From NCBI GenBank assembly GCA_026417155.1, contig JAOADU010000015.1, positions 1-48,725 on the forward strand: a DNA stretch of 48,725 nucleotides, written 5' to 3'. This stretch comes from Bacteroidales bacterium (lineage in GTDB: Bacteria; Bacteroidota; Bacteroidia; Bacteroidales; GWA2-32-17). The stretch's first letter is position 1. The number at the start of each line of letters is the position of its first letter. Positions 1 to 48,725 of this stretch are shown piece by piece. The notes beneath the pieces were generated by a model. It did no database searches and was not told the DNA's origin. It worked only from the letters and a program-made list of their open reading frames with translations. The position numbers and the translations under genes are program-made.

Positions 1-1
1 G

Positions 2-322
2 CGTGTATTTATCCAATTAGAAGGGAATTGCAATGGTGTATATGTAACTAATAAAACCAAAGAAGGTTTTGAAGTTGTTGAGTTAAACAATGGAACTTCA
101 AATGTAGATTTTTCATGGTTTGTTATTGCCAACCGAGCCGATTATATCAATCCTATAACAGGGAATTTAATATCTAAACATGAAGGGGTTCGATTCCCAC
201 AAGCACCAAATGCACCTAAAATCGAAAGAGTTAAGCATAATGCTTTGGATAAAACTAAATATATTGAACGTGATATAGATTTAAAATCATTAGAAATAAA
301 AAAAGCTAAAGAAAATAAATAA
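2..322 (+). CDS. C-terminal fragment of a hypothetical protein, truncated by the window edge
   Basis: Open in frame 2 from the window edge to TAA at 320-322: RVFIQLEGNCNGVYVTNKTKEGFEVVELNNGTSNVDFSWFVIANR...AKENK. Resembles C-terminal segments of long Bacteroidota surface proteins. Confidence 0.7.
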   Translation, partial: RVFIQLEGNCNGVYVTNKTKEGFEVVELNNGTSNVDFSWFVIANRADYINPITGNLISKHEGVRFPQAPNAPKIERVKHNALDKTKYIERDIDLKSLEIKKAKENK

Positions 323-332
323 AGTTTTATCA

Positions 333-1775
333 ATGAAAACAATAGGGCACATACTTTTTTTCTTTGTTATTATATTCAAATCATTTTCTCAAGGTCTCAT
401 TATCAACAACACCGCGAGTTTTGTGCTTACCGATAATTCAAATTTAATTATACGAACAGTTGGTATTTCAGAATCGGGTATATATAATGTAGGCACACGA
501 ACATTCCATGCAAATTCGAATGTTAAATTTAGTGGCAATGTAGAACAATTTATTGGTGGAACGCATACCATTACTTTTGGTAATGTACATGTATTAAATA
601 CATCTGTAGGTGGGCTATATTTACGAACAAATACGAATATTTTTGGAAATTTATATCTAACAAATGGTCGCTTTAATTTGCGCGATAACATATGTGAATT
701 AGGTTATACCGGGAACGTGGTAAGTGAAACAGATCCTACAGCAATTATAGCTACCAATAGTTTATGGCAGATTGGACAAGGTACAGGTCAGATTCGAGCT
801 ATACGCGACAACCCTTCAGGGAACGTTGCAGGTTTAGGTTTAAATTTTACACCTTCGTCTCCGTTAGGAAATGGAACTATAATTCGTCGTGCTTGTCATG
901 CCTTGCAAGGAACCGGATCTTATACAAGTAATTATAGTATTTACCGATATTATCAAATTATACCCACTAACCCTATGCCGACATTAACCATTAATAATTT
1001 TTATTATTGGGGTGGAATTACGCAGCACGAACTTAACGGTCATCCCGAAAATGGTTTAATTATGTTTCAACGAGTTCAGTTTGGTGGAGGCTCAAATCCA
1101 ATTTATTGGGAACCAAGAAATACAACATGGGGTGGTGGTGGAGCCAATAATTATGTAACAAGTAGTACACGTAATGATATTTCTTTAAATTATATTGAAA
1201 TAACTTTAGGAAGTGATGTAAAGCCATTGCCTGTTAATATTATAAGTTTTTTAAGCCGTTGCAATCAGTTGCAAAATATCCTAACCTGGCAAACAGCCAG
1301 CGAAACCAACAATGCAGGTTTCGATGTGCAAAAAAGCCATAATGGAACCGATTGGGAAACGATGGGTTTTGTTCAAGGTCAGGGCAATTCGAATACTACC
1401 ACAACCTATACTTTTACTGATGATGCTCCGTACTATCCTATTACTTATTACCGATTGCGACAAATAGATCATGATGGCAACGATACGTATTCGCAAGTAA
1501 TTGCAGCTAATTGTTCAAGCCCGCATGCTGTAGAGGAAGATGTTAATGTTTACTTTACAGGCGATCATTTACAAGTACAAATAATAGGCAAAGCCAATAC
1601 AACGATTCGATTTTATGTAACAAATGTGTTGGGACAAGTTATTTGCAATAAAAAATTATACTTATCGGAACCTATTCAGCAATTTACGATAGATAAACCC
1701 TTAGCAGCGGGGATGTATTATGTGAATTTAATCGGCGAAAACTTTTTGATATCGAAGCCTGTTCAAAAGCAGTAA
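333..1775 (+). CDS. Secreted protein with a type IX secretion (type A-like) C-terminal sorting domain
   Basis: N-terminal signal peptide (MKTIGHILFFFVIIFKSFSQG). The segment before the CTD (LPVNIISFLSRCNQLQNILTWQTASETNNAGFDVQKSHNGTDWETMGFVQGQGNSN...YYRLRQIDHDG) is typical of T9SS cargo, and the end reads PLAAGMYYVNLIGENFLISKPV. Confidence 0.8.
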   Translation: MKTIGHILFFFVIIFKSFSQGLIINNTASFVLTDNSNLIIRTVGISESGIYNVGTRTFHANSNVKFSGNVEQFIGGTHTITFGNVHVLNTSVGGLYLRTNTNIFGNLYLTNGRFNLRDNICELGYTGNVVSETDPTAIIATNSLWQIGQGTGQIRAIRDNPSGNVAGLGLNFTPSSPLGNGTIIRRACHALQGTGSYTSNYSIYRYYQIIPTNPMPTLTINNFYYWGGITQHELNGHPENGLIMFQRVQFGGGSNPIYWEPRNTTWGGGGANNYVTSSTRNDISLNYIEITLGSDVKPLPVNIISFLSRCNQLQNILTWQTASETNNAGFDVQKSHNGTDWETMGFVQGQGNSNTTTTYTFTDDAPYYPITYYRLRQIDHDGNDTYSQVIAANCSSPHAVEEDVNVYFTGDHLQVQIIGKANTTIRFYVTNVLGQVICNKKLYLSEPIQQFTIDKPLAAGMYYVNLIGENFLISKPVQKQ

Positions 1776-1791
1776 GAACATTCGGCGTTAG

Positions 1792-1864
1792 TCGGTCCGG
1801 AGGGATTCGAACCCTCGACCCCATGATTAAGAGTCACGTGCTCTACCAGCTGAGCTACGGACCG
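1792..1864 (-). tRNA. tRNA-Lys (anticodon CTT)
   Basis: The reverse complement CGGTCCGTAGCTCAGCTGGTAGAGCACGTGACTCTTAATCATGGGGTCGAGGGTTCGAATCCCTCCGGACCGA folds as a cloverleaf: 7-bp acceptor CGGTCCG/CGGACCG, anticodon loop CTCTTAA, T-arm GAGGG-TTCGAAT-CCCTC. Confidence 0.95.
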
Positions 1865-1891
1865 GAATTTCGTTGCAAAAGTAGTTAATTT

Positions 1892-2941
1892 TTATAAAAT
1901 TAGCATAGCATCGCCGTATGTTCCAAAATAATATTTTTCTTTTATAGCAATTTTGTATGCTTCCATGAGTTTTTCGTAGCCGCAAAATGCAGCAGCTGTC
2001 ATCATAGGTTGCGACATGGGCATGTGAAAATTAGTAACCATGCAGGTTGGAATATTAAATTGGTAAGGTGGAAAAATAAATTTATTAGTCCATCCCATAA
2101 AGGGTTTTAAAAATCCATCGGTCGAAACGGAACTTTCTAAAGTTCGAATAACCGTAGTACCTACGGCACATATTTTTTTCTTTTGTTCTTTAGCTTTATT
2201 AACAATTTCGCAAACTTCGGGGTTTATTTTTATTTCTTCAGAATCAACTTTGTGTTTGGTAAGGTCTTCTACATCTATTTGACGGAAGTTGCCCAAACCT
2301 ACATGTAGCGTAACAAATGCGAAATGAATGCCTTTAATTTCTAATTTCTTTAATAAATGCTTGCTAAAATGCAAGCCTGCTGTAGGAGCAGCAACAGCAC
2401 CTTCTTCCTGTGCAAAAATGGTTTGATAACGTTCGGCATCAATTTCTTCTACTTCCCGTTTTATAAACTTAGGTAGTGGGGTTTCGCCCAGCGAATACAG
2501 CGTTTTTTTAAACGATTCGTAATCGCCGTCGTATAAAAATCGTAATGTTCTGCCTCTCGAAGTTGTGTTGTCAATAACTTCGGCAACAAGCTCATCATTT
2601 TCGCCAAAGTAAAGTTTATTGCCAATTCGTATTTTACGGGCAGGTTCAACCATCACATCCCACAATCGTTGTTCGCGGTTGAGTTCGCGTAATAAAAACA
2701 CTTCTATTCGGGCACCTGTCTTTTCTTTATTGCCGTACAATCGGGCTGGAAAAACCTTAGTATTATTGAAAACCATGACATCATGCTCGTCGAAATAATC
2801 TATAATATCTTTAAAAATTTTGTGTTCTATTAACCCACTTTCGCGATGTACGACCATTAGTCTCGAATCGTCGCGATTTTCACGGGGATATAAAGCAATC
2901 AACTCATCCGGTAATTTGAATTTAAAATGCGAAAGTTTCAT
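1892..2941 (-). CDS. queA: S-adenosylmethionine:tRNA ribosyltransferase-isomerase
   Basis: [31 protein letters not shown]..., [70 protein letters not shown]. Confidence 0.97.
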
Positions 2942-2988
2942 ATCTTATCTTTTTAATCAAACCCTTATACGCAAAAGTTATATACTTG

Positions 2989-3684
2989 TTACAAATTTCT
3001 TGCCAGTTTTAACATTTTTTCAAAATTCTCAATGCTCATAGCTTCTTCTATAGTATAAGGACCAATAGCAGTGCGTTCGAGTTTTGTTATATATGCACCT
3101 CCCGTTAGTTTTTTGCCTATGTCGCGAACAAGAGCTCTTATGTAAGTTCCTTTGCTACAGGTAACAGTAAAGGTAAACTCTGGCGGTGAAAATTGTAACA
3201 ATTGAATATGATGAATATGAACAGAAGCGGGTGGTAATTCGAACACCTGTCCTTTACGGGCTAAGTGATATGCTCGTTTGCCTTCAATCCATTTTGCCGA
3301 AAATTCTGGCGGCACTTGCCAAATCTGACCTTTGAATGATTGTAGTGTACGAATCACATCATTTTCAGTTACATGATGATATTCAAAGTACTTATCTATG
3401 GGTGTTTCTAAGTCGAACGATGCCGTGCTGCCTGAAAAATTGACGGTAGCATGGTAAGTTTTGTCATATTGAGTGTATAGAGAAATACTTTTTGTTTCTT
3501 TTCCGATACAAACAATCATTAAGCCAGTGGCTAATGGATCTAAAGTGCCAGCATGTCCTACTTTTAATTTTTCTTGTGTATATTGAATTAAAAGTTTTCT
3601 AATTTTACCCACAACATCAAACGAAGTCCAACCATAAGGCTTGTTTAGTAAAAACACGCCGCTGTTATGTATCAATTGGTTCAT
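2989..3684 (-). CDS. truB: tRNA pseudouridine(55) synthase
   Basis: GVFLLNKPYGWTSFDVV, KVGHAGTLDPLATGLMIVCIGKETK, CSKGTYIRALVRDIG. Confidence 0.97.
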   Translation of the reverse strand: MNQLIHNSGVFLLNKPYGWTSFDVVGKIRKLLIQYTQEKLKVGHAGTLDPLATGLMIVCIGKETKSISLYTQYDKTYHATVNFSGSTASFDLETPIDKYFEYHHVTENDVIRTLQSFKGQIWQVPPEFSAKWIEGKRAYHLARKGQVFELPPASVHIHHIQLLQFSPPEFTFTVTCSKGTYIRALVRDIGKKLTGGAYITKLERTAIGPYTIEEAMSIENFEKMLKLARNL

Positions 3685-4463
3685 TAAACTAATTTGAGCG
3701 AAAATTCTAAGCTAAGCAATATAATTAATAAAAGACCTAAAACAATTCTATACCAACCAAAAATCCAAAAACCATGGCGGGTTAAAAAGTAAATAAAAAA
3801 CTTTATAGCAAGCATACCTACGATAAACGAAACAATATTTCCTACAATTAAATATTGCACGTGCGAGGTTTGTATGAGATGATAAGTTTTAAATAGTTTA
3901 TATGCCGATGCAGCAAACATGGTAGGCACAGCAAGAAAAAACGAAAATTCGGCAGCCGACTTGCGGCTAAGTTTTTGTGTAAGACCGCCGATTATAGTTG
4001 CTGCAGATCGGGAAACACCGGGTATAAGGGCAATGCATTGAAATAAACCAATAATGAAAGCATTTGTGTAATTGGGTTCGCCATGGTAGGTATTGTGTTT
4101 AAACCATTGATCGACAAAAAGAAAAATGATACCACCTATAACTAGTGCTATAGAAACAACCCATACACTATCGAGCAGAGTATCGATGTAATCACCTGCA
4201 AGAAATCCTATAATAGCAGCAGGAATAAATGCTACGAATAATTTAAAGTAGAATTGAATGCTTTTGAAAAACCGATTAAAATAAAGAAAAACAACCGACA
4301 ATATTGCTCCGAATTGAATATTGACAATATACAAATGTAAAAAATCTGACGATGGTACACCAAGCACATGCTGAGCAATAATCATGTGTCCGGTAGACGA
4401 AATAGGTAAAAACTCGGTTATTCCTTCTACGATAGCAATAATAATAGCGTCAAGCCACGACAT
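3684..4463 (-). CDS. uppP: Undecaprenyl-diphosphatase
   Basis: [40 protein letters not shown]; multipass membrane protein. Confidence 0.96.
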
Positions 4464-4708
4464 TATTTAGAAGATTGTTTGCGATGGTATAAAATGCCAA
4501 CGATTTCGAGAGCAAAACCAATTAAAATTAATATGGTAGAAAGTGTGAGACGACGAAAATCGAACAATGTATCGCCTGCAAACACATTTGGATCGTCAGT
4601 TCCTCCGCCCGACATGGCAATAAAACCAAATACTATAAACAGCAAACCTGCAATGATGATGATGTAGTTTATTTTATCTAACACCGAAAAAGATTTATTT
4701 TCTTTCAT
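4463..4708 (-). CDS. DUF3098-like small membrane protein
   Basis: 81 aa, two transmembrane segments, [15 protein letters not shown]; located between ftsX and uppP, a common Bacteroidota gene order. Confidence 0.8.
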
Positions 4709-4720
4709 AATTTATAGGGT

Positions 4721-5599
4721 TTAAAAATACAATTCGGATGTTCGTAATCGTAAATAACGATTGACAGCAAAAAATGATGAAACTAAGGTAATAAACATTC
4801 CAGATAAAATGATAAAACCAAATGTTGCTCCTAAGGTTTTAAAATCGTAAAAGTTAATTATGTCGCTTAAATTGTTTTGCAAATAGAATATTACAGCCGA
4901 AATAAGAGCAATTGCAATTAAGGATGAAATAATGCCTTGATAAAATGATTTAAGAATAAAAGGCATACGAATAAAGTTTTTGGTTGCACCTACAAGTTGC
5001 ATGGATTTAATGATAAATCGCTTGGAATAAATAAGCAAACGGATAGTATTGTTGATAAGAGCAACAGCCACCACTAATAAAAATATGCTAATGATTAAAA
5101 TAAAAAAGCTAATGGTGTTTAGATTTTTATAAATAACATAGAGCAAATCTTTCTGGTAGTACATTTCTTCGACAATAGGGAATTGACTTATTTCTTTTTC
5201 AATTTTTTTTATACTATCGGGATTGGCATACTCGGCTTTGTATTTAACTTCGATAGATGGTGGTAAGGGATTCTCGGTAAGCATTTCAAGAAATGATTCG
5301 CCTAAGTCTTTTTTTAATTGTTCGGCTGCCATATCTTTCGTTATGTAATTAGTAGATTTAACGTATGGTTTAGCATCAATTAATTTTTGAAGTTTAAGAA
5401 TATCGGGTTCTTTGGCATCTTCTTTAATAAAAACACTAAAACTGATGTTTTCTTTAACATAATTGCTTATTTGTGCGCTGCTTAGGTATAAAAGAGCAAC
5501 TAATCCTAAAAGAAACAGTAATAAGGTAATACTAAATGTAGTAGTAATGTAAGAATTAATAATTCTTAGCCAATATCGGTTATGATGCTTTTTAGCCAT
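4721..5599 (-). CDS. ftsX: Cell division protein FtsX-like permease
   Basis: MAKKHHNRYWLRIINSYITTTFSITLLLFLLG... with FtsX-like topology. Start moved from 5656 to ATG at 5597-5599 because a TTTG-N19-TATGTTTG promoter lies inside the extended ORF. Confidence 0.9.
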   Translation of the reverse strand: MAKKHHNRYWLRIINSYITTTFSITLLLFLLGLVALLYLSSAQISNYVKENISFSVFIKEDAKEPDILKLQKLIDAKPYVKSTNYITKDMAAEQLKKDLGESFLEMLTENPLPPSIEVKYKAEYANPDSIKKIEKEISQFPIVEEMYYQKDLLYVIYKNLNTISFFILIISIFLLVVAVALINNTIRLLIYSKRFIIKSMQLVGATKNFIRMPFILKSFYQGIISSLIAIALISAVIFYLQNNLSDIINFYDFKTLGATFGFIILSGMFITLVSSFFAVNRYLRLRTSELYF

Positions 5600-5608
5600 A
5601 TTATGATG

Positions 5609-5639
5609 CAAACATAATGGATTTTTTTTGTACTTCAAA
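5609..5639 (-). promoter_or_regulatory. Bacteroidota-type promoter for ftsX
   Basis: Minus-strand TTTG (5636-5639), 19-nt spacer, TATGTTTG (5609-5616); fits TTTG-N19-21-TAnnTTTG. Confidence 0.65.
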
Positions 5640-5690
5640 CATACAACGAAAGTCAAAAGTTAAAATATAAAAAAGTGTCAAATACAGAAA

Positions 5691-7190
5691 TTACCTGTAA
5701 TTTAAAAATTGTTTTACCAATTGTTGTAATAATTCAGGATTATTAGAGAGTGTTTGTCTGAGTTCCTTGTCATCGTATTCTTTTAATTGTTTGATAATAC
5801 TGTTTATCGAACCTTCGGGGAAAACACCCGATTCGATAAATGGAGTTTTTTTGTTTTCAAGACAAATAGCTGCTTCATGGCACGAGGCGGGCAAGTGTCC
5901 TAAGTATTTTACTTTGTCTTGACATTCTTCTTTGTGAATATTGACGTTGACATACAATTTTTCGGCTAAGTCGAGTGCATTGGGCATTTCGAAACCTTGT
6001 GCTGCAGCAACAACAATTGCAGCAAGCAGTGCATATACATCGGCTGTTCCATCGGGCGAGCGAAGTTCAATTGTCTGTTTTTCGGGCAGTGTGTAATTGT
6101 CGAGGGTAATGTATGGATTAGCATGCTCAATCATTGCTTCGTGCGTAGTCCAGCCTAATGGAACACGAATGAGGACAGAACGGTTGCGATCGCCCCAGCA
6201 TATACTGGTGGGTGCTTCTTGATGCGGAACTAATCGCATAAACGAAAGGGGTGTTGTATTTCCAAAAGCTGTAATAGCATCGGCATAAGATAAAATGCCA
6301 GCAATCATACGTCGGGCAGTAGAACTTAGTTGATTATTTTCGAGCATTTGATTCTTTCCATATTTTTCGGCTAACATATGTATGTGCAAACCGCTACCTG
6401 CTTTTCCTACAGTAATTTTAGGTGCGAAACTAACATTTATTCCGTATTGATAAGCCAAATTACGTAAAACCCATTTGCCAATTAATATTTGATCGGCAGT
6501 GTCTTCAACGGGGACGGGTAAAAATTCAATTTCGTGTTGTTCGTAAATAAATTCGTCGTCTTGAAATGCGCCTACTTCCGAATGTCCGTATTTTATTTTT
6601 CCACCACATTGCGATATGAGTTGCATAGCATGATTGCGAAAATCGTTGAATTTTATAAATGGTGCCGATTCGTGATAACCTTTTTGATTTGTAGGTAAAA
6701 AATTATTGTCTTTAGGGGCAATAACATAAAATTCTAATTCGCCAAGAGCTTTGAATGTCATTCCTGTTTTTTGTTTAAAATATCTATGGGCTTTGTGTAA
6801 AATATATTCAGGTGCACTTTCTAATGGTTTGCCTTCGTTTGTGTAAAACGAACATAATATGTCAATAGCAGGTATTTCTGAAAACGGATTGACAAAAGCT
6901 GTTTTATATCGAGGAATAACGTATAAGTCGCTCGATCCAGCTTCAATAAAAGAGAATAAACTAGAACCATCGACTCTTTCGCCATAAGTAAGTATATGCG
7001 ACAAATACGATTTATCATAGATGTAAAAGCTAAGTGTCTTTAATCGTCCATCTTGTGCCGCGTACCTAAAGTTAATAATTTCGATTTGATTGTCTGATAC
7101 ATATTTAATAATATCTTCGGCAGTGAAAGTCGAAGATTCTTTACCAAGATATTTTTCAATTAAATTTGCATGTAATGAAAAATCGGCCAT
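5691..7190 (-). CDS. Glutamine synthetase family protein
   Basis: GSGLHIHM, SFMRLVPHQEAPTSICWGDRNRSVLIRVP, ELRSPDGTADVYALLAAIVVAAAQG. Start adjusted to ATG (MADFSLHANL). Confidence 0.88.
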   Translation of the reverse strand: MADFSLHANLIEKYLGKESSTFTAEDIIKYVSDNQIEIINFRYAAQDGRLKTLSFYIYDKSYLSHILTYGERVDGSSLFSFIEAGSSDLYVIPRYKTAFVNPFSEIPAIDILCSFYTNEGKPLESAPEYILHKAHRYFKQKTGMTFKALGELEFYVIAPKDNNFLPTNQKGYHESAPFIKFNDFRNHAMQLISQCGGKIKYGHSEVGAFQDDEFIYEQHEIEFLPVPVEDTADQILIGKWVLRNLAYQYGINVSFAPKITVGKAGSGLHIHMLAEKYGKNQMLENNQLSSTARRMIAGILSYADAITAFGNTTPLSFMRLVPHQEAPTSICWGDRNRSVLIRVPLGWTTHEAMIEHANPYITLDNYTLPEKQTIELRSPDGTADVYALLAAIVVAAAQGFEMPNALDLAEKLYVNVNIHKEECQDKVKYLGHLPASCHEAAICLENKKTPFIESGVFPEGSINSIIKQLKEYDDKELRQTLSNNPELLQQLVKQFLNYR

Positions 7191-7261
7191 AATCAAATTT
7201 TTTGCAAAGTAAGAAATAAAAATGAGAAGGTAAAATATTTTAAATCAAACCATGTTTAAAA

Positions 7262-9766
7262 CTAGAACTTGAAATACATACTAACACGAACACCAAACTT
7301 AGAGATATTAGGATGATTTAAATAAGAAAAACGTTTGATAACATCGACACGAATAAACTTTAAGATATTTTCGACTCCTATTCCTGCTTCAACATATGGT
7401 TTTAAGCGACTTATATCTTGATCTCTATCAAGTGTATATAATGTGGAAGGAAATGTCATTACCGAAAGATTGTCGGCATTGAGAAAGCCAATTAATCCTT
7501 TCCACCAGGCAAGTTCTCGCCATTTAAGTCGCCGAAATAGTGGAATTTTATTTAACAAGAAACCATCGAAATAATGAGTATATGTTAGACTAGCCCATTG
7601 ATCGCTGACAAATTCGTAATAGTTCATTAAGTTAAAGGCATATTCGTCGAAGAAGTAAGTTTGATTTCCTTCATGAAGTTTGAGAAGTGGATAGGGTAAA
7701 CGTCCAAATATTTTTCCGGCGTCGATTACGTAAGTACCGTAGCCAACGGGATATGTATTGAACCAATGATCTATATTTAGTTCGAGTTTTTGGTAAGTAA
7801 ATTGTCCGCCAAGTAATCCTTTAATTCCTAATGTTGCAGTAAAATTTATTACTGGATATTCCGTACCTAAGCTTATACGTTCGAATTTGCCCATTACAAA
7901 TTTTTCGTTGTAGGCTATGCGTGTATTTAATGAAACTTCGGTCGTAATAAAAGAAGGATAATATACTTGTTGATGATTTTCGTATAAATAAAATGTTTGT
8001 CCATGATAAGGAAAATATTCTCTCCATTTAATTCGTAAAGTGTTCGAAAATCCTTGATACCATTCGTGTTCATATTCGGTTTTAATTTGATTAACCAAAG
8101 ATAGCGTATATTGAGGTCCTCTACGAAATGTAGAAGAGAGGATATTGTCTTCTCGAAAGGCATTAAGACTTTGTCCTAATTGTTCCATATCGTGTTTAAA
8201 GTCGAAAGTAAAGCCTCTACGCGGATTGTTGTCGAATAGATATAAAAAGTTTCCACCATATTTCCACCGCTGGTCTTTAGTTCCGTAGGCAATGTAACTT
8301 TCTACCATATATCGAGTGCTAATTTCGTTGCTGGTTCTGCCACCTATGCGAATTCTGTTTCCCTCTACATTATTAAAGCTGTAGATAGTAAAATACGGTC
8401 CGAATTCAAATTTTCCCCAAACATAGTAATATGTGATGATGGCATTCATAATATCGTAAAATGTACGAAACGTTTTTACATTTTTTATACTATCGACCAT
8501 ATTAAAAACACCTCGCTCTTTTTGTGTAAGAGGTTCGTGTCGAATAGAGTCCCAGAAGGTTTCATCTTTTGTGTGTGCATTTTCTAGTACAACAATGTTT
8601 GTTTTTGTGTTGTAAAAACTATCGTCTCGTGGGAAATTTATTTTATGATTTCTATAAGTAGTAGTTTTTCTACCAAAAAAGCCAGTGGTATTGTTGGGGT
8701 TTTCGAATAAATTAAAATCAGCAACAATAGTTTCTTTGCTTAACATCCATGCAGTATTTTCAACAGGTACAAATTCTTGTTCTATAATGACATTGTTTAT
8801 GAAATTCAGATTTACATTTTTATCAATGCGAAGTTGAATTTTTTTTATAGCAAATGTTGTATCGTTTACCCATAAATCGCCATTAAAAACATTGTCTTGT
8901 TTTATTTTAGGAACAAAGGCCAGATGGTAGCACCAGTGATTATCTACCCAGCCGCTGTCGATTAAATAATATCGGTAGTATAATCGTCCTAATCGTGCTA
9001 TGGGCGAAATAAAGCCTTTGCCAAATAAATCGAGATAATCGTTGTATAAGTTGATACGAATATACATGTTGCCCATAAACTGATTAACACTCTCGTTATT
9101 AATTCCCGATGCGTGGGTGGCTTTTATAAACTCTCGTTCTGTTTTAGGTTTTTTTCTGTAATAGAAATCCGATACCGATTCGAGAATAAAGACTGGTAAA
9201 TATGCTTTTCCATTAACGGTAGAAGTATCAATATAACGTTTAACGAATTCAAATTGTTTGAGAATTTTATTTTCAAAAAATTTGTCAGACAGATTATTTA
9301 AGTCGAATTGCACTTTGTTGTATGTTTCGTATTCATAAAAATCAAGTTTGTCAATATCGTTTTTTTGTTTATGTTCCCAAATTTTATCGAGCAATTCTAA
9401 TGCAAGAGTATCTTTATTGCGTTTTCGTTTTTTAGTTACGATGGTAACTTCTTGTAATTCTATAGAACTGGGTTCGAGCTGAAAGTTAATGGTTTGAAAA
9501 CGTCCGGGATAAATTTTTTGAGCTTTGCGTTTGTACCCGACGAACGACGCAATGATAGAATCGCCGATTTCTTTAGTTTCGAGTTTATAGTTACCATTTA
9601 TATCGGTAATGCAGCCGGCTTTTGTTCCTTTAATAACAATGTTTACGAAGGGTAAAGGTTCGTTGGTTTGGGCATCGGTAACTTTGCCCATGATTTTTGT
9701 AATTTGTTGAGCTTGTATAAAAATGGCAATGAAAATGTATAATATGATAAGTGAAATTCGTTTCAT
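7262..9766 (-). CDS. DUF5686 / carboxypeptidase-like regulatory domain outer-membrane protein
   Basis: Signal peptide, then an N-terminal CarboxypepD_reg-like domain (ITKIMGKVTDAQTNEPLPFVNIVIKGTKAGCITDINGNYKL...), then a long barrel-like C-terminal region with DUF5686 character. Confidence 0.82.
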   Translation of the reverse strand: MKRISLIILYIFIAIFIQAQQITKIMGKVTDAQTNEPLPFVNIVIKGTKAGCITDINGNYKLETKEIGDSIIASFVGYKRKAQKIYPGRFQTINFQLEPSSIELQEVTIVTKKRKRNKDTLALELLDKIWEHKQKNDIDKLDFYEYETYNKVQFDLNNLSDKFFENKILKQFEFVKRYIDTSTVNGKAYLPVFILESVSDFYYRKKPKTEREFIKATHASGINNESVNQFMGNMYIRINLYNDYLDLFGKGFISPIARLGRLYYRYYLIDSGWVDNHWCYHLAFVPKIKQDNVFNGDLWVNDTTFAIKKIQLRIDKNVNLNFINNVIIEQEFVPVENTAWMLSKETIVADFNLFENPNNTTGFFGRKTTTYRNHKINFPRDDSFYNTKTNIVVLENAHTKDETFWDSIRHEPLTQKERGVFNMVDSIKNVKTFRTFYDIMNAIITYYYVWGKFEFGPYFTIYSFNNVEGNRIRIGGRTSNEISTRYMVESYIAYGTKDQRWKYGGNFLYLFDNNPRRGFTFDFKHDMEQLGQSLNAFREDNILSSTFRRGPQYTLSLVNQIKTEYEHEWYQGFSNTLRIKWREYFPYHGQTFYLYENHQQVYYPSFITTEVSLNTRIAYNEKFVMGKFERISLGTEYPVINFTATLGIKGLLGGQFTYQKLELNIDHWFNTYPVGYGTYVIDAGKIFGRLPYPLLKLHEGNQTYFFDEYAFNLMNYYEFVSDQWASLTYTHYFDGFLLNKIPLFRRLKWRELAWWKGLIGFLNADNLSVMTFPSTLYTLDRDQDISRLKPYVEAGIGVENILKFIRVDVIKRFSYLNHPNISKFGVRVSMYFKF

Positions 9767-9785
9767 GATGGGAATGTAAAAGTAA

Positions 9786-9814
9786 TAAAAAAGGCAGTCA
9801 TAAAGACTGCCTTT
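9786..9814 (-). terminator. Rho-independent terminator for the 9839-11563 gene
   Basis: Minus strand AAAGGCAGTC-TTTAT-GACTGCCTTTTTTATT: 10-bp stem followed by a U tract. Confidence 0.85.
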
Positions 9815-9838
9815 AAAATTATTTAAAATAAGTAATAG

Positions 9839-11563
9839 TTATTTAACGATTGATTTAAAGGTTTCGTCGTTGAAGTATTTAAAGAATTCCATGTCGGTTT
9901 TAGCTTGTTGAGTGAGAGCGGAGTTTTTGCTTATGGCTGCTCGCAAACTATTGTACATAAGATCAGTATTGCCCTGGCGAGCGCCGATAACTGCTTTTAA
10001 GTAATACATCATGTCGCGCTCTTTATCTTCTGCACAGTCAATAGTTTTATTAGCACCATCGGCATTACCGTTTAATAATTTAGCTAAAGCAGCATTGAAT
10101 GTGCAATACGAACCAAATCGAGATACTGCTGCATTGTAATCACCTTTTTTCAGAGCACAAATGCCTAAGTTATAGTTAACTTCATTGCCAGCGCCGCTTG
10201 CCGATTTAAAGTATTCTTCAGCTTTTACGAAGTCTCCTTCGCGTAAAGCAATTACTCCTAAATTGTTTAAAACAATATTATTACCAGGATTGATGGATTT
10301 TGCTTTTTCGAATTGAGCTTTTGCTTCATTCAATTTATCTTGCAATACATAAACATATCCTAAGTTGTTAAATCCTCTCCAGTCGTTGCTGTATTGATTT
10401 GTAGCTGCTTGATAAAATTTAGCTTTTCGATTCAAGTCTTTGGTTAATGTAGCACCATACAGTAATTCTTCAATAGAAAGAGCTTGTGGATTGGAATCTA
10501 AGGTTGCATTAATTTCGTCATCACTACGTCCGATACTGTCAACACTTACTTTAAGTTTTGCTCGACGGAGTTGAGGTAAAATTTTGTCGGCAATTTGAAC
10601 GTAAACTTTGCTTATATTTTTGATTTCTTTTTCGCGTTGAACTGGGTCGCTATACATTGAAAGAACACGCAAAACTAAATCTTTGTCAGGTAAGTCGGAT
10701 TGTTGCATAAGTTTTTGAAATCCTTCCCAATCTTCGGGTGTTGCTTTTACGTCGAAGAAACCGGGTTGTTTAGCTTTTTCTAATTTCTTGAATTGATCTT
10801 TGATAGCATTATTAGCTGAACTACCACGGTTTTTTGAAAGTTTATCGTTTAGATCTTCTGGTCCATCAGGCGAAGCGTACGATGAAATATTTACTCCCTT
10901 AATTTCTTTGCGTGGATTTTTCTGTGTTGCTTCTAAATATTTTTTGAGTTGTTTCATTTCTTCTTTGGTAAGTTCTTGTGGGCGAACATTATATTGGTTG
11001 ATGAGATACATAATTGTAGCGGTTTTTTCTTCGGGAATAATCCGCACAAAATTGTCTCTTGCAGCTATGGGTTTAGCATCTTTTTCAGCTAAGCCAGCTG
11101 TTGCAATAGTTCCTTTGCCAATATTTACCGGATCAAAATCTACCGATTTTTTCTTTGCCGATGCTTTAACTTTAATTAAAACATCGCAAACTCTCATGTC
11201 GGGGGTGTATGCAATTTTATTTGAATAATTGAAACTACCTCCGTTCAAAAAGCTGATAACCGTATTATTATCTTGGACCTTTTCGCCTTGTACTTTAACA
11301 GGTTTTAAAGGAATTTCGTTTCCGTTGGAGGTTTTAATGACGGGTGTAATTTCGCAAATAACTTTTTTGCGATAATATTTTTCGGGAAATTTACCTGAAA
11401 TAGAAAATGCTACGCTATCGCCGTGCATTTCAAGAATTTGAGGAGTAAGTGTGTATTTAATAACACTTTGCTTTTTTTTCATCTTTTTAAGCCCCGTACA
11501 TCCGCTAAAAGCAATGGCCGCAGCTAAAAAAAGAACGGCATACATTAAGGAATTCTTCTTCAT
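9839..11563 (-). CDS. Lipoprotein with an OmpA-like region followed by TPR repeats
   Basis: Lipobox AAAIAFSGC; OmpA-like segment EIKGVNISSYASPDGPEDLNDKLSKNRGSSANNAI; TPRs NNLGYVYVLQDKLNEAKAQFEKAKSINPGNNIVLNNLGVIALREGDFVKAEEYF. Confidence 0.75.
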   Translation of the reverse strand: MKKNSLMYAVLFLAAAIAFSGCTGLKKMKKKQSVIKYTLTPQILEMHGDSVAFSISGKFPEKYYRKKVICEITPVIKTSNGNEIPLKPVKVQGEKVQDNNTVISFLNGGSFNYSNKIAYTPDMRVCDVLIKVKASAKKKSVDFDPVNIGKGTIATAGLAEKDAKPIAARDNFVRIIPEEKTATIMYLINQYNVRPQELTKEEMKQLKKYLEATQKNPRKEIKGVNISSYASPDGPEDLNDKLSKNRGSSANNAIKDQFKKLEKAKQPGFFDVKATPEDWEGFQKLMQQSDLPDKDLVLRVLSMYSDPVQREKEIKNISKVYVQIADKILPQLRRAKLKVSVDSIGRSDDEINATLDSNPQALSIEELLYGATLTKDLNRKAKFYQAATNQYSNDWRGFNNLGYVYVLQDKLNEAKAQFEKAKSINPGNNIVLNNLGVIALREGDFVKAEEYFKSASGAGNEVNYNLGICALKKGDYNAAVSRFGSYCTFNAALAKLLNGNADGANKTIDCAEDKERDMMYYLKAVIGARQGNTDLMYNSLRAAISKNSALTQQAKTDMEFFKYFNDETFKSIVK

Positions 11564-11606
11564 ATTTAATAATTGTTTAGTTATTAACTACTTTTTATTT
11601 TCGCTA

Positions 11607-11614
11607 CAAAATTA
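11607..11614 (-). promoter_or_regulatory. -7 promoter element (TAATTTTG) upstream of the OmpA-like/TPR lipoprotein gene
   Basis: CAAAATTA on the plus strand, about 44 nt upstream of the start codon. Confidence 0.45.
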
Positions 11615-11648
11615 TAAATCATTTTTTTAATAACAAATTTTTATCTTG

Positions 11649-12290
11649 CTAAAAAAATATTTTATGAACACCTTTCATGTTAAGATATTTTAAAATTTCA
11701 GACTGAATGATATCAAAATCTTCTAAGTTATTAACAAAATCAAGGAGTTCCGTGTTTATGATTAGTACAGGCAATTCAGACTGAGTTTCAATAAATTCCA
11801 TGTAGTTTAGATGAATTTTTTGCAAATATTCTTTACCGATATTTTGCTCGTATTCTCGTCCTCTTAGTTTTATTTGTTTTAATAATTTTTCGATAGGAGC
11901 ATGTAAATAAACAAAAAGATTGGGTCGTGGGATGTTTTGATAGATAATTTCAAAAAGTTGTTTATACAAGGCATATTCGTCGTCGCTTAATGTTTCTTTG
12001 CTAAATATAAGCGATTTCATGAAGTAATAATCAGCAATAATGTAAGTATCGAAAAGAGTTGGCTGCAATAATTCATCTTTAAGTTGTTTGTAACGGTCGG
12101 CTAAAAAGGAAAGTTCGAGTGGAAATGCCCAGCGATGCGGATCGTTATAAAATTTTGGGAGAAAGGGATTTTCGGCAAACCGTTCTAAAATAAGTCGCCC
12201 CGAAAGTTTATTACATAATTTATGGGCGAGGGAGGTTTTTCCGGCTCCGATGTTACCTTCGATAACAATAAATGGAACGGATGAAATCAT
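11649..12290 (-). CDS. Deoxynucleoside kinase family protein
   Basis: FIVIEGNIGAGKTSLAHKLC P-loop; LERFAENPFLPKFY; KQIKLRGREYEQNI lid region. Confidence 0.93.
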   Translation of the reverse strand: MISSVPFIVIEGNIGAGKTSLAHKLCNKLSGRLILERFAENPFLPKFYNDPHRWAFPLELSFLADRYKQLKDELLQPTLFDTYIIADYYFMKSLIFSKETLSDDEYALYKQLFEIIYQNIPRPNLFVYLHAPIEKLLKQIKLRGREYEQNIGKEYLQKIHLNYMEFIETQSELPVLIINTELLDFVNNLEDFDIIQSEILKYLNMKGVHKIFF

Positions 12291-14404
12291 TCAGTTTTAA
12301 ATTTTGGCTCAATTCCCATTTCGTAAAAGGTAAAAGCAAAAATATCGGTTGTTTCTTCAATAACTTTTGTGGTTGGCTTGCCGCTTCCGTGTCCGGCTTT
12401 GCGTTCTATGCGTATTAACATAGGGCGATTGCCCTTATATTTTTCTTGTAACGTAGCAATATATTTAAATGAGTGAGCAGGAACAACACGGTCGTCGTGG
12501 TCGGCTGTTGTTACTAATACAGATGGATATTCTACATTTTCTTGAATGTTGTGCAATGGAGAGTATTTATATAAAGCTTCAAATTCTTCTTTATTATCGC
12601 TCGAACCATAATCGGTAACCCAACTCCATCCGATAGTAAATTTATGAAAACGAAGCATATCCATAACGCCGACAGCAGGCAAAGCTACTCTAAATAATTC
12701 TGGTCGTTGATTGATAACAGCTCCTACTAATAGCCCACCATTTGATCCTCCTTGAATGGCAAGGTAATTCGGATTAGTATAATTGTTCGAAATTAAATAT
12801 TCAGCTGCTGCAATAAAGTCGTCGAATACATTTTGTTTTTTCAATTTAGTACCTGCTAAATGCCAAGATTCGCCATATTCACCGCCTCCACGCAAATTTG
12901 CCATAGCAAAAATGCCTCCTTGCTCGAGCCATGCTAAACGAGTTGCCGAAAAAGATGGCATCAGACTGATATTGAAACCGCCATACCCATAAAGTAAAGT
13001 AGGATTTTTTCCATTCAACTGTATTCCTTTCTTATAAACTATAAACATGGGAACTTTTGTTTTATCTTTGCTTTCGAAAAATACTTGTTTTACTTCATAT
13101 TCATTGGGATTGAAATCAATTTTAGGGCTAAAAATAAGTTCTTGTTGATGTTGATTATCTGTATTGATCCGAAAAATACTGGTAGGATAATTAAACGAAG
13201 TAAAGTCGTAAAATAATTCATTGTCGTAAGTTGTAGAATTCAAACTATTTACTGTACCTATTGTAGGCAAAGCAATGTCGTATAAATATTTTCCGTCGAG
13301 TGTAAAAACTTTAACCACACTTTGTGCGTCTTTCATGAAATTGACAACTATATGACTTTTAGTCAGCGTTGCATGTTTAATAACAGCATTGGTTTCGGGA
13401 ATAATAGTTTCAATTTTTTTGGGGTCATTTAAAGAAACACGTATTATTTTATAATTATTGGCTTCGGAATTGGTTTTAATATACAGAAAACCTTGATGAT
13501 GGTCAATAACATCGTAATCAATGTGGTAAGTATCGAAAATAGTGCGAATAGTGGGTTTAGTTTGATTTAAATCCATGAATGAAAGAGCATTACCAAGCTG
13601 ACCTGCTTTACTAGAGGAAATACAAAGAATATTATCGTCGGAAGTAGTATAAGCGTAAAAATTTTGTAATGGTTCGTTTGGATTTTCTAACACAATAACA
13701 TCTTCTTTTTGTGGGTTTCCTATGCGATGATAAAATAACTTGTGATATGTATTGCTTTGTGAGAGTTCTTGTCCTTTTTTCGGTGGGGTATAGCCGCTGT
13801 AAAAAATCCCATCCTGAAACCAAGCGATTCCGGAAAATTTTACCCATTTGAGTGTGTCTTTAATAAGCTCTCCCGTAGCAATGTTTTTGAAGTATATTTC
13901 GTTCCAGTCGCTACCAGATTTACTGATGGCATAAGCTAAAATTTTTCCATCGGGTGAAATTTTAATATTAGTTAAAGCAATTGTTCCATCTACCGAAAAA
14001 GTGTTGGGGTCGAGCAATACTTTTCCAGGTTCTTTAGGGTTTTGTGTAATGTACAGTACACTTTGGTTTTGTAAGCCGTTGTTTTTAAAATAAAAATAGT
14101 TACTGCCAATTTTAAAGGGTGCTGATTGACGTGCAAAGTTGAATAGTTCTGTTAATCGTTTTTTTAATTTTTCGCGAAAAGGAATGTTCGAAAGATATTG
14201 AAAAGTAACTTTATTTTGTTCATCAATCCACAGACTGACGTCGGCACAAGTGTCGCATTCGAGCCAACGATAGGGGTCAGCAACTTTTACTCCAAAGTAA
14301 TCGTCAATTACATCAACTTTTTTAGTTACAGGATACATTATTCTGTTTCGATTACAAGATAATAAAACCAAAATCATAGCAACAATTATCGTATGATGTT
14401 TCAT
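12287..14404 (-). CDS. Prolyl oligopeptidase family serine peptidase (S9A)
   Basis: YPVTKKVDVIDDYFGVKVADPYRWLE; YGYGGFNISLMPSFS; GGSNGGLLVGAVINQRPELF; DHDDRVVPAHSFK; KAGHGSGK. The N-terminus looks lipoprotein-like (LLSC). Confidence 0.95.
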   Translation of the reverse strand: MKHHTIIVAMILVLLSCNRNRIMYPVTKKVDVIDDYFGVKVADPYRWLECDTCADVSLWIDEQNKVTFQYLSNIPFREKLKKRLTELFNFARQSAPFKIGSNYFYFKNNGLQNQSVLYITQNPKEPGKVLLDPNTFSVDGTIALTNIKISPDGKILAYAISKSGSDWNEIYFKNIATGELIKDTLKWVKFSGIAWFQDGIFYSGYTPPKKGQELSQSNTYHKLFYHRIGNPQKEDVIVLENPNEPLQNFYAYTTSDDNILCISSSKAGQLGNALSFMDLNQTKPTIRTIFDTYHIDYDVIDHHQGFLYIKTNSEANNYKIIRVSLNDPKKIETIIPETNAVIKHATLTKSHIVVNFMKDAQSVVKVFTLDGKYLYDIALPTIGTVNSLNSTTYDNELFYDFTSFNYPTSIFRINTDNQHQQELIFSPKIDFNPNEYEVKQVFFESKDKTKVPMFIVYKKGIQLNGKNPTLLYGYGGFNISLMPSFSATRLAWLEQGGIFAMANLRGGGEYGESWHLAGTKLKKQNVFDDFIAAAEYLISNNYTNPNYLAIQGGSNGGLLVGAVINQRPELFRVALPAVGVMDMLRFHKFTIGWSWVTDYGSSDNKEEFEALYKYSPLHNIQENVEYPSVLVTTADHDDRVVPAHSFKYIATLQEKYKGNRPMLIRIERKAGHGSGKPTTKVIEETTDIFAFTFYEMGIEPKFKTE

Positions 14405-14454
14405 AGCTTATAAAATTTTTCAAAGATAACGATTAAAAATAAGATTGATTTATG

Positions 14455-15222
14455 TTATTTTTTCAGAATGGCAAAATTATGTTTCAAATTTTCGTATTTA
14501 ACTAAATCGGCTTTTATGCTTCCAACAAGCAAATCGAATTGAATACGAACAGGAATAAAATTATTATCGTTCGATATCCATATAGTTACATCGTCTTGTG
14601 TATCGAAAATTCTACCTGGTTCTACAACAGGCGAAAATTTTAAACAATTTATTTTACCCAGGCTGCTTTTAATGGTTTCAGTTCCTTTATATCTTATTTG
14701 TAAAGTAAACATTCCGTCGTCGAAATATGTTTCTAAGGTAATAATGTCGCCTGTTTTTAAGTTTTTAAAACAGTTGTTTCGAGCATAATAAAATGCCGAT
14801 AAAATATCCATTGTATTTTCGGGAACATTTACTTTCCCTTTTCGTTTACTAATCACAATGTTTTCTTTTCGGTTAAATAAAACTTCGTCGTAATACTTGT
14901 ATGTATCTTCCGAAATATTTCGTATTGCTTTAACAGGCAAGCCTGTTTCGTAATCGACAAAGGTTTCGTAAACATCTCGCACTTTAAATAATTTATCGGC
15001 AATACCTGTTGAATATCCCGAAGCAACGGCATGAAAGTATTTTTTCTGATTCATTTCAAAATCCGAAACTTTAAGCATGGCATATCCTCCGTTAATAAAA
15101 CCGTAATAAACTAAATATTGCAAAAATTCGCCATGTTTAAAAGCTGTAAACTTTTGTTCGGGCGGTTGCGAGAATAATGCATTAGAAATGATAAAAAAAC
15201 TAATAAAATGTATTTTTTTCAT
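14455..15222 (-). CDS. DUF3108-like secreted protein
   Basis: Signal peptide; FKHGEFLQYLVYYGFINGGYAMLKV, DILSAFYYARN, LKTGDIITLETYFDDGMFTLQIRYKGTETI. Confidence 0.8.
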   Translation of the reverse strand: MKKIHFISFFIISNALFSQPPEQKFTAFKHGEFLQYLVYYGFINGGYAMLKVSDFEMNQKKYFHAVASGYSTGIADKLFKVRDVYETFVDYETGLPVKAIRNISEDTYKYYDEVLFNRKENIVISKRKGKVNVPENTMDILSAFYYARNNCFKNLKTGDIITLETYFDDGMFTLQIRYKGTETIKSSLGKINCLKFSPVVEPGRIFDTQDDVTIWISNDNNFIPVRIQFDLLVGSIKADLVKYENLKHNFAILKK

Positions 15223-15266
15223 ACGAAACTTTTTGATAAAAATTTTTCAAATATAATACCACAATA

Positions 15267-15959
15267 TCAAAGTAGTTTATCTTTAGGTGTTGTTGGTATA
15301 AAATCTTTTAAATATAAGGGTTCAAAGTAAGCCACATCTTCAAAAATTTGTTGTTCAAAGTACGATGGTGATATTAATCCTAAAGATAAAGCATTGGCAT
15401 ATATTTCGGGAAAAAACAAGAAAGATGCATTGGGGTTATTATTTAGAAACTTAAATTTTAAAACGCCATTTCCTACAAATGCAAGGATAAATTTCGAAAA
15501 TTGCTCGAAAGAATCAGAATTGAGCACAAGCGTTTGTGTTTTCATAATTTGTTGTAATTGAGTGTCGAAAATAGCAGTGTAAACCTCCATTCGACGTGCA
15601 TCGAGCATAGGACAAATATAATCTACTTTAATATGAGAATGCGTAGTAAGAAAATGTTGGGCAATAATTTTTAATCCATCCACAGCAATGAGTGGTATGT
15701 TTAATGCATAGCAAAGTCCTTTTGCAAATGCAGTTCCAATACGTAAACCTGTATAAGAACCAGGACCTTTATTAATAGCTACTGCTTGTAATTGATTGGA
15801 TTTAATGTTTAATTCTTTAAGCAAATTATTGGTAAGAGGAGCTAATTGGGAAGCATGACTATTTTTTTCGTTGGTTTCTTTGTATCCAAGCAAATGATTT
15901 CTTTCGAAAATAGCAACAGAACAAATTTCGCCACTTGTATCAATATTTAGAATATACAT
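15267..15959 (-). CDS. tsaB: tRNA threonylcarbamoyladenosine biosynthesis protein TsaB
   Basis: ILNIDTSGEICSVAIF, NEKNSHASQLAPL, AVAINKGPGSYTGLRIGTAFAKGLCYALNIPLI, PMLDARRMEVY. Confidence 0.95.
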   Translation of the reverse strand: MYILNIDTSGEICSVAIFERNHLLGYKETNEKNSHASQLAPLTNNLLKELNIKSNQLQAVAINKGPGSYTGLRIGTAFAKGLCYALNIPLIAVDGLKIIAQHFLTTHSHIKVDYICPMLDARRMEVYTAIFDTQLQQIMKTQTLVLNSDSFEQFSKFILAFVGNGVLKFKFLNNNPNASFLFFPEIYANALSLGLISPSYFEQQIFEDVAYFEPLYLKDFIPTTPKDKLL

Positions 15960-16021
15960 AACCTATCAATATATGTTCTCTTTATTTATACGTAGTTAAT
16001 TGTGAATTAGTTATAATAAAA

Positions 16022-18226
16022 TTAAATAGATAATTCTTTCAATGATCTGCGAATGTCGGTTTCTTTAAATCCTAAGGCAAAAAGAGTTAAGCAATAAGCA
16101 AGTAATACGTGTTTTTCGTGTTCTTCTGAAATGGGTAAATGCGTAATTTCATCGAAGTAGCAAGGAATAAATCTGTCGCGTTCGTGATAGATAACAATTC
16201 GATCCATATCAATGGCAGCAACGGTACGTCCTTTATCAATTAAATTGCGAACGGTACGAGAATCAATGTCGGTAGAAAAAAACAACGGTTGTGCATCAAT
16301 TCTGCTTTCGCTTTCATATACTAATGGCTGATCGGCATTGATAATAGCAAAGCCGTTTTTATCTATTTCTTCAACAACAACCGATTTAGCATAAGCAATA
16401 TCTTCTATATCGCGAATATGATCGTATTCTAAATAAAGTTCTTGTTCATATAAATTAAGAAAAATACCGATATGGGCAGTTTCATATCCAAGCCCGTAGT
16501 CGAGAATGCTTTCTACGGGTGTTTCTAAAATAGCCATATTGATAGTAGGATCTTTAAGTAAAATAGCAACGTTGTGACTATCGGCAAGTTCGACGTGTTT
16601 TATGTGTTGATTGTTAATGAATATGCCTTCCTGGTTTAATAATCCAACATAATAATTATGACGATTAAGAGTTTCGTTAAGCCATTTAGATAAAGTTGTT
16701 TTTCCTTTGCTGCCGGTAATGGAAATAATAGGAATTTTAAAGGGTTCATTTTGAGGGAAAAGCATGTCTATAAAAATTTTTTCTACATGTCGTGGTTGTC
16801 CTATAGTGGGGTTTATATGCATTCTAAAGTCAGGGGCAGCATTAATTTCAATAACTCTACCTCCGTTTTCTGTGAGTGGGATGGAAATATTTTCAGAAAT
16901 AATATCTATACCTGTAACATCAAGATTTAATATGCGGGCAATACGTTCACAAATAAATTGTGTATTGGGATGAACCATGTCTGTTACATCAACCGATGTG
17001 GCTCCTAAGCGCATATTGCCAGTATTTTTAAGGTACAGCTTTTTGTCTTTTTCAAGTACTGACGATAGTTGATATCCTTTAATATCAAGTATTTTTAACG
17101 TGTCTTCATCAATTTCTACTTTAGATAATCTGCCTTTGTCGCCAAATTCACGATCTGGTTGAGCATTCAGTTCGTCTATAAGTTGTTGAATAGTTTTTGT
17201 CCCATCACCTACAATAAAGGGAGCAATTAGTTGAACTGCTGCTGTATATTTTCCATTGATAATTAACATACGATATGTATTGCCAGTAATAAATTCCTGA
17301 ACAATTACGTCGTCGTCGTATGCTTTAGCCCAAAAAAAGGCTTTAATTATTTTTTCTTCTGTATCGAGATGAACATTTACACGTTTTCCACGGTAGCCTT
17401 TGGTAGGTTTAATGACTAATGGTTTTTGCAATTGATGAAAAAAATTAAGTGCTTCGTTAATGTGTTGAGTAGTAATGCGTCGAGGTACAGGGATGCTCAT
17501 TTCTTCGAGCATTTTGTATGTTATGTACTTATCGTCGGTATTTTCAACTGCTAAATAACTTGTGTACTGAGTAATAGTAGCACGGATGATTTTTCTGTAA
17601 CATCCTGTTCCTAGTTGCACGAGGTTATACCGATCGAGACGAAGTGTAGGAATGCCCCGTTGGTGAGCTTCGTTTACAATTTGTTGTGTAGAAAAACCAA
17701 GCAATCTGCGTTCGCGAATAGCGATAAGATTTTGAATTATAGGATTAATATCTATGGGTTGGTTTGTTAGTAAATGATTTAAAATATGTATAGCCATTTT
17801 GCCAGCATAGATGCCCGCATATTCATCGAAAAACCGAATAACAACATTATATACACCTTTAACCTTGGTTTCGCGTGTTTTACCAAAACCAACATTCATG
17901 CCAGCAAGGTTTTGAAGTTCAATTGCTACATGCTCCATGACATGACCAAGAAGGGTTCCTTCGTCCATACGCAAAAATAAACCTCCTCGTTGTTTCATAG
18001 AGCAATGGTGCTCGATAAGACTAGGAATAGTTTCTTTCAGTTTATCATTGAAACCAGGAATTTGGTTGGTAAAAACTTCATCAAATTCGTTAAGTTGAAG
18101 CCTAAAACGAATTACCTGTGCCCCACTAAAATAATTCGCTCCAATAAGAGTTTTGTGTGATAATAATTGAATGGGATAATTTAAAAAAGGCTGTTCTACA
18201 ATTTTAAGAACTTCTTGTTCGTTCAT
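16022..18226 (-). CDS. Cyanophycin synthetase-like ATP-grasp / truncated Mur-ligase-domain protein
   Basis: CphA N domain (GFNDKLKETIPSLIEHHCSMKQRGGLFLRMDEGTLLGHVMEHVAIELQNLAGMNVGFGKTRET); ATP-grasp (PLVIKPTKGYRGKRVNV...GIDIISENISIPLTENGGRVIEINAAPDFRMHINPTIGQPRHV); P-loop ISITGSKGKTTLSKWL. Ends before the C-terminal Mur-ligase lobe. Confidence 0.88.
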   Translation of the reverse strand: MNEQEVLKIVEQPFLNYPIQLLSHKTLIGANYFSGAQVIRFRLQLNEFDEVFTNQIPGFNDKLKETIPSLIEHHCSMKQRGGLFLRMDEGTLLGHVMEHVAIELQNLAGMNVGFGKTRETKVKGVYNVVIRFFDEYAGIYAGKMAIHILNHLLTNQPIDINPIIQNLIAIRERRLLGFSTQQIVNEAHQRGIPTLRLDRYNLVQLGTGCYRKIIRATITQYTSYLAVENTDDKYITYKMLEEMSIPVPRRITTQHINEALNFFHQLQKPLVIKPTKGYRGKRVNVHLDTEEKIIKAFFWAKAYDDDVIVQEFITGNTYRMLIINGKYTAAVQLIAPFIVGDGTKTIQQLIDELNAQPDREFGDKGRLSKVEIDEDTLKILDIKGYQLSSVLEKDKKLYLKNTGNMRLGATSVDVTDMVHPNTQFICERIARILNLDVTGIDIISENISIPLTENGGRVIEINAAPDFRMHINPTIGQPRHVEKIFIDMLFPQNEPFKIPIISITGSKGKTTLSKWLNETLNRHNYYVGLLNQEGIFINNQHIKHVELADSHNVAILLKDPTINMAILETPVESILDYGLGYETAHIGIFLNLYEQELYLEYDHIRDIEDIAYAKSVVVEEIDKNGFAIINADQPLVYESESRIDAQPLFFSTDIDSRTVRNLIDKGRTVAAIDMDRIVIYHERDRFIPCYFDEITHLPISEEHEKHVLLAYCLTLFALGFKETDIRRSLKELSI

Positions 18227-18273
18227 TTTAGATGATTTTAAGTTGGTAAAAATAACGAATTAAAGAATTATTT

Positions 18274-19791
18274 TCAAAAAGGTTCAGGGCTAAAAGTTAT
18301 TCCTTTGGTCGAAATTCCAACATTAAACAAATATCGTTTTTGTGAACCATTGTTTTCTTTACTTATATCCATGTAATCGAATTTCAACATGGCTTGTAAT
18401 TGCCATTTTTGTAATATTGTTCGATAAATGGCAAATGACAATATAGTTTGATGAGAATTATTGCCAATAAGCAAATAATTGCCGTAATCGGTACGATGGT
18501 CGTTGTATGAGCGATAAATGTTATTGCCTGCATTAAAATATGCAGAGCCTTGTCCCTGACGAGCATAAATGCCAAGCAAAGTAAATACCCATTGATTAGA
18601 ATGTTGATATGAAATTTGTCCTAGCCATTCAATAAAATTTGCTCCTAATGGATGAGCTAACGACTGATGCATGTGTCCCCAAGCTCTTAGGTAACTATCG
18701 TGTGCATAAGTAAAAGGCCTAACAACGTTACATTCAATTTGAGAAAATAATAAATTGCTGCGAATAGGAATGAAAGATTTTATACCTGCTTGAAGTCCAT
18801 ACTTATTACCCCACCAATGGGTTTTTGATTTCCATTCAGATAATTTGAATTCGTCTAACAAGAATTGGCTGTATAAAAAAGTTGTTTTATATAATTTTAA
18901 CCTAAAGCCAGCACCCATAAGAACATTGTCGGGTGAGCCAAGCGAAAATTCTACTGGACGAAAGAAAATAATAGGATTAATGTAGTTTATATCAAAATTA
19001 CGGTTGCCAATACTATCATGAACTTGCCATATAACAGTTTCAAATGCATGAATGCTAATTCGTTTGTTTACATTCCAACTTAAATAATGTAATGTACTGT
19101 TTTTACGAGTATATTTATTAGAGAAATTATTCCATTTGGGCTCATTTAAAAAGCTATACAGAACTATGTATTCAACATTCCATTTTTTTGCAGTGCCTTT
19201 AATATAAGGAAAGGGCGAAGCATTGTCGGAAATAAACAAGGAACGCTTACCTTCGCCAATAAAATGCTTTCCATAACCAATGTCAAATGCTAAAAATGAG
19301 AATGTTTGCCAGCGAATAGTTGTTGTCGGAACAAATGTTGTATATAATTGATTGTGAATGGATTTATATTTACCAACAGAAGGAATAACGCCTAAAGAAT
19401 CCATTGTCTTAGATAAAATATTTTCGGAAGTAATCAAATAAAATTCTGGATAAAACAGAATGCTTACTTTATTACGAAAACATAAACCAGAAAAGAATCC
19501 CCATCGTTGATAAGTTTGAAAATGTTGGTTAAATTGCAAATACGTAATTGGATAGAGAGCATAAGAAGACAAGGTATCGGAACGAAACTGATTTATAGAA
19601 AAATATGATGTAAGTTGCTTTGAGTTTTGCTTAATAAAATATGGTTTGATTGAAGTATGAACAGAGCTATCGTAGTGAAATAAATAATCAATCTTTAGAT
19701 AATTATTGTTAAATAATGGATAGATAAAATTTTGACAATATATTTGGCTAATGGCAAGGGAAATACATATTAAAGAAAGTTTAAATTTCAC
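18274..19791 (-). CDS. RemB/Wzi-like outer-membrane beta-barrel (gliding motility / capsule assembly-like family)
   Basis: YGKHFIGEGKRSLFISDNASPFPYIK, HYLSWNVNKRISIHAFETVIWQ, NYINPIIFFRPVEFSLGSPDNVLMG, RPFTYAHDSYLRAWGHMHQSLAHPLGANF. Start placed at GTG (VKFKLSLICISLAISQIYCQ signal peptide) because a TATTTTTG promoter element lies inside the longer ORF. Confidence 0.75.
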   Translation of the reverse strand: MKFKLSLICISLAISQIYCQNFIYPLFNNNYLKIDYLFHYDSSVHTSIKPYFIKQNSKQLTSYFSINQFRSDTLSSYALYPITYLQFNQHFQTYQRWGFFSGLCFRNKVSILFYPEFYLITSENILSKTMDSLGVIPSVGKYKSIHNQLYTTFVPTTTIRWQTFSFLAFDIGYGKHFIGEGKRSLFISDNASPFPYIKGTAKKWNVEYIVLYSFLNEPKWNNFSNKYTRKNSTLHYLSWNVNKRISIHAFETVIWQVHDSIGNRNFDINYINPIIFFRPVEFSLGSPDNVLMGAGFRLKLYKTTFLYSQFLLDEFKLSEWKSKTHWWGNKYGLQAGIKSFIPIRSNLLFSQIECNVVRPFTYAHDSYLRAWGHMHQSLAHPLGANFIEWLGQISYQHSNQWVFTLLGIYARQGQGSAYFNAGNNIYRSYNDHRTDYGNYLLIGNNSHQTILSFAIYRTILQKWQLQAMLKFDYMDISKENNGSQKRYLFNVGISTKGITFSPEPF

Positions 19792-19823
19792 GTAAAGTTG
19801 GTTATTATTTCGTAAAGTTGCAT

Positions 19824-19831
19824 CAAAAATA
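19824..19831 (-). promoter_or_regulatory. -7 promoter element (TATTTTTG) for the RemB/Wzi-like gene
   Basis: CAAAAATA on the plus strand, about 33 nt upstream of the proposed GTG start. Confidence 0.5.
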
Positions 19832-19844
19832 CGAAAAAACCACA

Positions 19845-19852
19845 TAAATTTG
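19845..19852 (+). promoter_or_regulatory. -7 promoter element (TAAATTTG) four bases upstream of the SDR start codon
   Basis: TAAATTTG-TTAC-ATG; predicts a leaderless or nearly leaderless mRNA. Confidence 0.5.
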
Positions 19853-19856
19853 TTAC

Positions 19857-20873
19857 ATGATTGCGATAACTGGTTCTACGGGATTTGTAGGTTCTCATTT
19901 GTTGGTAGAACTAATGAAAAGAGGCAAGGAAGTTATAGCCTTTAAACGTGAAACTTCTGATGTATCCTATACGCAAAAAGTTTTTGAACTTCATGATGCA
20001 CTTCATTTATTTCACCAAATTCGATGGCGAAATTGTCATTTATCGAAATATAGCGAAGTAGTAGAAGCACTAAATGGAGTAGATGTAGTTATTCATGCAG
20101 CAGCTCAGGTTAACTTAAATGAAACGGGCAATAAAGGCATGATAGAAAAGAATATTAAAATTACTGAAAATGTAGTAAATGCTTGTATTCTTCAGCACGT
20201 AAAGCGGTTTTGTTATATTAGTTCTATTGCAACAATTACTCATTCGATAGATGGGGTAGGCAAAGAGAATTCTCCTTTTGAAATTTTAACTACCGAACAT
20301 CCGTATACTGTATCAAAATGTTATGCCGAATTGGAAGTATGGAGAGGAATTCAGGAAGGCTTGCCAGGTTTTATTATCAACCCGTCGGTAATTTTAGGAT
20401 ATAGCCGTCAGTGGCAAATATTTGAATTAATGATTTCACAGTTGCAAAAAGGTTTTTATTATTATCCGTCGGGAAGAGGAAGTTTTGTAGATATTCGCGA
20501 TATTGTTCGAATTATTTTACATATAACTTTTCATACTTCTATCACGAATCAGCGTTTTATTGTAACAGCAGAAAATGTTTATTATAAGGATTTTTATAAA
20601 TATTTGTGTGAATGTTTAGGAATTTCCCAAGAACTTAAACCTATTAGCAAAGAAAAGCTGTTAATGTTGGGATATTTAGGCGAACTAATGTCGGTTGTTT
20701 CTAAAAAAAGGCTCATGAATAGATATACAGCTAGGTTATTGAATAAGGAATTAAATTATAGTAACGAAAAAATATGCGATGTATTGAATTATCAATTTAT
20801 TTCGGTGAAGGAAAGTATTCAGTATTTGTATTCGATATATGAAAAAATAAATGCAACTTCGTACATTACATAA
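19857..20873 (+). CDS. NAD-dependent epimerase/dehydratase (extended SDR)
   Basis: MIAITGSTGFVGSHLLVELMKRG Rossmann motif; VVIHAAAQVN; YCYISS-like FCYISSIATI; YTVSKCYAE (YxxxK). Confidence 0.92.
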   Translation: MIAITGSTGFVGSHLLVELMKRGKEVIAFKRETSDVSYTQKVFELHDALHLFHQIRWRNCHLSKYSEVVEALNGVDVVIHAAAQVNLNETGNKGMIEKNIKITENVVNACILQHVKRFCYISSIATITHSIDGVGKENSPFEILTTEHPYTVSKCYAELEVWRGIQEGLPGFIINPSVILGYSRQWQIFELMISQLQKGFYYYPSGRGSFVDIRDIVRIILHITFHTSITNQRFIVTAENVYYKDFYKYLCECLGISQELKPISKEKLLMLGYLGELMSVVSKKRLMNRYTARLLNKELNYSNEKICDVLNYQFISVKESIQYLYSIYEKINATSYIT

Positions 20874-20877
20874 CAAA

Positions 20878-20905
20878 AAAAGCTGCACAGGTTCGTGCAG
20901 CTTTT
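20878..20905. terminator. Bidirectional rho-independent terminator between convergent genes
   Basis: AAAAGCTGCAC-AGGTTC-GTGCAGCTTTT: perfect stem with A/T flanks, between CDSs ending at 20873 (+) and 20926 (-). Confidence 0.9.
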
Positions 20906-20925
20906 AAAATATGAGTTAAATACAT

Positions 20926-21432
20926 TTAGCTCATGTGTTTCAAGTTAAGTGCATAAAGAATAATCATAATTACAGGAATAATAAATCCGAGTGTAGCCAT
21001 CATTCCACCTAAACCAAATCCGACAAGAATAATAGTAGCAACAGGTGCAGCTAATTCACCAATAACATAAACATAAAAACCTTTTTTCATTAGTTTCCAC
21101 ATCCAAATTACACCGAGCAAGCAAATTAGTGCAGCTACTATATTTATAATGCCTAATAAAGTAGCATTTTGAGCAAGCTTATTTGCAGCATCTACGGCTT
21201 CATTTAAACTCGACATTGCCTGATCCATTCCTTCAACATTTTCCATTCCTTCCATCGAACTTAACCCTTCGGCATAAGATTGGCCAGCACTTGTAACTGC
21301 AGAGGTTACAGCACCTGCTCCCATGGTCATAATTCCACCAATAATTTGCCATGCTACGCCGATAAAACTTAAAATCCCTAATACTGTTAAAAACACGGGA
21401 CGTTTTTTGGTTTCCATTACTTGTTCTTCCAT
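20926..21432 (-). CDS. Hypothetical membrane protein
   Basis: 168 aa, several transmembrane segments (FLTVLGILSFIGVAWQIIGGIM...LLGIINIVAALICLLGVIWMWKLM...); CAAATGTA (rc TACATTTG) upstream at 21477-21484. Confidence 0.75.
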   Translation of the reverse strand: MEEQVMETKKRPVFLTVLGILSFIGVAWQIIGGIMTMGAGAVTSAVTSAGQSYAEGLSSMEGMENVEGMDQAMSSLNEAVDAANKLAQNATLLGIINIVAALICLLGVIWMWKLMKKGFYVYVIGELAAPVATIILVGFGLGGMMATLGFIIPVIMIILYALNLKHMS

Positions 21433-21571
21433 AATAATAATTTTTTAGTTAAACATAAATTAATTTAATTGATTTACAAATGTAAAACCTTTTTTTAAAA
21501 ATGCAAAAAAATGTTAATAAAATTAAAAAAATCATAATACAAATATAGCTTTTAAATGCGTCTAAAGACTT

Positions 21572-22966
21572 TTACTCAATTATGAGTTTTGCTGCAATAT
21601 TTTCAGTAATAGATTGTAAAACAACAATATAAGATCCAGATGTAATGCCTGAAATATCCACAGCAATGTGCTTTTGATTTGAAATGTTATATTCTTTTGA
21701 AAATACTACGGTTCCATGTAAATCATAAATATTTACAGTAATTGCTGTATCTTCAATATTATTATTCCACTTAATATTTAATTTATTTTTTAATGGATTA
21801 GGCCATAAGGTTAAGCATATTTTTTCTTCTTTGGGATAAATAGAAAAACCCGTTGAACTTTTTAAAATATGCCATGTAATTTTATTGAAATGGATATTAG
21901 AGTGATTGTCAACTCTGACAAGCTGTGTAGTGTCAAAAACAATTACAGACAAAGTATTCCAACCAATCGAGAGTTGTTGCTCGTTAATTAAACATGAATT
22001 AGTATCACTAACAATAAGTGAAGAATTTAAATACCATTTGATAGAAAGAGTATTCGGAGAGGGTTGCAAGGCGTTAATAAAAAAGGAAGATGCAAAAACG
22101 TCAAAATTTATTATTGTATCTGAAGGGAAAAAATCCAAAATAGGATTTACTAATGAATGAATACGTTCCACAATAGCTTCTTTGCAAACGCTGCAAAAAT
22201 TGTAAGATAAGGCTTGCATTTTGCAATTTTGTGAAGGTTTATACCAAGAGGGATCTCCAGTGTGAGGAAAAATACCAATACCAGTGCCTGTTGTGAGCCA
22301 ATTTTTCCATTTTATTAACTGAGGATTGGATTGTTGAGTCATATTTGGTTTTTCTGCTGCATATTGAGCTCCTGCCCAATATTCGTCGGCAAGATAGGCA
22401 AACGAATGACCAGCCTCATGTAGCAAAATCTCGCTTGAAGCAGTATGCATGGTACTTGTAGCAACAACTCCTCCCGAACCACCATAATAGGGAGTATTGG
22501 CGATAATTAATACTTGATCATAATCGGGAAAAAATTGTGCAAGTGTGTTGAAAATATTAGAGTAATTGTTGGGGGTGACCAAACGATGAATATTATAACG
22601 ATCAAAACTGCAACCAAAATAGGTGTTTTTAGCAGTTATGGGAACTTGTGGACTCGCTGTATAACAATCCGGAGCTGTGCCGGGATGAGAACAACCACTA
22701 TCAGCAGAAGCAATTTTAATTACAAATACATTGAAAAATTGTTTGTATTCCTTCCAAGGTGAACAATTAAAAAAATAGTTTATCAATTGAGTGGCATCTT
22801 GTAAAAATTTATCTTGTTGATTGAATGTATAACCGTCACCCATGATTACAACATTAATAAGTTTATTTGTATGTCCATTATAGAAAATGGTGTCTAATCC
22901 CAAGGGTTGACTATACATAAAAAACTTAAAAAATATTATAGAAAACAAAATGATAAAAAATTTCAT
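21572..22966 (-). CDS. M64 family (IgA-peptidase-like) metallopeptidase with T9SS sorting domain
   Basis: VVIMGDGYTFNQQDKFLQDA, FNVFVIKIASADSGCSHPG, ILLHEAGHSFAYLADEYW (HExxH-type zinc site); C-terminus LTLWPNPLKNKLNIKW...DLHGTVV...SGITSGSYIVVLQSITENIAAKLIIE. Confidence 0.9.
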   Translation of the reverse strand: MKFFIILFSIIFFKFFMYSQPLGLDTIFYNGHTNKLINVVIMGDGYTFNQQDKFLQDATQLINYFFNCSPWKEYKQFFNVFVIKIASADSGCSHPGTAPDCYTASPQVPITAKNTYFGCSFDRYNIHRLVTPNNYSNIFNTLAQFFPDYDQVLIIANTPYYGGSGGVVATSTMHTASSEILLHEAGHSFAYLADEYWAGAQYAAEKPNMTQQSNPQLIKWKNWLTTGTGIGIFPHTGDPSWYKPSQNCKMQALSYNFCSVCKEAIVERIHSLVNPILDFFPSDTIINFDVFASSFFINALQPSPNTLSIKWYLNSSLIVSDTNSCLINEQQLSIGWNTLSVIVFDTTQLVRVDNHSNIHFNKITWHILKSSTGFSIYPKEEKICLTLWPNPLKNKLNIKWNNNIEDTAITVNIYDLHGTVVFSKEYNISNQKHIAVDISGITSGSYIVVLQSITENIAAKLIIE

Positions 22967-23409
22967 AGTTGAATAGAATTAAGAAAGCGAATATTTTTAT
23001 TTGATGACATTTCAAAAAATTTTAATTCATTAATTTTTTGATGAGGAGGAATGGCAAAACGAATAAAAAAATCAGCAGAATCTAAATCAACAAGAACTCT
23101 ATGAATATTACCTGTTTCGTCAAAAACTTCAATATGTTGATATAATGGATGTTCTATTGTTAAGCTATCTCTGTATTGTTGCCCTTGAATTTTAATAAAC
23201 AAAATAGAAGTATTTAAAGAATTTTCAGGATACTTCTTTAAATTACCATTGGTGTAAATGGCATTAATTAACTTTACAGATGGTTCGGATTGCTTATAAA
23301 TTCGTAAATGTAAAAAAGCAATTTGTGGCATTTTTTCATTATGACTTGGAATGAATGATTGAAAGAATAAGTTAAATAAAACAGAAAAAACGTAAACAGT
23401 TGAAAACAT
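22963..23409 (-). CDS. Hypothetical secreted or membrane-anchored protein coupled to the M64 peptidase gene
   Basis: Overlaps the M64 start by 4 nt. Hydrophobic N-terminus MFSTVYVFSVLFNLFFQSF. Start moved to ATG at 23407-23409 because a TATTTTTG element lies at 23428-23435. Confidence 0.65.
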   Translation of the reverse strand: MFSTVYVFSVLFNLFFQSFIPSHNEKMPQIAFLHLRIYKQSEPSVKLINAIYTNGNLKKYPENSLNTSILFIKIQGQQYRDSLTIEHPLYQHIEVFDETGNIHRVLVDLDSADFFIRFAIPPHQKINELKFFEMSSNKNIRFLNSIQL

Positions 23410-23493
23410 TGTTTTAATAATTTTAATCAAAAATAATAAAACTAGATTAAAATTTAAAATACAAATTCACCGATTATGAATTGCTCACTAAAG

Positions 23494-23525
23494 TTTGAAC
23501 ATTTAGATAAAAAAATATACCTTTG
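23494..23525 (+). promoter_or_regulatory. Bacteroidota-type promoter for glyA
   Basis: TTTG (23494-23497), 20-nt spacer, TACCTTTG (23518-23525), 23 nt before the ATG. Confidence 0.7.
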
Positions 23526-23548
23526 CTTTCAAACATAAAGTTCAAAGT

Positions 23549-24829
23549 ATGGAAAAAGATCATTTAGTATTTCAACTAATAGAAGAAGAATATCAACGTC
23601 AATTAAATGGAATAGAACTTATCGCATCCGAAAACTTTGTTAGTCCTTATGTGCTCCAAGCAATGGGCTCAGTTATGACCAATAAATACGCCGAAGGTTA
23701 CCCCGGAAAAAGATACTATGGCGGATGTGAAGTTGTAGATAAATCGGAGCAATTAGCAATAGATCGGTTAAAAGAATTATTTGGAGCCGAATATGCCAAT
23801 GTGCAGCCACATTCGGGAGCTCAGGCCAATGCTGCTGTTATGCTTGCAGTATTAAAACCGGGCGATAAGTTTTTAGGACTTGATTTAGCACATGGTGGAC
23901 ACTTAACACATGGATCAGCAGTAAACTATTCAGGTATATTATATCAACCTATTGCGTATCAGGTACGCGAAGACACAGGTATGGTCGATTACGACCAGAT
24001 GGAAAAATTAGCCATTGAGCACAAACCAAAATTGATTGTTGCTGGAGCATCGGCATATAGCCGCGATTGGGATTTTGCTCGTATGCGTTGCATAGCCGAC
24101 AAAGTAGGTGCCTTGTTGATGGCAGATATTGCCCATCCAGCGGGACTAATTGCTGCCAAAGAATTAAATAACCCATTTCCGCATTGTCATATTGTTACTT
24201 CTACAACACATAAAACCTTAAGAGGACCTAGAGGAGGTATTATTATTATGGGCAAAGATTTTCCAAACCCATGGGGATTAACAACTCCAAAAGGAGAAAT
24301 AAAAATGATGTCGGCAATACTCGATTCAGCTGTCTTTCCTGGAACTCAAGGTGGCCCGTTAGAACATGTGATAGCTGCAAAAGCTGTGGCTTTTGGCGAA
24401 GCTTTAACTCCTGGTTACAAGGAATACATTAAGCAAGTTAAGAAAAATGCCAAAGCAATGGCTGAGGCTTTTCTTGCAAAAGGGTATAAAATAATTTCCG
24501 GAGGTACCGATAATCATTTAATGTTGATTGATCTGCGAACTAAATTTCCCGATATTACAGGTAAACAAGTAGAAAATACTTTGGTAAAAGCACATATAAC
24601 CATAAATAAAAATATGGTGCCATTTGATAGTCGTTCGCCATTCTTAACATCGGGTATTCGTGTAGGTACTCCTGCCATTACAACAAGAGGTTTAAAAGAA
24701 GAGCACATGCCAATTATTGTTGATTTCATTGATAAGGTTATTTCAAATATCAACAACGAAGAAATAATTAATAAAGTAGGGAACGATGTAAAAGAAATGA
24801 TGTCGAAATTTCCACTTTTCGCCTGGTAA
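23549..24829 (+). CDS. glyA: Serine hydroxymethyltransferase
   Basis: [60 protein letters not shown]-type PLP lysine motif ([19 protein letters not shown]). Confidence 0.98.
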
Positions 24830-25855
24830 TTAAACTTTATAATACCAACGATACCATTCTATAAATTTTTTAATACCAAATTGAATAGGGGTAAAGGGTT
24901 TGAAATTTAATAATTTATACAAAGCAGTTGTATCGGCATGAGTACTAACGACATCGCCGGGTTGTAAGGGTAAGTAGTTTATATGAGCTTTTAACTGAAG
25001 CTCATTTTCTATGGCAGCCACAAAATCCATTAATTTTACGGGACTACCATTGCCAATATTAAAAAGCTGATATGGTGCCGGTGTTTTATTTGAGTTATTT
25101 TTTTGGGGAGGTTTATTAATTAATAACGCAATTGCTTTTACAATATCGTCAATGTATGTAAAATCGCGGTACATGTTTCCATGATTGTAAACGTCAATAG
25201 GTTTATTTTCTAAAATATTTTTAGTGAATTTAAACAATGCCATGTCGGGTCTGCCCCAAGGGCCATATACTGTAAAAAAACGCAAACCAGTGGTAGGAAT
25301 ATCAAATAAATAGGAATAAGTGTGAGCCATAAGTTCGTTCGATTTCTTCGATGCCGCATAGAGACTAGCGGGAAAATCGACCATTTGTGATTCCGTAAAT
25401 GGAATTTCTTTATTTAATCCGTAAACGCTACTACTACTGGCATATATTAAATGCTTAACCGGATTAAACCTGCAATATTCCAAAATGTTTAGAAATGCTT
25501 CTATATTCGAAGAAATGTAAGTATACGGATTTTCGAAGCTGTAACGAACACCAGCTTGTGCAGCTAAATGAATGATAATATCGGGGGCAAAATTTTTTAT
25601 ATATGATAAAATGTGTTTATTCTCAATGGAACACTTTAAAAATAGTAAATTGGGGTATGTATGGCTTTTTATTAATGTTTCTTCCTGAATATCTTCTTTT
25701 TTAAAACCAATGTCAAGTAATCGGTTATATTTTAATTGAGTATCGTAGTAATTGTTAATATTATCGATGCAAAGAATTAAATGTTCTTGTTGTTGTAATA
25801 ACTTAGTTAAATGAAATCCGATAAAGCCAGCCGTCCCAGTTATGACAATGTTCAT
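24830..25855 (-). CDS. NAD-dependent epimerase (UDP-glucuronate 4-epimerase-like)
   Basis: MNIVITGTAGFIGFHLTKLLQQ; HLAAQAGVRYSFENPYTYISSNIEAFLNILE; ASSSSVYG; YAASKKSNELMAHTYSYLFDIPTTGLRFFTVYGPWGRPDMALFKF. Confidence 0.92.
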   Translation of the reverse strand: MNIVITGTAGFIGFHLTKLLQQQEHLILCIDNINNYYDTQLKYNRLLDIGFKKEDIQEETLIKSHTYPNLLFLKCSIENKHILSYIKNFAPDIIIHLAAQAGVRYSFENPYTYISSNIEAFLNILEYCRFNPVKHLIYASSSSVYGLNKEIPFTESQMVDFPASLYAASKKSNELMAHTYSYLFDIPTTGLRFFTVYGPWGRPDMALFKFTKNILENKPIDVYNHGNMYRDFTYIDDIVKAIALLINKPPQKNNSNKTPAPYQLFNIGNGSPVKLMDFVAAIENELQLKAHINYLPLQPGDVVSTHADTTALYKLLNFKPFTPIQFGIKKFIEWYRWYYKV

Positions 25856-25858
25856 ATG

Positions 25859-28759
25859 TTACAGTTTCTTCTTCATTTCTATTTCGTTAAAGCATTCAAT
25901 GATATCTCCAACTTTAATATCATTAAATTTTTCGATGCCAAGTCCGCATTCTAAGCCGGCTTGTACTTCTTTAACATCATCTTTGAATCGTTTAAGTGAA
26001 TTTAATTCACCGGTATAAACAACAATTCCGTCGCGAATTAACCGTATTTTTGCATTGCGTACAATTTTTCCTTCATGAACAAGACAACCTGCAACGGTTC
26101 CAACTTTGGCGATTTTAAATGTTTCTTTAACTTCAGCCGAACCAAGAATTTCTTCTTTAATAACTGGCGATAGCATTCCTTCAATAGCTTGCTTTATTTC
26201 TTCAATAGCATCGTAAATTATAGAGTAGATGCGTATTTCAATTTGTTCTTGTTCGGCAAGTTTACGAGCTGCCATAGAAGGACGTACCTGGAAACCAATT
26301 ATTAAAGCGTCGGAAGCTGTAGCCAGCATAACATCTGATTCGGATATTTGGCCAACGGCTTTATGAATAACATTTACTTGAATTTCTTCGTTGCTTAGCT
26401 TAATTAGAGAGTCGCTTAAGGCTTCGATAGAGCCATCTACGTCGCCTTTAATAATGATATTCAATTCTTTGAAGTTTCCAAGTTTTAAGCGGCGACCAAT
26501 TTCTTCGAGAGTGATATGTTTTTTTGTTCTCAGTCCTTGTTCGCGAAGAATTTGAGCACGTTTTGTAGCAATATCTTTGGCTTCTTGTTCCGATGTTAGT
26601 ACATTAAATTTGTCGCCTGCTTGGGGTGCACCATTTAAACCCAGAATTTGCACCGGAGTAGAAGGTCCTGCTTCAGAAAGTCGTTGATTGCGTTCATTAA
26701 ACATGGCTTTTACTTTGCCATAATATGTGCCGGCTAAAACTATATCGCCTATGCGCAATGTTCCGTTTTTAACTAATACGTTAGCAACATATCCTTTCCC
26801 TTTATCGAGCGACGATTCTATGATTACACCTGAGGCACGCCGCTTAGGATTGGCTTTTAAATCGAGCAAATCGGCTTCAAGCAAAACTTTTTCGAGCAGA
26901 AGGTTAACATTAAGTCCTTGCTTTGCCGATATTTCTTGAGATTGATATTTACCGCCCCATTCTTCTACTAATAAATTCATATTAGCAAGCTGTTCGCGAA
27001 TACGGTCGGGGTTTGCTTCGGGTTTATCTATTTTGTTAATGGCAAATATCATAGGTACGCCTGCTGCTTGTGCATGATTAATTGCTTCAACTGTTTGTGG
27101 TTTTATGCCATCGTCGGCTGCGATAACAATTATTGCAATGTCGGTAACCTGAGCACCACGGGCACGCATTGCTGTGAAAGCTTCGTGACCAGGTGTGTCT
27201 AAAAATGTGATGGTTCTACCGTTTTCTAGTGTAACGCTATAGGCACCAATGTGTTGGGTAATACCACCGGCTTCGCCTGCAACCACATTAGTATTACGAA
27301 TGTAATCGAGTAATTTTGTTTTCCCGTGGTCAACATGTCCCATGACAGTAACTATTGGCGGGCGAGGTTGTAAATCTTCTTCGTTATCTACTTGATTGTC
27401 TTCGTAGTCGGTTTGTACTTCTACCGTAATAAATTCGGTTTTGAAGCCAAATTCATCGGCAATAATAGTTATAGTATCTGCATCGAGCCTTTGATTTATA
27501 GAAACAAAGAGGCCTAAACTCATGCATGTTGCAATTACCTCATTTACAGGCACATTCATGAGGCTGGCTAATTCGTTGACAGATACAAATTCTGTTATTT
27601 TTAGTATATGCTTTTCTTTTTCTTGTTGTTCGAGTTCTTCCTGAAGTTTTTGTTTGATATCATCGCGTTTTTCTTTTCTATATTTAGCGGCTTGTGATTT
27701 TGCTCTATTTTCCATCATAGAGATGGTATTTTTGATAGAGCGTTCTACTTCTTCTTCATCAACTTCGAACCGATGTTTTTTCTTTTTGTCTTTTTTAAAG
27801 AATTTTTTGCTGGGCTTTTCGTGTTCTTTCTTTTGTTGAATTTCTGTAGGATCTGTTACAGGAGCAACTTTTGAAACATTAATTCGCTTACGTTTACGTT
27901 TTTTTTCTTCTTTATCTTTTTCTTGCGAGGTTGAGAAAACAGGTTTTGGTCCTTTTTCTGTTTTTTCTTTTTTTGTTTCGTGGGGTTCTTTTGTTTTTTG
28001 CGGTTGTTTTTGATACTGGTTGATGTCTATTTTACCAACAACGTTTGGCCCTTCAAGTTTTATTTTTTCGGTTCTGTATATTTCTTCAGAAACTTTTTCT
28101 TCTTTTTTTACTTCAGTAATATCGGCTTGAGGAGGAGTATAATTCTCGGTTGTTGAAGATTCTTTAGTTTCTTGTTGTATGTCAATGGATTTTTCTTCTT
28201 TTTTCTCTTTCTTTTTTTCTTCTAAATTAATTTTTGTAATTACTTTAGGAGCTTCTATTTTAGGAATTTCTGTTTTTATTTCTTCTTGCGTTTCTTTTTG
28301 GGGCTCAGGAGGTGTAGTTGTTTTTACATTAGGTATGTCAGCTTTTTCTTGTTTAATGGGTGTTTCTTGTTTTGGTTTTTCGGTTTTTTTGCTTTCAGAA
28401 AGGTCAACTTTTCCTAAAATTTTTGGACCCGTAATAATGGGTTTCGTTAGCGGAATTTCATCATCTTCTTCCAGTTCTTCGGGTTGAGTTTTTTTGGAAG
28501 ATACGTCGTCGATTGTTATACTTTGGGTATTTTTAGTAGAAATATTGATATTTTCAGCTTTATTTTTTAAATTTTTATCGGAACCAAATTCTTTGAGCAA
28601 TTCCTCATACATTTCGGGTGTAATTTTTGTTGCGTTTGGATTATCTTTATCTACAACAATTTTAAATTTTTTGCTGAGTAAAAATTCAACAACTCTATCA
28701 ACAGAAATGTTTAGCTCTTTAGCTACTTTAGGAAGTCGGTGTGCTTTTGCATCGCTCAT
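25859..28759 (-). CDS. infB: Translation initiation factor IF-2
   Basis: [63 protein letters not shown]; long charged low-complexity N-terminus. Confidence 0.98.
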
Positions 28760-28789
28760 AGTCTTAGTGGTTTTTATGTATTTGTAATT

Positions 28790-30028
28790 TTATTCAAATT
28801 CGGCTCTTAAAATATCCATGACATTTTGAATAGTTTCTTCTTCTAAGTCGGTAAGGCGGGCAAGATCTTCAACGGAATATTTCATTACACTTTTAGCTGT
28901 GTCGCAACCAATTTTCTTAAGTTCGTCAATGACCCATTTATCGATTTCATCGGAGAATTCATCCAAATCAATATCTTCTTCTTCGCCTTCAGCAAGATTT
29001 CTATAAACATCTATTTCGTATCCTGTTAGTTGGCTGGCGAGTTTAATGTTGAAGCCGCCTTTTCCTATAGCCAGCGAAACCTGATCGGGGTCGAGATACA
29101 CTTCGGCTCGTTTTTCGCTTTCTATTATTTTAATGTCTGATATTTTTGCAGGGCTTAGTGCACGCTGAATATATAAAGCAGTATTTGTTGTGTAATTTAT
29201 TACGTCGATGTTTTCGTTGCGAAGTTCTCTAACTATGCCATGAATTCTTGAACCTTTAACACCGACACATGCTCCAACAGGATCGATGCGGTCGTCGTAC
29301 GATTCTACAGCTACTTTGGCTCTTTCGCCGGGAATGCGGACTATTTTTTTGATAGTAATAAGCCCATCATATATTTCGGGTACTTCTTGTTCAAACAATC
29401 GTTCCAGGAAAACGGGTGAAGTACGCGAAACAATTATATTGGGTGTGTTATTTTTCATTTCTACTTTAATAAGTACACCTCGAACAACGTCTCCTTTTTT
29501 GTAAAAATCGGATGGTATTTGCTCACTTCGGGGAAGAATAAGTTCGTTGCCTTCATCGTCGAGCAATAAAATTTCTTTTTTCCATACTTGGTATACTTCG
29601 CCACTAACTATCTCGCCAATTTTTTCTTTATATTTGTTAAAAACGTTGCTTTTTTCATATTCAAGTACTTTTGATTGAAAATTTTGACGCATAGCTAAAA
29701 TAGTGCGACGATTGAAGCGACTAATTTCAATTTTTTCTGATACTTCTTCATCTACTTCATAGTCTTCATCTATTTTTTTTGCTTCTGATAAAGGGATTTG
29801 AGAAACAGGATCGGTAAATTCTTCGTCGGGTACAACAACTCTATTGTGCCAAATTTCTAAGTCGTTTTTGTCGGGGTTAAGAATAATATCAAAATGCTCG
29901 TTTGTGCCATATTCACGCTTAATAGCATTGAGTAATACTTCTTCGAGTATTTTCATAAGTGTAGGGCGATCAATGTTCTTTTGTTCTTTAAATTCAGTGA
30001 AAAATTCCGTTAAATTCAAATTCTTCAT
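28790..30028 (-). CDS. nusA: Transcription termination/antitermination factor NusA
   Basis: S1 and KH domains: GEIVSGEVYQVWKKEILLL, DPVGACVGVKGSRIHGIVRELRNENIDVI, VSLAIGKGGFNIKLASQLTGYEIDV. Confidence 0.97.
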   Translation of the reverse strand: MKNLNLTEFFTEFKEQKNIDRPTLMKILEEVLLNAIKREYGTNEHFDIILNPDKNDLEIWHNRVVVPDEEFTDPVSQIPLSEAKKIDEDYEVDEEVSEKIEISRFNRRTILAMRQNFQSKVLEYEKSNVFNKYKEKIGEIVSGEVYQVWKKEILLLDDEGNELILPRSEQIPSDFYKKGDVVRGVLIKVEMKNNTPNIIVSRTSPVFLERLFEQEVPEIYDGLITIKKIVRIPGERAKVAVESYDDRIDPVGACVGVKGSRIHGIVRELRNENIDVINYTTNTALYIQRALSPAKISDIKIIESEKRAEVYLDPDQVSLAIGKGGFNIKLASQLTGYEIDVYRNLAEGEEEDIDLDEFSDEIDKWVIDELKKIGCDTAKSVMKYSVEDLARLTDLEEETIQNVMDILRAEFE

Positions 30029-30042
30029 AAGCCTATGTTCGT

Positions 30043-30468
30043 TTAAAATATGATTATTTTAACAGATTGAATAAATTCATTAAGAAAAACTGTTTCTATT
30101 TTTTCTTTTTTGGTTTCTTGAATGATTGTTGTTTTGGTGGGTGTGTATTCGTGAAGAGTGCCAATGTGTTTTTTGCCATCGCGGGTTTTAATTTCTACTT
30201 TTTTGCCTATGTGCTTTAAAAATTGTATGGGTGCACGGAGAGGTTTATCAATTCCAGCCGAAGAAACAGTTAGTTCAAGAGTATTGGGTTGAGGAAGTTG
30301 TTGAATAATGTGTCGCAAAACTGCTGCACAATCGTCAATAGTGATTCCTTCTAAACTTTCGATAAAGATGGTAAAATGGTGTTCTTTGTGTTCGGTGATT
30401 TCAATCACTTCGAACGCTTTCCCAATGTTGGCAGTTAATGCTATTTGTTTTAATTCTTCTTTGTTCAT
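30043..30468 (-). CDS. rimP: Ribosome maturation factor RimP
   Basis: IDDCAAVLRHII, LELTVSSAGIDKPLRAPIQFLKHIGKKVEIKTRDGKKHIGTL; adjacent to nusA-infB. Start moved to ATG (MNKEELKQ). Confidence 0.93.
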   Translation of the reverse strand: MNKEELKQIALTANIGKAFEVIEITEHKEHHFTIFIESLEGITIDDCAAVLRHIIQQLPQPNTLELTVSSAGIDKPLRAPIQFLKHIGKKVEIKTRDGKKHIGTLHEYTPTKTTIIQETKKEKIETVFLNEFIQSVKIIIF

Positions 30469-30483
30469 AGTTTTGTTAAACAA

Positions 30484-30507
30484 ACAGGGGACTTATGAGT
30501 CCCCTGT
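30484..30507 (-). other. Perfect 10-bp hairpin immediately upstream of rimP (leader structure or weak terminator)
   Basis: ACAGGGGACT-TATG-AGTCCCCTGT on the plus strand. On the minus strand it is followed by UUUGUUAAAC, a poor U tract. Confidence 0.8.
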
Positions 30508-30530
30508 AAAAATTCCCCACAAAGATGTTG

Positions 30531-30538
30531 CAAAGTTA
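30531..30538 (-). promoter_or_regulatory. Candidate -7 promoter element (TAACTTTG) for rimP-nusA-infB
   Basis: CAAAGTTA on the plus strand; no good -33 element seen at the expected spacing. Confidence 0.4.
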
Positions 30539-30573
30539 ATAAAAAAAATTATTGTGAATACTTTTTTTACAAA

Positions 30574-31497
30574 TTATTTAACCGATTGTATATATTCATT
30601 TAGTTCTTCGATAGAAGATTCGAAGTTAAAGGCATCGTTTACTTTAAAGTAATTCCCCTTATCGTAAGTGTAAGTGTAGGCATATTTGGCAAATTCGAGT
30701 CGCGTGTTTTCGAAACCAAATGATTTCATAATATCTCTTACTTGTGTAGCAAGTAAGCAATTTGAACTAGCAATTTGTTTTGCCATAGTGAGTTTTGCGT
30801 CTTCAAACGATTTTGATTTAATAGAGGATAATGCCGATTGGAAGTCTGTTTCATTCATTGGTCGGGCACAATTAGTATTGCTAGGGCTTGCAGGCTGAAT
30901 AACTGGTTGTGTAATAGGAATAGTATTTGCAGGAACAGTTGTTGTTGTCGTAGTTGTTTGATGAGTTACTACAGTGGTTTGTTGAACACCTGAAACGCCT
31001 GTTTGCATTTGAATACCTGTTGGAGTTTCTGTAACAGACATGTTTAAGTTGATATTATTGTTTTGTGTTGGAGTAGTAGGTTGCGTAGGTTGTGCTGTGG
31101 GTGTTGGTTGTGTAGTAGCAGGTTGTGCAGGTTGACTAGGTTGAGTTTTCGATAAAACTTCAAATGTTGCATCGAGGTCTCGAATTTCGTATTTCTTTTT
31201 CTTTTCGTTGTAGCGTATCATATATTTAACATGACACCAGTTCTCATCAACATCGACAACTTGATAAGTTTTATCAACACTTCCTAATTTGGGGTCTTCG
31301 AAAATGATTTTTACTTTTCCCCATTTCATGTTTACAGGTATGTTTTCAACTAAATATTGGGGTTCTTTGTTTATTTTTTTTCCATCAACAATAACCCAAA
31401 ATTTTTCTCCTTCTTTTGTAAAAAAAGTTAAAAGCCCTTGTGAGGAGCAGATATTTACAATTAATAGACTAGCTATAAGAACTAATATTGTTTTCAT
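30574..31497 (-). CDS. Secreted protein with a C-terminal DUF4476-like domain
   Basis: Signal peptide; P/T/Q-rich linker; C-terminal NETDFQSALSSIKSKSFEDAKLTMAKQIASSNCLLATQVRDIMKSFGFENTRLEFAKYAYTYTYDKGNYFKVNDAFNFESSIEELNEYI. Confidence 0.8.
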   Translation of the reverse strand: MKTILVLIASLLIVNICSSQGLLTFFTKEGEKFWVIVDGKKINKEPQYLVENIPVNMKWGKVKIIFEDPKLGSVDKTYQVVDVDENWCHVKYMIRYNEKKKKYEIRDLDATFEVLSKTQPSQPAQPATTQPTPTAQPTQPTTPTQNNNINLNMSVTETPTGIQMQTGVSGVQQTTVVTHQTTTTTTTVPANTIPITQPVIQPASPSNTNCARPMNETDFQSALSSIKSKSFEDAKLTMAKQIASSNCLLATQVRDIMKSFGFENTRLEFAKYAYTYTYDKGNYFKVNDAFNFESSIEELNEYIQSVK

Positions 31498-31500
31498 AAA

Positions 31501-32799
31501 CTATTTATTTTTAATGTTTTCTAATTCTGGAACTTTTACTTTTTGTGGTGCAAAATTGATTTGACGGCCGAAAATAAGTTTAACATCTAAAACTTTTGAT
31601 TTGAATTCGGGAATAGCATCGGCATAATCGAGTATTTTATATGCCAATTCGTCGGGACGGTCTTTATAGGTAAGATTAAGTTTTGTATAATTTTCGAAAC
31701 TTACAATTTCAATATTGCCTCCAAATCGTCCGTCGCTTAAAAGTTTATCGCGTAATGTTCTAAAATCTCTAAATGTACCGATAGAATAAAATCGTAATTC
31801 GAAAGGTGTACCATTATTTACCCATCCACCTATGTACGAATTGAATAAATATAGCAGTTTTGTAATACCTTTGTTAACAGCCTCCCGAATGCCTTCATAC
31901 AAAACCGATTGTTTATCTAAACCTGTTTTCCAGTCGCTTTCTAATGCAATTGTTCCTAATCCTTCGGCGGTACAGTTATCGAAAGCTTTGGCTTCGATAA
32001 TAACTTTTTGTGCTGTACGGGTATCGAATGCTTCGCTACGTGAAGAAACCGAAATATTAGATATTAAAATAACAAATTGAGCATCGGCTTTCATACCAAT
32101 ATGTTGTACGTATGATTCTTGATTGCCTTCGGATTGATATATTCCCTGAGCTTCTTTTAGCAATGCGGCAGAGCGTTCTTTTTCAATGTAACGGTATTTT
32201 CGTTCGGCGAGAAATTCGTTTATACGTTCAACAGCAAAATCGTAAGTAGCTTTTTCTTCTGGTTTTATTTTGCGAGGGTCATACATTACTAAGAAACGAA
32301 CGCCACCGATAGCTTTTGATAAAAGCTGCATATCGGCTTTTAAAGGATTGAGGCTTACTTTTGCTTTTATGGTGAGTTCGTATCTATCAGGGAAAGGCAC
32401 TTCTTTTACAACTGAGTAGGAGGCTACATAACCTTCGGTTTTTGCCGATACAGCATCTTTAATTACAACAAAATTTTCTACATTCGTTTCGGAAGTAATG
32501 GCAACACCTGCGGCTTGTCCTACAGCATTACGAAGAGCATCTTGCAGAGCATCTTCACGTTTTAACCCAACTCCCTTGGCTTCAACTTCTTTCAGGCTAT
32601 TGTCGTTAACTAAATTATTATTAACAGTAATTGTTGTAGGAGTTGTTGTTGGTTGCATAACTGGTTGTGATGGAGATGAAGGGGTGGGAGTATTAGACTC
32701 AGTTTGCTTTGTTGATTTATTTTTTTTATTCTTTTGGGCATTGGCGTTGTTTGCAATAAAAAATACAAGCAATGCAACAATGAAAACATAATATTTCAT
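31501..32799 (-). CDS. Secreted protein with FlgT/LPP20-like N-terminal domain
   Basis: Signal peptide MKYYVFIVALLVFFIANNANAQ; low-complexity linker; KEVEAKGVGLKREDALQDALRNAVGQAAGVAITSETNVENFVVIKDAVSAKTEGYVASYSVVKEV. Confidence 0.65.
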   Translation of the reverse strand: MKYYVFIVALLVFFIANNANAQKNKKNKSTKQTESNTPTPSSPSQPVMQPTTTPTTITVNNNLVNDNSLKEVEAKGVGLKREDALQDALRNAVGQAAGVAITSETNVENFVVIKDAVSAKTEGYVASYSVVKEVPFPDRYELTIKAKVSLNPLKADMQLLSKAIGGVRFLVMYDPRKIKPEEKATYDFAVERINEFLAERKYRYIEKERSAALLKEAQGIYQSEGNQESYVQHIGMKADAQFVILISNISVSSRSEAFDTRTAQKVIIEAKAFDNCTAEGLGTIALESDWKTGLDKQSVLYEGIREAVNKGITKLLYLFNSYIGGWVNNGTPFELRFYSIGTFRDFRTLRDKLLSDGRFGGNIEIVSFENYTKLNLTYKDRPDELAYKILDYADAIPEFKSKVLDVKLIFGRQINFAPQKVKVPELENIKNK

Positions 32800-32814
32800 A
32801 GAGCCTAAATTTTA

Positions 32815-33879
32815 TTAAATTAACATTAACAAAAATTTTCCAATTTTTCCGGCAACTTCACCGATTTTTTTCCAGTTTACTTTTTTAAGGCTATTATTAT
32901 CTATAACCATTTTGCCCGGTTCAGTACGTAAAACATTTAATACTTCGACACCTTTTTTAAAACCAAGTTCTTTCATGATTTCTTCGCTAGCCGATAATAA
33001 TTTTGGAAACTTTCCTGTTTTGGGGTCATATAATTTTGATAAGTCCAACACGAGATTATTGTTTTCGTCAACTATAATTGGAAACATAGAAGGATCGAAT
33101 TTTTTACCACCTAAATTAAATGCTAAAGCTTGTAATGCTTGATCTTTTACATTGTCGGGGATTTGATTTAATACATCACTAGCAGTAGAAACTTTCTTTA
33201 AATCGGGAATATCTTGATATATGGCAGGAGCTAAACCATTTTGTTCATAAAGAGGAACTCTCATTCTAACCTCAATAATTCCATTTTTTTCAATGGGTTC
33301 TCCAATCATTTGTGCACCTTTAATGACACCATCTACACGTGTGTAAATATAATCACGAGTAGTAATCATGTCTTGCACTGTAGTTTCGCTAGTAACATTT
33401 ACACCTTTGATGATTTCAAGTAAATTTCTTTGAGCATCGACAACAGCTCCTCGTTGTGCCATGAGTTTTGCCTGAGCAGGATTTTTAAATCGTTCATTAT
33501 CAATAACTGATTGTCCTTTTGCTTCGATGTATTGTTCGGTCCAATTTATTTGACCATTGGGTTTTTCTTGAATAATGGGTTTGCTTTGCTGAAGTATTTG
33601 TTCAACATTTATGGGTGCTGGTTCGGTAGTAGTTGTAGGTTTGCTTTCTGTTGGCTTAGTATCGAGAGGTTTTTTCTCGTTAGAAATATTGAGTTGCGGT
33701 GTTTTAGACTCAGCAGGTTTGTTTTCTTGTTGTGGAGATATTTCTTTCGAAGTTTCGGGCTTAACAGTTTGTTCTTGTTTTACAGTTTTGTTTTTTTTCG
33801 TTTTTTTCTTGTCTTGGGCATGCATTTGCAACGACAGCATTAGCATGGCACATAATAAAATAATAATACTTTTTTTCAT
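32815..33879 (-). CDS. Secreted protein with LPP20/FlgT-like domain, paralogous to the adjacent gene
   Basis: Signal peptide MKKSIIILLCAMLMLSLQMHAQ; K/P/T-rich linker; YIEAKGQSVIDNERFKNPAQAKLMAQRGAVVDAQRNLLEIIKGVNVTSETTVQD. Confidence 0.65.
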   Translation of the reverse strand: MKKSIIILLCAMLMLSLQMHAQDKKKTKKNKTVKQEQTVKPETSKEISPQQENKPAESKTPQLNISNEKKPLDTKPTESKPTTTTEPAPINVEQILQQSKPIIQEKPNGQINWTEQYIEAKGQSVIDNERFKNPAQAKLMAQRGAVVDAQRNLLEIIKGVNVTSETTVQDMITTRDYIYTRVDGVIKGAQMIGEPIEKNGIIEVRMRVPLYEQNGLAPAIYQDIPDLKKVSTASDVLNQIPDNVKDQALQALAFNLGGKKFDPSMFPIIVDENNNLVLDLSKLYDPKTGKFPKLLSASEEIMKELGFKKGVEVLNVLRTEPGKMVIDNNSLKKVNWKKIGEVAGKIGKFLLMLI

Positions 33880-33914
33880 AAGATATTTAGTTTAAATTAT
33901 GTCGTGTTAAATTT

Positions 33915-33947
33915 CAAATTTAGTGCCAAAAAATTTCATTATTCAAA
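33915..33947 (-). promoter_or_regulatory. Bacteroidota-type promoter for the three-gene operon 33879-30574
   Basis: Minus strand TTTG (33944-33947), 21-nt spacer, TAAATTTG (33915-33922). Confidence 0.6.
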
Positions 33948-33966
33948 ATTACAAATTATTTTGATT

Positions 33967-34488
33967 TTAAAATAGTTGTGCAGCTTCTTTTTTTAAAAAA
34001 TCAATAGCAGTTCGAATCGGTGTTGGATTGAGCAACATCCATTGAGCCATAATTTTTTGACTAAGTTCCATGCTTGAGCTATTAGGATTTACTTCTTCGG
34101 CAGAAATATTTATTATTTTAATAACATTTTCTTTTGCAGATACGACAACGTCCCAAGCTTGCGAGGATATATAAAGTTGTTGAGCCAGATTGTGTTCAAA
34201 TTCTGCTCTGATTAAGCTAAGCATTTCTACTTGAAGTTGTCGGGCATTCATTTGTTGAGTTTGTAATCGAATAATAAGTGAATTTGGCGACATTCGTTCT
34301 AAAAATAATATCATACGTTCGTATGCTTGCAATCTTAGTGGTAAAGTAATTTTTATGTGTTGATTTTTTTGTTCCCATAATCTTTTTTTTCGTTCATTTT
34401 CGAAAAACATGTTTAGCAATAAATAAGCCGTTCCAAGTACTAATGCACCAACTAACACGATGAGAATACCTACAATAATTTCGTTCAT
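33967..34488 (-). CDS. Hypothetical single-pass membrane protein
   Basis: 173 aa; N-terminal transmembrane helix IVGILIVLVGALVLGTAYLLLNMFF, then a conserved-looking helical domain (ITLPLRLQAYERMILFLERMSPNSLIIRLQ). Confidence 0.7.
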   Translation of the reverse strand: MNEIIVGILIVLVGALVLGTAYLLLNMFFENERKKRLWEQKNQHIKITLPLRLQAYERMILFLERMSPNSLIIRLQTQQMNARQLQVEMLSLIRAEFEHNLAQQLYISSQAWDVVVSAKENVIKIINISAEEVNPNSSSMELSQKIMAQWMLLNPTPIRTAIDFLKKEAAQLF

Positions 34489-34571
34489 GTTAAAAAATTT
34501 TTACAATGATACGCAAAATTATGCAATATAATTCCTAACTTTGCATGCCTAAATCATTTTAGTTATTAACA

Positions 34572-35801
34572 ATGTTAGTAGAAACAGAAACAGTTAAAGC
34601 TAATCCAATGGATTTAATTGCCGACCGAGTTAAAGCCTTATCCGAGTCTCAAACATTAGCGATGACTCAAAAAAGCCGCGAACTTAAAGCTCAGGGAATT
34701 GATGTAATCAATTTAAGTATAGGAGAGCCCGATTTTCCTGTCCCAAAGCACATAAAAGAAGCTGCAAAAAAAGCTATAGACGACGATTATTCGTATTATA
34801 CTCCTGTAGCAGGTTATGACGAATTGCGTAAAGCAGTAGCAGAAAAATTCATACGCGATAACAATTTACATTTTAAACCCGAGCAAATAGTTGTATCAAA
34901 TGGTGCGAAGCATTCCATTATGAATGTAATTCTTACTTTGGTAAATCATCAGGACGAGGTAATAATTCCCGCACCATATTGGCTTAGCTATTATGAAATG
35001 ATTCGATTGGCTCGTGGCAATCCGGTGGTGATTCCTACAACAATAGAAAATAATTTTAAAGTTACTCCCGAACAAATTGAAACAGCAATTACACCGCGAA
35101 CAAAAATATTTTTGTACAGTTCTCCATCTAATCCGACAGGTTCATTATATTCACGAGACGAACTTAAAGCTTTCGCAGAAGTTTTTAGTCGTCATAAGCA
35201 TGTAATGGTTGTTTCGGACGAAATTTATGAGCACATTAATTTTGTTGGTAAGCACGAAAGTATTGCTCAGTTCGAAGAAATAAGAGATCAGGTAGTAGTA
35301 ATAAATGGAGTTTCGAAAGGCTATGCCATGCCGGGTTATCGCATAGGATACATGGCTGCTCCGACGTGGATAGCCAAAGCGGCTATAAAAATACAAGGTC
35401 AAATGACTTCGGGAGCATCAAGTATTGCACAAATGGCTGCACTTGCTGCATTAAAGGGCGATAATTCTACTATTCATGCAATGCGTGATGTTTTTTTACA
35501 TAGACGAAACTTAATTTTATCGCTTTTGAAAGAAATTCCCGATTTAATTACTAATATTCCCGATGGTGCCTTTTATATTTTTGCCGATGCACATAAATAC
35601 TTGGGACGTACAGATGGTAAAGTTACAATTAATACAGACGATGACTTGTGCATGTATTTGCTTAACGATGCTCATGTTGCCTTAGTGGGTGGTACTGCTT
35701 TTGGAGCTCCCGGATACATAAGGTTTTCGTATGCTACGTCAGACGAAAATATTATTAAAGCGATTCAAAGAATCAAAGAATCATTAAAAAAACTTTACTA
35801 G
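34572..35801 (+). CDS. Pyridoxal-phosphate-dependent aminotransferase (aspartate aminotransferase family, class I)
   Basis: INLSIGEPDFPVPKHIKEAAKKAI, YSSPSNPTGSLYS, VVSDEIYEHI, INGVSKGYAMPGYRIGYMAAP. TAACTTTG promoter element at 34536-34543. Confidence 0.95.
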   Translation: MLVETETVKANPMDLIADRVKALSESQTLAMTQKSRELKAQGIDVINLSIGEPDFPVPKHIKEAAKKAIDDDYSYYTPVAGYDELRKAVAEKFIRDNNLHFKPEQIVVSNGAKHSIMNVILTLVNHQDEVIIPAPYWLSYYEMIRLARGNPVVIPTTIENNFKVTPEQIETAITPRTKIFLYSSPSNPTGSLYSRDELKAFAEVFSRHKHVMVVSDEIYEHINFVGKHESIAQFEEIRDQVVVINGVSKGYAMPGYRIGYMAAPTWIAKAAIKIQGQMTSGASSIAQMAALAALKGDNSTIHAMRDVFLHRRNLILSLLKEIPDLITNIPDGAFYIFADAHKYLGRTDGKVTINTDDDLCMYLLNDAHVALVGGTAFGAPGYIRFSYATSDENIIKAIQRIKESLKKLY

Positions 35802-35811
35802 TAGTTTTTTG

Positions 35812-36381
35812 TTATTTTGATTGCAAGTAAGTGTAGTGAGCTATATTTTCTAAAACTTCTAATCGTTCTAAGGCATCGGATAAGTTTTTTCCTGTAGTAA
35901 TTACTCCATGATTTTTTAAAATAAGCACATCGTAAAATTGAATTTTTTCTTCTACTTCTTTGGCTAATTCAGTAGTTCCCATGGGAGCGTATTGACAAGC
36001 ACCTGTTTTTTTAAGAAAATAAATGGCTTCGTCTAATAGATTTATTTGAGGTATTGTGCCTGTGATAGAAAGCCATGTGCTCCAAAAAGGGTGTGCATGT
36101 ATAATAGCATAAATATCGGATCTTTTAGAATAAATAGCTTGATGAAAAGGAAATTCCATGCTTGGTTGTGATGATGAAGGTAAAAAAATTTCGTTATGTA
36201 TATCGTAAACAAGTATATCGTTATGATGTAATCTTGCTTTATCTTTTTGTGATGGTGTTATGATTATGTATTGCTGATAACGAACACTAATGTTTCCGCT
36301 CAGTGTAGTGGTTAATTTCTGCTGGTATAAACGCTGCATAAAGTATGCAACTTCTGATTTTAGCCATTCAAGTTCATTCAT
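35812..36381 (-). CDS. Class II aldolase/adducin family protein
   Basis: TTTLSGNISVRYQQYIIITPS, AIIHAHPFWSTWL, VLILKNHGVITTGKNLSDALERLEVLENIA; metal-ligand histidines retained. Overlaps mtnA by 4 nt. Confidence 0.9.
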   Translation of the reverse strand: MNELEWLKSEVAYFMQRLYQQKLTTTLSGNISVRYQQYIIITPSQKDKARLHHNDILVYDIHNEIFLPSSSQPSMEFPFHQAIYSKRSDIYAIIHAHPFWSTWLSITGTIPQINLLDEAIYFLKKTGACQYAPMGTTELAKEVEEKIQFYDVLILKNHGVITTGKNLSDALERLEVLENIAHYTYLQSK

Positions 36382-37430
36382 ATTACATCTGAAGTTTTAT
36401 TAAAAATTCCTTTTTCGGTAATGTAAGCTGTAATGAAGGATGCGGGTGTAACATCGAAAGCTAAGTTATATGCAGGAAACTCGTACGGAAAAATTTTAGC
36501 CCAAAAGGTGTTATGATTCCATTCTACAAAAATATCATGAAGCTCTTTAGAATTACGTTCTTCAATAATAACACTTTGTCCGTCGTGAATGTCAAAGTCG
36601 AAAGTTGATAGAGGCGCAGCTACATAAAAAGGGATATGGTTATGATAAGCAGCTAATGCTTTTAAATAAGTTCCGATTTTATTGATGGTATCTCCGTTTT
36701 TAACAATGCGATCGGCACCAACAATAATCAAATCAACTTTATGTTGAAGCATAAGTTGTCCTGAAGTGTTATCGGCAATAATATGAAAGGGTATTTTTTC
36801 GTTGTATAATTCCCATGCTGTAAGTCGTGCTCCTTGATTTAATGGGCGAGTTTCATCTACCCAAACATGAACGGGTATTCCTTGCCGATGAGCTTCGAAA
36901 ATTGGTGCTAAAGCTGTTCCATAGTCACCACAAGCTAACCAGCCAGCATTGCAATGAGTAAGAATATTTACGGGTCGGCTATTAGTAACATAAAAGTCAT
37001 ATATAAGACGAAAACCATGTAGTCCGATACGTTGAAATGCAGTGAGTTCTTGGTTAACAAAATGTTGTACTTTTTCCCATACTTCTTCTTCGGTTGTAGA
37101 GTAGGATAGATGAGAAAATACTTTATCGGCACCAACTTTAAGATTAACAGCAGTAGGACGACTATTAATGAGTAAATCGTAATCATGTTTTATTTTTTCG
37201 ATATTCCCTTTGTTAATGGCAAATGATAACCACATAGCATAAGCAGCAGTTAATCCTAATGCTGGTGCTCCTCTTACTTCGAGAGTTTGAATAGAATATA
37301 TAACTTCTTGTATGCTTAAACATTTTTTTATTTCAAAACGAAAAGGCAATAATGTCTGATTAATGAGGTATATTTCTTTATTATAATAATCAGCCCAAAC
37401 AGATTGATAATATGCACCATTAACTCTCAT
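36378..37430 (-). CDS. mtnA: S-methyl-5-thioribose-1-phosphate isomerase family protein
   Basis: EVRGAPALGLTAAYAMWL, ILTHCNAGWLACGDYGTALAPI, VHVWVDETRPLNQGARLTAWEL, DLIIVGADRIVKNGDTINKIGTYLKALAA. Confidence 0.93.
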   Translation of the reverse strand: MRVNGAYYQSVWADYYNKEIYLINQTLLPFRFEIKKCLSIQEVIYSIQTLEVRGAPALGLTAAYAMWLSFAINKGNIEKIKHDYDLLINSRPTAVNLKVGADKVFSHLSYSTTEEEVWEKVQHFVNQELTAFQRIGLHGFRLIYDFYVTNSRPVNILTHCNAGWLACGDYGTALAPIFEAHRQGIPVHVWVDETRPLNQGARLTAWELYNEKIPFHIIADNTSGQLMLQHKVDLIIVGADRIVKNGDTINKIGTYLKALAAYHNHIPFYVAAPLSTFDFDIHDGQSVIIEERNSKELHDIFVEWNHNTFWAKIFPYEFPAYNLAFDVTPASFITAYITEKGIFNKTSDVI

Positions 37431-39391
37431 TCTATTGTAATTTCATAGATTTTTCCTACATGTTTATTTTTCAAAAAAGGAATAAAATCTTGTTCAAAAA
37501 CAGGTACGGGCCACCATTCAGATAAATGATATTCTTGATTTACAATAAGTACCATTTGATTGTTTGGAATAGAAGTGTTTTTGTAGCTCATATAACCTAT
37601 TTCGGAAAGCATATTTTTTTCGGGACCAATTCGCCAAATAATTTCACAAGGCTTCCATTCTATTTGAAAATAATAATAATCTTTTAAAAAAACATCTTTG
37701 TGCGAAACTGGAGCACGAATCGTTAAAGCTTGATAAAGTTCATCCCAACGCAGTGCTTCGTATTCTTTTTGTTGGTGTTTAACATATTGGAGTGGGTAGT
37801 TAAAATTAGGAGGATCGCTTGATGCTAGGTCCCAGTTGGTAAGAGCAACAATAATTGTATCGTCATGCTGACCTTTATAATTCTGAGAAAGTCTTTCTTT
37901 AACTTTATTGTTATAATAATGGGGCGGCCAATATGGACTTGCTTTTACTATTTCAAAATCTATTTCTGAGTAAGCTGTATAATGACTTCTTTCGCCTTTT
38001 GGATTGCCTTTTGGGGTGTATCCAGAAGGGCTATACCGACGATTGTTCCAATCATGTAAATCTTGAGTAATAAGCCAAATGGCGTGAGTTATACCATTCC
38101 AAATATTTGATTTGTTAAGCATTGGCGAAAATTTTACTTTAGCAGTAATTTTGCCATAAGTTATACCTATACGGGTTTTAATTCCAACATTTAGTTTAGC
38201 GGCTTTTTCAAGTGTTTCTGAAGGAGGATTGAAAATTTCAATGTGAGTTTGTTTATCGGTTACATTTGCACAAGCACAAGTTGTATTTCTGATCCACGAA
38301 GATTTGCGCGAAGAAATATTGGCATACATTTTTTTATACCGTTCGTAATCGTCAATAGTGAATGGTTCTTTTTCCCAATCGACGATAACAGGTATTGTAT
38401 GGAATTTAAAATGACGGTTCTCGTGCGAGAAAAAATGTTCGAACAAAGCGTGCCGAAATAATGAATACGACGTACCACATAAGTTATCCTCAGCTACAGT
38501 AGTGTTTGCCGGTAATTTAGCTTTATCGACAAAAACTCCGTTGCCGGGTGTAATGTGTAAGGTTAGTTTGACTAAAAAAGTATCGAGAAAAACATTTACG
38601 CCTTCTATGTTTTTTCCATCGCCATATAAAAAATAGTAATATGGATTTACAAATAATCCTTTTTCGTTTGTTTTGTATGTATATTGAATATAGCTGGGAA
38701 TTTGTTTCAATGCTGTTTCGCTACATACAACAAGCAACGAACTGTAATACCCCATACGGGGGTTACGTTTCCATCGATGATTGACATTGCCATTATTCCG
38801 TTGATCTTTTAAAACCCAAATAGCATCCATATAAGCTTGTTCATCAAAAGTTAAGGAATTATGTTTTGCTTTTTCTTCAACACTTTTTTTCCATTCGGGG
38901 TTATTTTTGATATTATGGATAATAGCAAAGATAGAGCTGTCGTTAATATACCATTTTTCTAGGGGTGCACCAAAAAATCTTTTTTCGAAGCGAGGATTAC
39001 CGGCAATAATAAAAGAATCGATTACTTCGGCTGAAGTTATTTCTTTAAAACCAGTAGAATCGTACCAGCTACCGTAAAAGTTTTCGTAAGAAAGACTATC
39101 TGTTTCAGGAAATTTATAACTTTCGTTCTGATAGAAAATTTTATAGTAATATCGTTCATTTGTTTTGGGTTTTAATGAAAAACGAAAGTATATGCTTGTA
39201 ATCATACTGTTATCTTTCTGCCTATTATTATTTGGGAAAACAATACCATTAAAAATAATGTCTTCTGTATTAACGGAATATGTGCTATCTTTAAGGTTAT
39301 ATCCTATGTGGGCTTGTATGATTTCAGAATTTTTATGCGAAGTACATGAAAAAATAAATGCTAAGATGATAAAAAATAATATGTTTTTCAT
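37427..39391 (-). CDS. Lipoprotein with C-terminal GH16-like (concanavalin A-like fold) domain
   Basis: Start moved to MKNILFFIILAFIFSC (lipobox). C-terminal half: YGKITAKVKFSPMLNKSNIWNGITHAIWLI ... SEIDFEIV ... YYYFQIEWKPCEIIWRIGPEKN; EIDFE matches the GH16 E-x-D-x-E catalytic signature. TATTTTTG element at 39409-39416. Confidence 0.65.
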   Translation of the reverse strand: MKNILFFIILAFIFSCTSHKNSEIIQAHIGYNLKDSTYSVNTEDIIFNGIVFPNNNRQKDNSMITSIYFRFSLKPKTNERYYYKIFYQNESYKFPETDSLSYENFYGSWYDSTGFKEITSAEVIDSFIIAGNPRFEKRFFGAPLEKWYINDSSIFAIIHNIKNNPEWKKSVEEKAKHNSLTFDEQAYMDAIWVLKDQRNNGNVNHRWKRNPRMGYYSSLLVVCSETALKQIPSYIQYTYKTNEKGLFVNPYYYFLYGDGKNIEGVNVFLDTFLVKLTLHITPGNGVFVDKAKLPANTTVAEDNLCGTSYSLFRHALFEHFFSHENRHFKFHTIPVIVDWEKEPFTIDDYERYKKMYANISSRKSSWIRNTTCACANVTDKQTHIEIFNPPSETLEKAAKLNVGIKTRIGITYGKITAKVKFSPMLNKSNIWNGITHAIWLITQDLHDWNNRRYSPSGYTPKGNPKGERSHYTAYSEIDFEIVKASPYWPPHYYNNKVKERLSQNYKGQHDDTIIVALTNWDLASSDPPNFNYPLQYVKHQQKEYEALRWDELYQALTIRAPVSHKDVFLKDYYYFQIEWKPCEIIWRIGPEKNMLSEIGYMSYKNTSIPNNQMVLIVNQEYHLSEWWPVPVFEQDFIPFLKNKHVGKIYEITIE

Positions 39392-39434
39392 TATGGAACA
39401 AATTTTGACAAAAATACGTAGAAGAAAACGAAAT

Positions 39435-40115
39435 ATGAAACAAATCATCGGTATAATACTTTTGTTGTTTAATAATTTGTTGGCTCAAACAATTGAACCT
39501 ACGGAACAAAATGCATTGATAAATATTGAAGTTACAGATTTTAAACAAAATGCACATCCTAACGAACAAATATGGCTTATATCGAAAAAAACTTCAAAAA
39601 AATATTTTGTTAAGACCGATCAAAAAGGGAAAGGAAAAATTCTTTTGCCCGAAGGCGATACTTATGATATTGAATATCGCGATTTTATGGAACAGCAAAA
39701 TTATTCAACTATAACAATACCAGATCAACCGGGAGCATATACGTATGAATTAAAAATAAAATTCGAACCTGCCAAAACGTACGTGCTTAAAAATGTTCAT
39801 TTCGAAACGGGGAAAGCGTCATTAACAGCATCGTCATATACAGCGTTAAATCAGTTGGTAGAAGCGATGAAAGCCAAACCTACTTTAGTTATTGAAATTG
39901 CAGGACACACAGATAATGTAGGTACTTATGAAACAAATTTGCAACTTTCGCAAGCAAGAGCCGAAACAGTTAGAAATTATTTAATATCAAAAGGGATTGC
40001 TGCAGAAAGGATAATAGCCAAAGGATACGCCGATACGCAACCGATTGCAACAAACGAAACAGAACAAGGTAGAGCCAAGAATCGTCGAACCGAAGTTAGA
40101 ATAATTAAAGAATAG
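39435..40115 (+). CDS. OmpA family protein
   Basis: Start moved to MKQIIGIILLLFNNLLAQ signal peptide; C-terminal YVLKNVHFETGKASLTASSYTALNQLVEAMKAKPTLVIEIAGHTDNVGTYETNLQLSQARAETVRNYLISKGIAAERIIAKGYADTQPIATNETEQGRAKNRRTEVRI. Confidence 0.95.
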   Translation: MKQIIGIILLLFNNLLAQTIEPTEQNALINIEVTDFKQNAHPNEQIWLISKKTSKKYFVKTDQKGKGKILLPEGDTYDIEYRDFMEQQNYSTITIPDQPGAYTYELKIKFEPAKTYVLKNVHFETGKASLTASSYTALNQLVEAMKAKPTLVIEIAGHTDNVGTYETNLQLSQARAETVRNYLISKGIAAERIIAKGYADTQPIATNETEQGRAKNRRTEVRIIKE

Positions 40116-40165
40116 TTTGTTTATTTTTTAATAAATCACTTATTTTGTGTTAATTAAAAAAAATA

Positions 40166-42556
40166 ATGCCATTCATGGTTACAAAGTTCTTCTTATTATT
40201 ATTTTTTGTAGTAGTTAATTTGCCTTTGTTTTCACAGCGTCAGAGCGATCAATTTATTGAAAAATTTTTAAAGGCTGAGCGTCTGATAGAAAAAGGCGAT
40301 TTCCCTTCGGCATTAGTTATCTACAAAGAATTATTAGCAGAACAGCCCGATAATGCCAATCTGAATTTTAAAATGGGATTCTGTTATTTGAATACAGTAT
40401 TAGAGAAAAATAAAGCTATAGAATATCTCGAAAAAGCCGTAAAAGATATAGAAAAAGATGCCGATATAGACGATCCTGAAGAATTAGCAGCCCCTGTAGA
40501 AGCATGGTATTTTTTAGCTAAAGCATATCATCATAATTATCAATTTAACAAGGCAATAGAAATTCTTGATTCTTTAAAACAAGCAATCCCCAATTATAAA
40601 AAAGAATTTACAGAAAATATTGATGAGTTGTATGAATATTGTAAAAATGGAATAGAACTAATGAAGTACCCAATACAAATGCAGATTACAAATCTTGGCG
40701 GAATAATAAATACAGAATTTGACGAACATAGTCCTGTATTTTCAGCTGATGAAACAACTTTAATTTTTACATCAAAGCGTAAATCTGAATTACATAAAAC
40801 ACAAACCGAAGACGGACAATATTATGAAGACATTTATATTTCACAAAAGTTGTCCGATGGGCAATGGACACAGCCACAACCAATAAGTCAAAAAATAAAT
40901 ACTCCGGGGCATGAAGCTTCCATTGGTTTATCGCCCGATGGACAAGAACTATATATTTATCGCGACGAATCAACATATTTAAATCCGCGTGATGGAAACA
41001 TTTATGTTAGTTATTTACAAGGCGATGAATGGACAACACCAGAAAAAATTGCTATAAATACAAAATACAACGAAAATCATGCAAGTATTTCAGCCGATGG
41101 ACAGGAATTGTTTTTCACTAGCGATCGTCCTGGTGGTTATGGGGGAATGGATATATATTTATCGAGGCGATTGCCAAATGGGAAGTGGGGAATACCTATG
41201 AATGTAGGTCCTAAAATTAATACCAGCAAAGATGAGATAAGTCCGTTTATTCATCCCGATGGTGTAACCTTATTTTTTAGTAGTAAAGGACACAATAGCA
41301 TGGGCGGACACGATATTTTTTATGTTATTCGCGACGAAAATGGCAATTGGAATACGCCTACAAATATGGGTTATCCGATAAATACGCCTAACGACGATGC
41401 TTTCTATGTTCCTACACCGGATGGAGTTAGAGCATATTATGCGTCGCAACAAACAGGTGGCATAGGTCGCAATGATATTTATATAATTACATTACCCAAA
41501 AGCGAAGAGAAACTGCTAACGGTAATGACGGGTTATATTACAATGGGAAATCAGATGCTACCTGAAAATGTATTAATTACTGTAACTGACGAACAAACAG
41601 GAAAGCTTATCGGAACCTATACACCAAATTCGAAAACAGGAAAATATCTTTTTATTTTAAAATCGGGCAAGCGGTATATAATTACAGTAGAAAGCGATAT
41701 ATTTTTACCTTATACAGAAATTTTAGACGTAGCTGATAGTATAGCATATCAAAAAATAGAACGAGCGATTACCTTAGAACCAATAAATATTCGTTCGGTA
41801 CAAAAAGAGTATCAATATCATTTTAAATCAAATCAAACAGAACTTTCAACAGAAGAAGCATTAAGTTTTGTGAAAATTGGAAAAATAATGAAGTATTTAC
41901 CCGAATTTCAAATACAAATTGTATTACCCAAAGAAAATGTTGTTCCCGATTTGAACGAAATACGTGCTGATATAATTACCGAAAACTTAACCGATAAAGG
42001 CATTCCACTAACAAGAATTCAGGTAGTAAATCAAGCGTCGCAAGCTCCCAATGTGCTATACCTTTATATAGTAGCAAAAGATAGTGTTGTAACGCCCAAA
42101 ATGGATGCAATAGCAACGGCACCATTACCTAATGTTATACCCGATTTAAAAGAAAAACCACAACAACAAGGAAAACTTACGATATTTCCAATATATTTTT
42201 CGTTTAATAAACATATATGTCAGGCAAATGAAGAGAATTTGCATAATTTAGCTAATTGGCTTAAGAAAAACAAAAAAGCAAAAATTGAAATCATCGGATA
42301 TACTGACAATATTGGAACCGAAGAATATAATATAAAATTAAGCAAACGTAGAGCCGAATATGTAAAAAATCGCTTGGTGGCTCTAGGAATATCTAAGAAT
42401 AGAATGATAGTAAAAGCTATGGGCAAACAAAAGCCAGTGGCAAGTAATGAAACTGCCGAAGGCCGTCAATTAAATAGAAGAGTAGAATTTCGTGTAGTAA
42501 ATATGAAAAATCCAGATATAATTTTTTTGAATAAGTTACCGGTATTGAACGAGTGA
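40166..42556 (+). CDS. TPR-PD40(WD40-like)-CRD-OmpA multidomain envelope protein (PorE-like architecture)
   Basis: N-terminal TPR (AERLIEKGDFPSALVIYKELLAEQPDNANLNFKMGFCYLN); PD40 repeats (DEHSPVFSADETTLIFTSKR, HEASIGLSPDGQELYIY, NHASISADGQELFFTSDRPGGYGGMDIYLSRR, DEISPFIHPDGVTLFFSSKGHNSMGGHDIF); carboxypeptidase-regulatory-like segment; C-terminal OmpA domain GYTDNIGTEEYNIKLSKRRAEYVKNRL. Confidence 0.9.
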   Translation: MPFMVTKFFLLLFFVVVNLPLFSQRQSDQFIEKFLKAERLIEKGDFPSALVIYKELLAEQPDNANLNFKMGFCYLNTVLEKNKAIEYLEKAVKDIEKDADIDDPEELAAPVEAWYFLAKAYHHNYQFNKAIEILDSLKQAIPNYKKEFTENIDELYEYCKNGIELMKYPIQMQITNLGGIINTEFDEHSPVFSADETTLIFTSKRKSELHKTQTEDGQYYEDIYISQKLSDGQWTQPQPISQKINTPGHEASIGLSPDGQELYIYRDESTYLNPRDGNIYVSYLQGDEWTTPEKIAINTKYNENHASISADGQELFFTSDRPGGYGGMDIYLSRRLPNGKWGIPMNVGPKINTSKDEISPFIHPDGVTLFFSSKGHNSMGGHDIFYVIRDENGNWNTPTNMGYPINTPNDDAFYVPTPDGVRAYYASQQTGGIGRNDIYIITLPKSEEKLLTVMTGYITMGNQMLPENVLITVTDEQTGKLIGTYTPNSKTGKYLFILKSGKRYIITVESDIFLPYTEILDVADSIAYQKIERAITLEPINIRSVQKEYQYHFKSNQTELSTEEALSFVKIGKIMKYLPEFQIQIVLPKENVVPDLNEIRADIITENLTDKGIPLTRIQVVNQASQAPNVLYLYIVAKDSVVTPKMDAIATAPLPNVIPDLKEKPQQQGKLTIFPIYFSFNKHICQANEENLHNLANWLKKNKKAKIEIIGYTDNIGTEEYNIKLSKRRAEYVKNRLVALGISKNRMIVKAMGKQKPVASNETAEGRQLNRRVEFRVVNMKNPDIIFLNKLPVLNE

Positions 42557-42641
42557 AATCAAAATAAATATTTTTTATACTTTGTTACTTTATGGAGATA
42601 AATAGCGTCTGTATATTGTGTAATTTTGAGAAAAAAATTCA

Positions 42642-44081
42642 TTGAGGAAGTTTTTTGTAACGAATTTGTTGATAGTATTATTGCTTAACTTATTGGTTAA
42701 GCCATTCTGGATATTTGGTATCGACCGAAGTGTACAAAATACAGTAGGGAGCGAGGAATACGGTTTTTATTTTGCACTTTTTAATTTTACGCTTATTTTA
42801 AACATTTTGCTCGATTTAGGCATAACGAACTTTAATAATCGAAATATTGCCCAGCATCATCAATTGTTAAACAAGCATCTTTCCAATGTGTTATCTTTAA
42901 AATTGCTGTTGTTTGTATTTTATACCGTTGTAGTTTTTAGTATAGCTCTTATTATAGGGTATAGGGGTAGGCAGTTGTATTTGCTTATATTTCTGGTAAT
43001 CAATCAGTTTTTTTTATCGTTGATACTTTACCTGCGTTCGAATTTAAGTGCATTGCACTTATTTAAAACAGACAGTTTTGTATCTGTTTTAGACCGGCTA
43101 ATCATGATAGTGTTTTGTGCAGTTTTAATATGGCGGAATCCATTTTCTGAAAAATTTACCATAGAACAATTTGTATATGCTCAAACCTTGGCATACATGA
43201 TTGCATCTGCAATAGCATTATGGATAGTATTACATAAAGCCGGGAAAATTCATTTGCATATTGATTGGCAATTTTTTATAGTATTCTTAAAACAAAGTTA
43301 TCCTTATGCCATTCTAATATTACTCATGTCGTTTTATAATCGTATTGACGGAGTTATGCTCGAGCGTATGCTCGAGAATGGCAAAGAACAGGCAGGTATT
43401 TATGCTCAGTCGTTTAGAATTTTAGATGCTGCAACAATGGTTGCTTATTTATTTGGTGGAATTTTATTGCCCATGTTTTCGCGAATGATTAAAGAAAAAC
43501 AAGATGTTTATCCGTTGGTACAACTATCGTATAAGCTAATTATTTTACCTGTAATATTGTTTTTAGTTGTGGCATGGATATATGGATCGCAAATCATGGA
43601 TACTTTATATCATCATAATGATGATTATTCGACAAATGTATTTCGAATACTTATTTTAGGCTTATTTGCAACTTCTACTACTTACATTTATGGAACATTG
43701 CTTACTGCCAATGGAAATTTGAAGGAACTTAATCGTATGGCTCTAATAACTATGATTATAAATATTGGAATGAATCTTATTCTTATACCTCGATTTCAGG
43801 CATTAGGTTCGGCTATTTCGGCCGTTACGGCTCAATTATTTGCGGCATTTTATCAAATTATATTATCCAATAAAATCTTCAACTTTCGAACCAATTATAA
43901 ATTTATAGCACAGCTACTGCTCTATGTATTTTTCTCTGCAGGAATAGGTTTATGTTGTCATTATTACATCAGTAATTGGATAGTAAGTATTTTATTGATA
44001 GGCATTTCTGGATTATTTGTTGTGGTTGTAACAGGTATTTTAAATGTAAAAATGATAATGAAGTTTTTTGATAAAGATTAA
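42642..44081 (+). CDS. Polysaccharide flippase (MOP superfamily, oligosaccharide exporter-like)
   Basis: About 12-14 transmembrane segments, VGSEEYGFYFALFNFTLILNILLDLGITNFNNRNIA; TTG start codon (TTG AGG AAG). TAATTTTG promoter-like element at 42621-42628. Confidence 0.88.
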   Translation: MRKFFVTNLLIVLLLNLLVKPFWIFGIDRSVQNTVGSEEYGFYFALFNFTLILNILLDLGITNFNNRNIAQHHQLLNKHLSNVLSLKLLLFVFYTVVVFSIALIIGYRGRQLYLLIFLVINQFFLSLILYLRSNLSALHLFKTDSFVSVLDRLIMIVFCAVLIWRNPFSEKFTIEQFVYAQTLAYMIASAIALWIVLHKAGKIHLHIDWQFFIVFLKQSYPYAILILLMSFYNRIDGVMLERMLENGKEQAGIYAQSFRILDAATMVAYLFGGILLPMFSRMIKEKQDVYPLVQLSYKLIILPVILFLVVAWIYGSQIMDTLYHHNDDYSTNVFRILILGLFATSTTYIYGTLLTANGNLKELNRMALITMIINIGMNLILIPRFQALGSAISAVTAQLFAAFYQIILSNKIFNFRTNYKFIAQLLLYVFFSAGIGLCCHYYISNWIVSILLIGISGLFVVVVTGILNVKMIMKFFDKD

Positions 44082-44088
44082 ATACTTT

Positions 44089-44697
44089 TTAAGAAACATC
44101 TGTAATAATAAAGCCTTGAATTATATATCGTTTATGTGTATGTATTTCTAAACATAACGATCGAGTACGAAATCTTTTTAATACCTTAAATTTTCTGTTA
44201 AAAATCGAAAATGTTTGACCTGTTTGATAATCTTTAACACATTTAGTTTGTTTTGGCAAATAATGTTCTTGACTTATACAGTATTTTATTAAGTAATCTT
44301 TTGACGAAGAGTACGATGGTTGTGTTAGAAATTCATTATGAATGAAAGTTGCAATATATTCAGGAAAAATTTGTTCTTCAATGGCTTTATGTAGTAAAGT
44401 AAGAAAGTTTTGTTGCCAGGTTTTTCCGTGTGCTTTTTCTTTTCTTTGTATTTGCTTATGAGTGAGTACATGAGCAAACTCGTGCAATAATACATACAAT
44501 CGAAACCATTCGTTTAAATCATTATTTAATGTTATTCGATATTGTTGAGTTGCTGGAAAAAACTGCATAGTGCCGTATTTAGTTCTGCGCGGTTTCACAA
44601 GTGCAATAGATAAATTTGGTATTTGCGATATGAGTGGTTTAAGAAAACCGATAATTTGTTGGTTTGAAAATAAATGCGATAATGATAAAGATGTCAT
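44089..44697 (-). CDS. SprT-like domain protein (putative zinc metalloprotease)
   Basis: YVLLHEFAHVLTHKQ zinc motif, RRTKYGTMQFFPATQQYRITLNN. Confidence 0.88.
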   Translation of the reverse strand: MTSLSLSHLFSNQQIIGFLKPLISQIPNLSIALVKPRRTKYGTMQFFPATQQYRITLNNDLNEWFRLYVLLHEFAHVLTHKQIQRKEKAHGKTWQQNFLTLLHKAIEEQIFPEYIATFIHNEFLTQPSYSSSKDYLIKYCISQEHYLPKQTKCVKDYQTGQTFSIFNRKFKVLKRFRTRSLCLEIHTHKRYIIQGFIITDVS

Positions 44698-44741
44698 AAA
44701 CTTGTAAAAAAAACATGTAAATTTACACAGTTTTTGCCAAC

Positions 44742-45488
44742 ATGCGAATGTTACTTTTTCATATAGGACGATATGTATTGTTGATGAAAAAGGTTTTTTC
44801 TCGACCTGAGAAAGGCAGAGTATATATAAATCAAACTCTCGATGAACTTGTAACCATTGGTTTTAATTCGGTAGGTATTGTGGTAATTATTTCTATATTT
44901 ATGGGTGCAGTTATTACGCTGCAAACCGCATATAATTTAGAAAATCCTTTAATTCCGGTTTATTTAATTGGATTAGGTACTCGCGATTCGATGATTTTAG
45001 AATTTTCGTCAACCGTAGTTGGTTTGGTTTTAGCAGGTAAAGTGGGTTCTAATATTGCATCAGAAATTGGCACTATGCGCGTTACCGAACAAATAGATGC
45101 TCTGGAAATTATGGGAATAAACTCAGCCAGTTACTTGATTTTACCAAAAATTTTAGCTGCCGTATTCTTTTTTCCTTTTCTTACCATCATAAGCATGTTT
45201 GTAGGCATTTTTGGTGGTTGGGCGGCCGGTGTACTAACGGGCGCCATAAGTTCTACAGCGTTTATTTATGGAGTGCAATATGCTTTTGTTCCTTTTTATG
45301 TGGTATATGCGTTAATTAAAACAGTTGTTTTTGCTTTTATTATAGTGTCGGTTTCGGCATACGAGGGATATTATTGTCAGGGTGGTGCACTCGAAGTGGG
45401 ACGGGCGAGTACAAAAGCAGTGGTTTATAGTAGCTTAGTAATTCTGTTGTTTAATGTGATTATAACTCAGATGATGCTCGCCAAGTAA
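44742..45488 (+). CDS. MlaE family ABC transporter permease
   Basis: GAVITLQTAYNLENPLIPVYLIG, VVGLVLAGKVGSNIASEIGTMRVTEQIDALEIMGINSASYLILPKILAA. Confidence 0.95.
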   Translation: MRMLLFHIGRYVLLMKKVFSRPEKGRVYINQTLDELVTIGFNSVGIVVIISIFMGAVITLQTAYNLENPLIPVYLIGLGTRDSMILEFSSTVVGLVLAGKVGSNIASEIGTMRVTEQIDALEIMGINSASYLILPKILAAVFFFPFLTIISMFVGIFGGWAAGVLTGAISSTAFIYGVQYAFVPFYVVYALIKTVVFAFIIVSVSAYEGYYCQGGALEVGRASTKAVVYSSLVILLFNVIITQMMLAK

Positions 45489-46253
45489 ATGATAGACGTG
45501 CAAAACATATCAAAATCATTTGCTGATAAGGTTGTATTGAAAAATATAAATGTAGTTTTCGAAACCGGGAAAACTAACTTAATTATTGGGCAAAGCGGTT
45601 CAGGAAAAACAGTGTTAATGAAATCGTTAGTAGGTTTAATTGAAGTAGATGAAGGAAGTATAATTTACGATGGACGGAACTTTACTGCAATGAATTTTAG
45701 GGAGCGAAAAGAAGTGAGGAAGGAATTTGGTATGGTATTTCAAGGGGGAGCTTTGTTCGATTCTTTAAATGTATTACAAAATGTTTTGTTTCCGCTGAAT
45801 GTTTTCTCGACAATGTCTAAATCTGAGAAGCTCGATAGAGCCCACTTTTGTTTAAAGCGAGTTAATTTAGAGCATGCTGCCCATTTATTCCCTTCCGAAA
45901 TAAGTGGAGGAATGAAAAAACGGGTAGCTATAGCACGAGCCATTGCATTAAACCCCAAATATTTGTTTTTCGATGAGCCAAATTCTGGACTTGATCCGCA
46001 AACATCAATTGTCATTGACAATTTAATCAAAGAAATAACCGAAGAATATCAAACGACAACAATCATTAACACACACGATATGAATTCGGTAATGGAAATT
46101 GGCGAAAAAATTGTATTTATTTACAAAGGAAATAAATTATGGGAAGGAACTAAACACGATATCATGCATTCCGATTGTCCCGAATTGAATGATTTTATTT
46201 TTGCTTCAGAGTTTACTCGGCTGATAAAAAAGAATATTAAGAATCTAACTTGA
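45489..46253 (+). CDS. MlaF-type ABC transporter ATP-binding protein
   Basis: [86 protein letters not shown]. Confidence 0.95.
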
Positions 46254-48027
46254 GTACAGCCAAAAAAGCCGATTGGGGAACTTCTACAGTACCAATCTGG
46301 CGCATTCGTTTTTTGCCTTTCTTTTGTTTTTCGAGCAATTTTCTTTTTCGCGTAATATCGCCACCATAACATTTTGCCGTAACATCTTTTCGGAGGGGTT
46401 TTATAGTTTCTCGAGCAATAATTTTACTTCCTATTGCGGCTTGTATAGCAACTTCAAATTGCTGACGAGGGATAAGTTCGCGTAATTTTTCGCAGATTCT
46501 CCGTCCAAAAGCATAAGCATTGTCTTGGTGAATAAGTGTTGAAAGTGCATCAACTTGTTCGCCATTTAGCAAAATATCAAGTTTAACTAATTTAGCAGGA
46601 CGGTAATCGAGTGGATGGTAATCGAACGAAGCATAGCCTTTGGAGATGCTTTTTAGTTTATCATAAAAATCGAACACAATTTCGGCAAGAGGCATCTCAA
46701 AAATGATTTCAACCCGATCGGTAGTTAAATAATTTTGATTTTTTAAAATACCTCGTTTATCGATGCAAAGTTTCATGATGGCTCCTACATATTCTGCCTT
46801 AGTAATGATTTGAGCTAAAATATAAGGCTCTTCAATATGATCTATGTGAGTAACAGGTGGCATGCCCGAAGGGTTGTGTACTTCGAGCACTTCGCCCTTT
46901 GTTGTAAATACCTTGTAGGATACATTGGGTACAGTAGTTATTACGTCCATATCAAATTCCCGATCGAGCCGTTCCTGAACAATTTCCATGTGCAGAAGTC
47001 CTAAAAAGCCTCCACGGAAACCAAAACCTAACGCAGCACTCGATTCGGGAGTAAACGAGAGCGATGCATCGTTCAGTTGCAATTTTTCGAGCGAAGAGCG
47101 TAAGTCTTCATAATCGTCGGCATCTACAGGATAAATACCAGCAAAAACCATGGGTTTTACATTCTCAAAACCAGCAATAGCATGTTCGCAAGGATTTTCA
47201 ACATGAGTAATGGTATCTCCGACTTTTACTTCGCGAGCATTTTTAATTCCAGAAATGATGTATCCAACGTTACCAGCCGAAATTTCATTTATAGGTTCTA
47301 ATGAAAGTTTTAAAATACCTATTTCGTCGGCGTGATAATCTAAACCTGTATTGACGAATTTTACATGATCATTTGTTCGCAATGTTCCATTAAACACACG
47401 ATAATAGGCAATAATGCCGCGAAATGGATTGAAAACAGAATCGAAAATAAGCGCTTGCAATGGGGCATTAGGATCGCCTTTAGGTGGAGGAATTCGTTCT
47501 ATAATGGCCGCTAATATTTCATTGACTCCCATGCCGGTTCGAGCACTTGCTTCAATAATTTCGTCTCGCTTACAACCTAATAAATCCACAATTTGATCCT
47601 TTACTTCTTCGGGCATAGCGGCAGGCATATCCATTTTATTAAGGATAGGTATAACCTCAAGATTGTAATCGATGGCTTTGTATAAATTTGATATAGTTTG
47701 TGCCTGAATTCCTTGTGTAGCATCGACAACTAAAAGTGCTCCTTCGCAAGAAGCAATAGCTCGCGAAACTTCGTAACTGAAATCGACGTGTCCTGGAGTA
47801 TCTATGAGGTTTAAAATATATGTATGTCCATTGTAATTATATTGCATTTGTATAGCGTGGCTTTTAATTGTGATCCCTCGTTCACGTTCAAGTTCCATGT
47901 CGTCCAATACTTGTTCTTGCAACTGTTTCCCTGTAATAGTCCCAGTAAATTCAAGTAATCGATCGGCTAATGTACTTTTTCCGTGATCGATATGAGCAAT
48001 TATGCAAAAGTTACGAATGTGATTCAT
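46237..48027 (-). CDS. lepA: Elongation factor 4 (LepA)
   Basis: [107 protein letters not shown]. Start corrected from 48138; TATCTTTG element at 48048-48055. Confidence 0.98.
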
Positions 48028-48176
48028 GTTTGACTTGAAATTTTTTGCAAAGATAATGTAAGAAATGAAATACTGAGTAATAATTGTAAAATCAATATAT
48101 TTGCAAAAACAATTAGAAATAGAATTAAAAACAAACAACCTTAGAGCTACATCAACGTCTATTTAAAAAAAATAGT

Positions 48177-48725
48177 ATGAAAAAAATAGTTGGCTTTGTA
48201 GTTTTGCTAACAATAGCTAAACTTAGTTATACACAATTAGAAGCTACACGAACAATATGGTCTGCAAAGCTTAATAATCTGAAAGCGATTATCGAAAATA
48301 AAGGTCAGGAGAAAGAAATAAATGGTCGAAAGATTTTATATGCTTATTATGGGAGTAAAGAAAAATATTTTTTTACTGAAAAAGGAATAATTATTCGGAT
48401 AGATACTTTATTACTTCCTGGGAAGTTAGCATCTGCGTATTATAAATTATTGGGGGAAGATGAAGAAATATTCGAAAAAGCTAAACTTAAGTCGCATTAT
48501 TTGTTTGCTGAATGGCAAGAAGCTAATGATAATATACAAATTATTCCAACAGGTCAAACAGAAGGCTATTATACATTTAGGGATCACTCTAATATATGTT
48601 ATGGATACAACAGGTTGATATATAAAAATGTTTATCCACAAATAGATATCGAATATTTATTGCCGAAAGATAGTTCAGGTATTAAGTACAATATAATTTT
48701 GCATCCTGGTGCCGATGTTTCGCAA
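48177..48725 (+). CDS. Secreted protein with DUF7948-like N-terminal domain, truncated at window end
   Basis: Signal peptide MKKIVGFVVLLTIAKLSYTQ; IIENKGQ near the N-terminus; YNRLIYKNVYPQIDIEYLLPKDSSGIKYNIILHPGADVSQ. TATATTTG promoter-like element at 48096-48103. Confidence 0.75.
   Translation, partial: MKKIVGFVVLLTIAKLSYTQLEATRTIWSAKLNNLKAIIENKGQEKEINGRKILYAYYGSKEKYFFTEKGIIIRIDTLLLPGKLASAYYKLLGEDEEIFEKAKLKSHYLFAEWQEANDNIQIIPTGQTEGYYTFRDHSNICYGYNRLIYKNVYPQIDIEYLLPKDSSGIKYNIILHPGADVSQ

Follow-up and report, generated by a model that had tools for sequence, protein, structure and literature searches.

What remains for a cyanophycin synthetase to do once the C-terminal lobe of its Mur-ligase-like domain is gone? 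The question is posed by one gene in the window, the 48,725-nucleotide stretch of a Bacteroidales contig analysed here. CphA1 has been described as one machine with three enzymes, whose primer-cutting site was recognised only in 2022 (PMC9262961), and the original prediction, which regarded the gene as a truncated ligase, missed that this site is intact in its product and is the most strictly conserved feature across the family.

The open reading frame is itself intact and separated from tsaB by 62 bp. Within its 734-aa product Pfam recognises the CphA N domain, an ATP-grasp domain and Mur_ligase_M, and reports no match to Mur_ligase_C; the CphA1 equivalog model of NCBIfam, TIGR02068, aligns at model positions 2-712 of 862 with 735 bits, below its cut-off of 850. 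Because the domain limits of TeCphA1 (N 1-161, G 162-487, Mcore 488-723, Mlid 724-876; PMC9427784) can be set beside this protein, the missing part can be named: judged by its sequence, the product is N, G and Mcore, with exactly the Mlid absent. Its features are as follows.

16022..18226, minus strand: lidless CphA1 homologue, 734 aa, identified from profile, sequence and AlphaFold2 evidence
17705..18226, minus strand: N domain (Cyanophycin_syn, PF18921), about aa 1-174; Pfam E 5.9e-41; the slowest-evolving domain in the clade
16736..17704, minus strand: G domain (ATP-grasp), about aa 175-497; K233, K273, R319, D441, E460, N462 and R468 kept
16025..16735, minus strand: Mcore, about aa 498-734, stopping where Mlid should begin
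16694..16714, minus strand: degenerate P-loop M, GSKGKTT, aa 505-511, from alignment to CphA1

The nearest solved structures are CphA1s, at about 35 % identity, and with the window protein as query they are matched at E 1e-142 versus 3e-55 for the CphA2 structure 7ta5. The AlphaFold2 model, for which 23 family members were used (pLDDT 91.9), has TeCphA1 (7wac/7wae) as its top PDB match, with a query TM-score of 0.85-0.88, and lies further from the CphA2 structures (0.63-0.68); of the two enzymes with which the original prediction had proposed to compare a model, CphA1 is thus the closer relative and CphA2 the more distant one.

The same truncation is found in many relatives. Same-genus orthologues in three genomes, at 82, 70 and 61 % identity, end at the same place, and about 20 further Bacteroidales genomes encode members at 45-54 % identity, almost all of which stop at the Mcore/Mlid boundary, so that the truncation recurs in more than 20 Bacteroidales genomes. 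The other CphA1 matches counted at E <= 1e-60 in 396 genomes across the phylum all have open frames 872 codons long or longer, apart from one of 777. Conservation of one end point in so many genomes rules out a frameshift or decay as the source of the stop, and the loss of the Mur-ligase C-lobe predicted from the letters alone is upheld by this agreement, by the intact frame and by both profile comparisons. Two full-length relatives (G036, 884 aa; G122, 880 aa) nest among the lidless members of this clade, and a tree constrained to keep the lidless rows together is rejected by the AU test (p 3.5e-88, for a group named after the tree had been seen), which speaks against a single origin. Given this nesting, the lid was probably lost several times, the simplest reading of the tree.

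The M site is degenerate as well. Across the clade D585 and H586 (CphA1 numbers) are not kept and the residues of P-loop M and T522 vary, and the window protein has neither a Mlid nor a complete M active site. The loss of the canonical M site that had been predicted therefore stands on the absent lid, the degenerate P-loop and the missing D585/H586, and the motifs on which the prediction drew (GSKGKTT, NLYEQELYLEYDHIRD, KPTKGYRGKR and GNTYRML) are all present. Could the protein retain classical CphA1 activity with a lid supplied in trans? P-loop M still reads GxxGK in most members, and in CphA1 the Mlid is mobile relative to Mcore (PMC9427784). Such an arrangement is nevertheless highly improbable: besides the loss of D585/H586, one member (G042) has a P-loop reading GYSGCS, and no candidate for the missing part came to light. 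A search with the G036 lid gave nothing in the source genome and chance-level matches in the other genomes tested, which removes a lid encoded elsewhere from consideration, and an additional stand-alone Mur ligase was likewise set aside, the source genome (G000) having six Mur C-domain proteins, the same number as a relative without the system (G004).

If both the lid and the M site are dispensable, what is being maintained? The N domain carries, complete, the zinc site with which CphA1 cuts cyanophycin into primers, formed by C59, H79, E82 and H83 together with H57 and E87 (PMC9262961).

18002..18004, minus strand: C75, equivalent to CphA1 C59, third zinc ligand of the primer-cutting site (alignment; PMC9262961)
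17930..17944, minus strand: H95-x-x-E98-H99, equivalent to the CphA1 HxxEH (H79, E82, H83) of the primer-cutting site (alignment; PMC9262961)
16370..16384, minus strand: S615...E619, equivalent to CphA1 S603/E607, M-domain residues touching the N-site cyanophycin; near-invariant in the clade (PMC9262961)

The C-x19-HxxEH motif, present in 83 % of CphA1s (nr70; PMC9262961), is formed in the window protein by C75, H95, E98 and H99. In CphA1 numbering, nine N-site positions (H57, C59, S60, R70, H79, E82, H83, E87 and T101) show no variation in the 23 clade rows that cover them, nor in the four rows whose G domain has been destroyed. Since the site is equally complete in a sample of canonical Bacteroidota sequences (35/35), its conservation is not special to the clade, and its weight lies in the contrast with the G and M domains. 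The two M-domain residues that face the N site are kept more strictly than in canonical relatives (S603 in 22/23 and E607 in 23/23 clade rows), and the YDHIRD...AKSVV.EE motif pointed out in the original prediction lies partly within the N-site groove. The domains also differ in their rates of change: on a fixed topology, summed branch lengths in the clade are 7.6, 10.2 and 14.5 for N, G and M, versus 7.2, 6.0 and 5.3 in canonical Bacteroidota CphA1s, so that the M domain of the clade evolves fast, the G domain less so, and constraint, as read from these lengths, is shifted toward the N domain. We infer that the N site is catalytically active in the lidless proteins.

These data also bear on whether the protein is a decaying relic without function. 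Decay would fit the rapid evolution of the M domain and the recurrent lid loss; it is largely refuted by frames that are intact in many families, by the 82 % identity to the G001 orthologue, by an invariant N site and by a confidently predicted fold (pLDDT 91.9), and we consider it very unlikely.

The G domain presents a different picture, with its ATP machinery preserved and its aspartate pocket rebuilt. In the window protein K220, K261, R309, D431, E450 and N452, which serve ATP and the chain end (CphA1 numbers), are all kept, as is E215, the holder of the arginine side chain at the chain end, and the domain therefore looks, from these residues, ATP-competent and chain-binding in the subclade of the window protein. 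Four positions around the incoming aspartate have changed.

17390..17392, minus strand: R279 in place of His267 of P-loop G (clade Q/L/R; canonical H in 32/36 rows)
17228..17230, minus strand: L333 in place of Arg323, which holds the beta-carboxylate of the incoming Asp (clade L 23, V 1; canonical R 35/36)
17009..17011, minus strand: R406 in place of Ser396, Asp pocket wall (clade R/K 22/24; canonical S 36/36)
16829..16831, minus strand: D466 in place of Gly456, oxyanion site (clade D 24/24; canonical G 35/36)

The changes (H267 to Q/L/R, R323L, S396R/K and G456D) are clade-wide, full-length members included, and bear out the earlier remark that the ATP-grasp loops are unusual; none of the residues by which CphA1 recognises aspartate (H267, R323, S396) is present in the window protein. 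The comparison set is mostly canonical, 34 of its 36 rows being Bacteroidota full-length CphA1s, and the single exception at R323 and at G456 is one and the same row (L104).

With the pocket rebuilt in this way, a changed ligase activity of the G domain is possible in the window's subclade. The domain might then be an active ligase of altered specificity, which either attaches a residue other than aspartate to the chain end or makes the beta-aspartyl dipeptide that CphA2 joins, the two proteins forming a complete synthetase together. We regard this as a tentative alternative. It would account for the retention of the ATP-grasp residues in nearly all main-clade rows and for four concerted pocket changes, and it would provide a source of beta-Asp-Arg that is otherwise missing, there being no extra Mur ligase (six in both G000 and G004) and no stand-alone lid. 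On the other side, retention of E215 argues for a chain, not free aspartate, as the acyl substrate, and characterised CphA1s are impaired or inactivated by each of H267A, R323A and S396W (PMC9427784; PMC9262961). Moreover, in four rows from two lineages with lidless homologues no working ATP-grasp is left.

Among these lineages, L096 (in G182) and L104 (in HGW-Bacteroidetes-6) have lost ATP-grasp residues and kept the N site. In two genomes of a distant Bacteroidota family (G736 and G678) the gene order is CphB - CphA2 - lidless CphA1-like, and the homologues there have lost K220, K261, D431, E450, N452 and K499 of P-loop M; R309 and R458 remain, and Pfam recognises the N domain alone (E about 1e-45). 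The canonical sequences all fall on one side of a branch with 100/100 support and these homologues on the other, their finer placement being unsure because of long branches.

The presence of CphA2 beside such a protein raises the question of what else the genomes encode. The original prediction noted no cyanophycinase next to the gene; the statement is correct for the locus and fails genome-wide, and absence of a cyanophycin system is not supported. The source genome encodes a cyanophycinase (G000:C33:7926-8777; TIGR02069, 206 bits, cut-off 126.6) with a GTSAGA nucleophile motif, and a CphA2-type synthetase (G000:C23:10118-12013) that is cut by a contig end, its last part lying on C3. The latter matches the CphA2 structure 7ta5 at E 6e-137 versus 3e-59 for CphA1, is nearest to 7ta5/8fxh over its full length, has CphA2-type residues and belongs, with the other Bacteroidales CphA2s, to one clade that includes GcCphA2. 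Of the case that had been named as contrary to the prediction, namely a cyanophycinase elsewhere with this gene as the sole synthetase, only the first half is thus found. In counting cyanophycinases, stronger S51 matches (about 240 aa; seen in 13 of 14 genomes) were set aside as dipeptidase E-like because of their length and because genomes that lack CphA1 also have them. The G000 assembly yielded neither isoaspartyl dipeptidase (IadA) nor a second CphA2; since contig C58 ends within the orthologue of the gene that adjoins this pair in G001, their absence is likely an assembly gap.

The lidless gene of the source genome lies away from the other cyanophycin genes, and the neighbourhood survey suggested by the original prediction accordingly finds neither cyanophycinase nor IadA beside it, although both are clustered with lidless CphA1 in relatives. 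Such clusters read CphB - CphA2 - IadA - lidless CphA1 in G042 and lidless CphA1 - CphB - IadA in G061 and G282; lidless CphA1 is clustered with CphB in G091 and G337, and in G349 it adjoins and faces IadA - CphA2. The envelope role earlier proposed from a Wzi-like neighbour is not borne out: the upstream gene (18274-19845, minus strand) matches the Wzi-type barrel family no more than marginally (PF14052, 13.6 bits, cut-off 30.1), and among the loci compared only G001 shares it in this position.

Across 393 Bacteroidales genomes, CphA2 occurs in 22 of the 25 that bear the clade versus 4 of the 368 others (Fisher p 6e-29), and a cyanophycinase above cut-off in 24/25 versus 47/368; p-values here are indicative only, because the genomes are related, the 25 include G035 (a contig-end fragment only) and the divergent G182, and one of the underlying searches took two candidates from each genome. 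Exceptions to the pairing exist, since G670 has CphB - CphA2 and no lidless CphA1-like gene beside them; G181 and G194 have CphA2, and no clade match was found in either.

Several further observations concern these loci. In G670 the slot after CphB - CphA2 is taken by an OmpA-family protein (L167:9927-12272). Isoaspartyl dipeptidases of Bacteroidota have been said to remain undiscovered (PMC10206079); IadA-type genes occur in Bacteroidales cyanophycin clusters (L038:4333-5490, L045:2240-3415, L126:2018-3178, L131:3029-4189 and others), and the two tested against TIGR01975 score about 475 bits (cut-off 331). Genomes G001-G003 (L042-L045, L048, L050) have two CphA2 paralogues each: the shorter, about 633 aa long, adjoins IadA, and the longer, about 677 aa, has a charged extension at its N terminus. 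In some Bacteroidota, genomes of family f136/g263 encode one to three ATP-grasp proteins, many of about 600-670 aa, that share about 33 % identity with CphA2, chiefly in the G domain.

Might the window protein, by losing its lid, have become a second CphA2 that polymerises beta-Asp-Arg itself? It shares the architecture of CphA2 (N, G and a lidless M), and CphA2 also lacks P-loop M and Mlid (PMC9427784), but a true CphA2 is already encoded, CphA2s keep R323, S396, G456 and a phenylalanine at 458 where the lidless clade does the opposite, and TeCphA1 mutants gain no CphA2 activity (PMC9427784). We consider such a second invention unlikely.

The reading that we favour, and hold to be somewhat probable, is that the protein descends from CphA1 and that its constant job is chain cutting on behalf of CphA2, Mcore serving as a scaffold. 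It starts from features visible in the sequences themselves, namely the loss of the lid, the altered residues, the invariant N site, and the co-occurrence and clustering of the genes, and it is suggested because CphA2 has no N-site motif (alignment; PMC9262961), because SuCphA1 still confers primer independence in trans after both of its synthetase sites have been inactivated (PMC9262961), and because the isolated N domain is insoluble until its M-packing loop is mutated (PMC9262961). The polymerase of this Bacteroidota system would be the CphA2-type enzyme, and the window protein a CphA1 descendant within it. The zinc hydrolase site of the N domain would cut cyanophycin chains internally and, by analogy with SuCphA1, may work in trans with CphA2, supplying primers or new chain ends to an enzyme that has no such site. 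Mcore would be retained because the N domain docks on it and because it forms part of the substrate groove, while Mlid, and arginine condensation with it, would be dispensable and hence lost repeatedly. The G domain, dead in two other lineages, would in the window's subclade add a different unit or stand idle.

Against a role in cutting alone stand the ATP-grasp residues, nearly all kept in that subclade (K220, K261, R309, D431, E450, N452); their retention would be hard to explain if only cutting mattered, and is the main argument for a changed specificity of the G domain. It is conceivable, with low confidence, that the two activities are combined: the CphA1 remnant cuts chains and CphA2 joins dipeptides, without an arginine-condensing M site, and a re-tooled G domain in the window's subclade makes or adds a new unit, so that the product is possibly not plain cyanophycin. 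The lid and Mur ligase searches revealed no beta-Asp-Arg isopeptide-forming enzyme of known kind in the lidless genomes, whose dipeptides may come from scavenging, from the altered G domain or from another enzyme.

In summary, these lineages seem to have given up one or both synthetase sites yet keep the cutter, beside CphA2, which suggests that some bacteria split the making of a nitrogen polymer between two proteins. The independent role of the cutter thereby becomes testable in Bacteroidota, in a natural CphA2 system outside the cyanobacteria and in a phylum where it was not expected, CphA2 having been described as a cyanobacterial enzyme (PMC9262961, PMC10206079). It also raises the question of where dipeptide units come from in cells with CphA2, cyanophycinase and isoaspartyl dipeptidase and no arginine-condensing site.

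Set beside known systems, the window protein resembles CphA1 (SuCphA1 7lg5/7txv, TeCphA1 7wac/7wae) in its fold over 734 aa, its C-x19-HxxEH site and its ATP-grasp core residues, and differs from it in lacking Mlid, in its degenerate M site and in an aspartate pocket altered by R323L, S396R, G456D and H267R. With CphA2 (7ta5, 8fxh) it shares the absence of Mlid and of a working M site; unlike CphA2, which has no cutting motif, a phenylalanine at 458 and an otherwise canonical G pocket, it has the motif and R468. In sequence and fold it lies further from CphA2 (TM 0.63-0.68) than from CphA1, and it coexists with a separate CphA2 in the same genome. A direct precedent is SuCphA1 with its G and M sites inactivated (PMC9262961), in which the cutting site is likewise intact and the synthetase sites are disabled, and which supplies primers in trans to another synthetase; whereas that protein is a laboratory construct, the losses seen here arose in nature, and CphA2 is presumed to be the partner.
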